DNA of 64,000 bases from Bathymodiolus japonicus methanotrophic gill symbiont (GTDB lineage Bacteria; Pseudomonadota; Gammaproteobacteria; Methylococcales; Methylomonadaceae): positions 186,001 to 250,000 of the forward strand of contig NZ_BLYC01000001.1 of the NCBI RefSeq assembly GCF_019721995.1, read 5' to 3'. The notes beneath the pieces were generated by a model that ran no database searches, was not told the DNA's origin, and saw nothing but the letters and a program-made list of their open reading frames with translations. Position 1 is the stretch's first letter. Every line of letters begins with the position of its first letter. Made by a program: the position numbers and the translations under genes. Positions 1 through 64,000 of this stretch are shown piece by piece.

Positions 1-54
1 ACGAATTATGGCGACAGGAGTCCCGGAATTTCGTGAGGTAGCATGGCGCGCCTG
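1..54 (+). repeat. tail of a type-B structured element
   Basis: The first 54 bases match the last 54 bases of the B elements at 5929-6208 and 40262-40541, ending in the shared GCGCGCCTG. The ATTATGG spelling marks it as B rather than A, which has ATTACGG. The rest lies outside the window. Confidence 0.85.
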
Positions 55-101
55 GCAAACCTGTCAGGTCTTTTGCTACCGAAAAAGCCCCGCTAGAATT
101 G

Positions 102-119
102 CTAAGCCCGTGTGCTTAG
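102..119 (-). terminator. possible terminator after pgm
   Basis: A short inverted repeat (CTAAGC/GCTTAG) lies just past the pgm stop. A T-run on the minus strand follows about 15 bases further on, which is too far for a textbook terminator, so this is weak. Confidence 0.25.
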
Positions 120-128
120 TCGTTATAT

Positions 129-1817
<1,689 letters not shown>

Positions 1818-1819
1818 CT

Positions 1820-2359
1820 ATGCGATATTTCATTTTTTTATTCCTGCTTTTTTTTGCCTCTCTCAGTATTGCGGATGAAGCCGTCTGGTTACTAGTCGAT
1901 ACGCAGAAAAAAGTTATTCTGGTTAAACGGGGAGAGCTGACTGTGGCAAGTTTTGATGGAATTTCTATAGGCCGGAAAGGCGCAATGTATAAGCAAAAGT
2001 CAGGGGATGATATTACCCCGCTGGGGAATTATAAAATTGCCTATATTAACGATCAGAGTCAATTCAGGACGTTTTTTGGCCTGGACTACCCGTCAGTATA
2101 CGATGCTGAATTAGCCATTCTGGATAAGCGGATTTCTGTCCCGCAATTTCAGGAAATTAAGCAGGCGCATGCTGATAATCGCTTGCCACCGCAAAATACT
2201 GCCTTAGGGGGATATATCGGGATACATGGAATAGGTCGGGGAAATCAAAGTCTACATAGTGTTTTTGACTGGACTCAGGGCTGTGTTGCTTTGTCTAATC
2301 GGCAAATTGATCAACTGGCAAAGTGGGTTTATAAAGGGATGCGGGTGCAAATAAAATAA
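1820..2359 (+). CDS. small L,D-transpeptidase (YkuD family)
   Basis: A 179-residue exported protein with an N-terminal hydrophobic signal sequence (cleavage probably near residue 18) followed directly by a YkuD catalytic domain. The active-site signature is present as GIHGIG (His136) and WTQGCV (Cys155). YkuD enzymes make 3-3 peptidoglycan cross-links or attach lipoproteins to peptidoglycan in the periplasm; which applies here cannot be told. There is no LysM domain, unlike the second YkuD protein at 2875-3882. The Lpp-like lipoprotein lies 145 bp downstream on the same strand. Confidence 0.85.
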   Translation: MRYFIFLFLLFFASLSIADEAVWLLVDTQKKVILVKRGELTVASFDGISIGRKGAMYKQKSGDDITPLGNYKIAYINDQSQFRTFFGLDYPSVYDAELAILDKRISVPQFQEIKQAHADNRLPPQNTALGGYIGIHGIGRGNQSLHSVFDWTQGCVALSNRQIDQLAKWVYKGMRVQIK

Positions 2360-2503
2360 TTTGGCAAACATTTTAAAACAAGATAAAATCATTCCTATAC
2401 ATGTTGACAGCATTGTATTTTGTCTACCTAAGCTTTGAGTGTACTTTTTAGTTTATGTTCTTAACAGTTAGGTTTTGGTTTTATTTTATAAGGAATAGCG
2501 CAA

Positions 2504-2782
2504 ATGATTAAATTATTAAAAGTTTCTGCAGTAATATTAGGTACAAGTTTAGCTATAGGTTGTGCAAGCACGGGTGACCTTGAAAAATTACAAGCGGATG
2601 TTGATAGCCTGAAAGCTCAAACTGCTGCTATTTCAGCTAAAGCTGATAGCGCAGCGAGTGATGCTAAAGCAGCAGCAGATAATGCTTTAGCAGCAACAGC
2701 AGCAGCTAACCGTGCGGCAGATTCAGCAGCTGAAACAAATCATAAATTAGATCGCATGCTGAACAAAGCAATGATGAAATAA
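2504..2782 (+). CDS. lpp: Lpp/OprI-like murein lipoprotein
   Basis: A 92-residue lipoprotein with signal peptide and lipobox LAIGC, followed by an Ala-rich heptad helix typical of the trimeric coiled coil of Braun-type lipoprotein, and a lysine at the extreme C terminus (MMK). In the family the C-terminal lysine is joined to peptidoglycan by an L,D-transpeptidase; two such enzymes flank this gene, which fits that role. AAGGAATAG precedes the ATG as ribosome-binding site. A strong terminator follows, as expected for an abundant monocistronic message. Confidence 0.88.
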   Translation: MIKLLKVSAVILGTSLAIGCASTGDLEKLQADVDSLKAQTAAISAKADSAASDAKAAADNALAATAAANRAADSAAETNHKLDRMLNKAMMK

Positions 2783-2813
2783 TTGCTTTGTTATAAGCGA
2801 TTACGCTTATACG

Positions 2814-2852
2814 AAAAAGCCAGCTAGCTTTTAAAGTTAGCTGGCTTTTTTT
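2814..2852 (+). terminator. rho-independent terminator after lpp
   Basis: An 11-bp stem (AAAGCCAGCTA with TAGCTGGCTTT) around a short loop runs straight into a T-run, 30 bases after the lpp stop. The A-run on the left arm lets it also serve the convergent L,D-transpeptidase at 2875. Confidence 0.9.
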
Positions 2853-2874
2853 GCCTTAATTATTGCAAGGGCGT

Positions 2875-3882
2875 TTATTCATCGTCGATAGCATCCGTGG
2901 TTTGCAGATTGGATGGCTCCCGGGTAAATATCTTCACCGGAAGCCCTTGTCGATCTGCCAAAGCACTACTTAGTGCGCTACCGTCTAGAATAGGCAATAC
3001 GTCATTATTGGCACGCTCAATTAAGTCCAGGGCAATATCTAGTAAGTTATCTGTCTGATGATTTTCCAGAGGAGGGTGGGCTTCAATATATAAGTCATCA
3101 CCAGACCAGCCAACTTTAACCGCCTGGTTAACGATTGTGACTGGGTCACCGACCTTGATGCTGGGGAATAGTCTACTAATATCTTCAGGGTACATGCGGA
3201 TGCAACCATGGCTTACACGCAGGCCGACACCATAGGGTTTATTGGTGCTGTGGATAAGATAGCCGGGAATACCCAGGCGCATGGCAAATAAACCTAATGG
3301 GTTATTTGGGCCAGCAGGTACAACATCTGGCAAGGGGTCGCCTTTCGCTGCATGTTCTTTTTTTATCGACTCCGGCGGTGTCCAGGTTGGATTTTCCTTT
3401 TTCTGTACTATTTGGGTCTGACCTAAAGGTGTTTCCCAGTCTTGCCGACCGATGCTAATGGGATGAGTGATAACAGTGGGGGGCTTGTCTTTTTCAGGCT
3501 TGGGAAAGTAATACAGCCTGAACTCAGGTAAATTGAGCACCAGACCAGTACGCGGCGCATCAGGCAGCAGGCGCTCACTTTGCAGCTGAATTTTTGTACC
3601 AGCTCCTGGCAACCAGCGGTCAACATCAGGGTTTAAGCGAATAATTTCATTCTGACCCAGGTCAAAGCGGCGGGCAATATCGAGTAAATCCTCGTCCTTA
3701 CTGGCAATAGTCTGTTTATTAGCGCCCTCGGAAAATTCCCGAATCAGGCTATCCTGTGGACTTTTGGGTAAAAGAAAGGATATTGCCTGCGCATTTTGAC
3801 TGCTCAGAATGATGATACTGGCTAGTACCGCAGCTAATTTACGTTGCGGGATAAAGATGTTTTTAAGTTGCTGAATTAACAT
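2875..3882 (-). CDS. LysM-type L,D-transpeptidase (ErfK/YbiS/YnhG class)
   Basis: Periplasmic enzyme of 335 residues from the ATG at 3882; the upstream TTG reading adds 16 residues with no signal-peptide character. Order: signal peptide (about 1-33, ending NAQA), LysM-like segment (about 57-100), YkuD catalytic domain with His211 and SHGCIRM (Cys227), and a C-terminal extension of about 90 residues. In the ErfK/YbiS class the enzyme attaches Lpp to diaminopimelate of peptidoglycan. The adjacent lpp on the opposite strand makes that role likely here, but this is context, not proof. Confidence 0.88.
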   Translation of the reverse strand: MLIQQLKNIFIPQRKLAAVLASIIILSSQNAQAISFLLPKSPQDSLIREFSEGANKQTIASKDEDLLDIARRFDLGQNEIIRLNPDVDRWLPGAGTKIQLQSERLLPDAPRTGLVLNLPEFRLYYFPKPEKDKPPTVITHPISIGRQDWETPLGQTQIVQKKENPTWTPPESIKKEHAAKGDPLPDVVPAGPNNPLGLFAMRLGIPGYLIHSTNKPYGVGLRVSHGCIRMYPEDISRLFPSIKVGDPVTIVNQAVKVGWSGDDLYIEAHPPLENHQTDNLLDIALDLIERANNDVLPILDGSALSSALADRQGLPVKIFTREPSNLQTTDAIDDE

Positions 3883-3955
3883 TACTGTGCATTCATTTAT
3901 CCATATATAAAATAGGTGCTGCACTAGCAAAGCAATTGTAGCGCAGTTGAATTAG

Positions 3956-4867
3956 TTATTTACTATCATTTTCGCCGCCAAAAATCTCCAGCAAGCGTGG
4001 CAGGAAGCTACTCAATTCTTGTGACATAATCGTAAAGTCCACATCAAACTGCTCTTCGGCAGAGCCAGTTTCTGTATCTGCTACTTGATCCTGTATCAGA
4101 TCTAAAAATTTCAGGCGTTTCATGGATAGATTTTCATCAACAATGAATGATAAACGATCAGACCAGCTAATAGCCAGCTTAATAACCTGTTTGCCGGTAT
4201 CCAGGTGATTTTTTATTTCAGACGCAGCAAGATCTTGACGCTTGCAGCGTATGATGCCGCCTGATTCTTCGGGTGCACGTAATTCACATTCATCTTCAAT
4301 CAGTACATCGGCTGGTGAGTTATTTTGTATTAACCATTGCGTCATAGTACTGACCGGTTTTTCTTTAGTACTTATTGGCACTAGTGGTAATGAACCCAGG
4401 TTTTTGCGTAAAAAGCTGATCAGCTCCTCGGCTTTTTTTGCCGATGCGGCATCAACGATTAACCAGCCTCCTTTTGGGTCTATGTAGGCAAAGGTTTTTT
4501 TGGAAAATGAAAAAGCACGTGGCAAGAGCTCGAAAATAATTTGATCTTTTAGTTCGGTGCGCTCTTTTTTGGATAGCTTACGCGCTTCCTGGTCTTCTTT
4601 TTCAGTGATTTTTTCTGCAGTCATTTCGTTAATCACGCTGCTTGGAAGCACCTTTTCTTCTTTTGTCGCGCATAACATGATAAAGCCATTTGCCTGGTGT
4701 ATAAGTTGGTCTGAACCACGACCTAACGGGGCAGTCCAGCCATAACTGAATACTTCAGTGGGTGAACAAGGTTTGAAGCGAAAGTTTTGCAGTTTTTCCT
4801 CTAGTTCTGCAGGTGTTTGAGTAAAGGCTTCTGTTAAACGGTAAATAGCGATATTTTTAAACCACAT
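3956..4867 (-). CDS. rdgC: recombination-associated protein RdgC
   Basis: 303 residues, the standard RdgC length, starting MWFKNIAIYRLT and with the family block FSYGWTAPLGR near residue 40. RdgC forms a ring around double-stranded DNA and restrains RecA filament formation. No partner genes are beside it. RdgC is required in recA-dependent replication-restart mutants of E. coli; nothing in the sequence shows its regulation here. Confidence 0.93.
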   Translation of the reverse strand: MWFKNIAIYRLTEAFTQTPAELEEKLQNFRFKPCSPTEVFSYGWTAPLGRGSDQLIHQANGFIMLCATKEEKVLPSSVINEMTAEKITEKEDQEARKLSKKERTELKDQIIFELLPRAFSFSKKTFAYIDPKGGWLIVDAASAKKAEELISFLRKNLGSLPLVPISTKEKPVSTMTQWLIQNNSPADVLIEDECELRAPEESGGIIRCKRQDLAASEIKNHLDTGKQVIKLAISWSDRLSFIVDENLSMKRLKFLDLIQDQVADTETGSAEEQFDVDFTIMSQELSSFLPRLLEIFGGENDSK

Positions 4868-4900
4868 GTTTAGATTTTTTAAATTTAATAAGATGATTGG

Positions 4901-5002
4901 TTAAGGGTATTGTTCGATTAATGCTTGCTGGATATCTTGTTCAGATGTTTTTTCAGGGTGAGTAAAGCCCTTATACCTACTACTTTGGAGTAGGCTGGGC
5001 AT
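4901..5002 (-). CDS. possible 33-residue protein or gene remnant
   Basis: An open frame of 33 codons reads MPSLLQSSRYKGFT and ends IEQYP. It has a charged helical look (EKTSEQDIQQALIEQ) and sits directly upstream of rdgC on the same strand. No clear ribosome-binding site is seen, and no family is recognised. It may be the C-terminal end of a lost gene rather than a real small protein. Confidence 0.3.
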   Translation of the reverse strand: MPSLLQSSRYKGFTHPEKTSEQDIQQALIEQYP

Positions 5003-5249
5003 TATCGCAAAAATCGCAGGAATTATCGATCATTAATATGTTATCGTGACTCTATTTTATTTAAACACAGATTAGTTATTTAATGACAGAGCAAACTGGA
5101 TTTAATCTCTTAGGCAATAATAAGACGCAGATTTTAATTCTGGGTAGCATGCCCAGTGTTGTCTCTATAGCGAAGCAGCAATACTATGCTCATCCGCGTA
5201 ATGCATTCTGGCGAATTATGGCTGCACTGTTTAATGATAATCAGCCTAT

Positions 5250-5509
5250 CGCTGTCAGCCCCGGACGGGCTGATAGTCTCCAGAAGGCGCAGGGAAATTT
5301 GCCAATCCGAAGTGCGCGATAGCGCGCGAGGGAGGCTAAAATTTTATCCCGAATAGCCGTAGAGCCATTTGTGGTAGCCATGACTGAGCTGCTTTGTGCT
5401 CAGTCTGTGGCGGACGCAGGGCGGCTGGAGCATCTCCTATTCGCTGCGTAGGTGAACGAATTACGGCGACAGGAGTCCCGGAATTTCGTGAGGTAGCATG
5501 GCGCGCCTG
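5250..5509 (+). repeat. structured element A, copy 1
   Basis: 260-bp element with the exact A ends (CGCTGTCAG to GCGCGCCTG), inserted in the deoxyinosine glycosylase gene after codon 55. No flanking duplication is visible. Internal hairpins are described in the findings. Confidence 0.9.
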
Positions 5510-5783
5510 TGCTTACCCGCCAGGCTAATAAGATTCTGGAGGCTCAGGGTATTGCTATCTGTGACATCAGTGTTCCCCTATCAATTGAGGCCGTGAAACT
5601 AACCTCGCCACAAGAGAGCTCATAAAGCACTGTAAAGACATTCCTGTTATTATTGCGTTTTGAACTGCTCGAATGGTATACGAGCTGATACGAGATATTC
5701 TTGCCTGGAAAAATAATGGATTCACAAAACGATCTCGTTTTTGAGCCTGTTGCTGCCTTATCTCCAGAGCCTCGCTATATTTT

Positions 5784-6374
5784 TTATCCGATGGATGAAT
5801 CAGTATGATCTCGTAACACAGGTATTTCTTGATGTCTCTGAGTTCCGTTTGTCACCAGACAAAGAAATCTGAGCAACCCACTTCTGAGATTCAACGCGTA
5901 AATCCCCCCGGCCGCATAAACTTTCCCCCGCTGAAAATCATGGAAACGGAGCTTAGCGAAGTGGTGATTTTTAGTCCCTGATAGGCGACAGGGAAATTCG
6001 CTGATTCGACGTGTGCTAGCTGCACGCGAGAGGAGCAAGAATTGCATTCCGAATAGCCGTCCAGCCAGTGAGGTAGTAATGACGAAGCGGCTTTTGTGCG
6101 TAGTCGTTGCGGACGCAGGGCGTTCAGGGCATCTCCCATCCGCTGCGTAGGTGAATGAATTATGGCGACAGGAGTCCCGGAATTTCGTGAGGTAGCATGG
6201 CGCGCCTGCGACTACACTGATACAGCATAATAACCCAAGGCGAATAAAGTCGATATCCTTCAGCTCTGGGCATGAACGAGCCCACAAAGGATGGCGCTCT
6301 GCTAACAGGGCACGTTCCATACTTTCATTGCAGTGTTGGTGAATATGTTCAGAGAGTGGTAGGTCTTTAAGCAT
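5784..6374 (-). pseudogene. remnant of T1 transposase
   Basis: N-terminal residues 1-56 match the intact T1 transposase (MLKDLPLSEHIHQHCNES onward) at 6208-6374. The reading then enters the B element and re-emerges in a central fragment (VYAAGGIYALNLRSGLLRF) up to the deletion near 5811. The catalytic C-terminal part is missing. Confidence 0.85.
5929..6208 (+). repeat. structured element B, copy 1
   Basis: 280-bp element from CGCTGAAAATCATGG to GCGCGCCTG inside T1c. Compared with the intact T1 copy, 265 bp of transposase sequence (equivalent to 42062-42326) is missing at this site, so the element replaces target DNA rather than simply interrupting it. Confidence 0.9.
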
Positions 6375-6577
6375 GGGTGATATCCGTTTATGAGGTGATT
6401 AAGACGGAAATTTTTAGAAGAATCTTTTCGGGAAATGCAAGCTTTATTTGAAATTATTTGTTGTTTTTTTACGGTGCCTACAGAGTATCTATTTGCTGTT
6501 ATAAGTGATTAAAATCAAAAAGATGGAAATATTCGAGTGGTGCTACCTTCAGGTAGGATATAGGCTGCTTTGTTTAG

Positions 6578-6896
6578 CCCATCTTCGTCACTTTCATCTT
6601 TCTAAGCCATTGATTCATCGGTTTAAGCGATTTTTTGTCGAAAAATTCTCTTTAAAATCAATGGTGTTTTTTTTGAAAGTTTTGTAGTGCCATTTATATT
6701 ATTTTTGTTGATAAATTCATTGACTTTTGTCAAAAAAATCATCATTATTTGAGTGTAATTTACATGCGACAAAAATACTCTAAAAAATCCAACGTTTTAT
6801 ACAAAAACACAAAATCTGTAGTGCCAACTAGCTACTTTTTAAAATTTCAACCAATTGATTTATAACAACTACATCATCAATAGTGACGAAGATGGG
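6578..6896. repeat. MITE E, copy 1
   Basis: 319-bp element with 15-bp inverted ends CCCATCTTCGTCACT / AGTGACGAAGATGGG and the target duplication TTAG. The uninterrupted site is visible at 24681 (TTTAGGTACTTC). AT-rich, no coding capacity. Confidence 0.92.
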
Positions 6897-7323
6897 TTAG
6901 GTACTTCTTCTTTCAATGGGAACACTGATGATCTGGGATGTGTTAAAATCCTGTGCCAGACAAGGCAGCCTGGATTCTGCAATCGAGGAAAGCAGTATAG
7001 AAATAAATGATTTTACCAGTTTGTTTAATTCGTTTGGCAACATTAAACAGGTGTTTTTTAATGGTGCTACGGCGCAAGCATTGTATAAAAAACATGTTTA
7101 TCCTGATTTTCCTGCTATGTATAAGGCGCTTAACTACACAAAATTACCCTCTACCAGTCCTGCCTATGCGGCTATGCCTTATCAAGATAAATTGGCTGCT
7201 TGGTCAGTACTGAAGCCATTATGTAGAGCGGACTTCAGTCCGCCAGCGCACTGTGAAACTGTAAAGGTGGACGGGTAACAATTATATGCAATACGATAAT
7301 TAATAAAGACGAATGAGTATCAG

Positions 7324-7911
7324 ATGAAAATAAGTTTTCTAGCTTCACATGGTGGCAGTTCTGCCAGGCAAATTATTGCTGCAATTCAAACGCAAAAATT
7401 AACTGGCTTTGAGATTGGTCTTTTAATCACTAACAATAAGAACACGGCTATTTATCCATGGTGTCTGGAGCATGGCATCGAAGTTGTACATATTAGCGGA
7501 GAGACGCATCCTGATAATGAAGACCGGGCGATCAAACAGGCTTTGCTTGCTGTAGGCACAGATATAGTCGTGTTATCAGGGTATATGAAAAAAATTGGCT
7601 GTGCAACGCTGGCTGCGTTTAATAATAAAATTTTAAATATCCATCCTTCATTATTGCCCAGGCATGGCGGACATAAAATGTACGGTGATTTTGTGCATGC
7701 TGCAGTCTTATCGGCAGGGGATAAGGAGAGCGGGGCATCGGTGCAGGTTATTAACGAGGTGTACGATGCAGGTCCCGTACTGTTGCAAAAGACAGTACCT
7801 GTTCTGGAAGATGATACCATTGCTACTCTAGGAGCTAGGGTACGCTCTGTAGAAGCTGAGCTATATATTAATGCACTGCAAAAGTGGCAGGCAAATAATT
7901 TTAAAATCTGA
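7324..7911 (+). CDS. PurN-like formyltransferase
   Basis: 195-residue protein of the formyl-transferase superfamily (glycinamide ribonucleotide transformylase type). Visible motifs are the N-terminal strand-loop MKISFLASHGGS, the formyl-tetrahydrofolate loop NIHPSLLPRHGG with the catalytic Asn-His pair, and GASVQVINEVYDAGPVL with the Asp that assists catalysis. The loop is followed by HKMYG, as in a PurN-like subgroup rather than classical PurN (which has TFKG-type residues), so the acceptor substrate is uncertain. It overlaps the next open frame region and is probably co-transcribed with it. Confidence 0.78.
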   Translation: MKISFLASHGGSSARQIIAAIQTQKLTGFEIGLLITNNKNTAIYPWCLEHGIEVVHISGETHPDNEDRAIKQALLAVGTDIVVLSGYMKKIGCATLAAFNNKILNIHPSLLPRHGGHKMYGDFVHAAVLSAGDKESGASVQVINEVYDAGPVLLQKTVPVLEDDTIATLGARVRSVEAELYINALQKWQANNFKI

Positions 7912-7915
7912 AGTT

Positions 7916-8278
7916 ATGCACGATAAGCAAAGAACTGTAGCGCGGATCACTGATTCGCTGGTTAGTCTGGGAAAGAGTAAGCGCTTAGCGGCTATGCGCA
8001 AGTCTCAGCAAGTGGAGCTGGAAAAGACACTGCAATCAGCTAAGCCTTTTAGCGGTAAAAAAGCACAGCAGATAAGTCAGGCCAGAGAGAATATCGAGCA
8101 AAAAATAGCAGAAATTAAATCAGCTTTACCTGCGGGCAAGCAGAGTAAATTATTTGCATTACGTTATGGATCAGAGCAGAAAATAATTCAATTAAGCGTG
8201 CAGCAATTGTATGTGCTATTGAAAATTAAACAAGAATTAGCTATCGAAATAAGAGATGTAAAGTATCGAAAGGAATGA
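7916..8278 (+). CDS. hypothetical charged helical protein
   Basis: 120 residues from the ATG at 7916, which lies 4 bp after the formyltransferase stop; the longer frame from 7871 would overlap that gene by 41 bp. Predominantly Lys/Gln/Glu-rich helix without signal peptide or membrane segment. I recognise no family. Close spacing suggests translation coupled to the upstream gene. Confidence 0.55.
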   Translation: MHDKQRTVARITDSLVSLGKSKRLAAMRKSQQVELEKTLQSAKPFSGKKAQQISQARENIEQKIAEIKSALPAGKQSKLFALRYGSEQKIIQLSVQQLYVLLKIKQELAIEIRDVKYRKE

Positions 8279-8318
8279 TAGCAGGGGGGGGGGTGTAGCG
8301 TTTTTTCAGATAGGAAAA

Positions 8319-8344
8319 CTACCTTAATGCAAGCATTAAGGTAG
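8319..8344. terminator. perfect hairpin between convergent genes
   Basis: An 11-bp perfect stem, CTACCTTAATG with CATTAAGGTAG, and a 4-base loop lies between convergent genes (stops at 8278 and 8405). It lacks a T-run, so a role in termination or mRNA stability is inferred from position only. A run of 10 G precedes it at 8284. Confidence 0.5.
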
Positions 8345-8404
8345 CCGCTATCCTTAAACTGGAATATGAAATAAACCAGTTATTGAATTAGACTCGAAAA
8401 GAGC

Positions 8405-8599
8405 TTATTCAACAAAGATGTTTTGAGTAGCTAATCTTTTTGCATTCGCAGCTTCGAATGCAGCCTGAGTGCTTTCAGTAGGAGCTGATTGCATACCTAG
8501 ATGCTCAGTTTCTCTACCTTTTAGGATTAAAACACCTACGACAGCGATTAAAATGATGCCACCGATATACAGTTTTGAATTATCTTTTTCTTCAGCCAT
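8405..8599 (-). CDS. small single-pass membrane protein, unknown
   Basis: 64 residues from the ATG at 8599, which has a good GAGGAA ribosome-binding site six bases upstream; the longer frame from 8647 lacks one. A charged N terminus (MAEEKDNSK) is followed by one transmembrane segment (about 10-26, LYIGGIILIAVVGVLIL) and a polar C-terminal tail. No family recognised; topology suggests a membrane-anchored accessory subunit or small regulator. Confidence 0.6.
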   Translation of the reverse strand: MAEEKDNSKLYIGGIILIAVVGVLILKGRETEHLGMQSAPTESTQAAFEAANAKRLATQNIFVE

Positions 8600-8647
8600 T
8601 CGAATTTCCTCGTTATTATTTTTATAAAAATATTGTGCTTTGCACAT

Positions 8648-8967
8648 TTAAGACGCATCGTTTCTTATGCGCCTCGTGTATGTCGGAGCAATTTACTCTA
8701 AATCGACGGTGTATTTTTATCATAATTAATTGTGTCGTGTCAAAACAATTATTTGGCTAAGGAATTTACCAGGCAATAATTCAATATATCTCATTGATAA
8801 TAAAGAGATCTGATTTTTCAGTAAGCAGTATTTTTTTTACTTTGCGGGGCACTGAGAGAGCCTATATTTTTCGGGGATTAGGCGTAAAATCGTAGCTATA
8901 ACAGAGCTAACTTTTTATAGCTTTGCACAAGAAAGCAACGCACTAAAAATATTTATTGTGAGTTGCC
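8648..8967. other. 320-bp noncoding gap
   Basis: AT-rich spacer upstream of the 64-residue membrane protein and downstream of the symporter, both on the minus strand. It probably holds the promoter of the small protein. I see no RNA gene or repeat in it. Confidence 0.5.
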
Positions 8968-10266
8968 TTACCTTGCTCTATGCGGTAAATGTAATTCAGC
9001 AATCATGCCTGCCTCAGGGTCGTTAAAAATTGCATCATCAAGCGTATTTTCACCGCGTGCTACGATACAGGTCACAGTTGCATCACCGGTTATATTAACT
9101 ACCGTGCGTAACATATCTAACAAGCGATCTACACCGAGTATCAAACCGATACCTTCTACAGGTAGCCCTACCTGGTTAAACACCATCGCGAGCATAATAA
9201 GGCCTACGCCTGGCACGCCGGCGGTACCAATAGAAGCCAGAATGGACATGCCGATAATTGTAATATATTGAGTGAGTCCCAGATCAATCTGGTAGACATT
9301 GGCAATAAATACAGTGGCAACACCCTGCATAATAGCGGTGCCATCCATATTAATAGTTGCGCCTAAAGGTACGGTAAAAGCTGCAGTGGTGTTATTAACC
9401 CCAATACGCTTTTCCAGCGCTTGCAGGGTCACTGGAATGGTGGCATTGGAACTTGCGGTACTAAAAGCAAAAATGTGCGCGGGGCGCATTTTTCTGAAAA
9501 AAATCAATGGATTAAGCTTGGCAAAAAAACTCAGAAATAAGGGGAATGTGCCCAGCGCATGCAATAACAAGCATAAAATGACAACGGAAAAATAACCTAT
9601 CATCGGCACAATCAAGGCAAAGCCCTGCTCGGAAAATGTCTTGGTCATTAGGCAAAAGACACCGATCGGAGCAAAGTCCATGACCAGGGTTACGACCTGC
9701 ATCATCACTTCGTTTAATTTTTCGGCAGTGTCGGCCAGTTGCCTGCCTATATCACCTGTCATCAGCATGGCAATCGCAAACAGGATAACAAAAAAGATAA
9801 TTTGTAACATATTGCCCTGGGCAAATGCTTCAACAGGGTTGCCGGGAATGATATTAATAAACACATCCGTAATCGGTGGTGAAGCCTTGGCAACAAACTC
9901 GGTAGTTTGTTGCTGCTGAGTAAAATCTTTACCGGGTGCCACGGTAATCGCGACGGCTAACGCCAGAGTTATTGCAATGCCTGTGGTCAGTATATAAAGC
10001 AGCATGGATTTTAAGCCTATCCGTCCCAGTGCACTGATATCGCCTATACCACAGACGCCACATATTAAGGAGAAGGTAACCAGTGGCACGACCAGCATTT
10101 TGAGGGCATTAATAAAAGCTGAGCCAATAACGTGGAATAGACCATGCACAAAATAGTTTTGAATAATCGCTTGATCCGGAGCAAAGATATTGATTAGGCT
10201 GCCTAATATCAGTCCCAGGCTCATCGCGATTAAGATTTTAGTGGTCAATGATATTTTTTTGCTCAT
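8968..10266 (-). CDS. cation:dicarboxylate/amino-acid symporter (DctA/GltP family)
   Basis: 432-residue inner-membrane transporter of the sodium:dicarboxylate symporter family. It shows eight or so hydrophobic segments, the serine-rich hairpin motif FAFSTASSNATIPVT, the NMDGTA sodium/substrate motif, and a second hairpin region near GTAGVPGVG. It moves C4-dicarboxylates or acidic amino acids with Na+ or H+; the substrate cannot be fixed from sequence alone. It stands alone, downstream of the terminator that ends the mfnB operon. Confidence 0.88.
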   Translation of the reverse strand: MSKKISLTTKILIAMSLGLILGSLINIFAPDQAIIQNYFVHGLFHVIGSAFINALKMLVVPLVTFSLICGVCGIGDISALGRIGLKSMLLYILTTGIAITLALAVAITVAPGKDFTQQQQTTEFVAKASPPITDVFINIIPGNPVEAFAQGNMLQIIFFVILFAIAMLMTGDIGRQLADTAEKLNEVMMQVVTLVMDFAPIGVFCLMTKTFSEQGFALIVPMIGYFSVVILCLLLHALGTFPLFLSFFAKLNPLIFFRKMRPAHIFAFSTASSNATIPVTLQALEKRIGVNNTTAAFTVPLGATINMDGTAIMQGVATVFIANVYQIDLGLTQYITIIGMSILASIGTAGVPGVGLIMLAMVFNQVGLPVEGIGLILGVDRLLDMLRTVVNITGDATVTCIVARGENTLDDAIFNDPEAGMIAELHLPHRAR

Positions 10267-10376
10267 TTTTAAGTCATGCCGTTAGATTGAAAATGGTTGG
10301 GCCAAGCTAATTCCACGTGTGATTCATTGTAACCTGCAGGAGTACAATTGCTTTAGCTATTGCTGTCACTATCACT

Positions 10377-10397
10377 AAAAAAAGCTAAAGCTTTTTT
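10377..10397 (-). terminator. terminator of the cofactor operon
   Basis: AAAAAAAGC-TAAA-GCTTTTTT hairpin 50 bp after the mfnB stop, with T-runs on both strands so that it can act in either direction. It separates mfnB from the symporter. Confidence 0.7.
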
Positions 10398-10447
10398 ACT
10401 CCTTCCTGGGATTTAAAGTGGACACCCGGCTACTATGCTGTATTAGC

Positions 10448-11128
10448 TTATACGGCTGCGATAGAGGCTTTAATTTTAAGTATCGCAGCAGGATCAAGTT
10501 TAGCTGTACGCTGATGCTGCTCGCATAAAGCCCCTCTAAAACCCAGGTAATCGGCCTGCAGCGGCAGTAAAATCTGGATGTCACTCGCGCGTAGAGAGCC
10601 TGCAAGTCCACAGAGTAATTGTTGTTGGTGGGCTGTGTGTACAAAATGTTGTAGGGTAGCCAGGGGCATAACTTGAGTAAGCGAGCCAGAGGCTTTATTC
10701 ATGGTGTCCAGCATAATGCCACTAAAACCCGCCTGTGAAAACTGCTCAATGTTGTTTAAATCGGGTTGTTGATCGGCAAATAACACAGCGATTAATTTTA
10801 TGCGGGTCTGTGTTAATGTTGCCAGCTTTGTTATGACTTTAGTCCAGTCCTGCCCTGGAAAAAAGCCAATTTTAATATAATCTACGCCGGTATCGGCCAT
10901 GTTGCTAACCGCATTAAAAATTAGCTCTGCCTGCATAGGTAAGTCACCTATGGTTGCACTAACAGGTTTTGCCCTCTGAATCTGCTCGACTATAATTTGT
11001 ACCTGTGGTGTTTGTAATGCCCCTAATGCCCCCAGTTCAGGTTGTTTTAGGTCGATAATATCCACATCTAGTTGTAATGCAATCAACGCTTCTTCCAGGT
11101 TGTTGACGCTTGCCAGCATACGACTCAT
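10448..11128 (-). CDS. mfnB: (5-formylfuran-3-yl)methyl phosphate synthase, MfnB
   Basis: 226-residue (beta/alpha)8-type protein of the DUF556/MfnB family. In methanogens MfnB condenses two glyceraldehyde-3-phosphates into 4-(hydroxymethyl)-2-furancarboxaldehyde phosphate, the furan precursor of methanofuran. Family blocks are present in order: DIIDLKQPELGALGA, PVSATIGDL, VDYIKIGF with the Schiff-base Lys, LLCGLAGSLR and ADYLGFRGA. It is the last gene of a four-gene minus-strand block. Methylotrophic bacteria use a methanofuran analogue in the formyltransferase/hydrolase complex of formaldehyde oxidation. Confidence 0.88.
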   Translation of the reverse strand: MSRMLASVNNLEEALIALQLDVDIIDLKQPELGALGALQTPQVQIIVEQIQRAKPVSATIGDLPMQAELIFNAVSNMADTGVDYIKIGFFPGQDWTKVITKLATLTQTRIKLIAVLFADQQPDLNNIEQFSQAGFSGIMLDTMNKASGSLTQVMPLATLQHFVHTAHQQQLLCGLAGSLRASDIQILLPLQADYLGFRGALCEQHQRTAKLDPAAILKIKASIAAV

Positions 11129-11133
11129 TGCTT

Positions 11134-11691
11134 CTATAATCCTCTTAGTTTTTGTTCAATTGCTTGAGTGACCCAGCTCCAGGCTTGTCTTTCTTTAGGG
11201 CCAGCCGTTTTATTAAAGCCTATATGTAGATATTCCAGCTCAGTATGAATTTTCTTTGCAGGCAGGCGATTGATCCGGCTGAATAAAATAGCGGCTTCCA
11301 GTACAGCAAATTGGGCGCGGTTAAAGCCTTTAAACGGAGCATGATTTACTCGATGTACTGCATGGCAAAATAATTTTGGGCGCACCGGATCATCATCAAC
11401 GTGGGTTAATTTGACTTCACAATGAGATAATGAATCAGTTAAAAAACGGCCATCAATTTTTTTGGCTTTTTCCAGAGGCCAGTCAGTTCGCCCTGTGACA
11501 CAGCCTGCAAAAACTCTGACATCATCCGTGTAATTAATCACCGCGATTTTAGTTGCCAGGATATTGTCCAGTGTGGTTGATGGTCGAAAGGGGAGGATAA
11601 TAAATTCATCTCCTGCGACATGTATGCCCATAGGCGCAATATGTGTTTTCCCTGCGATATCTTGCGTGGTTACGATGGTTTCTTGAATCAT
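11134..11691 (-). CDS. DUF447 family protein of H4MPT/methanofuran gene cluster
   Basis: 185-residue cytoplasmic protein matching the DUF447 flavin-reductase-like family. The motif HIAPMGIHV near residue 17 and the NYTDDVRVFAG block near residue 51 are typical. Such genes cluster with H4MPT-linked C1 genes in methylotrophs, but no reaction has been firmly assigned. Its start overlaps the stop of the DHPS-like gene by one base and mfnB follows after 5 bp, so the operon is tightly packed. Confidence 0.75.
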   Translation of the reverse strand: MIQETIVTTQDIAGKTHIAPMGIHVAGDEFIILPFRPSTTLDNILATKIAVINYTDDVRVFAGCVTGRTDWPLEKAKKIDGRFLTDSLSHCEVKLTHVDDDPVRPKLFCHAVHRVNHAPFKGFNRAQFAVLEAAILFSRINRLPAKKIHTELEYLHIGFNKTAGPKERQAWSWVTQAIEQKLRGL

Positions 11692-13076
11692 TACTTTTTA
11701 AATGTTGTTCCCTGAGGCTTGAATGTATGTAAATCGACTTGTTGCTCACTGGTTTTTGCAGCACAGCCCCAGTTTAAGGCCTGATCCTGATCAAACCGCT
11801 TGCCAAGTTGCCAGGCGGTTTCTGCGCGAGCGAGTTCCACGCCGAGATAAAATGCATGCCCTGCGTCCTCTTCAACGTTTAACTTAGGATATAAATCAAA
11901 TGGATCTATTGCTGTGTTAATGCCGTCGCGATTATAAATATGAACTCCCTCGCTACTAATCTGAATACGAAAGCTGGGGTCTCTTACCTGTGCTGCAAAT
12001 TCCTCTATTTCGGACAGCTGATAAGGAAAAGGTGAAGTCTCATGCAAAGCCATTAAATCAGCGTTAATATGCTTGGGCAGGGTGTTATTCTCTTTGGCAG
12101 CGTACATAATTCGCCGCGCCATATCTGCCTCTTTAATGGCGCGACTGGCATGTTGGCTGACTTCAGTGGCAAGGATCTGCTTAATATTAAGTTCTGAACA
12201 CATGCCTAATAAAAGCGCATTCATACCCGCCGTATCAGCATGCGTGAGCTCGGTAATATTACCCACTCCCAGCATCATTTCTATATCCGAGTGTTTTTGC
12301 CGTACAGCATGATAACGCACTACCGATTCGGTAAAACCAAAGTGAATCGGGTCAAGAATCGGATCTACGATAAAGGCTTTATTTTTAGCCTGTAATACGG
12401 CAATAGCCTTATCCAGCGAACTAATATCGGTGTGTTTTTCCGGAATAATAATAGGAATAGCATCAACTTCATCGGCCACCCATAAGGTGCTTTCATGCAA
12501 GCTGAGCATATAATCAGCGCCGGCTTTTGCGCCGCGTAAAAGATCATCAGTCTCTAAGGAGTCAATACTCACCAGGAATCCCTCTTGCTTTAAAGCCTGG
12601 ATAATGTCTTCCATCTGCGCAAAAGGCGTATCCGGTAAGCAGCCTATATCAATGACATTCGCGCCATTGTCTTGATAATAATAAGCGCGTTGTACGACCT
12701 CATCGACAGGCAGGTTAGGAGCATCGACAATTTCAGCAAATATTTTCACAGCATAGCGACTAAGATCTATATGCAAGGCTTGCTTGCCAAAATAAAGCGG
12801 CAGATCTTTTAATTCATCAGGACCACGCTCAACGGTAACCGATAAGGTTTTCGCCAGTGCGACGATATCGCCACGGCAACGGCCAGGCAGAATAATCCGG
12901 TCGGCATTAAACGTATCTTTTAAGCGCCGGGCAATCATATCTGCAGTCATCAATGCTGCAACTTTAACGCCAATCTGATGTACCGTATAAGTAAATTCAG
13001 GCTGCATCTTTTCGAGAATCTGATGCAATTGTTTTTCCGCCAATTTGCCGGTTAAAAACAGGATATGCTCACTCAT
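11691..13076 (-). CDS. dihydropteroate-synthase-like protein, DUF6513 (H4MPT cluster)
   Basis: 461 residues: an N-terminal DUF6513 domain (about 1-110), a central DHPS-like barrel (about 110-330, with NGANVIDIGCLPDT, LVSIDSL, FIVDPILDP), and a C-terminal domain with FDLYPKLN. In bacteria with H4MPT this family accompanies cofactor biosynthesis and is thought to act at the pterin-aniline coupling stage; that role is inferred from gene clusters. The true folate DHPS (folP) lies separately at 13939, which supports a distinct substrate here. It overlaps the flavoprotein gene by 4 bp. Confidence 0.82.
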   Translation of the reverse strand: MSEHILFLTGKLAEKQLHQILEKMQPEFTYTVHQIGVKVAALMTADMIARRLKDTFNADRIILPGRCRGDIVALAKTLSVTVERGPDELKDLPLYFGKQALHIDLSRYAVKIFAEIVDAPNLPVDEVVQRAYYYQDNGANVIDIGCLPDTPFAQMEDIIQALKQEGFLVSIDSLETDDLLRGAKAGADYMLSLHESTLWVADEVDAIPIIIPEKHTDISSLDKAIAVLQAKNKAFIVDPILDPIHFGFTESVVRYHAVRQKHSDIEMMLGVGNITELTHADTAGMNALLLGMCSELNIKQILATEVSQHASRAIKEADMARRIMYAAKENNTLPKHINADLMALHETSPFPYQLSEIEEFAAQVRDPSFRIQISSEGVHIYNRDGINTAIDPFDLYPKLNVEEDAGHAFYLGVELARAETAWQLGKRFDQDQALNWGCAAKTSEQQVDLHTFKPQGTTFKK

Positions 13077-13609
13077 GATAAAGTAGCAAGACGGTGTTGC
13101 ATGGCTAGGCTGAGTTCATCAGCACTTTCTACCACGGTGGTATATTCAAAGCTGCGTAATTTTTCCGTGGCTTCCAGGTCTATCTTGCGCGGATAGACCA
13201 TTACTTCACCGCCCGGAGCGGTAGTTTTCATTTCCGGCGCAATATCACAGGGATAGACTATATTCGGTATACGGCATTTGCCTGCCTGAGAATAAAGATT
13301 AGTCACTAGTGAATCGGCAATACCCAGTACGAATTTTGCAACAGTATTTGATGTAGTCGGTGCGACAATCAAGGTATGATAATAGCCTTTATAAAATAAA
13401 CCCACTGGCGGCGCAGATGCGGCTTTATCGCGGTAAATGCGTACTTTATCGCGTAAATCATTAATATCAATGTGGTACATTTTTAGTACCTCTTCCCCCG
13501 CCTGGCTCAGATATAAATCGACATTTTCCAGGGTAAGCATATAGTCTATGCACTCTTCAATATAATGTCCCGAGCCGGTAACAGCCCATGCAATACGGGG
13601 TGATGTCAT
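13073..13609 (-). CDS. flavoprotein, DmrB/AfpA-like dihydromethanopterin reductase
   Basis: 178-residue flavoprotein of the archaeal-flavoprotein-like family. The N-terminal motif RIAWAVTGSGHYIEE binds FMN phosphate, and PTTSNTVAKFVLGIADSL is the second flavin loop typical of this family. Relatives reduce dihydromethanopterin to the active tetrahydro form. It is the first gene of the four-gene block and overlaps the next gene by ATGA-type coupling. The promoter should lie in 13610-13664, between the start codon and MITE D. Confidence 0.82.
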   Translation of the reverse strand: MTSPRIAWAVTGSGHYIEECIDYMLTLENVDLYLSQAGEEVLKMYHIDINDLRDKVRIYRDKAASAPPVGLFYKGYYHTLIVAPTTSNTVAKFVLGIADSLVTNLYSQAGKCRIPNIVYPCDIAPEMKTTAPGGEVMVYPRKIDLEATEKLRSFEYTTVVESADELSLAMQHRLATLS

Positions 13610-13664
13610 ATATATTTAAGGTTATTTCGCGGGTGTTAAAGAATAAATTATCTGACTTATTATA

Positions 13665-13868
13665 CTGAAGTTTCCCAATTATTGAGTAGCTGAAATACAC
13701 AATGCTGGTGTATCGAGGTTTATTTTAGGTGGTTTTGCCATGTTTATAGCAAACCCCTACTTAATTCCCCTTAGGCAATAGCATTTGAAACGAATGAAAA
13801 GACTGTTTTTTTCATATAGTTGTAGCATGGTTTCAATTTTACCATAAATAATTATTGGGAAACTTCAG
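13665..13868. repeat. MITE D, copy 1
   Basis: 204 bp with inverted ends CTGAAGTTTCCCAAT and an 8-bp target duplication TTATTATA (13657-13664 and 13869-13876). It sits between two divergent genes (the cofactor operon and folP), so it may affect either promoter. Confidence 0.93.
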
Positions 13869-13938
13869 TTATTATATACGTTGCCATACTATCTGGCATA
13901 TTTCTTGCTAAAAGTACTTGTTCTGGAGTGAACTGCTC

Positions 13939-14760
13939 ATGTTTAAATCGTTAACGCGCCCTCTGATTATGGGCATACTGAATGTTACGCCGGATAGCTT
14001 TTCCGATGGCGGAAAATTTACCGCTACAGACAGTGCGCTGGCACAAGCGCGGCGCATGATCGCTGAAGGGGTGGATATTATTGATATAGGGGGCGAGTCC
14101 ACACGCCCCGGTGCTGCATCGGTAACAACAGAGAAGCAAATAGCCCGGGTTATTCCGGTAATTAATGCAATTCGCAAAGAGCTATCAACAAGCTTGCTCA
14201 TCAGCATTGATACGACCTTAAGTGCAGTGGCTAAGGCTGCGCTGGATGCAGGGGCAAGTATTATCAATGATATCTCTGCAGGGGTACAGGATGCAGAGAT
14301 ATTGTCTTTGGCGGCTGAACGAGAGGTGCCAATTATTTTAATGCATATCAAAGGCCAGCCAGATAATATGCAGGATGCTCCCTTTTATCAAGATGTAGTT
14401 AGTGAAGTTTTGAGTGCACTACAAGAGCGTGTTGATGCTGCGTTAAGTGCAGGGGTGGCAAAGCAGCAGATTGTTATCGACCCTGGTATTGGATTTGGTA
14501 AACGCAGGCAGGATAATCTGGATTTACTTGCCAATTTAGATCGTTTTGTCGTTACAGGCTATCCGGTTTTACTAGGCACTAGCCGTAAGCGGTTTATGGG
14601 GAGTTTATGTGCAGTAACAGAACCTGCAAAATTAGTCAGCGCGACTGCTGCAACAACTGCTCTCGGGGTACAGCAAGGCGTGCAAATGTTCCGTGTGCAT
14701 GATGTAAAAGAAAATCGACAGTCTGCAGACGTGGCATGGGCTATTAAGCAGGCGGGATAA
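13939..14760 (+). CDS. folP: dihydropteroate synthase
   Basis: 273 residues from the ATG at 13939 (GGAG ribosome-binding site 12 bases upstream). It joins p-aminobenzoate to 6-hydroxymethyl-dihydropterin diphosphate in folate synthesis. Signatures: IMGILNVTPDSFSDGG, DIIDIGGESTRPGA, IINDISAG, IDPGIGFGK and GTSRKRF. The reading from 13918 starts with TTG and adds seven residues without family support. MITE D lies 70 bp upstream. glmM or ftsH, often linked to folP, are absent here. Confidence 0.95.
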   Translation: MFKSLTRPLIMGILNVTPDSFSDGGKFTATDSALAQARRMIAEGVDIIDIGGESTRPGAASVTTEKQIARVIPVINAIRKELSTSLLISIDTTLSAVAKAALDAGASIINDISAGVQDAEILSLAAEREVPIILMHIKGQPDNMQDAPFYQDVVSEVLSALQERVDAALSAGVAKQQIVIDPGIGFGKRRQDNLDLLANLDRFVVTGYPVLLGTSRKRFMGSLCAVTEPAKLVSATAATTALGVQQGVQMFRVHDVKENRQSADVAWAIKQAG

Positions 14761-14869
14761 AAAAGATTTTTAAATAAGCAGGTAGATAAGAGGCTACATA
14801 TCAGTAGCGCTTGATTATTCAACTAAGAATACTGTACACTTATTCTAAAATAACTTTTAGGGTGTGCAC

Positions 14870-15466
14870 ATGGCTGATAAACGCGGTGGTGCTCGTGCTG
14901 GTGCCGGGCGAAAAAAAGGCTCTTCTGCTTATGGCGAGAGTACCCGGGCAATTCGTGTGCCGGAAAGCATGTTGCCTGAACTCAAGGCGGTGCTTGCGTT
15001 ACGTAAACAATCACCTGCAAAGCGGCAGGGTAATGCGGTGGATCATTCGGCGCTTGCCTTGCCTGCTGAAATACTTAGTCAACTTGATATCCCGCTGTTT
15101 AATGGCAAAGTATCGGCTGGGTTTCCTTCCCCTGCGGATGATTATATAGAAAAGACGCTAGACTTGAATGAGCTGCTGGTTCAGAAGCCGGCAGCTACTT
15201 TTTTTGTTCGCGCCGAGGGTGAATCCATGCTCGGTGCCGGGATTCATCCCAATGATATTTTAGTGGTAGACCGTTCTCTTGAGTCAGTAGTGGGAAAAAT
15301 TGTTATCTGCGCCTTAAATGGTGAGCTTACGGTTAAGCGGCTAAAAAGCATCGGCAAGGAAATTGTGCTAGCAGCGGAAAGCCCAGCTTATGCGGATATT
15401 ATCGTGCAGGAATATGTTGAGCTGGTGATTTGGGGCGTAGTGACTAATGTGATCCACTCACTGTGA
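14870..15466 (+). CDS. umuD: UmuD-like S24 peptidase with N-terminal extension
   Basis: 198 residues from the ATG at 14870; classical UmuD is about 140. The C-terminal S24 domain has the self-cleavage site VSAGFPSPADDY (Ala83-Gly84), catalytic Ser119 (EGESML) and Lys156 (LTVKRL). The extra N-terminal segment of about 70 residues is basic (GGARAGAGRKKG), followed by a short strand-helix, RAIRVPESMLPELKAVL, resembling a ribbon-helix-helix DNA-binding unit. It overlaps umuC by 4 bp, the normal umuDC arrangement. The half-site ACTGTACA lies about 40 bp upstream, but no full SOS box is clear. Confidence 0.85.
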   Translation: MADKRGGARAGAGRKKGSSAYGESTRAIRVPESMLPELKAVLALRKQSPAKRQGNAVDHSALALPAEILSQLDIPLFNGKVSAGFPSPADDYIEKTLDLNELLVQKPAATFFVRAEGESMLGAGIHPNDILVVDRSLESVVGKIVICALNGELTVKRLKSIGKEIVLAAESPAYADIIVQEYVELVIWGVVTNVIHSL

Positions 15467-15711
15467 AGCCATTGATTAGTCCAAAGCTGATTGCTTTGGT
15501 AGATTGTAATAATTTCTATGTTAGCTGTGAGCGGGTGTTTCGTCCTGATCTGCACCATAAGCCAGTTGTAGTCCTGAGTAATAATGATGGCTGCATCGTT
15601 GCCCGTAGTCAGGAAGTTAAAGAGCTGGGTATTAAAATGGCAGTGCCTGTTTACCAGGTGCAGCATTTAATTAAGCGCCATTTTGTTTTTCACAAGTTAT
15701 GTAATGTGTGA
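15463..15711 (+). pseudogene. umuC: truncated UmuC (DNA polymerase V catalytic subunit)
   Basis: Only the first about 70 residues of a Y-family polymerase remain: ALVDCNNFYVSCERVF with the first metal-binding Asp, PVVVLSNNDGCIVARS, and GIKMAVPVYQ. The homology stops at LIKRH and the frame ends 10 codons later. UmuC is normally about 420 residues, so no polymerase can be made. No element end is recognisable at the break point near 15680; it looks like a plain deletion. Confidence 0.9.
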
Positions 15712-15862
15712 ATCGTCGGTTACTATTTTCGAAAGCTAGGTTAAAAGATCAGTGTACAAAAAAATGATGGAAACTACATCGTTGATAAAAGACTCAAGAA
15801 TACTAATACTTGCAAAATAAACATAATATTTGGCATTAAATAAAAAAAGAGAAACAATAAAT

Positions 15863-16207
15863 ATGACTACTTTACCAGCTTGTCCAAAATGCAATTCACA
15901 ATATACCTACGAAGATGGGAACCTTCTGGTATGTCCAGAATGTGCTCATGAATGGGCACTTAATGATGAAGAAAACGAACAAGAAACAGAAGGAGCGAGT
16001 TTCAAAGATTCCAATGGTGCAATCTTAACGGATGGTGATACAGTTGTTGTTATAAAGGATCTAAAAATAAAAGGCTCATCCTCTGTTGTTAAAGTAGGAA
16101 CCAAAGTGAAAAATATTCGTCTAGTAGACGGTGATCATGATATTGATTGCAAAATACCGGGCATTGGTGCAATGAAACTCAAATCAGAATTTGTTAAAAA
16201 AGCGTGA
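15863..16207 (+). CDS. PhnA/YjdM zinc-ribbon protein
   Basis: 114 residues from the ATG at 15863. The N-terminal zinc ribbon has two Cys pairs (CPKCNS and CPEC), followed by the PhnA SH3-like domain ([34 protein letters not shown]). E. coli YjdM belongs to this family; it was once linked to phosphonoacetate hydrolysis, but that is not its general function. The role is best left as unknown metal-binding protein. It stands alone. Confidence 0.9.
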
Positions 16208-16348
16208 ATCATCGCAGGTCTTTGTAGAATATCTTTGAAAAAATTAATTTGTCTAACAAGCGTATTAACTTAATCCATAAATCAAAAACAAAGAGGGGTA
16301 TAGACTTTTCAGAAATTAAATGTTTATTTTGAATCATTATAAACCCAT

Positions 16349-16381
16349 GTAGGATGCGCTTCGTGCCTCAGCACATCCTAC
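16349..16381. repeat. REP-like palindrome
   Basis: A 33-base imperfect palindrome from GTAGGATGCGC to GCACATCCTAC, repeated at 16838-16904. It lies in the spacer upstream of the YkgJ gene. Confidence 0.7.
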
Positions 16382-16427
16382 GCCTATAAATAAGACATAT
16401 AGAAATTATTTACCTGAGAATCTATAG

Positions 16428-16790
16428 ATGACCAAAAATAGCCGGAAAATACATTTTTTCCGTGAGAATATTCCAGCATTTGCATGTAAACCAGGATGTC
16501 ATGATTGTTGTGGTCCTGTTACGGCCTCTTCTAATGAAGTGGCTAGATGGCCAGTAAAAAGTGATATGGAACACGATGAAGCCCTGGCTGAATTGAGCTG
16601 TCCTTATCTAGGGGATAAAGGCTGTGAGGTATATGCAGAGCGCCCCTTAATTTGTCGACTATTTGGGACAACACCCAGCCTACCGTGCCCAAATGCATGT
16701 GCCCCTAGTGAAATGATTGCGCCAAAAATAGAACAGAGAATACATGGTTTTCATGCGGAAACCCGTCAAGTTTTGCTTCAATTTCCTTAG
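16428..16790 (+). CDS. YkgJ-family cysteine cluster protein
   Basis: 120 residues with eight cysteines in the YkgJ/CxxCxxCC arrangement: CKPGCHDCCGPV near residue 20, CPYLGDKGCEVYAERPLICR near residue 60, then CPNAC. The family binds zinc or an iron-sulfur cluster; function unknown. It is flanked on both sides by REP-like palindromes and stands alone. Confidence 0.85.
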   Translation: MTKNSRKIHFFRENIPAFACKPGCHDCCGPVTASSNEVARWPVKSDMEHDEALAELSCPYLGDKGCEVYAERPLICRLFGTTPSLPCPNACAPSEMIAPKIEQRIHGFHAETRQVLLQFP

Positions 16791-16837
16791 TTTGAAACTA
16801 AGGAGCGAGAAATTAATAATATCCGAAACCATCTTCT

Positions 16838-16904
16838 GTAGGGTGTGCTGAGGCACGAAGCGCACCATTGTGTGTGATGCGCTTCGTGCCTCAGCACATC
16901 CTAC
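16838..16904. repeat. paired REP-like palindromes (inverted)
   Basis: Two copies of the palindrome at 16349 in opposite orientation (GTAGGGTGTGCTGAGGCAC and GCGCTTCGTGCCTCAGCAC) separated by about 10 bp, a BIME-like arrangement just after the YkgJ gene. Confidence 0.7.
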
Positions 16905-16937
16905 CCATTTCAGGTTTTATTTAATCCTCAGCCTTAA

Positions 16938-17256
16938 CCCATCTTCGTCACTTTCATCTTTCTAAGCCATTGATTCATCGGTTTAAGCGATTTTTTGTCG
17001 AAAAATTCTCTTTAAAATCAATGGTGTTTTTTTTGAAAGTTTTGTAGTGCCATTTATATTATTTTTGTTGATAAATTCATTGACTTTTGTCAAAAAAATC
17101 ATCATTATTTGAGTGTAATTTACATGCGACAAAAATACTCTAAAAAATCCAACGTTTTATACAAAAACACAAAATCTGTAGTGCCAACTAGCTACTTTTT
17201 AAAATTTCAACCAATTGATTTATAACAACTACATCATCAATAGTGACGAAGATGGG
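16938..17256. repeat. MITE E, copy 2
   Basis: Full 319-bp copy in intergenic DNA with both 15-bp ends and a TTAA duplication on each side. Same orientation as copy 1 at 6578. Confidence 0.93.
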
Positions 17257-17265
17257 TTAAGCAAG

Positions 17266-17558
17266 CGCTGAAAATCAGGGAAACGGAGCCTAAGCGAAGT
17301 GATGATTTTTAGTCCGCGATAGCCGTAGGGCCGTTATTTTGTCGGAGTCTGAGCGTTAGCGAAGGTGGAGACAAAATAAAAGGCCATCCGACACGGCGTC
17401 AAGTCATTTGGAGCCTATGTTCCGACCCCTTGTTGGGTCGGGACGAGGTGACGAGGACGAATCGGGGCCGCCGGAGGCATAAGTGGTCGCGTTAAGTTTT
17501 TGCTGCTTGCTTGGGCTGGGATGCCCAAAACAAGCTTTCGCAAAAATAGCGACTCCCC
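17266..17558 (+). repeat. structured element C, copy 1
   Basis: 293-bp element running from CGCTGAAAATCAGGG to GCGACTCCCC, nine bases after MITE E. It holds a 9-bp perfect stem (TATTTTGTC/GACAAAATA) and other hairpins. The flanks do not belong to a known gene. Confidence 0.88.
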
Positions 17559-17602
17559 AAGACTTATTTTAATATTGCCAATTGACAACAGTAGATTGTA
17601 AA

Positions 17603-17756
17603 ACTCGATGTTCAAGTTTTCAGCTATAACTGGGCTAAGAAAAGTAGATTTTTCCGGCTTTGTTTTATAAGTGATTGATTTACAATGATGTTGATGCTTT
17701 CTTTGTCAGTAAAATTATCAATAAAGTCAATCAGTTAAAAAACTTGAACATCGAGT
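17603..17756. repeat. MITE G, copy 1 (T2-related ends)
   Basis: 154-bp element with inverted ends starting ACTCGATGTTCAAGTTTT, the same ends as IS4-type element T2, but with unrelated interior. AAA flanks it on both sides, consistent with a 3-bp target duplication. Confidence 0.88.
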
Positions 17757-17837
17757 AAAAGCAATACTCCTACAATATTGTGCCATAAAAAATGCTGGTA
17801 CATTATGACAACCTTTTATTTTAAAAAGAGAGCTAAA

Positions 17838-18101
17838 TTGAAAAATCTAAAAAAACTATTTATTGGTAATTTATCAGAAAGCACAACCGAAAAAGAGCTG
17901 CAAGACTTATTTTCTCAGTTTGGCACTGTGCGTTCACTTAAATTAGTCACTGATATCTTTACTGGCCAGTGCAAAGGCTTTGGTTTTATCAGTATGGAAG
18001 GGCATGAAGCACGTGCAGCGATTGCCGGGCTTAATGGTAAAGACTTTAATGGCAATTCATTAAGGGTAGGGTATGAGGTCGCTAAACAAAAATATCGTTA
18101 A
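17838..18101 (+). CDS. RRM-domain RNA-binding protein
   Basis: A single RNA-recognition motif of about 87 residues with RNP2 (LFIGNL) and RNP1 (CKGFGFISM), like the small glycine-poor RRM proteins of proteobacteria and cyanobacteria that bind RNA, often under cold stress. The TTG at 17838 is preferred because GAGAG lies seven bases upstream and the protein then begins MKNLKKLFIGN. An ATG at 17805 would add 11 residues without a good ribosome-binding site. Confidence 0.85.
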   Translation: MKNLKKLFIGNLSESTTEKELQDLFSQFGTVRSLKLVTDIFTGQCKGFGFISMEGHEARAAIAGLNGKDFNGNSLRVGYEVAKQKYR

Positions 18102-18279
18102 ATAGTTAGGGAGATGGAAACACACATCATCCAAAACTGCTAGTCTTTTTGTCCGTCTTCTGCGTTGTAGTAACTTTACGTAGCTGGCTATGCGCCTATT
18201 TCTACGCCTTGAATACGATAATAAATCCTGCATCAGCGTAGCGGTGTGGCTGACTTATTTCGTGCGCGTTCCTTATTTA
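18102..18279. other. noncoding spacer with a common repeat core
   Basis: No gene seen. The stretch at about 18160-18235 (GGCTATGCGCCTATTTCTACGC) resembles the core of palindromic repeat H at 28610, suggesting a degenerate relative. Confidence 0.4.
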
Positions 18280-18743
18280 CTGAAGTTTCCCAATTATTGA
18301 GTAGCTGAAATACACAATGCTGGTGTATCGAGGTTTATTTTAGGTGGTTTTGCCATGTTTATAGCAAACCCCTACTTAATTCCCCCGCTGTCAGCCCCGG
18401 ACGGGCTGATAGTCTCCAGAAGGCGCAGGGAAATTTGCCAATCCGAAGTGCGCGATAGCGCGCGAGGGAGGCTAAAATTTTATCCCGAATAGCCGTAGAG
18501 CCATTTGTGGTAGCCATGACTGAGCTGCTTTGTGCTCAGTCTGTGGCGGACGCAGGGCGGCTGGAGCATCTCCTATTCGCTGCGTAGGTGAACGAATTAC
18601 GGCGACAGGAGTCCCGGAATTTCGTGAGGTAGCATGGCGCGCCTGTTAGGCAATAGCATTTGAAACGAATGAAAAGACTGTTTTTTTCATATAGTTGTAG
18701 CATAGTTTTAATTTTACCATAAATAATTTTTGGGAAACTTCAG
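18280..18743. repeat. MITE D, copy 2, interrupted by element A
   Basis: Both D ends are present with an 8-bp duplication CTTATTTA (18272-18279 and 18744-18751). An A element occupies 18386-18645. Without it the D copy is the normal length of 204 bp, so A inserted cleanly with no target duplication or loss. Confidence 0.95.
18386..18645 (+). repeat. structured element A, copy 2
   Basis: 260 bp inside MITE D, between AATTCCCC and TTAGGCAAT. The uninterrupted D copies read AATTCCCCTTAGGCAAT, which fixes both ends of the element to the base. Confidence 0.95.
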
Positions 18744-18885
18744 CTTATTTATTGCCAGCTGCCTTACAACACAACAATATGGCTAATGACAGAATGGAAT
18801 GTAAAAGCATGTTTTGTATTCCACACGTCCAGCTTAGAGACTTTGATATAATCACAGTACAATAAACACAGATTATGTATTAAAA

Positions 18886-19290
18886 ATGTCGTTAACCATA
18901 GGTAAATTAGCCAAACAAGCCAATGTAACGATAGAAACCATTCGTTATTATCAACGCAAAGGTTTATTAGTGGAGCCCGATAAGCCAGCAACAGGTTATC
19001 GGCATTATCCATCCGCAGCCATTTCCCGGCTTCGCTTTATAAAACGTGCTCAGCAAGCAGGTTTTACTCTAAAAGAAATTCTAGAATTATTGGCACTAGA
19101 TAACGAGCACTGCCAGGATGTACAAACATTGGCTGAACAAAAGCTTCGGCAAATTGATAATCAATTAAATGATCTAAATGCACTACGTAATGCCCTTGAT
19201 GATCTGCTTAAAGGTTGTCAACACGATCAATCCACGCAACGTTGCTCACTTATAGAAGCGCTTTCTAATCAGGCAGACTCTCAGTCCTGA
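18886..19290 (+). CDS. merR: MerR-family regulator, Hg(II)-type cysteines
   Basis: 134 residues: N-terminal winged HTH (IGKLAKQANVTIETIRYYQRKGL), a dimerisation helix, and three cysteines at 76, 111 and 120. The 35- and 9-residue spacing equals that of the Hg-binding cysteines of Tn501 MerR (82/117/126). MerR twists a promoter with long spacing to activate metal detoxification genes. Such a promoter lies 29 bp downstream, but no mer genes follow: an IS3-type remnant and a B element occupy the place. The regulator is therefore orphaned. Confidence 0.85.
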   Translation: MSLTIGKLAKQANVTIETIRYYQRKGLLVEPDKPATGYRHYPSAAISRLRFIKRAQQAGFTLKEILELLALDNEHCQDVQTLAEQKLRQIDNQLNDLNALRNALDDLLKGCQHDQSTQRCSLIEALSNQADSQS

Positions 19291-19318
19291 CCATTCCGAA
19301 AAATTATTTAAATTTCTC

Positions 19319-19350
19319 TTGACCCTGTTCCTATGATCAGGGGGTATGAA
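19319..19350 (+). promoter_or_regulatory. MerR-type operator/promoter without its target gene
   Basis: TTGACC and TATGAA are separated by 20 bp, longer than the normal 17, and the spacer holds a dyad (ACCCTG / CAGGGGGT), both hallmarks of promoters controlled by MerR-family activators. It points away from merR into IS debris. Confidence 0.7.
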
Positions 19351-19474
19351 ATGGTTTAATAAAACAGGACACTTCTAAAGACAGATTTATAATATCATTA
19401 GAGGTGAATATGAGTAAGCAAAATAAACCAAAAAGACCTGTATATGACCTTGAATTCAAACAAGATGCAGCCAA
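19351..19474 (+). mobile_element. left-end remnant of an IS3-type element
   Basis: About 60 bp of leader followed by the first codons of an IS3-type OrfA (19410 on, MSKQNKPKRPVYDLEFKQD), cut off by the B element at 19475. The exact left end is uncertain. Confidence 0.6.
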
Positions 19475-19754
19475 CTCTGAAAATCATGGAAACGGAGCTT
19501 AGCGAAGTGGTGATTTTTAGTCGCTGATAGGCGACAGGGCAATTCGCTGATTCGACGTGTGCTAGCAGCACGCGAGAGGAGCAAGAATTGCATTCCGAAT
19601 AGCCGTCCAGCCAGTGAGGTAGTAATGACGAAGCGGCTTTTGTGCGTAGTCGTTGTGGACGCAGGGTGATCAGGGCATCTCCCATCCGCTGCGTAGGTGA
19701 ACGAATTATGGCGACAGGAGTTCCGGAATTTCGTGAGGTAGCATGGCGCGCCTG
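19475..19754 (+). repeat. structured element B, copy 2
   Basis: 280 bp joining a truncated IS3 OrfA on the left to a truncated RelE-type toxin gene on the right. Neither host gene continues on the other side, so DNA was lost at the junction. The first bases read CTCTG rather than CGCTG. Confidence 0.88.
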
Positions 19755-19760
19755 TAATGA

Positions 19761-19907
19761 GGAAAGAGCGGAGGAATAAGGATTATTTACTTTTGGAAAG
19801 AAAATGTCTGTGAAATTTGGCTGCTTACACTTGATGCCAAAAGTAAAAAAGACTCAATTCCTGCCCATATTCTCAAACAAATAGCACAGGAGATTGAAAA
19901 TGGCTGA
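19761..19907 (+). pseudogene. RelE/HigB-type toxin, N-terminus lost
   Basis: The C-terminal about 48 residues of a RelE-family mRNA interferase remain: GGIRIIYFWKENVCEIWLL then SIPAHILKQIAQEIENG. The first half, including the start codon, is replaced by the B element. The stop overlaps the antitoxin start (ATGGCTGA), as in intact toxin-first operons of this type. Confidence 0.82.
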
Positions 19908-20187
19908 GCATAATATGGGCATGGAAATTTTAGAAGGGATAAAAGAAATTAAAAAATATAAAAACGGTAAAGTTCAGTTGAAAACAACAACTCTATCAGA
20001 CCCTTCACCTGCTCAAATTATCCGAAAAAATCTAAAAATTTCACAAGCTTCTTTTGCTAGCCTAATGGGCGTTAGTGTTCGTACAATCCAAGATTGGGAA
20101 CAAGGACGAAGGTCTCCAAAGGGTCCTGCAAAGTCTTTATTAAGGGTTGCAGAACAACATCCTGAAGTTTTTTCAGATATACACTAA
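19900..20187 (+). CDS. HTH-type antitoxin (HigA/NadS-like)
   Basis: 95 residues from the ATG at 19900, overlapping the toxin stop. The C-terminal half is an XRE-type helix-turn-helix (SQASFASLMGVSVRTIQDWEQG), the N-terminal half the toxin-binding region. In this family the antitoxin follows the RelE-like toxin and autorepresses the operon. With the toxin beheaded and its promoter removed by the B insertion, expression would need a new promoter. Confidence 0.85.
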   Translation: MAEHNMGMEILEGIKEIKKYKNGKVQLKTTTLSDPSPAQIIRKNLKISQASFASLMGVSVRTIQDWEQGRRSPKGPAKSLLRVAEQHPEVFSDIH

Positions 20188-20547
20188 AGATAATTAAAAG
20201 CATAACGAATGAGGATAGATTGTGAGGGCAACGCGAATCACAATCTTATCCTGCGGTATTAGGGTCAGAGTTATTGATTTTTTAAATCTTTCACTTTCCC
20301 TAGATCCTCCATGATGCCCTTTAATTCTAGAAACATCAGATAAACGCTGACTAATTTCATAAGTTATTGAATGTTTCTATCTACTCAACTTTTTCTTGCT
20401 CAGCCATTTAGTGGGTCGAACCCAGTTCACAGTTTTGTGAAGAAATCTGGATACGAAATCCTGCAGAATAGCCATCGATAAGGGCTAAGGTCATTCTCTT
20501 CGAGCTATTTTTTGTCTTTCACACCCAGATTTTACACAACAGCGAGG
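20188..20547. other. noncoding gap with a degenerate F-type repeat
   Basis: No gene seen. About 20425-20550 resembles the interior and right arm of palindromic repeat F (AGTTTTGTGAAGAAATCTG, AAGGGCTAAGG, GTCAACTG) at roughly two-thirds identity by eye. It abuts the 3' end of the exonuclease gene. Confidence 0.45.
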
Positions 20548-20605
20548 TCAACTGATATTTAACGGGAAGTAAGTAACGCTGAGAGGATTATTCTTCGCTG
20601 GCAAT

Positions 20606-20898
20606 CGCTGAAAATCAGGGAAACGTAGCCTAAGCGAAGTGAAGATTTTTAGTCCGCGATAGCCGTAGGGCCGTTGTTTTGTCGGAGTCTGAGCGTTAGC
20701 GAAGGTGGAGACAAAATAAAAGGCCATCCGACACGGCGTCAAGTCATTTGGAGCCTATGTTCCGACCCCTTGTTGGGTCGGGACGAGGTGACGAGGACGA
20801 ATCGGGGCCGCCGGAGGCATAAGTGGTCGCGTTAAGTTTTTGCCGCTTGCTTGGGCTGGGATGCCCAAAACAAGCTTTCGCAAAAATAGCGACTCCCC
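20606..20898 (+). repeat. structured element C, copy 2
   Basis: 293 bp inserted near the 3' end of the exonuclease-like gene, between codons for RRTRA and LPAKNN. The target duplication cannot be judged without an intact copy of the gene. Confidence 0.9.
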
Positions 20899-20980
20899 GC
20901 TCGTGTTCTTCTATAAGTTTCCTGGATAATAAACGCATCAGAACTGGCTCTATGTCGTGTCAGGCCAAGGTCTTTAATAA

Positions 20981-21184
20981 CTGAAGTTTCCCAATTATTG
21001 AGTAGCTGAAATACACAATGCTGGTGTATCGAGGTTTATTTTAGGTGGTTTTGCCATGTTTATAGCAAACCCCTACGTAATTCCCCTTAGGCAATAGCAT
21101 TTGAAACGAATGAAAAGACTATTTTTTTCATATAGTTGTAGCATAGTTTCAATTTTACCATAAATAATTATTGGGAAACTTCAG
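20981..21184. repeat. MITE D, copy 3
   Basis: 204 bp with an 8-bp duplication TTTAATAA (20973-20980 and 21185-21192) inside the exonuclease-like gene. Removing it restores the frame NRVIKDLGLTRHRASSD. Confidence 0.94.
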
Positions 21185-22114
21185 TTTAATAACACGGTTT
21201 TTAGTCTCATGCCAGAGTGCCATTTGCGGCTCAGTAAGAATATATTCCAGCGCGCTGATAGGAAAAGAATGGCCGATTCCGGCAGCTGTATATAATTCAA
21301 TTAACCACGGTTTATCCACGACCCAGCCATCGCTATAAACTATTTCGCCCTGCAAGAATTCATTGACCTCGGTTGCAACCTGTCGTGCCGGCTTGCCTCT
21401 TGTTTGTAATATATCTCTGTTAATATGATGAACCTGCTCAGCTTCCCCCCGTGTCAGGATAGTTTTCGCCTTATTTGAAAAATAATAACTCAAACAAGGG
21501 GCGGAAAAATAAAACCATGACAACTCAATACCCAAAAGAAAGAAAAGATGCCATCATTAACAAAATGCTTCCGCCCTTAAGTATGAGCGTACCTGAATTA
21601 GCTAAGGCCGAAAATATTCCTTACGGAACGCTGTATACGTGGAAGCAAACTTATGTTGATAAGAAGTGCAAAAACACTAAAAACACAAGCCATTCTCCTA
21701 TACAGTGGACAGCCGAGAAAAAATTATCAGCCATTATAGAAACAAGTACCCTGAGCGAGCAAGAGTGTAATGAATATTGTCGTACACATGGGCTTTATAA
21801 AGCTGAACTTGAGTCCTGGAAGACCCATTTTATTCATCAGTGTTCCCCTATCAATTGAGGCCGTGAAACTAACCTCGCCACAAGAGAGCTCATAAAGCAC
21901 TGTAAAGACATTCCTGTTATTATTGCGTTTTGAACTGCCCGAATGGTATACGAGCTGATACGAGATATTCTTGCCTGGAAAAATAATGGATTCACAAAAC
22001 GATCTCGTTTTTGAGCCTGTTGCTACCTAATCTCCAGAGCCTCGCTATATTTTTTATCCGATGGATGAATCAATTCTGGCTGTTGTGTTTTTGAAATCTC
22101 TTCAAACACGCGCA

Positions 22115-22374
22115 CGCTGTCAGCCCCGGACGGGCTGATAGTCTCCAGAAGGCGCAGGGAAATTTGCCAATCCGAAGTGCGCGATAGCGCGCGAGGGAGG
22201 CTAAAATTTTATCCCGAATAGCCGTAGAGCCATTTGTGATAGCCATGACTGAGCTGCCTTGTGCTCAGTCTGTGGCGGACGCAGGGCGGCTGGAGCATCT
22301 CCTATTCGCTGCGTAGGTGAACGAATTACGGCGACAGGAGTCCCGGAATTTCGTGAGGTAGCATGGCGCGCCTG
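22115..22374 (+). repeat. structured element A, copy 3
   Basis: 260 bp in the T1d transposase between ACACGCGCA and TTAAATTAT. Intact T1 copies read straight across this point with no base lost or duplicated, so this is the cleanest proof of the A ends. Confidence 0.95.
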
Positions 22375-22467
22375 TTAAATTATAGCTCATTGCAGTCAGG
22401 CGCATTTGATTTTCAAGTGAGCGGGTATTGGAAGACCAAGCTTTAGTTTCCTTGGAATTACTTTTAG

Positions 22468-22786
22468 CCCATCTTCGTCACTATTGATGATGTAGTTGTT
22501 ATAAATCAATTGGTTGAAATTTTAAAAAGTAGCCAGTTGGCACTACAGATTTTGTGTTTTTGTATAAAACGTTGGATTTTTTAGAGTATTTTTGTCGCAT
22601 GTAAATTACACTCAAATAATGATGATTTTTTTGACAAAAGTCAATGAATTTATCGACAAAAATAATATAAACGGCACTACAAAACTTTCAAAAAAAACAC
22701 CATTGATTTTAAAGAGAATTTTTCGACAAAAAACCGCTTAAACCGATGAATCAATGGCTTAGAAAGATGAAAGTGACGAAGATGGG
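22468..22786. repeat. MITE E, copy 3
   Basis: 319 bp with TTAG on both sides inside T1d, in the opposite orientation to copies 1 and 2. The empty site is visible in T1a and T1b. Confidence 0.94.
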
Positions 22787-23038
22787 TTAGTGTTATTGAA
22801 TGTCTTTTCAATCGTCCATCGCTTGAAATACAGCATGGCAATGGTTCCAGGGTTAATAGTCATTGGCAAGGTTGTCACAAACCGGTGAAGTTTTCCGGTT
22901 TCTGGATCACGGTAATCCACCACGTTAAATTTGATGCCCTTGTTTTCGTACACACTGTATGCTTCAACCCCTGTATTGATCTCATGGCGGGAGTCAAAAG
23001 GGATAGACTCAACCAGAGTCGCAATTGAATTTTCTTTT

Positions 23039-23192
23039 ACTCGATGTTCAAGTTTTCAGCTATAACTGGGCTAAGAAAAGTAAATTTTTCCGGCTTTGTT
23101 TTATAAGTGATTGATTTACAATGATGTTGATGCTTTCTTTGTCAGTAAAATTATCAATAAAATCAATCAGTTAAAAAACTTGAACATCGAGT
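23039..23192. repeat. MITE G, copy 2
   Basis: 154 bp with T2-type ends inside T1d. Compared with the empty site (TTTTCTTTTAGCATTG) three T residues are duplicated, agreeing with the 3-bp duplication of copy 1. Confidence 0.92.
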
Positions 23193-23304
23193 TTTAGCAT
23201 TGAAATCATGTAATTAGCATGTCGTTTCTGCCGATCCCACCAGACAAAGTCGGTGACGGCTTTATCGTAGACATAGAGATGTTTCTGAGAGCTGTTATTT
23301 CCCT

Positions 23305-23597
23305 CGCTGAAAATCAGGGAAACGGAGCCTAAGCGAAGTGATGATTTTTAGTCCGCGATAGCCGTAGGGCCGTTGTTTTGTCGGAGTCTGAGCGTTAGCG
23401 AAGGTGGAGACAAAATAAAAGGCCATCCGACACGGCGTCAAGTCATTTGGAGCCTATGTTCCGACCCCTTGTTGGGTCGGGACGAGGTGACGAGGACGAA
23501 TCGGGGCCGCCGGAGGCATAAGTGGTCGCGTTAAGTTTTTGCTGCTTGCTTGGGCTGGGATGCCCAAAACAAGCTTTCGCAAAAATAGCGACTCCCC
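23305..23597 (+). repeat. structured element C, copy 3
   Basis: 293 bp inside T1d. Intact T1 copies read ATTTCCCTTGTTTTGC here, while the flanks read ATTTCCCT and ATTGTTTTGC, so two extra bases remain at the right junction. Confidence 0.92.
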
Positions 23598-24016
23598 ATT
23601 GTTTTGCTTTTCAATATGATCTCGTAACACAGGTATTTCATGATGTCTCTGAGTTCCGTTTGTCACCAGACAAAGAAATCTGAGCAACCCACTTCTGAGA
23701 TTCAACGCGTAAATCCCCCCGGCCGCATAAACTTTCCCCTTGCTGTTTTTTTCAGTATGGCAGGCATGATCAATAAAATGTCCATCCGCTGCTTCTATGG
23801 TGTATTCGTCAAGTTCCGGGAATGCTTTAAGATAATCAATGCCTTGCGATAGCAGTGTTTCAGCGTGAAGATGATAGCTCTGCTGTTCAAATGCCTCAAG
23901 CATACTTGTTCGTCTATGCGACTTCAGTGATTTAAAATACGTTGAGTGGGGAAGCAGCTGGCCATAAATCTGTTCATTGGTTTGGAGGAAATGGCGACCA
24001 CTATCGACTACACTGA

Positions 24017-24443
24017 CGCTGAAAATCAGGGAAACGTAGCCTACGCTGAAAATCATGGAAACGGAGCTTAGCGAAGTGGTGATTTTTAGCCCCTGATAGG
24101 CGACAGGGCAATTCGCTGATTCGACGTGTGCTAGCAGCACGCGAGAGGAGCAAGAATTGCATTCCGAATAGCCGTCCAGCCAGCGCTGTCAGCCCCGGAC
24201 GGGCTGATAGTCTCCAGAAGGCGCAGGGAAATTTGCCAATCCGAAGTGCGCGATAGCGCGCGAGGGAGGCTAAAATTTTATCCCGAATAGCCGTAGAGCC
24301 ATTTGTGGTAGCCATGACTGAGCTGCTTTGTGCTCAGTCTGTGGCGGACGCAGGGCGGCTGGAGCATCTCCTATTCGCTGCGTAGGTGAACGAATTACGG
24401 CGACAGGAGTCCCGGAATTTCGTGAGGTAGCATGGCGCGCCTG
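24017..24443 (+). repeat. composite of C head, B head and full A
   Basis: 24017-24043 is the first 27 bases of C, 24044-24183 the first 140 bases of B, and 24184-24443 a complete A. No C or B tail follows; T1d resumes directly after A, with 114 bp of T1 missing (equivalent to 41936-42049). Confidence 0.9.
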
Positions 24444-25004
24444 GTTGGTGAATATGTTCAGAGAGTGGTAGGTCTTTAAGCATGGGTGATATCCGTTTAT
24501 GAGGTGATTAAAACGGAAATTTTTAGAAAATTTTTTCGGCAATTGCAAGCTTTATTTGAAATTATTTGTTGTTTTTTTACGGTGCCTACAGAGTGTCTAT
24601 TTGCTGTTATAAGTGATTAAAATCAAAAATATGGAAATATTCGAGTGGTGCTACCTTCAGGTAGGTTATAGGCTGCTTTGTTTAGGTACTTCTTCTTTCA
24701 ATGGGAACACTGATGATTTTATTAAAGGATCAGAGCAAAACGTGACGCAAGAAAAAACAGATAGAAACGTATTAAAACAATTACGTAGTGAAAACAAAAA
24801 ATTAAAGAAAGAGCTTAATCGCAAAGAGAAAGCACTTGCAGAAACAGTGGCCTTATTGGTGCTTAGAAAAAAGCTGGATGCGCTCTGGGAGGAAAACGAG
24901 GACGCTTAATTCCTCACTCAGAGCGCGTAAATTATGTCACATGGATCAATGAAGCCATTGGACAAGGTGCCAGAAAGGGCAAAGCCTGTGATATTGTTGG
25001 TATC

Positions 25005-26536
25005 ACTCGATGTTCAAGTTTTTGATATTGAGAAGGTAAAATCAGGTATTCTGAGGTTGTTGTAATTTTATCGGTGTAAGCCCATGTTAATGAATGCCCC
25101 AGCCACCTTTATCCAAAGCTATATTGACGATTTAAATGATTCGCTCAATCAGCTAAAACCCGGAGCCGCTTTGACACGGATTCAAGCCGCTTGATTGGGC
25201 ACTTGTTTAACGGGCATACTGCTAATGAACTCTGTTTGCTGGGCTAAGTTTGAGCGAGCAAGCCTTGGAGATTGCAAGGTAGCCGCATTATCCTGGGTGT
25301 TTCGTAAAGCAAGTATACCCTGGGACTGGTTGCTACGGGTGAGTGTGGTCTTAATTTTAAAACGTTATGCATTACTGAAGGTGTGTTGGCCTTTGATGAA
25401 TCAGACCGAGCACGATCTAAGTCTACAAAACGTATTTATAAGGTTTACAAGCAGAAACACAAAGGCTCCGGCGGGTATGTTAATGGACAAACGATAGTAT
25501 GATTGCTGCTAGTTACCTCATCCATTACAGTGCCTGTCGGTTTTTTCTTTTATATGCCGGATCCAGCCTTAAAGCAGTGGGATAAAGAAGATAAACGGTT
25601 GAAAAAGAGCGGTATAGCAAAAAAAGATCGGCCTATTAAGCCTGAACGTGACAGTGCCTACCCGACCAAAACAGAGATTGCATTAGGCTTATTAAAAGAG
25701 TTTAAAGTTGCGCATAGCCTGATTAAAATTAAAGGCGTACTGGCTGATGCGCTGTATGGTGAAAAGCCTTTATGGACGAAGCCGCTAAAGAATCTGGAGG
25801 CTCGCAGGTGATTAGCCAATTACGTAAAAACCAAAATATTGAATATAGAGGTAGAATAAGGTCAGTCGAGAGCTACTTTAATTCGATTAACAAAGGCATT
25901 GATCAGATAATACGTGTACGTGGCGGCAAAGAGATTAAAGTGACTGTCAGCAGTGCACGATTGAAGGTGAGTTCTCACAGTAAAAAACGCTTTGTCATTG
26001 CCTTAAAATATGACGGTGAAAACGACTATCGCTATTTAGTGGCGACAGACCTGACTTGGCGCACACAAGATATTATTCAAGCCTATACGTTGAGATGGCT
26101 GATTGAGGTTTTCTTTGAGGACTGGAAGCTTTAATGAAGGATGGGGGCGTGAGGCCAAACAATTAGATGAAGAGGGATCAAACCGTGGCCTGATTCTGAG
26201 TCTTTTGTTTGACCATTGTCTTCTCCTTCACCCAGAGCAAATAGCCCGCATTGAAAGCAAACTACCTGCGTATACCATAGGAAGCTTACAGCGCAAGTCT
26301 CAAATGGATGTACTGCTTGAGTTCATCACGTCATTGCTAGAGTTTCCAGATCCTGGTGATAAGCTGAAAGAGTTAGGTGAATTAATAAAGGATGTGTTTC
26401 AACTGATGCCATCAGGAAAACATATGATTGGCAGAGATTTAGGGCGCTTAGGGCCAACACCATCATTAAAGTATTGTTCTGCTGGGTGAAGGTAAGAGTT
26501 TGATGGCAATGGGATGGAAAAACTTGAACATCGAGT
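25005..26536 (+). mobile_element. IS4-type element T2, copy a (frameshifted)
   Basis: 1532 bp between inverted ends ACTCGATGTTCAAGTTTTT and AAAAACTTGAACATCGAGT, inserted in IS-X1 orfB. No target duplication is visible, and coding sequence of orfB is missing at the junction, suggesting an adjacent deletion. Confidence 0.9.
25083..26490 (+). pseudogene. T2 transposase, frameshifted
   Basis: IS4-superfamily DDE transposase with the Y-x2-R-x3-E-x6-K signature (YTLRWLIEVFFEDWK) and the catalytic Asp in GVLADALYG. Several frameshifts (near 25200, 25500, 25770 and 26130) break it; copy b at 40542 keeps the same C-terminal region open. Confidence 0.88.
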
Positions 26537-26871
26537 AATAATAAATTAAGCGAATATGAGCAACTTGCTATTTTAATGACCTGTAATGAGGACGAGTATG
26601 CCAATTTACCACCGAGTCAAATCGTCCCTATCCTGGCAGACAAAGGCATTTACATTGCCTCCGAATCATCATTTTATCGAGTGTTGCATAAAGCAGAACA
26701 AGTCACACATAGAGGGCGGGCTAAAGAGCGCAAAAACACCTCCAAGCCAACGAGTTATATCGCAGAAAAAGCGAACCAGGTATGGACGTGGGATATCAGC
26801 TACATGCCAACACCCATCGTGGGTCAGTTCTACTATTTATATATGATAGAGGACATTTATAGCCGAAAATC

Positions 26872-27164
26872 GGGGAGTCGCTATTTTTGCGAAAGCTTGT
26901 TTTGGGCATCCCAGCCCAAGCAAGCAGCAAAAACTTAACGCGACCACTTATGCCTCCGGCGGCCCCGATTCGTCCTCGTCACCTCGTCCCGACCCAACAA
27001 GGGGTCGGAACATAGGCTCCAAATGACTTGACGCCGTGTCGGATGGCCTTTTATTTTGTCTCCACCTTCGCTAACGCTCAGACTCCGACAAAACAACGGC
27101 CCTACGGCTATCGCGGACTAAAAATCTTCACTTCGCTAAAGCTCCGTTTCCCTGATTTTCGGCG
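26872..27164 (-). repeat. structured element C, copy 4
   Basis: 293 bp, inverted, in IS-X1 orfB. The dinucleotide AT is present on both sides (26869-26870 and 27165-27166); removing one AT and the element restores RKIVGAEVYEQES in frame. Confidence 0.92.
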
Positions 27165-27244
27165 ATAGTCGGGGCTGAAGTGTATGAACAAGAAAGTGGC
27201 GAAGATGCCGCTACACTACTTGAGCGTAGCCTATTAAAGGAAAA

Positions 27245-27504
27245 CAGGCGCGCCATGCTACCTCACGAAATTCCGGGACTCCTGTCGCCGTAATTCGTTC
27301 ACCTACGCAGCGAATAGGAGATGCTCCAGCCGCCCTGCGTCCGCCACAGACTGAGCACAAAGCAGCTCAGTCATGGCTACCACAAATGGCTCTACGGCTA
27401 TTCGGGATAAAATTTTAGCCTCCCTCGCGCGCTATCGCGCACTTCGGATTGGCAAATTTCCCTGCGCCTTCTGGAGACTATCAGCCCGTCCGGGGCTGAC
27501 AGCG
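27245..27504 (-). repeat. structured element A, copy 4
   Basis: 260 bp, inverted, in IS-X1 orfB between AAGGAAAA and AATGATG. Exact removal restores SLLKEKMMYNPLVLHSDNG in frame with no duplicated bases. Confidence 0.93.
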
Positions 27505-28199
27505 AATGATGTATAACCCATTGGTGCTCCATTCTGATAATGGCGCACCAATGAAATCACTCACCTTGCGCAGCAAAATGTATGATTTAAACTTAACCAG
27601 CTCATACAGCCGCCCACGAGTGAGTAATGACAAGCCTTATTCTGAAGCTTTGTTTAGAACGGTAAAGTATTGTCCTGACTGGCCTGGCAGTGGCTTTGAT
27701 AGTCTTGATGAAGCCCGGGAATGGGTAGGTAACTTTGTCGAATGGTATAACAACGAGCACCGGCACAGCAAAATAGAATTCGTCACACCTGCGGAACGAC
27801 ATGAAGGAAAAGACAAAAATATTCTTGAAATGCGAGATAAATTATATCTCCAGAAGAAAAAAGAAAAACCTTCCAGATGGTCTGGCTCAACCAGAAACTG
27901 GGATGCTACAGGGCCAGTTTCATTAAATCCTGACAGGACTGATGAAGCGGCTTAAATAATTTAGGCGAAAACTATCTTGAAAAACACCGGCTTCTACACT
28001 CCAGTACGTCCAGCCAGGAGCTTGCTGTATCAGACTGCAATACTTTTTACCTGAACTTAAGACGATACCAATTTCTATGGGGTAACTTGTCACGCCAAAC
28101 CCAGAGGCTTCGATATCAATAACATTGGGAGGTAGTTGCTGTTTCATGGTATTTCAGTGTGTGCGGGAAAGATGCGAAAATATTCTATCGTTTAACCTA

Positions 28200-28432
28200 G
28201 AAACCGCAGTTGAGTGCTATATAGCAGTGTAAGCCGCTGAATATTAAAAATAATGATCGTAAAAACGTGTCACCTGTTGGGTGAGTGTCTTCCGCTGAAC
28301 AGTTTTGTGAATAAATCTGCGCACCAAACCCTGCGTTACAGCTCTTGCTAAGGGCTAAGGCTAAGGCTATTGCTTGCGAGCTGCGCCTTCATGCACAGAT
28401 TTTCCACAAAGTCTGTGCTCAACTGCGGTTTC
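28200..28432. repeat. palindromic repeat F, copy 1
   Basis: 233 bp with 15-bp perfect inverted ends GAAACCGCAGTTGAG / CTCAACTGCGGTTTC in the spacer upstream of ybgC. A second copy sits inside the tol operon at 30013. Confidence 0.85.
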
Positions 28433-28609
28433 AAGGTGTAATGGCTTATGGATCGTTTTGTGCATGTGATTTAAGATATGGCATAGCTAGTTACAGTGAC
28501 TTTATGCGTTTATTTTGTACATGATATAAATTATGCAGGGTGGAAATTTATTCCTTGCTTCATTAGTCACATGTTTTATCATTATAATAGCATTGTTATA
28601 GCGAGTAAT

Positions 28610-28773
28610 TATACTTCGCGCGGTCACGACTGCGGATTTTTAACGATTGAGTTTTTGCCGATAGTGGCGTTTCTAAAGCAGTTGCGTAGTCGGCTATGCG
28701 CCTGTTTTAGCGCCTTGCCCTCGACAAAAATCAGTGCACTATAAATTCCGCATCCGTGACCGCGCGAAGTATA
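28610..28773. repeat. palindromic repeat H
   Basis: 164 bp with 19-bp perfect inverted ends (TATACTTCGCGCGGTCACG and its complement) 160 bp upstream of ybgC. The interior (GGCTATGCGCCTGTTTTAGC) recurs in degenerate form near 18200. Confidence 0.8.
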
Positions 28774-28935
28774 GCAAGATCAATATCTGCCTGGGTATGC
28801 TTCAAGTAGAATTAAAATGTGTGCCTGAGCTAAGTCTGATTTATAGAGCAGATTCATTTACTGCTGATTTTTCAGGGCCTTAATCGGGACGTTGTTACTG
28901 GCTAGAGTGTAGCCTACGAGTTTAAAATACCTAAT

Positions 28936-29340
28936 ATGAGCAATATTTTTCACTGGCCTGTACGTGTCTATTATGAAGATACGGATGCAGGTGGCGTGGT
29001 TTTCTATGCCAATTATCTGAAGTTTTACGAACGTGCCCGGACCGAAATGTTACGTGCCATGGGATTTGAGAAAGATAAGTTAATTAACGATCAGGCGGTG
29101 ATATTTGTCGTGCGTTCAGTACAGCTGGATTATTTAAAGCCTGCCCGGTTTAATGAAATGCTCAATGTGACTGCCAGTTTAAGTCGGGTCAAAAGTGCCA
29201 GCTTAAGCTTTGAGCAGACAATTATCCGTAATGATGAATTATTAAATACCGCGACTATTCGTATAGCTTGCCTGGATTCAGATAATTTGCGCCCCAAGTT
29301 AATTCCTGACGCACTTAAGCAGGCACTAAGTTATGAGTAA
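28936..29340 (+). CDS. ybgC: acyl-CoA thioesterase YbgC
   Basis: 134-residue hotdog-fold thioesterase, first gene of the Tol-Pal cluster. The catalytic motif YYEDTDAGGVVFYANY is intact. YbgC hydrolyses short or medium acyl-CoA thioesters and is linked to phospholipid metabolism at the inner membrane in E. coli. Its stop overlaps the tolQ start by 8 bp, indicating coupled translation. Confidence 0.94.
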   Translation: MSNIFHWPVRVYYEDTDAGGVVFYANYLKFYERARTEMLRAMGFEKDKLINDQAVIFVVRSVQLDYLKPARFNEMLNVTASLSRVKSASLSFEQTIIRNDELLNTATIRIACLDSDNLRPKLIPDALKQALSYE

Positions 29341-30007
29341 CGATTTATCTATTTTTTACTTAATTACCCAGGCCAGTGTCGTCGTGCAACTGGTGATGCT
29401 TATTTTATTATGTGCTTCGGTGATGTCCTGGACTTTTATTATCGCTAAGCGTAAAGAGCTAAAACGTGCGCTAGCAGTGACTACAGAGTTTGAAACTCAA
29501 TTCTGGTCGGGTGGAGATTTAAGCCACTTATATGCACAATTGACTGCACAGGGTGTTCAGGCAGAAGGGTTGGAGAAAATATTTGTTGCCGGCTATAAGG
29601 AATTTTCGCGTATGCATAAAATTACGAGCGCATCGGCTACTGAAAAAGTAGATAATGCTCAGCGAGCCATGCGTATTGAACTTGTACGAGAACTGGATAA
29701 ACTGGATGAAAGTTTACCATTTTTAGCGACAGTCGGATCAACTAGTCCTTATGTCGGGTTATTTGGTACGGTCTGGGGCATTATGAATTCGTTTCGCTCA
29801 CTATCGACTGCCAAGCAGGCGACTCTGGCACAAGTTGCTCCAGGTATTGCTGAAGCACTGGTAGCAACGGCAATAGGCTTATTTGCAGCGATTCCAGCGG
29901 TAATTGCCTATAATAGTTTTTCCACGCGTATTGAGCGGCTATCGGGACGTTATGAATTATTTTTAGATGAGTTTGTTGTCTTGTTACAACGGCAGGCGCA
30001 TGCATAA
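29333..30007 (+). CDS. tolQ: TolQ, proton-channel subunit
   Basis: 224-residue inner-membrane protein with three membrane segments (about 12-32, 128-150, 165-190) and the MotA/TolQ/ExbB block GTVWGIMNSF. With TolR it converts the proton gradient into motion of TolA to constrict the outer membrane at division. The gap to tolR is unusually long (236 bp) because of repeat F. Confidence 0.95.
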   Translation: MSNDLSIFYLITQASVVVQLVMLILLCASVMSWTFIIAKRKELKRALAVTTEFETQFWSGGDLSHLYAQLTAQGVQAEGLEKIFVAGYKEFSRMHKITSASATEKVDNAQRAMRIELVRELDKLDESLPFLATVGSTSPYVGLFGTVWGIMNSFRSLSTAKQATLAQVAPGIAEALVATAIGLFAAIPAVIAYNSFSTRIERLSGRYELFLDEFVVLLQRQAHA

Positions 30008-30012
30008 TCCTG

Positions 30013-30236
30013 GAAACCGCAATTGACCGCTATAAAATATTGTAGGCAATTTTATAATGATCGTAAAAACTTGTCACTTATTGAGTGAGTATCCCCCGCT
30101 TCACAGCTTTGTGAATAAATCTGCGCACGAAGAACGGCGTTACAGCTCTTGCCAAGGGCTACGGCCATTGCCTGCGAGCTGTTATTTGACTTTCATGCAC
30201 AGATTTTCTACAAACTCTGTGCTCAACTACAGCTTC
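30013..30236. repeat. palindromic repeat F, copy 2, inside the tol operon
   Basis: 224 bp with decayed inverted ends (GAAACCGCAATTGA / TCAACTACAGCTTC) filling the tolQ-tolR gap. On RNA it could fold into a long hairpin and change the ratio of TolQ to downstream products. Confidence 0.82.
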
Positions 30237-30243
30237 TAGGGTA

Positions 30244-30672
30244 ATGGCAAAGCATAAACGAAGAAAACCGATGGCTGAAATTAATGTCGTGCCGTATATT
30301 GACGTGACGCTAGTGCTATTAATTATTTTTATGATTACTGCGCCGTTGATCCAGTCAGGGGTAGACGTAGACTTACCGCAGGCAGATGCGAAAGATATTA
30401 GTCTGGAAGATTTGCCTAGCCCGGTGATTATTACTATTACAAAAATCGGACAGTTTTTTATAGATCTGGGTAATGGTGAAGATGATGAGCCTGAGCCTGT
30501 CAGCGCTGAAGAAGTATTGATATTAACCCGGGCGGTACGTAAAAATAAGCCGACAACGCAATTCTATATTCGTGGCGATAAAGAGGTGCAATATGGCAAA
30601 GTTGTGACAGTAATGGCAGCCTTGAAAAACGCGGGCGTGCCGAATGTCGGCTTAATGACTGAAAATTTCTAA
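30244..30672 (+). CDS. tolR: TolR
   Basis: 142-residue ExbD/TolR protein: one N-terminal membrane segment (about 17-36) with the channel Asp in YIDVTLVLLIIFM, then a periplasmic domain. It couples TolQ proton flow to TolA. The start follows repeat F by 7 bp, so the ribosome-binding site lies in the right arm of the repeat (CTAGGG) and could be masked by folding. Confidence 0.94.
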   Translation: MAKHKRRKPMAEINVVPYIDVTLVLLIIFMITAPLIQSGVDVDLPQADAKDISLEDLPSPVIITITKIGQFFIDLGNGEDDEPEPVSAEEVLILTRAVRKNKPTTQFYIRGDKEVQYGKVVTVMAALKNAGVPNVGLMTENF

Positions 30673-30691
30673 ACAATAGTTTAAAAAAACA

Positions 30692-31621
30692 GTGATCAGT
30701 AAATATTTTCTTGCATTTCTACTGGCATTAACACTGCATTTAAGTATTATTGCTTTGTTTGTGTTGAGTATTCCTACGGATGATCCGGTTGCTATCAAGC
30801 AAAAAAAGCAGCCGGTCATTATCGAGGCCACTATTTTAGATGAGAGTGTGGTCACCGCGAAAGCACAACAATTAAAACAGCAGCAAGAACGCAAAAAGCG
30901 TCAGCAACAAAAGCAGCAACAGGAATATAAGCAAAAATTAGCGCAAGAACAGCGGCAATTGCAGCAATTAAAACAGCAGCGTCTGCAAGTAGAAAAGGCA
31001 GCAAAAAAACAGGCACAGGAAGAGCAGAAAAAATTGCAGGCACTTAAGCAAAAACTGGCTTTAGAAAAGAAAAAACAACAGCAAATTAAAAAACAGCGTC
31101 AGGCAGAGGAAAAAAAACGTGCCGAAGAAAAAAAACGTAAGGCCGAAGCCGCTCGTATTGCTGAAGTAAAACGCAAACAGGCAAAGGCAAAGCAGGACGC
31201 GGCACGTAGGGAAGCGGAAAAGCAGAAGAAAATCGCTACTGAAAAAAGACAAAAAGCGCTGGCAGAGAAATTACGTCTGGAAGCTGCCAGGCAGGTAGAG
31301 CAAAATAAAATACGTGCAGAAAATGCCCGAATTGCAGCAAAAGCATCGGCAGATGCAACGGCGCTGATAAAGCGTAAAATAACCCAAAGCTGGAATCGAC
31401 CAGGTTCCGTACCCAAAAATCTGAAATGCAAGATCAGGATAGGGCTGATTGCCAGTGGCGATGTGATGTCAGTAGTTATCGTCGACAGTAGTGGTAATCC
31501 ATTATTTGATGATTCTGCTGTACGTGCAGTTCGCAAGGCATCACCATTACCTGTGCCGAAAGACTCGAATGTCTTTAACAGGTTTCGCAGCTTTAATCTG
31601 GAATTTTCTCCAGATAAATAG
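30692..31621 (+). CDS. tolA: TolA
   Basis: 309 residues from a GTG start: an N-terminal membrane anchor (about 4-24), a long Lys/Gln/Ala/Glu-rich helical domain (about 50-220) spanning the periplasm, and a C-terminal domain (about 225-309) with SWNRPGSVPKNLKC and SGNPLFDDSAVRAV, which contacts Pal and TolB. Normal order in the operon. Confidence 0.94.
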   Translation: MISKYFLAFLLALTLHLSIIALFVLSIPTDDPVAIKQKKQPVIIEATILDESVVTAKAQQLKQQQERKKRQQQKQQQEYKQKLAQEQRQLQQLKQQRLQVEKAAKKQAQEEQKKLQALKQKLALEKKKQQQIKKQRQAEEKKRAEEKKRKAEAARIAEVKRKQAKAKQDAARREAEKQKKIATEKRQKALAEKLRLEAARQVEQNKIRAENARIAAKASADATALIKRKITQSWNRPGSVPKNLKCKIRIGLIASGDVMSVVIVDSSGNPLFDDSAVRAVRKASPLPVPKDSNVFNRFRSFNLEFSPDK

Positions 31622-31674
31622 TGATCCTAGTTGATATCGGCACTTCAGGTATTTACATTACATATTGAGGAAAC

Positions 31675-32982
31675 GTGATTAAATTAAGCAAAAAAATAGC
31701 GGTGTTATTAATATCCATAACGAGCCTGATCTACAGTCATGTTGTGCAAGCTGAATTAACTATAGAAATTACCGAGGGTGTACAAAGTGCTTATGAAATT
31801 GCAGTTGTGCCCTTTGCTGCTCCACAGGGAGAGCAATTAGCAAGCGATGTTGCAGAAATAATTGCGCAGGATTTAGCCAGCTGTGGCTATTTTAATGTAC
31901 TGGCAAGAACAGCAATGCTGACGCACCCTACGCAGCCAGCGCAAGTTAAATTTCGTAACTGGGCAGCGATAGGGCAGGACTATCTGGTGATAGGTTCTGT
32001 CACAAAGGATAATAATCTCTACCATCTACAGATGAGTCTGTTTGATGTGTATAAAAAAGAGCAGCTAAAAGGCTTACGCATTACTGTTGATGCGGCCTCT
32101 TTAGTGATGGCAGCGCATCATTTAAGTGATGCAATTTCTCAGAGAATCACTGGAATTCCAGGAGTTTTTACCACGCGTATTGCGTATGTGACCAGTCTGT
32201 TCGATGCTAACAACAAGCCGTTGTATAAATTACAGGTAGCAGATTATGATGGTGCAAACCCGACCTCTATTGCCCAGTCAAAAGAGCCGATCATGTCACC
32301 TGCATGGTCACCTGATGGGCAAAAAATCGCCTATGTTTCTTTTGAAAATAAAGTCTCTGAAATTTTTGTGCAGACCCTGAATACGGGTGAGAGCAAAAGT
32401 GTCGCTAAATATAAAGGGATTAATGGTTCCCCCGCCTGGTCGCCAGATGGCAAGCGATTAGCCGTTACTTTATCTAAAGACGGGAATTCAGATATTTATA
32501 TCCTAACTCTGGCAGACTTGTCATTAAGCAAATTAACTCACTCCCGGGCGATAGATACGGAAGCAGACTGGTCTCCTGACGGTAGGCAAATACTCTTTAC
32601 CTCGGATCGTGGAAGGCGGCCGCAAATATATATGATGCCCAGTAATGGACAAGGCAGAGCAAAACGGCTAACCTTCGATGGCAACTATAATGCGCGTGGG
32701 GCATTTTCAGCTGATGGCAAGTCAATTGTTATGGTACAGGGTACACAGGGTAATTACCGAATAGCAGTTTTAGATCTAGTGAGCGGTGCAAATACCGTGT
32801 TGACAGATGGCCCGCTGGATGAATCTCCAAGTTTTGCGCCTAATGGTCAGGCTATAATATATGCGCGCCGAAAGGGTGATAATGAAGTTTTATCAACTGT
32901 GAGTCTTGATGGACAGACTAAGCTTGATTTGCAACACGCGACTGGCAAAGTCCGTGAACCGGCATGGGCGCCAGCTAAATAG
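31675..32982 (+). CDS. tolB: TolB
   Basis: 435-residue periplasmic protein from a GTG start with GAGGA six bases upstream. Signal peptide (about 1-26), N-terminal domain that binds TolA, then a six-bladed beta-propeller with repeated SPAWSPDG / FTSDRGRRPQIY motifs that binds Pal. Complete length for the family. Confidence 0.95.
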   Translation: MIKLSKKIAVLLISITSLIYSHVVQAELTIEITEGVQSAYEIAVVPFAAPQGEQLASDVAEIIAQDLASCGYFNVLARTAMLTHPTQPAQVKFRNWAAIGQDYLVIGSVTKDNNLYHLQMSLFDVYKKEQLKGLRITVDAASLVMAAHHLSDAISQRITGIPGVFTTRIAYVTSLFDANNKPLYKLQVADYDGANPTSIAQSKEPIMSPAWSPDGQKIAYVSFENKVSEIFVQTLNTGESKSVAKYKGINGSPAWSPDGKRLAVTLSKDGNSDIYILTLADLSLSKLTHSRAIDTEADWSPDGRQILFTSDRGRRPQIYMMPSNGQGRAKRLTFDGNYNARGAFSADGKSIVMVQGTQGNYRIAVLDLVSGANTVLTDGPLDESPSFAPNGQAIIYARRKGDNEVLSTVSLDGQTKLDLQHATGKVREPAWAPAK

Positions 32983-33094
32983 CCACTTAAATTGTTGCTT
33001 AGCTTTTATAATTTAGCTGTGTAGCACATAAGATTTCTAACAAACGTTATTACATCATTCAGTACATTAATCAGTATTCACAAAGGGTTAGCAA

Positions 33095-33652
33095 ATGAAA
33101 ATTTATATATCGATAATCAGCATTTTTATCATGTCACTTTTATTATCAGGCTGTAGTAAAGATGCTGTAAAAGATGGCTCAGGTCTGGAAGATGGTAGCG
33201 CTGTCAGCGAGAGTTATGCTTATAATGCAGATGGTAGCAAGGTAACAGAACTCAATCTGGATAAAAATTTGAGTGCTGCTGAAGCACTGATGTTGAGCCC
33301 CGAGTTTTCTGATCCATCCAGTCCGTTATCCAGGCGGACAATTTATTTTGGATATGATAGCAGCCAGGTATTGAATGAGTTTATCCCGGTGATAGAAGCG
33401 CACGGGCAGTATCTTATGAATCATCCGAATCAACGTATTACGCTAGAGGGGCACTCAGATGAACGAGGCACTCGTGAGTACAATATCGCACTTGCCGAGC
33501 AGCGTGCAAAATCAGTATTTAAAATGCTGCAATTAATCGGTGTAATGAGCAACCAGATTGATATTGTAAGCTACGGTGAAGAAAAGCCGGTTGCGATGGG
33601 GCATAATGATGATTTCGCGCTTAATCGCCGGGTAGAAGTGGTATATAAATAA
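33095..33652 (+). CDS. pal: Pal, peptidoglycan-associated lipoprotein
   Basis: 185-residue outer-membrane lipoprotein: signal peptide with lipobox LLSGC, a linker, and an OmpA-like domain (about 85-185) with the diaminopimelate-binding motif EGHSDERGTREYN and ALAEQRAKSV. Its stop overlaps the cpoB start by one base. Confidence 0.95.
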   Translation: MKIYISIISIFIMSLLLSGCSKDAVKDGSGLEDGSAVSESYAYNADGSKVTELNLDKNLSAAEALMLSPEFSDPSSPLSRRTIYFGYDSSQVLNEFIPVIEAHGQYLMNHPNQRITLEGHSDERGTREYNIALAEQRAKSVFKMLQLIGVMSNQIDIVSYGEEKPVAMGHNDDFALNRRVEVVYK

Positions 33653-34464
33653 TGAATAAGTTAAGTCTATTTCTTGCTTTAGCTGTTTGCAGTGGGACTT
33701 ATGCAGAGTCCAGAGAATTGCCGCCCATCATTAACAACTCTACTTATGCCAATGGCTCTGCATACTCGACCAGGACTTCTGCTAATCAGCCGATGCTGGA
33801 AATGCTGGGCCGGGTAGAGTCATTGCAATCTGATATACAGCAGTTACGCGGGATGCTCGAAGAACAGAGTCATGAGATAAATCGCTTAAAGCAGCGCGAG
33901 CAAAATATATATGCAGATATGCATGCGCGTCTACAAAAGTTAGAGAGTGCAGCTGGGATTTCTGCGAGTACGGCTGTTGTCGTGCCAAAGCCAGTAAGTG
34001 CGCCAGTACAACCGGCTTATACAGGGGCTCCGGTATTAGCAGCAGCTCAGCCGGCCCAGGCTAAGCCTAAGCGGGTAAAAAAAGTAAAGCCCAAATCCAG
34101 GGCAGAAGAAAAAGAAGAATTTGATACGGCGTTTGCCAGTGTGAAAAATAGCCACTATCAGCAGGCCATTAAGCAGCTTGAGCAGTTTTTGCAGGACTAC
34201 CCTGATGGTGTATATAGTGATAATGCCCATTTCTGGCTAGGCTCGGTTTATAAAGTAGTGAACGATCTCCCTGCAGCGAAGAAAAACTTTCAAGCTGTTT
34301 ATACGCAGTTTCACAAAAGCGAAAAGGCGGCGATGGCGATGCTAAAGTTAGCGGATATTTACAGTGAAGAAAAAGATGCGGCTAAAGCGCGGAAATTGTA
34401 TCAGAAAATTAGTACTCAGTACCCAGATAGCACCGCAGCGCATATGGCAGCTAAGGAATTATAG
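33652..34464 (+). CDS. cpoB: CpoB (YbgF), Tol-Pal coordinator
   Basis: 270-residue periplasmic protein: signal peptide, N-terminal trimerising coiled coil (about 40-90), a Pro/Ala/Lys linker, and three TPR repeats (about 150-270, FWLGSVYKVVNDLPAAKKNF). It coordinates PBP1b with Tol during constriction; a PBP1b-type gene is in this window at 61081 but unlinked. Its stop codon TAG is the last base triplet before MITE D and is part of that element's target duplication. Confidence 0.93.
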   Translation: MNKLSLFLALAVCSGTYAESRELPPIINNSTYANGSAYSTRTSANQPMLEMLGRVESLQSDIQQLRGMLEEQSHEINRLKQREQNIYADMHARLQKLESAAGISASTAVVVPKPVSAPVQPAYTGAPVLAAAQPAQAKPKRVKKVKPKSRAEEKEEFDTAFASVKNSHYQQAIKQLEQFLQDYPDGVYSDNAHFWLGSVYKVVNDLPAAKKNFQAVYTQFHKSEKAAMAMLKLADIYSEEKDAAKARKLYQKISTQYPDSTAAHMAAKEL

Positions 34465-34667
34465 CTGAAGTTTCCCAATTATTGAGTAGCTGAAATACAC
34501 AATGCTGGTGTATCGAGGTTTATTTTAGGTGGTTTTGCCATGTTTATAGCAAACCCCTACTTAATTCCCCTTAGGCAATAGCATTTGAAACGAATGAAAA
34601 GACTATTTTTTCATATAGTTGTAGCATAGTTTCAATTTTACCATAAATAATTATTGGGAAACTTCAG
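34465..34667. repeat. MITE D, copy 4, at the cpoB stop codon
   Basis: 203 bp with a 7-bp duplication ATTATAG on each side. The left copy contains the TAG stop of cpoB, so the gene is unharmed but its downstream link to queE is interrupted. Confidence 0.93.
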
Positions 34668-34724
34668 ATTATAGAATATAGGCCAGTAAGTGTAGTACAG
34701 TACTGAGTTGGAAAAATGAATAAA

Positions 34725-35845
34725 CCTGAATTCGTATAATAAGTGCATAACCCTCTGCAAGTATTGGCTAGACTAACACCTGTTGAATTAAGACAAGACA
34801 TAGGTGTAAAGTAAACAGCTACCAAACAACTTACAGAGGCTACAAATGAGCTATACACACCTATGTCCTGAAGAAAGATATTATATAGAAATTGAATTAA
34901 AAAAGGGAACTTCACAGAATAAAATAGCAGAAGCCTTAGAACGAAGCCAAAGCAATATTTCACGCGAGATTAAACGCAATACAGGTCAAAGAGGCTACAG
35001 GCATAAACAAGCAGAAGATTTTGCCCAAGAACGACACAAAAACAAGCCTAAAGAGGTTAAATTAACGGATGAAATAAAAGGCATTGTTAATGTTCGCATT
35101 GAGGATGACTGGAGTCCTGAGCAGATTGCAGGGCGGTTAAAACAAGAAGGTATAATTAGTCTTCATCATGAAACAATCTACCAGCATATTCTGGCGGACA
35201 AAAAGGCAGGGGGTGAACTATACAAGCACCTTCGGCATCAGAACAAAACCTATCGCAAGCGGTATGGGTCAGCCCATAATAGGACAGGAATCCCTAATAG
35301 AGTCGATATAGATGAGCGTCCTGAAGAGGTCAACAACCGTAAGCGTATAGGTGGTTGGGAGGCAGATACAATCATTGGGAAAAATCACAAAGGGGCGATT
35401 GTAACGTTGGATGAGCGAGTCTCTAAATTACGGTTGGCCTTCCCTTTAGCGGGGAAAAAGGCTCAATATGTATTAGACGCAACTATTTTAATGCTTGATC
35501 CTATAAAAAGCTTTGTTAAAACAATTACTTTTGATAACGGGAAAGAGTTTACCCTGCATGAAAAAATAGCAGAAGCACTAGGCTGTGATACGTATTTTGC
35601 GACTCCCTACAGCTCTTGGGAAAGAGGGCAAAATGAGAACGCTAATGGCTTATTAAGACAGTATTTCCCTAAAGTAATGGAGTTGATTGATGTTACGATA
35701 AAAGAGGTTTTTATAGCCGTTGATAAGCTAAATAGTCGCCCTAAAAAGTGTCTCAATTACAAAACACCTTATGAGGTATTTGAAGAGCTGACTGGGATAG
35801 ATATGAAAAATTTATTGGGTTATGTACTTATGACTTGAATTCAGG
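34725..35845 (+). mobile_element. IS30-family insertion sequence, complete
   Basis: Imperfect inverted ends starting CCTGAATTC and ending with GAATTCAGG, homologous over about 28 bp, flanked by AAA on both sides (3-bp duplication). Encodes one intact transposase. It lies between cpoB and queE. Confidence 0.9.
34846..35838 (+). CDS. IS30-family transposase
   Basis: 330 residues with the N-terminal HTH typical of IS30 (MSYTHLCPEERYYIEIEL, KIAEALERSQSNISREIKRN) and a DDE core: EADTIIGK (first Asp), ITFDNGKEF (second Asp) and SSWERGQNENANGLLRQY (Glu). The stop codon lies within the right inverted repeat. No disruption is seen, so the element may be active. Confidence 0.95.
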   Translation: MSYTHLCPEERYYIEIELKKGTSQNKIAEALERSQSNISREIKRNTGQRGYRHKQAEDFAQERHKNKPKEVKLTDEIKGIVNVRIEDDWSPEQIAGRLKQEGIISLHHETIYQHILADKKAGGELYKHLRHQNKTYRKRYGSAHNRTGIPNRVDIDERPEEVNNRKRIGGWEADTIIGKNHKGAIVTLDERVSKLRLAFPLAGKKAQYVLDATILMLDPIKSFVKTITFDNGKEFTLHEKIAEALGCDTYFATPYSSWERGQNENANGLLRQYFPKVMELIDVTIKEVFIAVDKLNSRPKKCLNYKTPYEVFEELTGIDMKNLLGYVLMT

Positions 35846-35918
35846 AAAGAAAAATATCAATGTTAAATCAAAAACATAAGAGTAGCTCTATCCATCAAAG
35901 CAACAGGGTGAAGTATAA

Positions 35919-36566
35919 GTGAAAAATAGTGATTTACGCATTAGTGAAATTTTTTATTCACTACAGGGAGAGTCCAGAACTGTTGGACTGCCCACTGTTT
36001 TTATACGCTTAACCGGTTGTCCTTTGCGTTGCCAGTATTGTGATACTAGCTATGCTTTTTCGGGTGGGGTTATGCAAAGTATTGCCAGTATTATTGAGCA
36101 AGTTGCACAATACAAAACCCGATATATTACAGTAACCGGAGGTGAGCCATTGGCACAGCCAGGCTGCATGGAATTGCTTGGGCAGTTAGCCGATAAAGGC
36201 TATCAGGTTTCGCTGGAAACCAGTGGTGCAATAGATGTATCAACAGTCGATGCGCGTATCGTTAAAGTAATGGACCTGAAAACACCCGCATCGGATGAAG
36301 AGCATCGTAATCTATACACTAATTTGCAATACCTGAATACTCAGGATCAGATAAAATTTGTATTATGTGATGCAGATGATTACGCATGGTCTAAAGCGAA
36401 AATGGCAGAATATCAGTTAGCGCAAAAATGTGAAGTTTTATTTTCACCCTCTATGGGACAGCAAGATCCAACAGAACTTGCAGAATGGATTTTAGCAGAT
36501 CAATTACCGGTACGCTTTCAGGTGCAGTTGCATAAATTCCTCTGGGGCGATGTGGCGGGAAAGTAA
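35919..36566 (+). CDS. queE: 7-carboxy-7-deazaguanine synthase QueE
   Basis: 215-residue radical SAM enzyme from a GTG start. Motifs: CPLRCQYCDT (CxxxCxxC iron-sulfur site), TGGEPL for SAM binding, and LETSGA. It converts 6-carboxy-tetrahydropterin to carboxy-deazaguanine for queuosine. queE normally follows cpoB directly; here MITE D and IS30 separate them (1.45 kb), so it probably uses another promoter, possibly near the right end of the IS. Confidence 0.94.
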   Translation: MKNSDLRISEIFYSLQGESRTVGLPTVFIRLTGCPLRCQYCDTSYAFSGGVMQSIASIIEQVAQYKTRYITVTGGEPLAQPGCMELLGQLADKGYQVSLETSGAIDVSTVDARIVKVMDLKTPASDEEHRNLYTNLQYLNTQDQIKFVLCDADDYAWSKAKMAEYQLAQKCEVLFSPSMGQQDPTELAEWILADQLPVRFQVQLHKFLWGDVAGK

Positions 36567-36608
36567 ATGCAGTTTTATACAGGATTAGTTTAGGATAAAG
36601 AAAATATT

Positions 36609-37088
36609 ATGTACAAATTATCTACCGTGCTGACGGTCATACTAATTAGCATAATGTCTAACAACTTGCTTGCAGAGCCGGCAACACTTACGGGCACAGC
36701 TTATTATTGTGAACGTATTGCACTACCGCCAAATGCAGTGTTTACTGCAACGCTGGAAGATGTTTCCTTGATGGATGTTGCGTCGGTGGTCCTAGGTAGT
36801 GTTAGTCTTGACCCCGCGGGCTCGCCACCATTTGCCTATATAATTGCTTATGACACCGAAGCTCTCAAGCCAGGTCACCGTTATAATATAAGAGCTAAAA
36901 TTACTGTTGATGGGCAATTGCTATTTACCAGCGACACCATACATCCGGTTCTAAGTGCAGAGAGCTCGGCAGAGCCTAATGTGCGCATGATAAAGGTGAA
37001 AAGATACCCCCGCAGTAGTCAGCAATACCTAGTATATTCCTGTGTTAACAGTTCAGGCGACCGTGTATTAGGCAGGGGCTGTTCCTAG
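36609..37088 (+). CDS. YbaY/YscW-family exported protein
   Basis: 159 residues: signal peptide (about 1-22, LLAEPA) without a lipobox cysteine, then a beta-sandwich of the YbaY/YscW type (GTAYYCERIALPPNAVFTA, GHRYNIRAKITVDGQLLF), and a C-terminal tail with two cysteines. Relatives are outer-membrane lipoproteins of unknown or pilotin-like function; the missing lipobox makes this a soluble periplasmic version. Confidence 0.78.
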   Translation: MYKLSTVLTVILISIMSNNLLAEPATLTGTAYYCERIALPPNAVFTATLEDVSLMDVASVVLGSVSLDPAGSPPFAYIIAYDTEALKPGHRYNIRAKITVDGQLLFTSDTIHPVLSAESSAEPNVRMIKVKRYPRSSQQYLVYSCVNSSGDRVLGRGCS

Positions 37089-37178
37089 CGAAATATCTAA
37101 ATTAAATTCCTGGATAGTGTGTCTTTTTACTTGAAAACTATCTAAAATCATACAATTGCCCTTTAAACAGAAAATCAC

Positions 37179-38186
37179 GTGAAAACACAAGCCCCGGTTA
37201 TTAATATCAAACCTTATGCGAAAGATAAGGAATCTGCAGATACCTCGACGCAAACAGTATCGACTCAAACGAGTGATAATAAACTTGCGGGTGAGCGCAT
37301 TCAGAAAGTACTGGCTCGTGGCGGAGTCGGTTCACGCAGGGAAGTTGAACGCTGGATAACAGAAGGTTTGTTAACACTGAATGGGCAGCCGGTTAGCCTA
37401 GGCGATCGCCTTAAAGCGGGTGATAATTTAATTTTAAAGGGGCGTCCACTAAAGTGGGAAAAATTTAGAGTACAACCGACCCGCGTGCTGATTTATCATA
37501 AGCCTACCGGCGAAGTAGTGACTCGCAATGCCACGGAAGACCGCCCGGTAGTCTTTAAAAAACTGCCTAAACTACAGACTGGGCGATGGATTGCAGTGGG
37601 GCGCCTGGATATCAATACCCAGGGCTTATTATTACTTACCAATAATGGTGAACTGGCGAACCGTTTAATGCACCCCTCATCGGAAATTGACCGTGAATAT
37701 GCTGTACGCATTTTAGGTGAAGTAAGTGACGATAATCTTGCGCAATTAAAAAAAGGTGTGCAACTAGAAGATGGGGTGGCGAAATTCGATGATATTCAGT
37801 TTAATGGTGGTGAAGGTGCTAACCGTTGGTATCACGTGACCGTCAAGGAAGGGCGAAACCGTCTGGTGCGCCGCTTATGGGAAGCACTGGAATTTCAGGT
37901 TAGCCGCTTGATGCGAGTGCGCTATGGCCCGATATTTTTGCCGGATGGCTTAAGTGCCAGACAAACGCATGAATTAACGACGAAAGAACTGGATGATTTA
38001 TTAACATTTGTGGATTTGCCGCGTGAAAGATTTGAGCATGGCACTAAATCAAGATCGCAGACACAAGCTAAAGCAAAATCCAAAACATTTGCTAAACCTG
38101 GAGCCCGTTCGGACAGACGACCTGCTGAGCGAAATAGCTCAGTTAAAAAACCGCGCTTTGACAAAAATAGGCGACCGCGCAAATAA
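37179..38186 (+). CDS. rluB: 23S rRNA pseudouridine synthase RluB
   Basis: 335 residues from a GTG start: a 35-residue polar leader, S4 RNA-binding domain (about 38-95, ERIQKVLARGGVGSRREVERW), and the RsuA-type catalytic domain with GRLDINTQGLLLLTNNG (catalytic Asp) and GRNRLVRRLWEAL. A basic tail (about 285-335) follows. Family members modify U2605 of 23S rRNA. Commonly neighbours segregation genes scpA/scpB, absent here. Confidence 0.92.
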   Translation: MKTQAPVINIKPYAKDKESADTSTQTVSTQTSDNKLAGERIQKVLARGGVGSRREVERWITEGLLTLNGQPVSLGDRLKAGDNLILKGRPLKWEKFRVQPTRVLIYHKPTGEVVTRNATEDRPVVFKKLPKLQTGRWIAVGRLDINTQGLLLLTNNGELANRLMHPSSEIDREYAVRILGEVSDDNLAQLKKGVQLEDGVAKFDDIQFNGGEGANRWYHVTVKEGRNRLVRRLWEALEFQVSRLMRVRYGPIFLPDGLSARQTHELTTKELDDLLTFVDLPRERFEHGTKSRSQTQAKAKSKTFAKPGARSDRRPAERNSSVKKPRFDKNRRPRK

Positions 38187-38224
38187 GCTAGAGCAAAGCA
38201 ACAAATAGATAAATGGATACTAAA

Positions 38225-39193
38225 ATGACCAAACTAACGCTGGGAGAAGACAGCTATATCTGTGATCCGGATGAGTCGGTATTAGATGCGCTGATAAGAG
38301 AAGGCGTTGATATTGCCTATGCATGCAAAAAAGGCACCTGCCATAGTTGTCTTTCGCGTAGCATCGATAGTGCGCCCCCCGAAACAGCACAAAAGGGCTT
38401 GAAAGATACCCAGAAACGACAAAACTATTTTCTTGCCTGTCTGTGCTATCCCAAACTGGATATGCAAATTAAATTACCGGAACAATCGGAAATTTTTAGC
38501 CAGGGTAAAGTGGTAGTGAATGAAATGTTAAACCACAATACCTTGTTATTGAAAGTGCAATGTCAGGATATGCAGGAATATTATGCTGGACAGTTTGTTA
38601 ATTTACAGCGCGATGATGGCTTGATTCGCAGTTATTCCATCGCTAATGTTCCGCAGCAAGACGGTATTTTAGAATTCCATATACGCCGCTTACCCGATGG
38701 TCAGTTTAGCGAGTGGCTACATGATGAAATCAAAGTTGGGGATCATATTGCAGTGTCAGAGCCACAGGGGCACTGTTTTTATGTTCCTGAGCGTGCCGAT
38801 CAGGGTTTATTATTAATAGGCACAGGCACAGGTCTTGCTCCGCTGGCAGGAATTCTAGAAGATGCATTAAAGCAGGGACATACTGGCCCAGTCATGTTAT
38901 TTCACGGATCCAGAACGGTTGAAGATTTATATCGCATAGACGAGCTACGTGAATTTTCCCAGCAATATGAGAATTTTTCATATTTCCCCTGTGTCTCTAG
39001 TGAACCGGTACTCGAAGGATATATTTCCGGACGCGCAGATCAAGTGGCACTAACGCAGATGGATGAATGGCAGGGCTGGCGTGTATTCCTGTGTGGCCAC
39101 CCGGAGATGGTCAGTTCGATGAAAATGGAAGCATTTATGAAAGGAGTGTCAATGGGGGATATTTATACTGATGCGTTCGTTGTGGCGGGGTAG
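38225..39193 (+). CDS. ferredoxin-FAD/NAD(P)H oxidoreductase (MmoC/AscD-like)
   Basis: About 322 residues: N-terminal plant-type [2Fe-2S] ferredoxin (CKKGTCHSC, then CLC near residue 75), an FAD domain with RSYSIAN, and an NAD(P) domain with IGTGTGLAPLAGI and LCGHPEMV. This three-domain layout serves as electron donor to oxygenases (such as the soluble methane monooxygenase reductase) or to deoxysugar enzymes; no oxygenase is adjacent, so the partner is unknown. An ATG at 38213 would add four residues. Confidence 0.8.
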   Translation: MTKLTLGEDSYICDPDESVLDALIREGVDIAYACKKGTCHSCLSRSIDSAPPETAQKGLKDTQKRQNYFLACLCYPKLDMQIKLPEQSEIFSQGKVVVNEMLNHNTLLLKVQCQDMQEYYAGQFVNLQRDDGLIRSYSIANVPQQDGILEFHIRRLPDGQFSEWLHDEIKVGDHIAVSEPQGHCFYVPERADQGLLLIGTGTGLAPLAGILEDALKQGHTGPVMLFHGSRTVEDLYRIDELREFSQQYENFSYFPCVSSEPVLEGYISGRADQVALTQMDEWQGWRVFLCGHPEMVSSMKMEAFMKGVSMGDIYTDAFVVAG

Positions 39194-39249
39194 TTGAGAT
39201 ATATTCCGTAAATATAAAATCAATAGGTCAAAGTCATTGAAATTTTAGA

Positions 39250-39914
39250 ATGAGAATTTATTTAGATAACTGTTGCTTTAATAGGCCATTTGATGATCAG
39301 TCACAACGTAGGGTTTTATTAGAGTCAGAGGCTAATAGTGCATACTTAAGAGACTATTTCTTAAATTTCAATGAGGTAGACTGTAGGCTGGATTAGGTTT
39401 TTTTAGCGTAGCGAAAAAACGTAACCCAGCAATACGTTGATTTATAGGGAAACGCTGGGTTACGTTATCGCGTTTTGCTTGATAAGCTAACCCAGCCTAC
39501 ATATGCAAGCTATTGTTTGTTAATATATTAATGCTTAAGTAAGCAGTATTAGAGTCAGAGGCGAAACTAAATATACAGGAAAATATTCGACTGGGTATAT
39601 TTGAGTTGGTTTGGTCGTACATACTAGATTATGAAAATAGCCAAAATCCATTTCGAGAAAGACGCGAGCAAATTATAAAGTGGCGAGAATATGCTGGCGA
39701 AGATATTGTAGAAAATGATGAAATTCTTAATATTGCGGCAACGAATATGAAACATAGTATTAAAAAAATAGATTCATTGCATTTAGCTTGTGCTACCTGG
39801 GCTAATGCAGATTATTTTTTAACAACTGATGATGGAATAATCAAGCATGCAATGGCTATTCAAAATATCAAAATCGTAGATCCAATTGGTTTCATTAAAG
39901 AGGTCATAATATAA
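39250..39914 (+). pseudogene. PIN-domain protein interrupted by MITE I
   Basis: The N-terminal part ([16 protein letters not shown], with the first acidic residue) at 39250-39332 is separated from the rest (VWSYILDYENSQNPFRERRE, DSLHLACATWANADYFLTTDDG with further acidic residues) at 39563-39914. Removing MITE I and one copy of its 11-bp duplication restores LLESEAKLNIQE in frame. PIN proteins are usually RNases, often toxins; here the partner would be the small downstream frame. Confidence 0.85.
39333..39551. repeat. MITE I with 11-bp target duplication
   Basis: 219 bp, 18-bp inverted ends (TAATAGTGCATACTTAAG with two mismatches at the other end), flanked by GAGTCAGAGGC at 39322-39332 and 39552-39562. 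Its centre (39383-39500) is a separate palindromic repeat starting GTAGGCTGG and ending CCAGCCTAC, so one repeat may sit inside the other. Confidence 0.88.
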
Positions 39915-40111
39915 TTACTGACACAGAAATAAAGTCTAAAGGAGTTCAAATTCTGGCAACATATTTAGGCGATGTTGAAATGGAGCGGTTTATTGCTCTT
40001 ATTCAAAGAGAACCATTTGATTACACAAAATGGCATCAAAAAATTGATGAAGATATAAGCCTCAAAGAGTTAAGTCTAAAGGCAATGTCGTTAAGAAAAA
40101 AAGCGCCTTAA
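39911..40111 (+). CDS. small protein after the PIN gene, start codon unclear
   Basis: A frame of about 66 codons overlaps the PIN stop by 4 bp and reads ITDTEIKSKGVQILATYLG then FIALIQREPFDYTKWHQ. It looks like a real conserved small protein, probably the cognate antitoxin or partner, but no ATG/GTG/TTG is present at the expected place; the likely initiation codon is ATA (39911) or ATT (39914). It may have lost its start by mutation. Confidence 0.5.
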   Translation: MITDTEIKSKGVQILATYLGDVEMERFIALIQREPFDYTKWHQKIDEDISLKELSLKAMSLRKKAP

Positions 40112-40119
40112 TTTAGAAA

Positions 40120-40261
40120 CTGAAGTTTCCCAATTATTGAGTAGCTGAAATACACAATGCTGGTGTATCGAGGTTTATTTTAGGTGGTTTTGTCATGTTT
40201 ATAGCAAACCCCTACTTAATTCCCCTTAGGCAATAGCATTTGAAACGAATGAAAAGACTAT
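40120..40261. repeat. MITE D, copy 5, right part lost
   Basis: The first 142 of 204 bp of D, ending at GAAAAGACTAT where a B element begins. The right end and target duplication are missing. Confidence 0.9.
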
Positions 40262-40541
40262 CGCTGAAAATCATGGAAACGGAGCTTAGCGAAGTGGTGA
40301 TTTTTAGTCCCTGATAGGCGACAGGGCAATTCGCTGATTCGACGTGTGCTAGTAGCACGCGAGAGGAGCAAGAATTGCATTCCGAATAGCCGTCCAGCCA
40401 GTGAGGTAGTAATGACGAAGCGTCTTTTGTGCGTAGTCGTTGCGGACGCAGGGCGTTCAGGGCATCTCCCATCCGCTGCGTAGGTGAACGAATTATGGCG
40501 ACAGGAGTCCCGGAATTTCGTGAGGTAGCATGGCGCGCCTG
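40262..40541 (+). repeat. structured element B, copy 3
   Basis: 280 bp joining a truncated MITE D on the left to a T2 element lacking its first about 420 bp on the right. As at 5929 and 19475, DNA on one or both sides was lost. Confidence 0.9.
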
Positions 40542-40617
40542 AAAACGTATTTATAAGGTTTACAAGCAGAAACACAAAGGCTCCGGCGGGTATGTTAATG
40601 GACAAACGATAGTATTA

Positions 40618-41586
40618 TTGCTGCTAGTTACCTCATCCATTACAGTGCCTGTCGGTTTTTTCTTTTATATGCCGGATCCAGCCTTAAAGCAGTGGGATAA
40701 AGAAGATAAACGGTTGAAAAAGAGCGGTATAGCAAAAAAAGATCGGCCTATTAAGCCTGAACGTGACAGTGCCTACCCGACCAAAACAGAGATTGCATTA
40801 GGCTTATTAAAAGAGTTTAAAGTTGCGCATAGCCTGATTAAAATTAAAGGCGTACTGGCTGATGCGCTGTATGGTGAAAAAGCCTTTATGGACGAAGCCG
40901 CTAAAGAATCTGGAGGCTCGCAGGTGATTAGCCAATTACGTAAAAACCAAAAAATTGAATATAGAGGTAGAATAAGGTCAGTCGAGAGCTACTTTAATTC
41001 GATTAACAAAGGCATTGATCAGATAATACGTGTACGTGGCGGCAAAGAGATTAAAGTGACTGTCAGCAGTGCACGATTAAAGGTGAGTTCTCACAGTAAA
41101 AAACGCTTTGTCATTGCCTTAAAATATGACGGTGAAAACGACTATCGCTATTTAGTGGCGACAGACCTGACTTGGCGCACACAAGATATTATTCAAGCCT
41201 ATACGTTGAGATGGCTGATTGAGGTTTTCTTTGAGGACTGGAAGCTTTATGAAGGATGGGGACGTGAGGCCAAACAATTAGATGAAGAGGGATCAAGCCG
41301 TGGCCTGATTCTGAGTCTTTTGTTTGACCATTGCCTTCTCCTTCACCCAGAGCAAATAGCCCGCATTGAAAGAAAACTACCTGCGTATACCGTAGGAAGC
41401 TTACAGCGCAAGTCTCAAATGGATGTACTGCTTGAGTTCATCACGTCATTGCTAGAGTTTCCAGATCCTGGTGATAAGCTGAAAGAGTTAGGTGAATTAA
41501 TAAAGGATGTGTTTCAACTGATGCCATCAGGAAAACATATGATTGGCAGAGATTTAGGGCGCTTAGCCCATCTTCGTCACTATTGA
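40618..41586 (+). pseudogene. T2 transposase, N-terminus and last codons lost
   Basis: Open for about 320 residues, starting inside the protein (VTSSITVPVGFFFYMPD), with catalytic Asp in GVLADALYGEK and YTLRWLIEVFFEDWK (IS4 Y-R-E-K signature). The true C terminus lies beyond the MITE E insertion. Unlike copy a at 25005 it has no frameshifts, so it is younger or better preserved. Confidence 0.88.
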
Positions 41587-41895
41587 TGATGTAGTTGTTA
41601 TAAATCAATTGGTTGAAATTTTAAAAAGTAGCCAGTTGGCACTACAGATTTTGTGTTTTTGTCATCAGTGTTCCCATTGAAAGAAGAAGTACCTAAACAA
41701 AGCAGCCTATAACCTACCTGAAGGTAGCACCACTCGAATATTTCCATCTTTTTGATTTTAATCACTTATAACAGAAAATAGACACTCTGTAGGCACCGTA
41801 AAAAAACAACAAATAATTTCAAATAAAGCTTGCAATTGCCGAAAAAATTTTTCTAAAAATTTCCGTTTTAATCACCTCATAAACGGATATCACCC

Positions 41896-43071
41896 ATGCT
41901 TAAAGACCTACCACTCTCTGAACATATTCACCAACACTGCAATGAAAGTATGGAACGTTCCCTGTTAGCAGAGCGTCATCCTTTGTGGGCTCGTTCATGC
42001 CCAGAGTTGAAGGATATCGACTTTATTCGCCTTGGGTTATTACGCTGTATCAGTGTAGTCGATAGTGGTCGCCATTTCCTCCAAACCAATGAACAGATTT
42101 ATGGCCAGCTGCTTCCCCACTCAACGTATTTTAAATCACTGAAGTCGCATAGACGAACAAGTATGCTTGAGGCATTTGAACAGCAGAGCTATCATCTTCA
42201 CGCTGAAACACTGCTGTCGCAAGGCATTGATTATCTTAAAGCATTCCCGGAACTTGACGAATACACCATAGAAGCAGCGGATGGACATTTTATTGATCAT
42301 GCCTGCCATACTGAAAAAAACAGCAAGGGGAAAGTTTATGCGGCTGGGGGGATTTACGCGTTGAATCTCAGAAGTGGGTTGCTCAGATTTCTTTGTCTGG
42401 TGACAAACGGAACTCAGAGGCATCAAGAAATACCTGTGTTACGAGATCATATTGAAAAGCAAAACAAGGGAAATAACAGCTCTCAGAAACATCTCTATGT
42501 CTACGATAAAGCCGTCACCGACTTTGTCTGGTGGGATCGGCAGAAACGACATGCTAATTACATGATTTCAATGCTAAAAGAAAATTCAATTGCGACTCTG
42601 GTTGAGTCTATCCCTTTTGACTCCCGCCATGAGATCAATACAGGGGTTGAAGCATACAGTGTGTACGAAAACAAGGGCATCAAATTTAACGTGGTGGATT
42701 ACCGTGATCCAGAAACCGGAAAACTTCACCGGTTTGTGACAACCTTGCCAATGACTATTAACCCTGGAACCATTGCCATGCTGTATTTCAAGCGATGGAC
42801 GATTGAAAAGACATTCAATAACACTAAAAGTAATTTCAAGGAAACTAAAGCTTGGTCTTCCAATACCCGCTCACTTGAAAATCAAATGCGCCTGACTGCA
42901 ATGAGCTATAATTTAATGCGCGTGTTTGAAGAGAGTTCAAAAACACAACAGCCAGAATTGATTCATCCATCGGATAAAAAATATAGCGAGGCTCTGGAGA
43001 TAAGGCAGCAACAGGCTCAAAAACGAGATCGTTTTGTGAATCCATTATTTTTCCAGGCAAGAATATTATAG
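41896..43071 (+). pseudogene. T1 transposase, C-terminus cut by IS-Y
   Basis: Identical at protein level to residues 1-388 of the intact T1b transposase (45001-46299), including the YFKRWTIEKTFNNTK signature, then ended by IS-Y. About 43 C-terminal residues are missing. It carries the full T1 left end and upstream region that T1b lacks. Confidence 0.9.
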
Positions 43072-44372
43072 CACCCCAAAGAGTCAAGACAGATTTTTCA
43101 ACAATCCTTATTCCATATTCCTAAGCCGCTTCATTCTGCTGTTCATTAGCTAAAATACTTTCTCTATATACATTCATTGGTTTTTTATAGTCCAGGGTTT
43201 CATGAAACCGTTGATGATTATAAAACTCAATATAGTCATCAACATCTTCTATTAACGCTCTAATTGAACCATATTCATTTAAATAAATACGCTCACATTT
43301 TGCACTTCGCCAAAACCGTTCAATACAAATATTATCCGTTGCTCGTCCTTTTCCATCCATAGAAATAGTAATGCCTTTGTTTTTTAGTCGTTGGGTATGA
43401 ATTTCACTGGTGTATTGACTGCCTTGATCCGTATTAAAAATTTCAGGTGTTCCGTAGAGAGAAAGCGCTTCATCTAATACATCCATAACTAAAAAAGAAT
43501 CCATTGTGTTTGATATTTTATGGGCGAGCACTGCTTTTGAGTGCCAATCAATAATCGCCGCTAAATAAACCATCCCTTCTTTGGTTTTAATATAGGTTAT
43601 ATCTGTACTCCAAACTTGGTTAGCGTGTGATATATCAAGATCTCTAAGCTTATAAGTATATTTTTTATGTTCTTTTATGGGGATCGTTGTATTGACTTGT
43701 TTTACCGCTAATACGGCTTTCAAGCCCATCTGCTGCCGATAACTCGCCACCGTGTTTAAACTGACTTTAAAACCACCTTCAAGCAACTGCTGGTGTACTT
43801 TAGCCGCACCATAAATAGGGATGTCTTTAAAAATGTGATTAATCTGAGTTTTGATCTCTTCTTTCTTTTTATTCTCTCTTTTTTTGTAATAGAGATTGCT
43901 TCTATTTAATCCTAATAATGCACACTGCTGTGTTAGAGGTAGAGTGTTAAGCTTGGGCTCAATCAACTGTTTTCTATCAGATGAGTCCAAGCTTTTTAGC
44001 TTTTTTTCGAGCCACTCCTTTTCAACCGTCATTTTTCCTACGATTTTTGTGAGCATCTCATTTTGTTCTTGAGCTGCTAATAGATCCTCTTTGTAATCTT
44101 TAACGGCTTTGGAGGGCTCCATTGCTATTTCTGCATTGTCTAAGAATATTTTTTTCCAGTTTTGTAGGTTCTTAGGTGTGATGTTATTTGCACTGGCAAT
44201 TTCTTGCAGTGTTTTTTCATTCTTTAAAACTTCTAATACCAACTTGCTTTTAAATTCAGCACTGTAGACCGTTCTTTTTCTGCTCATTTTAATACTCCAA
44301 TTTTTTACAAATAGTAACTAATTTGGAATAAGATTGCTTTGATTTCTTGTCTGGATTTGCTGGGGGATTATA
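43067..44372 (-). mobile_element. IS3-type element IS-Y, complete
   Basis: About 1.3 kb with related inverted ends (TATAGCACCCC and TATAATCCCCC read inward) and one intact long transposase gene. The T1 sequence does not continue across it, so a rearrangement followed insertion. Confidence 0.85.
43121..44287 (-). CDS. IS3-family transposase, OrfA and OrfB in one frame
   Basis: 388 residues in one continuous frame: N-terminal HTH (KSKLVLEVLKNEKTLQEIA), leucine-rich coil, the HTH_21 segment (IFKDIPIYGAAKVHQQL) and the rve core with WSTDITYI (Asp), IFNTDQGSQYTS (Asp) and NICIERFWRSAKCERIYL (Glu). Most IS3 elements need a -1 frameshift to make this product; here it is a natural fusion. Complete and probably functional. 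Confidence 0.94.
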   Translation of the reverse strand: MSRKRTVYSAEFKSKLVLEVLKNEKTLQEIASANNITPKNLQNWKKIFLDNAEIAMEPSKAVKDYKEDLLAAQEQNEMLTKIVGKMTVEKEWLEKKLKSLDSSDRKQLIEPKLNTLPLTQQCALLGLNRSNLYYKKRENKKKEEIKTQINHIFKDIPIYGAAKVHQQLLEGGFKVSLNTVASYRQQMGLKAVLAVKQVNTTIPIKEHKKYTYKLRDLDISHANQVWSTDITYIKTKEGMVYLAAIIDWHSKAVLAHKISNTMDSFLVMDVLDEALSLYGTPEIFNTDQGSQYTSEIHTQRLKNKGITISMDGKGRATDNICIERFWRSAKCERIYLNEYGSIRALIEDVDDYIEFYNHQRFHETLDYKKPMNVYRESILANEQQNEAA

Positions 44373-44668
44373 ATGCAGCTATACATTTATGCGCGTATTT
44401 TGAAGAGATGTTTCAAAACACAACAGCCAGAATTGATTCATCCATCGGATAAAAAATGTGCGACTCTTTTGAGATATGCAGCAACAGCTCAAAAACGAGA
44501 TCGTTTTGTGAATCCATTATTTTTCCAGGCAAGAATATCTCGTATCAGCTCGTATACCATTCGGGCAGTTCAAAACGCAATAATAACAGGAATGTCTTTA
44601 CAGTGCTTTATGAGCTCTCTTGTGGCGAGGTTAGTCTCACGGCATCAATTGATAGGGGAACACTGATG

Positions 44669-44890
44669 GTTTTTGTATAAAACGTTGGATTTTTTAGAGT
44701 ATTTTTGTCGCATGTAAATTACACTCAAATAATGATGATTTTTTTGACAAAAGTCAATGAATTTATCGACAAAAATAATATAAATGGCACTACAAAACTT
44801 TCAAAAAAAACACCATTGATTTTAAAGAGAATTTTTCGACAAAAAATCGCTTAAACCGATGAATCAATGGCTTAGAAAGATGAAAGTGAC
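44669..44890. repeat. duplicated right part of MITE E
   Basis: 222 bp equal to 46302-46523 but lacking the last nine bases of the element. Together with the adjacent T1 tail it repeats the T1-end/E-right junction found at 46301, evidence of a segmental duplication. Confidence 0.88.
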
Positions 44891-44924
44891 GGTAGTGGTA
44901 AACGTTTTACCTGAGACTAAATAG

Positions 44925-46301
44925 CAAATAAAGCTTGCAATTGCCGAAAAAATTTTTCTAAAAATTTCCGTTTTAATCACCTCATAAACGGATATCACCC
45001 ATGCTTAAAGACCTACCACTCTCTGAACATATTCACCAACACTGCAATGAAAGTATGGAACGTTCCCTGTTAGCAGAGCGTCATCCTTTGTGGGCTCGTT
45101 CATGCCCAGAGTTGAAGGATATCGACTTTATTCGCCTTGGGTTATTACGCTGTATCAGTGTAGTCGATAGTGGTCGCCATTTCCTCCAAACCAATGAACA
45201 GATTTATGGCCAGCTGCTTCCCCACTCAACGTATTTTAAATCACTGAAGTCGCATAGACGAACAAGTATGCTTGAGGCATTTGAACAGCAGAGCTATCAT
45301 CTTCACGCTGAAACACTGCTGTCGCAAGGCATTGATTATCTTAAAGCATTCCCGGAACTTGACGAATACACCATAGAAGCAGCGGATGGACATTTTATTG
45401 ATCATGCCTGCCATACTGAAAAAAACAGCAAGGGGAAAGTTTATGCGGCTGGGGGGATTTACGCGTTGAATCTCAGAAGTGGGTTGCTCAGATTTCTTTG
45501 TCTGGTGACAAACGGAACTCAGAGGCATCAAGAAATACCTGTGTTACGAGATCATATTGAAAAGCAAAACAAGGGAAATAACAGCTCTCAGAAACATCTC
45601 TATGTCTACGATAAAGCCGTCACCGACTTTGTCTGGTGGGATCGGCAGAAACGACATGCTAATTACATGATTTCAATGCTAAAAGAAAATTCAATTGCGA
45701 CTCTGGTTGAGTCTATCCCTTTTGACTCCCGCCATGAGATCAATACAGGGGTTGAAGCATACAGTGTGTACGAAAACAAGGGCATCAAATTTAACGTGGT
45801 GGATTACCGTGATCCAGAAACCGGAAAACTTCACCGGTTTGTGACAACCTTGCCAATGACTATTAACCCTGGAACCATTGCCATGCTGTATTTCAAGCGA
45901 TGGACGATTGAAAAGACATTCAATAACACTAAAAGTAATTTCAAGGAAACTAAAGCTTGGTCTTCCAATACCCGCTCACTTGAAAATCAAATGCGCCTGA
46001 CTGCAATGAGCTATAATTTAATGCGCGTGTTTGAAGAGAGTTCAAAAACACAACAGCCAGAATTGATTCATCCATCGGATAAAAAATATAGCGAGGCTCT
46101 GGAGATAAGGCAGCAACAGGCTCAAAAACGAGATCGTTTTGTGAATCCATTATTTTTCCAGGCAAGAATATCTCGTATCAGCTCGTATACCATTCGGGCA
46201 GTTCAAAACGCAATAATAACAGGAATGTCTTTACAGTGCTTTATGAGCTCTCTTGTGGCGAGGTTAGTCTCACGGCATCAATTGATAGGGGAACACTGAT
46301 G
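44925..46301 (+). mobile_element. IS4-type element T1, copy b, left end missing
   Basis: Begins in the T1 leader (CAAATAAAGCTTGC), about 240 bp inside the normal left end, and runs to the right end GGGAACACTGATG. It carries the only complete T1 transposase gene but, without its left end, cannot move alone. Confidence 0.9.
45001..46299 (+). CDS. T1 transposase, IS4 superfamily, intact
   Basis: 432 residues. The IS4 signature Y-x2-R-x3-E-x6-K is present (YFKRWTIEKTFNNTK), and the first catalytic Asp is probably that of EAADGHFIDH, the second that of YVYDKAVTDFVWWD. The stop codon TGA lies inside the right inverted repeat. Because its left end is missing it may act in trans on copies with both ends. 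Its three relatives in the window are all broken. Confidence 0.93.
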   Translation: MLKDLPLSEHIHQHCNESMERSLLAERHPLWARSCPELKDIDFIRLGLLRCISVVDSGRHFLQTNEQIYGQLLPHSTYFKSLKSHRRTSMLEAFEQQSYHLHAETLLSQGIDYLKAFPELDEYTIEAADGHFIDHACHTEKNSKGKVYAAGGIYALNLRSGLLRFLCLVTNGTQRHQEIPVLRDHIEKQNKGNNSSQKHLYVYDKAVTDFVWWDRQKRHANYMISMLKENSIATLVESIPFDSRHEINTGVEAYSVYENKGIKFNVVDYRDPETGKLHRFVTTLPMTINPGTIAMLYFKRWTIEKTFNNTKSNFKETKAWSSNTRSLENQMRLTAMSYNLMRVFEESSKTQQPELIHPSDKKYSEALEIRQQQAQKRDRFVNPLFFQARISRISSYTIRAVQNAIITGMSLQCFMSSLVARLVSRHQLIGEH

Positions 46302-46643
46302 GTTTTTGTATAAAACGTTGGATTTTTTAGAGTATTTTTGTCGCATGTAAATTACACTCAAATAATGATGATTTTTTTGACAAAAGTCAATGAATTTATC
46401 GACAAAAATAATATAAATGGCACTACAAAACTTTCAAAAAAAACACCATTGATTTTAAAGAGAATTTTTCGACAAAAAATCGCTTAAACCGATGAATCAA
46501 TGGCTTAGAAAGATGAAAGTGACGAAGATGGGTTAGGGCCAACAGCATCATTAAAGTATTGTTCTGCTGGGTGAAGGTAAGAGTTTGATGGCAATGGGAT
46601 GGAAAAACTTGAACATCGAGTATTAAGGATACATGAAGCAGGA

Positions 46644-48368
46644 CTAGTGAGTAAAATAATATAGCGATATGATATTTGTTAGCAATAACAGGGCCGACAT
46701 TGCTTTCCAGAACCCGGTTGGATAGCGCTCTATCAATGGTAATTGATCTTCTTTAAGAAACTCAGGATTGGGTTTTCTTAAAGCGTTTTCCAGTTCTGAC
46801 ATTTTTGCATATCGACTTGCAGGGTCGATATGCACTGCTTTTTTAATTGCTGTATCAATCCAGTATGGAATATTACTGACATAACGATGGATAGGAATGT
46901 ATTTCAAGCGGCGCAGTGACGCTTTATCTGACGCATGGGCAAGTCTATCTCCATAGGGTAAATGTCCGGTTATCATTTCATAAGTTATGCACCCCAGAGA
47001 AAACAGGTCAGATTGTGTTGTGCCTGATCCATTAATAAGATATTCAGGTGCGGTGTAATGCTTTGTGCCCAATAATGCTTTACGTTCAATCGGCGTTGCT
47101 ACATCGGCCATTCCTGCAATTTTAGTTGAGCCAAAATCAACTATTTTTACCAGACCTTCTGCGGTAATCATAATATTACCGGGCTTGAGATCCTGATGCA
47201 GCATATCTAAGCGATGAAAAGCCCTAATGCCAGATACTGCTTGTGAAACAATATTTCTAATAAGCGTAAGATCAGGTTTGTCTTGATCTGTGATCCATTG
47301 ATCCAGTGTTTTGCCTTCTATATATTCCATTACATAATAAAGAAATCGCCGTGGCCGTGTTTGCTCAATGGTACGAATAACATGAGGGCTGTTAATGCGT
47401 CGTCCAATCCATTCTTCCATTTGAAAGCGCTCTAAATAAGCCGGATCATCTTCAAAATTGACCGAAGGTGTTTTGAGTACGACTTTTTCCTGGGTATCTG
47501 TATCTATGGCTAGATAAAGCTGGCTGGTAGAACTTGCGTGTAATTCTCTAGTGATACGATAGCCATCTATGATAACGCCCTCGTATAATTCGGGAGGAAA
47601 TGGCAGTTCGGTAAGTTGCGAATAAACCTCTTCAATATCTTGAGCGGGTAATTCTATTATTTCTACAGCTAGACAGCTGAGATTATCAATACTGCCATTT
47701 TCAAGTGCCTGAGCCACTAATTTCTCACATAAAGTAGTGAGGTCTTGTTGTCCGGATTTGATGGTATTGCTAATATGCTTATCTGACAGGTAATCATGAA
47801 TCCCATCTGTTGCAATAAAAAACACATCGCCTAGTTCGACCGCTAAGGACTTGTAATCAATATCCAGACGATAATCAATGCCCATCGCTCGACCGAGATA
47901 TTCCTGCTGACCAGGCATATGAATCCGATGGTCGGTGGTTAACTGTTCCAGCCCATTATCTCGAAACAGATAAATACGGGAATCGCCGACATGAAATAAA
48001 TGAGCTGTCGTAGATTTTATCACCAGGCCGCAGAAGGTAGTTGCTAGCCCGCGGGAAATATCATGATACTGATTACTTTGACTATATAACCAGTTATTAA
48101 GCGCGGTTAGTACTTTGCCGCCAGATTTTTTGACTGACCATGAATCAGGTGTACTGAAATAATCATCTAAAAACCCCTTGATACAACATTGACTTGCCTG
48201 TTTCGCCTCACTGCTGCTACTAACACCATCAGCTAACGCGAATGCTGCGCCTTTTCCTGTTAACAGAGCAATATTCTTAGGAATAAAGTGGCCCAGGTAA
48301 TCCTGATTTTCATCTTTAATGCCTTTACCTGAACAATAACCAACATTAATTTTTAATTTAGCAGTCAT
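46644..48368 (-). CDS. PP2C phosphatase / Ser-Thr kinase fusion
   Basis: 574 residues: a PP2C phosphatase domain (about 8-240, ALADGVSSSSEAKQAS, HVGDSRIYLF, FIATDGIHDYLSD), a eukaryotic-type kinase domain (about 270-530) with catalytic loop HQDLKPGN, DFGSTKIAG and TAPEYL, and a C-terminal membrane anchor (about 553-572). The usual HRD arginine is Gln, so it is a non-RD kinase, and the glycine-rich loop is degenerate. Similar fusions occur in nitrate assimilation clusters of Pseudomonas; the natural substrate is unknown. It is the last gene of the nitrate cluster. Confidence 0.9.
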   Translation of the reverse strand: MTAKLKINVGYCSGKGIKDENQDYLGHFIPKNIALLTGKGAAFALADGVSSSSEAKQASQCCIKGFLDDYFSTPDSWSVKKSGGKVLTALNNWLYSQSNQYHDISRGLATTFCGLVIKSTTAHLFHVGDSRIYLFRDNGLEQLTTDHRIHMPGQQEYLGRAMGIDYRLDIDYKSLAVELGDVFFIATDGIHDYLSDKHISNTIKSGQQDLTTLCEKLVAQALENGSIDNLSCLAVEIIELPAQDIEEVYSQLTELPFPPELYEGVIIDGYRITRELHASSTSQLYLAIDTDTQEKVVLKTPSVNFEDDPAYLERFQMEEWIGRRINSPHVIRTIEQTRPRRFLYYVMEYIEGKTLDQWITDQDKPDLTLIRNIVSQAVSGIRAFHRLDMLHQDLKPGNIMITAEGLVKIVDFGSTKIAGMADVATPIERKALLGTKHYTAPEYLINGSGTTQSDLFSLGCITYEMITGHLPYGDRLAHASDKASLRRLKYIPIHRYVSNIPYWIDTAIKKAVHIDPASRYAKMSELENALRKPNPEFLKEDQLPLIERYPTGFWKAMSALLLLTNIISLYYFTH

Positions 48369-48548
48369 TGTCCATCCCCAGAAAATATAACTGAACTCAG
48401 TAATTGCCCTGTTATTGTCCTGTTTTTAGCTGAAACCACAGGAATTGATATAAAAATTAGGCTGTAGCCGTGCCTGTTAAAAAGAGAGGTATTAATTTCC
48501 ATAGTTCAACAAGCTCGGTATAAGAAGCTAAATTTGATGAATATAGAT

Positions 48549-50015
48549 TTAGTTTACATCAATCATTTGCACTGTGCCATCTGGCAGAATTTCAGCCATT
48601 TGACCTTTAGGTTCATCCATAAACTGTACGCTAATTAAAATCACCACCGCAGTTGAAGCAATGACTAAAAAGAATGTTTGGGTGGTGACTAGGGATAATA
48701 TAGTCAAAAAGATCAATGCTCCTATATTACCGTAGGCTCCAGCCATACCGGCAATTTGTCCGGTTAAGCGTCGTTGAATCAAGGGTACGACAGCGAAGAC
48801 TGCGCCGCAACCTGCATTTACAAAAAAGGCACAGCCCATGGATGTTAGTACAGCAAAAGCAATGGGCCATTCAGAGGTAATTTGACTCATCACAAAATAG
48901 CCTACAGATAAGCCGACAATACAAAAACTAAGTGCCATTTTGCGGCCTAAACGATCGCTTAATAGTCCGCCGGCTGGACGCGATACCAGGTTCATAAAGG
49001 CAAAACTGGATGCCAGTAGACCTGCCTCGACAGCACTAATACCAAAGGTATTGCTAAAGAATAATGGCAACATAGAGACCACGGCCAGTTCAGATCCAAA
49101 AGCGACCATATAGGCTAAGTCGAGTACCGCAACCTGCTTGAATTTATAACGATGAATTTCTGGCACCGGTTTAATAAAAATATCTTTGTTTACCTGGTAT
49201 ATATGATAAGCCTGATAAAAATATAATAGGATCAAGCCGACATAAATAATTAGCACAGTCGTTTCAGTAAGCAGGTTAACACCACTGGGGGATAACTTCC
49301 ATGTCAATACAGCCAGGGCTGCAAACATAGGGATATTCATTATTAAATAGAAAATAAGATCACCGATACTTGTGACTTCCAGTCCACCTGATTTTTTAGG
49401 CTTAAAATAGGTAGAACCTTTAGGTGTATCAGATACACTAAAATAATAAATAAAGGCATATACAAAGGCAATTACCCCCGTTAGGGCGACTGCATATCGC
49501 CAGCCATCTTCACCGCCAAATAATAATGCAATTGCGGGCAAGCTGATAGATGCACCGGCAGCACCAAAATTACCTAGGCCGCCATAAATACCGGTTGCCA
49601 ATCCTACCTGTTTTGCAGGATACCACTCTGAAATCATACGCACGCCAATAACAAATCCTGCGCCGACAAAACCTAGCATAAATCGTGCGACGGCTAATTG
49701 CTCAAAGCTATCTGCCATGGCAAAAAAGAAACAGATAAAACTTGAAACAGTTAATAACAAAGGAAAGGTAATTCTGGGTCCATATTTATCAACCAGCATG
49801 CCGACAAGTATTCGAGCAGGGATGGTCAAAGCCACATTGAGGATCAACAGTGTTTTAATTTGCTGGTCAGTAAGACCCAGTGTGTTTTGAATTGAAATAA
49901 GTAATGGCGCATGGTTAAACCAGACTAAAAAGCTAATAAAAAATGCCATCCAGCTTAGATGCAGGATGCGAGTATTACCACTAAACGATAATAACTTCAA
50001 TTTTTGTGCAGACAT
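48549..50015 (-). CDS. narK: nitrate/nitrite transporter (NarK/NasA, MFS)
   Basis: 488-residue inner-membrane protein of the nitrate/nitrite porter branch of the MFS, with 12 or so membrane segments, the motif LVDKYGPR after segment 2 and the glycine-rich nitrate signatures [12 protein letters not shown] and [12 protein letters not shown] longer loop lies in the middle (about 210-290). The position after nasA indicates nitrate import for assimilation. It has its own NtrC-like site and sigma-54-like promoter upstream. Confidence 0.92.
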
Positions 50016-50059
50016 AAATCAATCTCTTTAAATAAATAATTACTGATACACGGTAACAA

Positions 50060-50073
50060 GCAGGAATGATGCC
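50060..50073 (-). promoter_or_regulatory. sigma-54-like promoter of narK
   Basis: On the minus strand TGGCATCATTCCTGCT keeps the GG-N10-GC spacing of -24/-12 elements, about 45 bp upstream of the narK start codon and about 85 bp downstream of the NtrC-like site. Confidence 0.6.
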
Positions 50074-50157
50074 AAAAGTTAAGATACTGATAGTTATTGG
50101 TTTTGCTTGCTACTGCCGCTTCGGGTAGACACTGTTGTTTCAATGCGTTAAATGATT

Positions 50158-50172
50158 GCACCAATTAGGTGC
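50158..50172. promoter_or_regulatory. NtrC-like binding site upstream of narK
   Basis: GCACCAATTAGGTGC, a 15-bp palindrome agreeing with the NtrC consensus GCACCA-N3-TGGTGC, lies 143 bp upstream of narK and 30 bp after the nasA stop. Confidence 0.65.
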
Positions 50173-50201
50173 GCTAGATCTTTTAACTCGTATTGCCTTG
50201 C

Positions 50202-52865
50202 TTAGGCAGTGTTTTCGGCCTGGAGAAGTGCCTTTAATTCAGGGATACATGAGCCACAATTTGTACCTGCTTTAAGCAATGAGCCAAGTTCATCGGTTGT
50301 GCTGGCTTTGCCATGTGAGATCGCTTCTTTAATGGTATTTTCTCCCACACCAAAACAAGCGCAGATCATGGGACCTGTATCAGGTAAACCAGCGCCGGAT
50401 TTTCCTGCCAATAAACAGAGTCTGATTTCATTACTAATGGTTTGTTCCGCAAACAACTGGCTGAGCCATGAGCGTGCGGGCAAATCATGAGTTGGAGCGA
50501 TAAATACGATACTTTCAAGTTGCTTGTTTTGCAGTTTCGCTGCTCGATAGCATTGCATGCCTTGATCCGTGAATTCCAGCCATTCGCCATCATCACCTAA
50601 TTGTTCTTTTGCCCAGGCAGCAGGGTCATTAAAGGCTGTTTCACCGGCTATTTCATAGCGGAAAAACTGCTCACCTTTAATTTTTACCCAATATTGTGCA
50701 GCATCGATCCTGACTGCCTTCCTGGACATAATAAAGCCATACCAGGCAGGTTTATAGGGTGTTATTTTTACTGGCGTGTGCTTAGATTCTGGCTGCCCGG
50801 AGATAGGGTCAACAACGGGGTTAACCAGGGCATTAACACGGCCTCTTGAAGCAAAAAAATCACTCCAGTGCATCGGTAAAAATACGCTACCCATGCGTTG
50901 CTCTTCTGTCTCGACGATGCGGGCCAACATATTTCCATACTGGCTATCAAGTCGAGCCAGGGCACCATTTTCTAATTGCCAGCGTGCTGCATCAGCGGGA
51001 TGAATCTGTACTATAGGCTCAGAGATATGGGCATTTAGCCGTACTGAACATGCAGTACGCGTCATGGTATGCCATTGGTCGCGTATTCTCCCGGTATTTA
51101 GTACCAGAGGATATTCTTCACTGGTGATATTCACTGGAGCGCGGGGTTTAACTGCAATCAGTTGAGCTTTAGCGGTAGTGGTAAAGAAATGCTTATTTTC
51201 AAATAAGCGCTGTGTTCCCTTTCGACTATCTAGCGTTACAGGCCACTGAATAGGCTCAAGTTCGTCATATTGTTTATCGCTTATAGCTGCCAGACCACTA
51301 ATATCAAAGTCACGTTTGCCATTATTTTCAAAGCCAGATAATGCCGCATGCTCTCTAAAAATATCGGCTGCTGATTGATAGTTAAAAGCATGTGCAAAGC
51401 CCATACGCTTGGCTACTTGAGATATTATCCACCAGTCTTCTTCAGCCTCGCCTGGATGAGGTAAAAAATTGCGCTGATGTGAAATGCGTCGCTCAGAATT
51501 TGTAACGGTACCACATTTTTCCCCCCAGGCAACAGCGGGTAACAAAATATCAGCCCGGTTTGCAGTACCGGTATTAAGATTTGTTTCAGAGACAACGACT
51601 AACTCACAGTCTTCAATAGCCTTGCGTACTTTATCTGCATTTGGCAGGGTCACAACCGGGTTGGTTGCCATAATCCATATTGCTTTTATTTTACCGCTAG
51701 CAACCTCATCAAACAGCTCTACCGCTTTTGCCCCTGCGGTAGCAGTCAGACTATCAGTTCTCCAGAAACGGGAAACCAGGTCATGATGCTCGGAATTATC
51801 CAGCTCCATATGCGCTGCAAGTTGATTGCTTAACGCACCCACTTCACGCCCACCCATTGCATTTGGTTGGCCAGTAATTGAAAAAGGGCCCATAGCCGGC
51901 TTGCCAATGCGTCCTGTTGCCAGATGACAATTGATGATACTGTTCGATTTATCGGTACCGGAAGATGATTGGTTAATCCCTTGCGAATACAGCGTCACTA
52001 CTTTTTCTGTATCAGTAAAAAGCTGGAAGAACCGAGCCGCATCTTGTTCAACCAATTCACAACTGCGCGCGACTTGAGCAATATCAAGCGATGAAGCCAG
52101 GGCTGAAGCCAGTGCTTCTGCAAAGCCTTCGGTGTGTTGTTGAACAAAATCATGGTCTATTGCATTTTGTTGGCTTAGGTACTGCAGCAAGCCATTAAAT
52201 AACACCGCATCTGTACCGGGCTTAATAGGTAAATGTAGGTCAGCAATATCACAGGTTGCAGTCTTGCGCGGGTCGATGACCACAATTTTCAGCTCAGGTC
52301 GCTGTTGTTTTGCCTGCGTAATTCGCTGAAAAATAATAGGGTGGCACCAGGCGGTATTGGAGCCTTCAATAACAATCAAATCAGCTTGATCCAGGTCTTC
52401 ATAACTACACGGAACTGAATCACTGCCAAAGGCTCGCTTGTAACCTGACACTGCAGATGACATGCATAATCGTGAATTTGTATCAATATTGCCCGAGCCT
52501 ATAAAGCCCTTCATTAATTTATTGGCGACATAGTAATCTTCAGTCAGCAATTGACCGGAGACATAAAACGCAACGGCATCAGCCCCGTGTTCATCTATAA
52601 CCTGTTTAAAACCCTGGGCTACAGCATCTAAAGCGCTGTCCCATGATACTTGTTCGCCATTGATTTGTGGATGGAGCAGGCGGTCTTCTAACCCGATCGT
52701 ATCGGCAAGAGCCGAGCCTTTGGAGCATAATCGGCCAAAGTTAGCTGGATGTAATGAGTCACCGTCAACTGAGATTGAGCCATCTTCGCTTTGGTTGACC
52801 TGGACGCCACAGCCAACTCCACAATAAGGGCAGGTTGTTTTGGTGATTTTGACAGGCTTAGTCAT
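50202..52865 (-). CDS. nasA: assimilatory nitrate reductase catalytic subunit
   Basis: 887 residues: N-terminal [4Fe-4S] site (CPYCGVGC, then GRLCSKG), molybdopterin domains with SNTAWCHPI, ITGQPNAMGGREVG, the dinucleotide-binding domain (NTGRIRDQWHTMTRT, MHWSDFFA), and a C-terminal BFD-type [2Fe-2S] domain (ICACFGVGENTI, TNCGSCIPEL). It reduces nitrate to nitrite in the cytoplasm. The BFD tail is the site where electrons from the adjacent FAD protein would enter. Overlaps that gene by 4 bp. Confidence 0.95.
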   Translation of the reverse strand: MTKPVKITKTTCPYCGVGCGVQVNQSEDGSISVDGDSLHPANFGRLCSKGSALADTIGLEDRLLHPQINGEQVSWDSALDAVAQGFKQVIDEHGADAVAFYVSGQLLTEDYYVANKLMKGFIGSGNIDTNSRLCMSSAVSGYKRAFGSDSVPCSYEDLDQADLIVIEGSNTAWCHPIIFQRITQAKQQRPELKIVVIDPRKTATCDIADLHLPIKPGTDAVLFNGLLQYLSQQNAIDHDFVQQHTEGFAEALASALASSLDIAQVARSCELVEQDAARFFQLFTDTEKVVTLYSQGINQSSSGTDKSNSIINCHLATGRIGKPAMGPFSITGQPNAMGGREVGALSNQLAAHMELDNSEHHDLVSRFWRTDSLTATAGAKAVELFDEVASGKIKAIWIMATNPVVTLPNADKVRKAIEDCELVVVSETNLNTGTANRADILLPAVAWGEKCGTVTNSERRISHQRNFLPHPGEAEEDWWIISQVAKRMGFAHAFNYQSAADIFREHAALSGFENNGKRDFDISGLAAISDKQYDELEPIQWPVTLDSRKGTQRLFENKHFFTTTAKAQLIAVKPRAPVNITSEEYPLVLNTGRIRDQWHTMTRTACSVRLNAHISEPIVQIHPADAARWQLENGALARLDSQYGNMLARIVETEEQRMGSVFLPMHWSDFFASRGRVNALVNPVVDPISGQPESKHTPVKITPYKPAWYGFIMSRKAVRIDAAQYWVKIKGEQFFRYEIAGETAFNDPAAWAKEQLGDDGEWLEFTDQGMQCYRAAKLQNKQLESIVFIAPTHDLPARSWLSQLFAEQTISNEIRLCLLAGKSGAGLPDTGPMICACFGVGENTIKEAISHGKASTTDELGSLLKAGTNCGSCIPELKALLQAENTA

Positions 52866-54088
52866 GACATAATCTCCAGCGCATCTTCTACCTGGTATTG
52901 TCCAAACAAAATATTTTCACGCATACTAGAAATGTCTTTGCTTTCGGTCAGTAATGAGAAAAACCAGTTGCCATCACGGGTGTCGCCATATAGTACGATA
53001 CCGACAATAATGTTGTCTTTAAGTACCAGCTTTTTATAAATATGCTGTGCAGGGTCATTAAATACCAGAGCCTCTGTACTCTGTCCCCCGATATAATCAC
53101 CCGCTGAAAAAAGGTCGATTCCAGTGACTTTTAACTTGGTTGAAGTAACGCTGCTGATGTAGCTAGATATGCTCATATCTGCAAGGTGATTGGCACAGAC
53201 TTTTGCTTGTTCAAATAAGGGGGAAACCAGACCAAAGGTCTTTTTACGATGTTCGACACATTCACCCGCCGCGTAGATGTTTGGCGTATGGGTTTGTAAT
53301 GTGTCATCCACTAAAATGCCACGATCACATTGAATACCTGAAATCTCTGCAAGCTTTGTATTAGGGCGAATACCTATCGCCATGACCACAAGATCGGCAT
53401 CAATTTCTGAGCCATCTTTAAAACTTATTTTTTCCACTCGCTGATCACCCAGTAATGCTTTTGTATGATGATTCATCAGAAAATGCATGCCTTTTTGTTC
53501 CAGCTCGCTGCGCATCAATTCTGCTGCGTTTTGATCAAGTTGCTGACTCATTAAGGTATTACTTCTGTGTACGACAGATACATCCATACCTTGTATCATC
53601 AAGCCATTTGCTGCTTCAAGTCCGAGTAAGCCACCACCAATCACGATGGCTTTTTTATGTGTTTTTGCAGTTTCGAGCATGACATTAACATCGTTAATAT
53701 CACGAAAGCTGATCACGCCATCAAGGTCTTTTCCTGGTATATCAAGGATCACAGGCAGGGATCCCGTTGCCATAATCAAGCGATCATAATTAGCCTTGAT
53801 GCCATCATCGGTAACGACTTGCTGGTTAACGCGATCAACTTTAGTGACCGTTTTGCCAATATGTAAGCTAATATTATTGTCTTGATACCACTGCAAGTCA
53901 TTGATAATAATGTCATCAATCTTTTTGTCACCCGCTAGCACCGAGGATAGCATGATACGGTTGTAATTACCGTGCGGTTCCGCACCAAATACCGTGATAT
54001 CAAATTTTTCTGGTGACAGTTTTAACAGCTCATCCACTGTTCGCATACCAGCCATACCATTGCCAATAAGCACTAATTTTTCTTTCAT
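52862..54088 (-). CDS. FAD/NAD(P)H reductase for nitrate reductase (NasB-like)
   Basis: 408 residues with two Rossmann motifs (LVLIGNGMAGMRTVDEL and AIVIGGGLLGLEAANGL) and the FAD-closing motif NIYAAGECVEH. It resembles the N-terminal half of NirB and rubredoxin/ferredoxin reductases but lacks the siroheme and iron-sulfur domains. Translational overlap with nasA indicates that it delivers electrons from NAD(P)H to nitrate reductase. Confidence 0.85.
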   Translation of the reverse strand: MKEKLVLIGNGMAGMRTVDELLKLSPEKFDITVFGAEPHGNYNRIMLSSVLAGDKKIDDIIINDLQWYQDNNISLHIGKTVTKVDRVNQQVVTDDGIKANYDRLIMATGSLPVILDIPGKDLDGVISFRDINDVNVMLETAKTHKKAIVIGGGLLGLEAANGLMIQGMDVSVVHRSNTLMSQQLDQNAAELMRSELEQKGMHFLMNHHTKALLGDQRVEKISFKDGSEIDADLVVMAIGIRPNTKLAEISGIQCDRGILVDDTLQTHTPNIYAAGECVEHRKKTFGLVSPLFEQAKVCANHLADMSISSYISSVTSTKLKVTGIDLFSAGDYIGGQSTEALVFNDPAQHIYKKLVLKDNIIVGIVLYGDTRDGNWFFSLLTESKDISSMRENILFGQYQVEDALEIMS

Positions 54089-54195
54089 ACTCTCTCGTTA
54101 CCCTCACATATTTATATGAGGATTGAATAACCTGTTAGAAGGCAACACCTTTAGATCTTGCCTCTTAGCTATGCGTTAAATGGAATGGTGTAATA

Positions 54196-55113
54196 TTATT
54201 CAGGGAGGAACATTTTACCTTCGGCAACCATCACGGCTTCACCACCAATTCTTAGGTTAAGCGGGGCTCCGGCTTTATGATCCATTTCGATATTGATGAC
54301 ACTACGGCGTGTGTTAGCGTTACCACGATCAACAGCAAAAGTATGTGTACCTTCCTGCGTAAAGTCGAATGAACATAAATAGGCAGCAAAAGCGGGCATG
54401 GCACTACCGACCGCCGGGTCTTCATGAACGCCAATATTTGAGCCTAATAGGCGAGCATTAAAATTGGCATCTTTAAAAGGAGTTTTAGGCGAGAATAATA
54501 GAATTTCCTGTGCAGCAGTTTGCGGAGCAGCGGATTGGCTCCAGGCAGTAAAGTTAAATTTTGCGTTTCTGACGGATTCATAATTCCATACCGGCACAAC
54601 CAGGTAGGGGAAACCACATGAGACTAATCGTGTGGTATATTTCTTATGATCTATTTCAGAGGGTTTAATTGATAACAGCTCAGCTAATTCAATATCGGAA
54701 GGTGTAAAGCGGTCAATAATGGACGATACCTTACGCGTAAATTGCACAAGGCTTGGCACGCCATTACTCACAGAAACATTTACTTCTACTTCGCCACTGT
54801 TCTGAATAAAGGTCAGTGCGGTAATACCTTCATCTAGCTTAATATTACCACACGAAGCTAAGACAAATGCGGTAGCAATAATAGGGTGCCCGGCAAAATC
54901 AAGCTCACCTAAGGGAGAAAATATACGCATTTTCCATGTTGTGTCATCATCGCCAGGCTTGGATACAAATATGGTTTCAGGTAATTTTAATTCGTTGGCA
55001 ATTAGCGCCATTTGCTGATCACTTAAATCATCCGCATCAGGAAAAACAGCAACTTGTGCACCTGCAAAGAGTTGCTGGGTAAAAACATCAGCAATGTAAT
55101 AATTAAGTGTCAT
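54196..55113 (-). CDS. PhzF-family isomerase/epimerase-like protein
   Basis: 305 residues of the PhzF fold, a duplicated diaminopimelate-epimerase-like barrel. The N-terminal block (YYIADVFTQQLFAGAQVAVF), the general-acid Glu in LPETIFV, and FAGHPIIATAFVL match the family. PhzF proteins isomerise small metabolites; most are uncharacterised. Placement inside the nir/nas operon (one base overlapping nirD) is unusual, and its substrate is unknown. Confidence 0.85.
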   Translation of the reverse strand: MTLNYYIADVFTQQLFAGAQVAVFPDADDLSDQQMALIANELKLPETIFVSKPGDDDTTWKMRIFSPLGELDFAGHPIIATAFVLASCGNIKLDEGITALTFIQNSGEVEVNVSVSNGVPSLVQFTRKVSSIIDRFTPSDIELAELLSIKPSEIDHKKYTTRLVSCGFPYLVVPVWNYESVRNAKFNFTAWSQSAAPQTAAQEILLFSPKTPFKDANFNARLLGSNIGVHEDPAVGSAMPAFAAYLCSFDFTQEGTHTFAVDRGNANTRRSVINIEMDHKAGAPLNLRIGGEAVMVAEGKMFLPE

Positions 55114-55463
55114 TATGCTGCTTCCTCTATAGTAATATTGGTATTGATTTCGACTCGTGCATTGTTAATACGAATAGCATAAGTTTCTACTCTGATATTT
55201 TCATCCTCTAAACAACGCCCAGTTTTAAGGCTGAAATGTTGTTTATAAATAGGTGATGCCACCATCGGTTCCCCTTTAATATCACCGATTAACCCTCGTG
55301 AGAGCGCATTGATATGACTAAAAGGATCATAATTGTTAATTGCATACACTGCGTTATCATCCGGCATATAAAAAATAGCGACCTGTTGATTTTCAACTAA
55401 TGCACAGACACCTGAATTAGCTTGTAAGTCATCGATACTACACGCATCTATCCACTGGTTCAT
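55113..55463 (-). CDS. nirD: nitrite reductase small subunit NirD
   Basis: 116-residue Rieske-like fold without cluster-binding Cys/His pairs, as usual for NirD. The block DPFSHINALSRGLIGDI and the ending YKQHFSLKTGRCLED are characteristic. It partners NirB. Its start overlaps the nirB stop by one base. Confidence 0.92.
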   Translation of the reverse strand: MNQWIDACSIDDLQANSGVCALVENQQVAIFYMPDDNAVYAINNYDPFSHINALSRGLIGDIKGEPMVASPIYKQHFSLKTGRCLEDENIRVETYAIRINNARVEINTNITIEEAA

Positions 55464-57997
55464 TATGCATTCTCCGCAGCTAAAAGTTCGCGTTCTTCAA
55501 GGTTTGCCGGGCGGATCTGGCCACGTTCTTCAACAAAAATAATGTTTTCATCGTGTTTATCGCTATTCACAAAATGGCGGAAACGTTTCAGCTTGGTTTC
55601 ATCACCGATGGTGGTTTTCCATTCGCATTGATAGCTATTAACAACATGTTGTATTTGTGCTTCTAGCTGATCGCACACGCCTAGTTTATCGTCTATTACG
55701 ACGGATTTTAGATAATCAAGACCGCCTTCCATATTTTCCATCCATACCGAGGTGCGTTGTAACCGATCCGCAGTACGTACATAGAAAATAAGTATACGAT
55801 CTATATATTTGATCAGCGTTTGTTTATCCAGATTGGTAGCAAATAAATCTCCATGACGTGGTTTCATGCCGCCATTACCACAAACATAAAGATTCCAGCC
55901 GCCTTCAACGGCAATCACGCCAATATCTTTGCTTTGCGCTTCGGCACATTCGCGGGTACAGCCTGAAACTGCAAATTTTATCTTATGTGGAGCACGTAAG
56001 CCTTTAAATCGGTTCTCAAGTTCAACTGCCAAACCCACGCTATCATCTACACCAAATCGGCACCAGGTACTACCTACACAAGATTTAACCGTACGTAATG
56101 ACTTACCGTAGGCATGGCCACTCTCAAAACCTGCTGCGATTAATTCTTGCCAGATAAGTGGTAATTGATCTACGCGAGCACCAAATAAATCGACACGCTG
56201 TCCTCCAGTCACTTTAGTATAAAGACCATATTTTTTGGCAATTTGACCAATGGAAATCAAGCCTTCAGGTGTGACTTCTCCACCGGTCATTCGAGGTACC
56301 ACGGAGTAGGTGCCATCTTTCTGCATATTTGCCAAAAAGGTATCATTAGTATCTTGCAGGCCTACATGTTCACTCTCTAGGACATATTCATTCCAGTATG
56401 ATGCCAGGATTGACCCCACAACTTGCTTGCAAATTTCACAGCCTTTACCTGCGCCATGTTTACTAATTAAATCATGGAAGGTTTTGATTTCTTCGACCAT
56501 GATCAGGTTATAAAGATCCTGGCGAGTGTATGGAAAATGTTCGCAAATATCAGTATTCACTTCGATACCGGCTTTTTCCAGTTCACAATCCAGTACTGAT
56601 TTTAATAAAGCAGCACAGCCACCACAGCCAGTTGCTGCTTTAGTTTCATCTTTTAGTGCGCCTATGGTGGTGCAACCCATTTCAACAGCACTACACACAT
56701 CACCTTTTGATACGTCATAACATGAACATATTTGCGCTGATGCAGGTAATGCATCCGAGCCTAAACCGACGGATTCATCTGAGCGGGAGGGTAATATTAA
56801 GGAATCAGGATGCTGGGGTAACTCAATCCCATTTAAGTAATACTGAGTCAAGGTGGGATAACCTGAAGCATCACCTACCAGTACCGCACCCAATAACTGC
56901 TTATTATCCTGACTAACGACGAGACATTTGTACACGCCATCTACGCCATTTTGATAGGAATAAACTAAGGAGCCGGGTGTACTTGCATGTGGGTCGCCAA
57001 TACTGGCAACATCAACTCCGTTAAGTTTAAGTTTAGTACTCATATCAGCACCGGTAAATTCTTCCGCACCACCGGCTAGATGATCGACAACGGTACGAGC
57101 CATTGCGTAGCCCGGTGCGACCAGGCCAAAAATCTTATCATTCCAGGATGCGCATTCACCTATGGCATAAATATCTTTATCCGATGTTAGACACTGATTA
57201 TCAATAACAATACCGCCACGCCCCGCAATATCTAACCCACAGGAAGCAGCTATTTCATCTCGAGGCCGGATGCCTGCCGAATAGATGATCATATCTGTTT
57301 CTAGTTCTGTGCCATCGGCGAAAATCATTTTATGCCGGCAGCTATCACCATCGATAATTTTAATGGTATTTTTGTTGGTTAAAACAGTCACGCCCAGGTC
57401 TTCAATTTTTGATTTTAGTAAGCCAGCCCCACCATCATCTAATTGTGCCGACATCAAACGCGGGCCAAACTGCACAACATTGGTTTCCAGCCCCAGATTT
57501 TGTAGTGCTTTGGCTGCTTCTAGCCCTAATAAACCACCACCGACAACAGCGCCTACTTTTGAATCTTTAGCTGCAGCGATCATGTTGTCGAGGTCAGCAA
57601 TAGTACGGTAAGCAATACAGCCTTCCCGGTCATGCCCGGAAATAGGTGGTACAAAAGCTCTTGAGCCGGTTGCTAGAATAAGCTTGTCATAGGCAATTAC
57701 TGCACCGTTTGCCGAGGTCACTGTTTTATTATTTCGATCAATGGCAATCGCTTTATCACCGATATGGATAGTGATGTCATTTTCGTTAAAAAAGTCAGGG
57801 CTAACTAAGGATAATTCATTCGCTGATTTGCTGGAAAAATATTCGCTAAGATGCACCCGATCATAAGCAGGTATTGGCTCTTCGCAAAAAGTGATGACAT
57901 CGCAATGCTCCTTAATGTCACTTGCCATTAAGCTGACAAGAAAGTTTTGCCCCACCATGCCGTTACCGATTACAAGCAGGTTTTGTTGATTACTCAT
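55463..57997 (-). CDS. nirB: NAD(P)H nitrite reductase large subunit
   Basis: 844 residues from the ATG at 57997, which has GAGGA six bases upstream; the longer frame from 58054 would start inside the sigma-54-like promoter. Order: FAD/NAD domains (LLVIGNGMVGQNF, GAVVGGGLLGLEAA), two BFD-type cysteine clusters (QICSCYDVSKGDV, TGCGGC; GKGCEICKQ), and siroheme/[4Fe-4S] domain with CVGSTWC and CTRECAEA. It reduces nitrite to ammonia in the cytoplasm. First gene of the nirB-nirD-phzF-reductase-nasA run. Confidence 0.95.
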   Translation of the reverse strand: MSNQQNLLVIGNGMVGQNFLVSLMASDIKEHCDVITFCEEPIPAYDRVHLSEYFSSKSANELSLVSPDFFNENDITIHIGDKAIAIDRNNKTVTSANGAVIAYDKLILATGSRAFVPPISGHDREGCIAYRTIADLDNMIAAAKDSKVGAVVGGGLLGLEAAKALQNLGLETNVVQFGPRLMSAQLDDGGAGLLKSKIEDLGVTVLTNKNTIKIIDGDSCRHKMIFADGTELETDMIIYSAGIRPRDEIAASCGLDIAGRGGIVIDNQCLTSDKDIYAIGECASWNDKIFGLVAPGYAMARTVVDHLAGGAEEFTGADMSTKLKLNGVDVASIGDPHASTPGSLVYSYQNGVDGVYKCLVVSQDNKQLLGAVLVGDASGYPTLTQYYLNGIELPQHPDSLILPSRSDESVGLGSDALPASAQICSCYDVSKGDVCSAVEMGCTTIGALKDETKAATGCGGCAALLKSVLDCELEKAGIEVNTDICEHFPYTRQDLYNLIMVEEIKTFHDLISKHGAGKGCEICKQVVGSILASYWNEYVLESEHVGLQDTNDTFLANMQKDGTYSVVPRMTGGEVTPEGLISIGQIAKKYGLYTKVTGGQRVDLFGARVDQLPLIWQELIAAGFESGHAYGKSLRTVKSCVGSTWCRFGVDDSVGLAVELENRFKGLRAPHKIKFAVSGCTRECAEAQSKDIGVIAVEGGWNLYVCGNGGMKPRHGDLFATNLDKQTLIKYIDRILIFYVRTADRLQRTSVWMENMEGGLDYLKSVVIDDKLGVCDQLEAQIQHVVNSYQCEWKTTIGDETKLKRFRHFVNSDKHDENIIFVEERGQIRPANLEERELLAAENA

Positions 57998-58043
57998 GTA
58001 TTCCTCTTTCAGTGAACTAATTCTAAATATAACCGTAATAATA

Positions 58044-58057
58044 GCATATAACATGCC
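58044..58057 (-). promoter_or_regulatory. sigma-54-like promoter of nirB
   Basis: On the minus strand TTGGCATGTTATATGCT has GG-N10-GC spacing and a near-consensus -24 box. It lies 47 bp upstream of the nirB ATG, with the NtrC-like site about 77 bp further upstream. Confidence 0.65.
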
Positions 58058-58133
58058 AATACAAGTAAGCTGCTGTTTTAAATGGTGTTATGTTAGTAGT
58101 GTTGTATTTAAGAGCAGATTAAACCGTATTGTC

Positions 58134-58148
58134 GCACCAAAGAGGTGC
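58134..58148. promoter_or_regulatory. NtrC-like binding site upstream of nirB
   Basis: GCACCAAAGAGGTGC, same length and arms as the site at 50158. The pair, each followed by a GG-N10-GC promoter, indicates nitrogen control of the cluster. Confidence 0.7.
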
Positions 58149-58212
58149 GGCAAGATAGCTTCGCAATGAGTTTTTGGTCGTCTGGATTGAAAACGCTGGA
58201 AGCATTTATTTA

Positions 58213-58712
58213 CTGAAGTTTCCCAATAATTATTTATGGTAAAATTGAAACTATGCTACAACTATATGAAAAAAAACAGTCTTTTCATTCGTTTCAAATG
58301 CTATTGCCTAAGGGGAATTAAGTAGGGGTTTGCTATAAACATGGCAAACGCTGAAAATCCTGGAAACGGAGCTTTAGCGAAGTGAAGATTTTTAGTCCGC
58401 GATAGCCGTAGGGCCGTTGTTTTGTCGGAGTCTGAGCGTTAGCGAAGGTGGAGACAAAATAAAAGGCCATCCGACACGGCGTCAAGTCATTTGGAGCCTA
58501 TGTTCCGACCCCTTGTTGGGTCGGGACGAGGTGACGAGGACGAATCGGGGCCGCCGGAGGCATAAGTGGTCGCGTTAAGTTTTTGCTGCTTGCTTGGGCT
58601 GGGATGCCCAAAACAAGCTTTCGCAAAAATAGCGACTCCCCAAACCACCTAAAATAAACCTCGATACACCAGCATTGTGTATTTCAGCTACTCAATAATT
58701 GGGAAACTTCAG
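58213..58712. repeat. MITE D, copy 6, interrupted by element C
   Basis: Inverted relative to the other D copies, with an 8-bp duplication TTTATTTA (58205-58212, 58713-58720). Element C is inserted at 58349-58641. Confidence 0.94.
58349..58641 (+). repeat. structured element C, copy 5
   Basis: 293 bp inside MITE D. The empty D site reads GGCAAAACCACC; here three A residues are present on each side (six in total versus four), giving a 2-bp duplication AA. Confidence 0.94.
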
Positions 58713-58842
58713 TTTATTTACATTCCCTGGTTTTAGCCTAAGCAAATGCAGAAGTTTAAAAATTCAACTTACTAAGCGTTGCACAATAAGCTAATATAGC
58801 GGTCACTTTCTTAAATAAACAATATCAATAGCCTCACACTAT

Positions 58843-61077
58843 ATGGGTATGCAGGATAATTTTGAGCAAATACCGCTAAAAGATTTTACCGAAAAAGCGT
58901 ACCTGGATTACTCCATGTACGTAATTTTAGACCGCGCACTGCCGCATATTGGAGATGGTCTAAAGCCGGTGCAGCGGCGTATTGTGTATGCGATGTCGGA
59001 ACTGGGGCTAAGCGCTGTATCCAAACATAAAAAATCAGCGCGTACTGTCGGGGATGTGCTGGGTAAGTATCACCCACATGGCGACTCAGCCTGTTATGAA
59101 GCAATGGTGTTAATGGCGCAGCCGTTTTCGTATCGTTATCCGTTAGTTGATGGGCAGGGTAATTGGGGCTCACCTGATGATCCCAAGTCTTTTGCAGCGA
59201 TGCGTTATACCGAATCACGCTTAACCGCCTATGCGCAAACCTTGCTGAGTGAACTGGGGCAGGGAACTGTGGACTGGCAGGATAATTTTGATGGTTCCTT
59301 ACAAGAGCCGAGGGTATTACCCGATAGATTACCCAATATTCTACTTAATGGCACGATGGGGATTGCGGTCGGCATGTCCACTGACATACCGCCACATAAT
59401 CTGCGGGAAGTTGCCAACGCCTGTGTGCATCTGCTGGATGAGCCCAAGGCGACTCTGGACGATTTATTCAAATTTATTCAGGGCCCTGATTATCCTACCG
59501 ATGCTGAAATAGTCAGCAGCCGGGAAGATATTCAGAAAATGTATATCAAGGGTAATGGCTCGATCCGTATGCGTGCCAAGTATGAGCTAGAAGAGCATAA
59601 TATTATAATTACTGCTTTGCCGAACCAAGTGTCAGGCGCAAAATTGCTGGAGCAGGTTGCTGCACAAATGCAGGCAAAAAAGCTGCCTATGATCGAAGAT
59701 TTAAGAGATGAATCAGATCATGAAAATCCCACGCGCTTAGTGTTGATGCCCAAATCCAGGCGCGCAGATGTAGAAAGCATCATGTCGCACTTATTTGCCA
59801 CCACTGATCTGGAAAGGACTTACCGAGTCAACCTGAATATGATTGGCTTAAATGGCAAGCCACAAGTAAAAGGCTTACATGAAATTTTAACCGAGTGGTT
59901 AAGCTTTCGCACCGAAACAGTACGTCGCCGCTTGCAACATCGCCTGGATAAAGTTTTAGCGCGTTTACATATTTTAGATGGTTTATTGATTGCGTTTCTA
60001 AATATTGATGAAGTGATCGCCATTATCCGTAGTGAAGATAAGCCCAAACCTGTTTTAATGGATCGGTTTACTATTACCGATATTCAGGCAGAAGCGGTTC
60101 TGGAATTAAAATTACGTCATTTAGCCAAGCTGGAAGAAATGGCGATTCTTGGTGAGCAGGCTGAACTGGAAAAGGAACGCGACTCTTTGCAAAAAACGCT
60201 GGGATCGACATGTTTATTAAACCGTTTAATCAGAAAGGAAATTTTGCTAGATGCAGATAAATATGGCGATGATCGCCGCTCGTTTATCGTCGAACGCGGG
60301 GTTGCGCAGGCACTGAATGCAACCGCATTAATTGCCAATGAACCGGTCACCATTGTGTTATCACAAAAGGGCTGGATACGTGCTGCTAAAGGGCATGATG
60401 TCGATGTTCACGCATTAAACTACCGCTCTGGAGATGGCTATCTGGATGCCGCGCTAGGACGCACCACACAACCCGTATTTATATTGGATACCTCTGGTCG
60501 TGTCTATACCACGAGCACGCATGACTTACCTTCGGCACGTAGTCAAGGAGAACCACTCACAGGGCGCTTAAAACCACCAGTGGGTTCCTTGTTTACGCAT
60601 CTCTGGACTGGGCACGAAGATGACTGGCTACTTATGTCCAGTGATGCAGGCTATGGCTTTCGTGTGCAATTAAAAGACTTGGTCTCAAAAAACAAGGCGG
60701 GTAAAGCTATTGTTACGCTGCCTAAAGGAGCGGCCATACTCGCGCCGGTTAAAATCCCAGATAGGAGTGATTTAATTGCTGTAGTGACCTTGCATGGCCG
60801 GTTATTAGTATTTCCGGCAGCAGCACTGCCTGCGCTAGCTAAAGGTAAAGGCAATAAACTAATTCAGGTTAATACGGCTGATTTTGCAGCAGGCAGTGAT
60901 AAAGTCGTTGCTATTACAGTTATTGCTGAAAATACCAGTTTGAAATTGATTTCAGGCAAACGTACGCTGACATTAAAACCAGCCGATCTTGTAAATTACC
61001 TGGGTGTAAGAGCGAAACGTGGTCATGGACTGCCTAGAGGTTTTCAGCGTGTCGATCAAATAATGAGTGTTGAGTAG
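58843..61077 (+). CDS. parC: DNA topoisomerase IV subunit A
   Basis: 744 residues. It cleaves and rejoins DNA to separate linked chromosomes. The catalytic Tyr is in [10 protein letters not shown], and the quinolone-resistance region reads [12 protein letters not shown], with Ser and Glu at the sensitive-type positions. A C-terminal beta-pinwheel follows (about 500-740). parE is not adjacent. mrcB starts 3 bp after the stop. Confidence 0.96.
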
Positions 61078-61080
61078 ACG

Positions 61081-63474
61081 ATGGCTGAATCCAGAAAACC
61101 TGTTAAGCCACGAAAAACTAGAAAGCCGAGACAGGCTGGCAAAACGGCAAAGAGAAAATCCCGGGCAAAGCAAAAACCGTCTGCGCTAAAAAGAAGCTGG
61201 CTGGCGATAAAAATTCCTCTGCTTAAATTTTGCGCACTGTTGTTTTTTGTGTTTATCTGCTATCTGGGATATCTGGATTATACGGTTAGTAAGCAATTTG
61301 AAGGCAAGCGCTGGGCAATACCCGCACACGTGTATGCTAGCCCGGTTGAAGTTTATGCTGGCTCGAAGCTGAATGCAAAGCAGTTAATAGCGCTGTTAAA
61401 AAAGCTGCACTATCGCGCCGATAGCAGGCTTTCTTCACAGGCAACGTATAAAAAAAGTGGGCACATCGTGAGTTTAAAAACCCGGCAGTTCGTGTTCCCG
61501 GATACAACGCAGCAAGTTCAACATATCCGTATCGCATTTTCGTCTACCGAAGTCCGGGCTATTAGAGATATAGACTCGGGCAGAGAACTCGCTATCGTGC
61601 GCCTTGATCCAGTACAGATCGGTAGTTTTTATCCGGCACATAAAGAAGATAGAGTGCTGGTCAAACTGGATGAAGTGCCTAAAACTTTGATACAAGGCCT
61701 ACTGGCAACTGAAGACCGGGATTTTTACCAGCATATGGGTATTTCCCTTAAAGGGATTGCTCGTGCGATGTGGATAAACCTGCGTGCCGGAAAAATGGTG
61801 CAGGGCGGTAGTACCATTACCCAGCAATTGGTGAAAAATTTTTATCTAACGCCGGAACGCAGTCTGATACGTAAAATTAATGAAGCCTTAATGGCATTAA
61901 TTTTAGAATTCCGCTTTAGCAAAGATGAAATATTAGAGGCCTATCTAAATGAAGTCTATTTAGGTCAGGATGGAGCACACGCCATACATGGCTTCGGACT
62001 TGCCAGTGAATTTTACTTTTCCAGACCCTTAAGCAAACTTCCGCTGGATCAGGTAACTGCTTTGATCGCCCTGGTGCGTGGACCCAGTTATTATGACCTG
62101 CGTAAACAACCTAAACGTGCATTAAAGCGGCGTAATCTGGTGCTGGACGAAATGCTGGCGCATGGTGATATTAGCGAAAAACAGGCGCAGCATGCCAAGC
62201 ACGAGCCGATTAAAGTAGTTGCCTACGCACACCGACCTGCGAATCGCTATCCTGCCTTTATCGATTTGGTTAAGCGCCAGTTAACTCAGGAATACAATGA
62301 CCAGGACTTAACCTCGGAAGGGCTGAGTATTTTTACGACACTGGATACCCAGGTACAAGATGCACTGGATGCCAGTATTAAGCGTAAATTAGCCGAGATT
62401 GAAAAGCGCAAGCGATCTAAAAAGCTGGAGACTGCGGCCATAGTTACCCGCCGGGATAGCGGCGAAATTGTTGCTCTTGCAGGAGGCAGAGATAGTCAGG
62501 GTGTGGGCTTTAACCGGGCGCTCAATGCAGTGCGCCCTATAGGGTCTTTAATTAAGCCGCTGGTGTATTTAACAGCGCTGGAGTATCCGGAAAAATATAC
62601 TTTAATCACAGCTGTCAGTGATACAAAAATTAAAGTAAAGGCGGAAAAGGGCAAGTTTTGGGAGCCTAAAAATTATGGCCGTAAAGAACATGGGAATGTC
62701 GCACTGCATACTGCACTCGCACATTCCTATAATTTAGCAACCGTGCATATCGGCATGGATATAGGCCTGGGGCGCATTGCTAAAACACTACGTGAAACGG
62801 GGGTAAAAAGGCCAATCAATTTATTTCCATCTATGTTGCTGGGAGCTTTAACATTAACCCCGTTTGAAGTCACACAGATGTATCAGACCTTAGCGGGTGA
62901 CGGTTTTGCCATGCCGCTACGCTCGATAAGTGCGGTGCTGTCACATGATGGAGCCGTGCTACAGCGCTACCCTTATGCGCTAAGGCAGGAACTCGACCCT
63001 GCAGCAACCTATTTGACCAACACCATCCTGCAAGAAGTAATGCGCGAAGGAACGGGTAAATCCGCCTATAAGGTATTGCCTAAAAGCCTGGCGCTTGCAG
63101 GTAAAACTGGCACGACAAATGATTTAAAAGATAGCTGGTTTGCAGGCTATAGCGGTGATTATCTGGCGGTATTCTGGGTCGGGCGTGATGATAATAAGTC
63201 CACCGGAGTCACCGGTGCGAGTGGTGCGTTGAAACTCTGGACCGAGTTAATGCGGCAAGTGGCAAAGCAACCTGTGATTCTGTCCATGCCAGATTCAGTT
63301 ATTTCTGTCTGGATTGATAGGGCATCGGGGTTGAAAGTTAACGAATTATGTCCTGATATTATCGCGTATCCTTTTGTACGTGGCTCAGAGCCGAGTGCAA
63401 ATGCCGAATGTGTAGAAACCACATTGAATAAAGTAAAAACCTGGTTTAACGATTTTAAAGAGGAAAATTTTTAA
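61081..63474 (+). CDS. mrcB: penicillin-binding protein 1b
   Basis: 797 residues: a basic cytoplasmic tail (about 1-40), one membrane segment (about 47-65), a UB2H-like domain, the glycosyltransferase domain (ATEDRDFYQHMGIS, GGSTITQQLVKNFY), and the transpeptidase domain with SxxK (GSLIKP), SYN (HSYNLA) and KTG (AGKTGTTND). It polymerises and cross-links peptidoglycan in the periplasm. Stop and lolA start overlap (TAATG). Confidence 0.95.
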   Translation: MAESRKPVKPRKTRKPRQAGKTAKRKSRAKQKPSALKRSWLAIKIPLLKFCALLFFVFICYLGYLDYTVSKQFEGKRWAIPAHVYASPVEVYAGSKLNAKQLIALLKKLHYRADSRLSSQATYKKSGHIVSLKTRQFVFPDTTQQVQHIRIAFSSTEVRAIRDIDSGRELAIVRLDPVQIGSFYPAHKEDRVLVKLDEVPKTLIQGLLATEDRDFYQHMGISLKGIARAMWINLRAGKMVQGGSTITQQLVKNFYLTPERSLIRKINEALMALILEFRFSKDEILEAYLNEVYLGQDGAHAIHGFGLASEFYFSRPLSKLPLDQVTALIALVRGPSYYDLRKQPKRALKRRNLVLDEMLAHGDISEKQAQHAKHEPIKVVAYAHRPANRYPAFIDLVKRQLTQEYNDQDLTSEGLSIFTTLDTQVQDALDASIKRKLAEIEKRKRSKKLETAAIVTRRDSGEIVALAGGRDSQGVGFNRALNAVRPIGSLIKPLVYLTALEYPEKYTLITAVSDTKIKVKAEKGKFWEPKNYGRKEHGNVALHTALAHSYNLATVHIGMDIGLGRIAKTLRETGVKRPINLFPSMLLGALTLTPFEVTQMYQTLAGDGFAMPLRSISAVLSHDGAVLQRYPYALRQELDPAATYLTNTILQEVMREGTGKSAYKVLPKSLALAGKTGTTNDLKDSWFAGYSGDYLAVFWVGRDDNKSTGVTGASGALKLWTELMRQVAKQPVILSMPDSVISVWIDRASGLKVNELCPDIIAYPFVRGSEPSANAECVETTLNKVKTWFNDFKEENF

Positions 63475-64000
63475 TGAGTAAAATTATAGCGTTATCTATG
63501 CTGCTGATGTCCGCCATGGCGCATGCTGATTCTACCCCGGTAGAGAAACTAGAGGCATTTATCGCCCGGGCAAAAAACCTGCAGGCTGAATTTACCCAGA
63601 CCTCGCTAGACGAAGCAGGAAAGGTGATACAAACTAGTCATGGTGATTTCTATTTGCAGCAACCCGGTAAATTTCGCTGGAATTATAATCAGCCTTATGC
63701 ACAGCAAATTGTTTCTAAAGATGGCAAGGTCTGGTTTTATGATGCAGATCTAGAGCAGCTAATTATCAAAAAAATAGACCAGTCGATCGGTGATACGCCG
63801 GCTTTATTACTCAGTGGCAGTGTGGATTTAAATGAAAAATATAGCATTTCTACGCAAAGTGAAGCAGGCGATATTGTATGGTTAAAGCTAAGTCCAAAAA
63901 ATAGCGAGAGTAGCTTTAAATATATCTTAGTCGGTTTAAAAGGTGACATGCTATATGGCATGGAGTTAAGTGATAATTTTGGTCAATTGACGCAAATTAT
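63474..64000 (+). CDS. lolA: outer-membrane lipoprotein carrier LolA, 3' end outside window
   Basis: The first 175 residues of LolA: signal peptide (about 1-18, AMAHA), then the LolA fold with LQAEFTQTSLDEAGK, GDFYLQQPGKFRWNY, DGKVWFYDADLEQLIIKK. It carries lipoproteins from LolCDE to LolB across the periplasm. The frame is still open at the window end; about 30 residues are missing. It is coupled to mrcB by a one-base overlap. Confidence 0.92.
   Translation, partial: MSKIIALSMLLMSAMAHADSTPVEKLEAFIARAKNLQAEFTQTSLDEAGKVIQTSHGDFYLQQPGKFRWNYNQPYAQQIVSKDGKVWFYDADLEQLIIKKIDQSIGDTPALLLSGSVDLNEKYSISTQSEAGDIVWLKLSPKNSESSFKYILVGLKGDMLYGMELSDNFGQLTQI

What the first reader, a model, noticed from the sequence alone, without database searches (positions are those of the whole stretch)
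22115..22374. Elements A, B and C: a family of TIR-less, structured small mobile elements
Three element types have exact, repeated ends: A 260 bp (five copies), B 280 bp (three full, one partial, one tail) and C 293 bp (five full, one partial). None has terminal inverted repeats or a protein. A and B share their last about 65 bp; B and C share their first about 45 bp; the rest diverges. All begin CGCTG and open with a hairpin. This modular head/tail exchange with fixed total structure does not match IS, MITE, REP or known intron types I can name. It suggests elements moved by a machinery that reads folded RNA or single-stranded DNA.
Basis: seen in the sequence. Interest (0 to 1): 0.88.

Follow-up and report, generated by a model that had tools for sequence, protein, structure and literature searches.

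The report
Protein-less hairpin elements, probably single-strand transposons
Methane-eating bacteria carry many copies of roughly 280-base, protein-free, folded mobile DNA elements that insert three bases after a C and, in two of four genomes tested, tend to lie with the folded strand on the side left single during replication, which suggests single-strand transposition by an enzyme not yet identified.

Summary
The elements are real and far more abundant than the window shows: 243 full copies (A 90, B 66, C 87) in 864 kb of the window's genome. Boundaries are exact: 49 of 124 insertion records have a known empty site and show neither target duplication nor loss. One target base is fixed, a C four bases before the left end (217 of 219 distinct flanks), and the right end carries C at the same distance, so both cuts fall at C-N-N-N|. 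Orientation follows GC skew in the own genome (174 of 243, p 1e-11) and in G076 (11 of 11), the folded strand being the lagging-strand template, but not in G107 (4 of 12) or G027 (16 of 28). The C type folds over most of its length with strong covariation. Matches occur in 100 of 200 genomes searched, own included. No coding version was seen. Best reading: orphan single-strand DNA transposons moved in trans by an HUH/Y1-type enzyme, like IS200/IS605 and REP systems but failing membership tests (no fixed tetranucleotide, no enzyme gene framed by these ends). Rfam families, TnpB and introns are disfavoured. The enzyme is not identified.

The parts
22115..22374 (+). Element A, full copy (260 nt, CGCTG...GCGCGCCTG), the finding's reference copy
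   Evidence: same target found empty (CGCATTAAAT)
5250..5509 (+). Element A, full copy
18386..18645 (+). Element A, full copy; empty site AATTCCCC|TTAGGC at about 21087 in the window
24184..24443 (+). Element A, full copy directly after a B 5' part
27245..27504 (-). Element A, full copy on the minus strand
5929..6208 (+). Element B, full copy (280 nt)
19475..19754 (+). Element B, full copy (first bases CTCTG)
40262..40541 (+). Element B, full copy
24044..24183 (+). Element B, 5' part, followed by the A copy at 24184
1..54 (+). A/B-type tail at the window edge (motif at 26-52)
17266..17560 (+). Element C, full copy (293 + AA)
20606..20900 (+). Element C, full copy (293 + GC)
23305..23599 (+). 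Element C, full copy (293 + AT); empty form ATTTCCCT|TGTTTTGC
26870..27164 (-). Element C, full copy on the minus strand
58349..58643 (+). Element C, full copy (last two bases by analogy)
24017..24043 (+). Element C, 27-nt head fragment

Best explanation
A, B, C and their relatives are non-autonomous single-strand DNA transposons. Shown: (1) they insert as exact units without duplicating or deleting target; (2) their left end lies three bases 3' of a C of the target, and their own right end lies three bases 3' of a C. Predicted from sequence: (3) each type opens with a hairpin whose foot is CTG...TAG, and the C at the right end is paired in the terminal stem in the folds of A, B and C. Shown in two of four genomes only: (4) the folded strand lies mostly or wholly on the lagging-strand template. 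Inferred: an HUH/Y1-type enzyme (IS200-like TnpA or a REP transposase), made elsewhere in the genome, binds the two end hairpins while the strand is single at a fork. A G next to each hairpin foot would act as a one-base guide pairing with the C. The strand would be cut three bases downstream, circularised and pasted after another C-N-N-N. The covarying interior would keep the strand in a usable shape, or serve a second RNA function. Heads and tails can be exchanged because only the end hairpins matter.
For: No TSD or loss: of 124 insertion records (A 52, B 22, C 50), 49 had an empty form; A 260 nt in 24 of 24, B 280 in 3 of 3, C 295 in 21 of 22. C at -4 in 241 of 243 copies and 217 of 219 distinct flanks, C frequency 0.212; 24 of 26 flanks read in genus g11; 8 of 9 on a Methylomonas plasmid. 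Right ends CCTG, CCGA/CCAA and CTTG carry the same C. Orientation follows element-masked GC skew in 174 of 243 copies, 112 of 143 where |skew| is at least 0.04, and 30 of 35 stretches with a majority, ties and window left out; G076 11 of 11 body matches. Y1_Tnp in all ten element-rich genomes compared. A published REP transposase cuts at C|T or C|A, chosen with the help of a guide beside a hairpin (PMC8266576, sections 11, 20, 28, 29 read).
Against: No bias in G107 (4 of 12) or G027 (16 of 28). Inside ORF-like frames the skew agreement is 27 of 33 for sense but only 25 of 43 (p 0.36) for antisense insertions. Among 73 Y1 loci scanned, 14 have a head or tail hit and none has the gene framed by head and tail. 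Y1_Tnp occurs in 172 of 200 genomes anyway, so its presence says little. In the own genome only the RAYT L068 and perhaps L061 (a stop near its start, by eye) look near-complete; L068 has no match in G076 or G107. IS608 and REP enzymes cut next to the bases they recognise (partly recalled), not three bases away. A long covarying body is not needed for this mechanism.
Confidence: 0.55

Rival explanations
1. RNA route: the element is an RNA (ribozyme or RNP) that joins itself to single-stranded DNA at forks and is copied by a reverse transcriptase primed by Okazaki fragments, as endonuclease-less group II introns do.
For: Covarying fold with many G-U cells (103 GU against 10 AC). The same lagging-strand orientation would result (recalled knowledge of group II introns). 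Reverse transcriptase domain in 9 of 10 element-rich genomes.
Against: No reverse transcriptase hit in G022, only a fragment in G143. No Rfam match at gathering scores and only chance-level ones at lax E-values. No intron ends or domain V seen by eye. G-T pairs are tolerated in DNA hairpins too.
Confidence: 0.17
2. Giant REP-like elements moved specifically by the domesticated RAYT of each genome (L068 in the own genome).
For: L068 is the one Y1 gene of the own genome that looks complete. Palindromes beside the Y1 genes L179 and L184 hold the motif AGCGNNAGCG found in B/C/E heads, L181 a variant (by eye). Minimal-specificity cutting is known for REP transposases (PMC8266576).
Against: The RAYT loci printed have other palindromes; element traces beside them were one 76-nt internal B piece at L147 and weak 20-36 nt matches at L148 and L152. 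G076 and G107 lack an L068 match yet have near-identical copies. No GTAG or CGTC tag at the element ends.
Confidence: 0.15
3. The elements are RNA-guide cassettes (TnpB- or IscB-type omega RNA) whose 3' end reads into the target as guide.
For: RNA-like fold ending at the right end; the left-flank base could act as TAM.
Against: TnpB domain absent in 7 of 10 element-rich genomes, the own genome among them. No HEARO match. IscB itself was not searched. A one-base TAM would be unusual.
Confidence: 0.05
4. Self-splicing introns or other spliced inserts.
For: Exact insertion and RNA-like fold.
Against: 43 of 76 insertions inside open frames of at least 140 codons are antisense (frames not verified as genes).
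Confidence: 0.02

Closest known systems
IS200/IS605 family and its ends-only derivatives (PATE)
   Same: No TIR, no TSD, hairpin ends, insertion 3' of a motif, lagging-strand template orientation in two of four genomes; PATEs are likewise non-coding and thought to be moved in trans (passage in PMC7290912)
   Different: One fixed base three bases from the cut instead of a tetra- or pentanucleotide; no tnpA-bearing parent with the same ends found; long covarying body
REP / REPIN elements with TnpAREP (RAYT)
   Same: Hairpins, high copy number, Y1 enzyme proposed in trans, very low cut specificity in vitro (PMC8266576); some heads share the apical AGCGNNAGCG motif with REPs beside two Y1 genes
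   Different: 260-307 nt with exact ends instead of 20-40 nt palindromes (PMC3733652, passages); no GTAG/CGTC tag; no full element seen beside the RAYT genes examined
Endonuclease-less mobile group II introns (recalled)
   Same: Structured RNA, exact insertion without TSD, lagging-strand bias
   Different: No intron ends or domain V seen, no RT hit in G022, antisense insertions as common as sense
HEARO / omega RNA elements (recalled)
   Same: Mobile unit made of a structured RNA, with or without an ORF
   Different: No Rfam match; TnpB absent in 7 of 10 genomes; different flank rule

Membership tests
IS200/IS605 (PATE) | No TIR and no target duplication | tested here: met
   49 of 124 insertion records had an empty form, none with TSD; TIR judged by eye
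IS200/IS605 (PATE) | Hairpin at both ends | tested here: met
   By prediction: helix 1 (cols 2-50) and terminal stem (cols 226-229/323-326) in 16 C-type elements
IS200/IS605 (PATE) | Insertion 3' of a fixed tetra- or pentanucleotide | tested here: not met
   Only C at -4 is fixed; other positions from -8 to +4 carry at most 0.32 bit
IS200/IS605 (PATE) | Active strand on the lagging-strand template | tested here: inconclusive
   Own genome 174 of 243, G076 11 of 11; G107 4 of 12, G027 16 of 28
IS200/IS605 (PATE) | Ends shared with a tnpA-bearing element | tested here: not met
   None in 864 kb of the own genome nor in 73 Y1 loci; the rest of the genome was not scanned for this
REP/RAYT | Short palindrome with GTAG or CGTC tag | tested here: not met
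   Element ends CGCTG / CCTG / CCGA / CTTG
REP/RAYT | Copies flank a RAYT gene | tested here: not met
   Loci L143-L194 scanned: only a B fragment at L147 and weak short matches beside Y1 genes; L068 flanks without a hit
Group II intron | Intron RNA family match | tested here: not met
   No Rfam match
Group II intron | Reverse transcriptase available | tested here: inconclusive
   9 of 10 genomes, none in G022
TnpB omega RNA | TnpB in the genome | tested here: not met
   Absent in 7 of 10
HEARO/IscB | HEARO RNA match | tested here: not met
HEARO/IscB | IscB protein in the genome | not tested
MITE | TIRs and TSD | tested here: not met
IS110 with bridge RNA | Core dinucleotide repeated at both junctions | tested here: not met
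   Filled and empty sites show no repeated core; IS110 transposase not searched

The most novel reading that the evidence does not exclude
A new class of mobile element in which the whole 260-307 nt unit is a functional folded RNA or single strand, moved by an unidentified enzyme that measures three bases from a single C, with interchangeable end modules, spread across the methanotroph order Methylococcales without carrying any gene of its own.
Probability: 0.25. Interest if true: 0.9.

Novelty: new variant of a known kind. Interest (0 to 1): 0.7.

Why it matters
Three types with different bodies and ends obey one simple rule (cut three bases after a C) and reach hundreds of copies in the part of the genome sampled. 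That makes a long-standing question testable: how protein-less, REP-like repeats multiply. Because target choice seems to need only one base and the unit is non-coding, the system would also be a compact single-strand insertion tool if its enzyme were found.

Tried and rejected
Rfam: nothing at gathering scores in the window, only chance-level matches to single C and A copies at E up to 10. Y1 genes near elements: the four places that I read (L061, L069, L070, L135) look like IS200 elements or remnants with their own ends, with element copies nested nearby. RAYT loci: other palindromes; in four of the 18 loci printed (L177, L179, L183, L187) the frame shown is not the Y1 frame. Longer coding version: head-to-tail distances in 864 kb cluster at 260, 280 and 293; of the eight longer ones, the three of 540 are taken from their length as A inside B, and the 2356 one in L287 holds a 440-codon frame and is read as an IS inside a B copy; none was traced base by base. 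TnpB and RT as common partner. Intron reading. Phage records: no match to C; viral contigs: no exact match to the head pattern. Literature: the searches listed no description of such elements in this open library. I saw their listings, passages of PMC6006769, PMC3733652 and PMC7290912, and of PMC8266576 the abstract and sections 11, 20, 28, 29. Free capture of flank bases does not explain C's terminal dinucleotide, which is mostly R then A, C or T (CG in 3 of 87).

The weak antisense subset and the possible candidate L061 are now told. Confidence in the best explanation went from 0.58 to 0.55, the RNA route from 0.15 to 0.17 and interest from 0.72 to 0.70 for these reasons.

Full report
WHAT IS THERE. 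The window is G000:C1:186001-250000 of a 4.97 Mb draft genome in 109 contigs. The genome lies in or near the order Methylococcales: two genomes in the relatives search have match coordinates identical to plasmids of Methylobacter sp. YRD-M1 and Methylomonas sp. UP202, the head pattern hits one Methyloglobulus MAG, and plasmids of Methylomonas sp. AM2-LC and a Methyloprofundus carry copies.

EXTENT. In 41 stretches of the own genome (864 kb, window included; many chosen around known copies, so this is no density estimate) there are 90 full A, 66 full B and 87 full C. Of the 41 full-length C matches listed for the genome, 40 score as identical to the window copy over 293 nt and the last slightly lower (capped list). 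C matches occur in 100 of 200 genomes searched and A matches in 21 of 200, own included, many partial and some genomes from outside the order. Copies 95% identical sit in G143, of another family, which suggests horizontal spread.

BOUNDARIES. I compared 124 insertion records (A 52, B 22, C 50) with uninterrupted forms of the same sites; 49 had one. A inserts as 260 nt (24 of 24), B as 280 (3 of 3), C as 295 (21 of 22; 294 in one). Four of these sites also have another form of slightly different length elsewhere. Nothing is duplicated or lost.

TARGET RULE. Position -4 is C in 241 of 243 full copies and 217 of 219 distinct flanks (A 84/85, B 61/62, C 72/72), against a C frequency of 0.212. Other positions hold at most 0.32 bit; A mildly prefers T at +1 and +2. 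The rule holds in genus g11 (24 of 26 flanks read, two of them the same flank; exceptions L335, L344; two further loci had no head) and on a Methylomonas plasmid (8 of 9). Right ends obey it too: CCTG (A, B), CCGA/CCAA/CCGC (C), CTTG. The last two bases of C vary (GA 29, AA 17, GC 8, GT 3, three singles of 60), also among copies with identical bodies, so the change seems tied to movement. A cut that counts three bases from one of four neighbouring Cs and sometimes slips could explain part of it; this is inference.

FOLD. Sixteen C-type elements from 16 genomes were aligned. Of the 20 found by pattern four were left out: L084, L113 and L140, from or near genomes already represented, and L091, which starts CGTTG. 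They give 67 pairs, 18 with changes on both sides; 68 double-change cells against 20.2 in shuffles, none of 500 as high, and slides of 1-3 columns collapse it. The structure was derived from the same alignment, which favours it. The given strand folds better than its complement (-63.5 against -55.2). Single-sequence DNA folding beats shuffles for A and C (z about -3) but not for B (z 0.0). A, B, C, D and E heads keep the hairpin foot CTG...TAG with a G.T/U pair (by eye). In C-type elements the C at -4 of the right end pairs with a G of the terminal stem (cols 227/325, 15 of 16 paired).

STRAND. By nearest 20-kb GC-skew sample, all 11 G076 copies with a body match agree with the folded strand on the lagging-strand template; two of them lie where the skew turns, a solitary tail agrees and a solitary head disagrees. 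G107 gives 4 of 12. G027 gives 16 of 28 (seven shorter matches of 35 left out). In the own genome 174 of 243 copies agree after masking elements (p 1e-11; A 67/90, B 50/66, C 57/87), 112 of 143 where |skew| is at least 0.04, and 30 of 35 stretches by majority, ties and window left out. The copies in G107 and G027 may be older or moved by rearrangement, which I could not test. Inside open frames of at least 140 codons (76 of 243 copies, frames not verified as genes) 33 are sense and 43 antisense; agreement with skew is 27 of 33 and 25 of 43 (unmasked skew). Sense insertion is thus not required, but the antisense subset alone shows no significant bias.

ENZYME. No coding element with these ends was seen. 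In ten element-rich genomes Y1_Tnp is present in ten, RVT_1 in nine, TnpB in three. Y1_Tnp is however present in 172 of 200 genomes. RAYT genes examined have other palindromes beside them. An HUH/Y1 enzyme in trans is therefore the best fit by anatomy and elimination, not by association.

VERDICT. Mechanism: single-strand DNA transposition in trans, most likely by an HUH/Y1 enzyme. It works like IS200/IS605 and REP systems but is not shown to be a member of either. I call it a new variant of a known kind; a categorically new kind remains possible.

Noticed in passing
window 16840-16906 (approximate): A GTAG-tagged REP doublet (REPIN-like, GTAGGGTGTGCTGAGGC...GCCTCAGCACATCCTAC), read by eye; a different repeat family from the elements.
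   Followed up: no
window 22464-22789, also 6575-6899 and 16935-17260: A separate repeat of about 326 nt with inverted ends (AACCCATCTTCGTCACT), MITE-like, sharing the neighbourhood (ends by eye).
   Followed up: no
window 17603-17763 and 23039-23199: A 161-nt repeat whose ends (CTCGATGTTCAAGTTTTT) resemble those around the DDE_Tnp_1 frames at about 25000-26540; probable MITE of that IS (by eye).
   Followed up: no
own-genome C copies, e.g. L031-L060, right ends: The terminal dinucleotide of C varies among copies whose 293-nt bodies are identical; the cause is unexplained.
   Followed up: partly
L204-L217 (G107) and L320-L344 (genus g11): Further element types: E (CGCTGCGAAACC...GCCGACACTCGCCGA), eight copies 98.5-100% identical in G107, and F (C-type head, tail ...CTTGGCGCGCTTG).
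   Followed up: partly
L068 (G000:C5, about 60.4-61.1 kb): A 222-aa REP-type Y1 transposase flanked by AAAGGGGACG...CCTTT palindromes, the most complete-looking Y1 gene of the own genome.
   Followed up: partly
window 5120-5560: An A copy interrupts a frame that looks like a DNA glycosylase gene (recalled resemblance, not searched).
   Followed up: no
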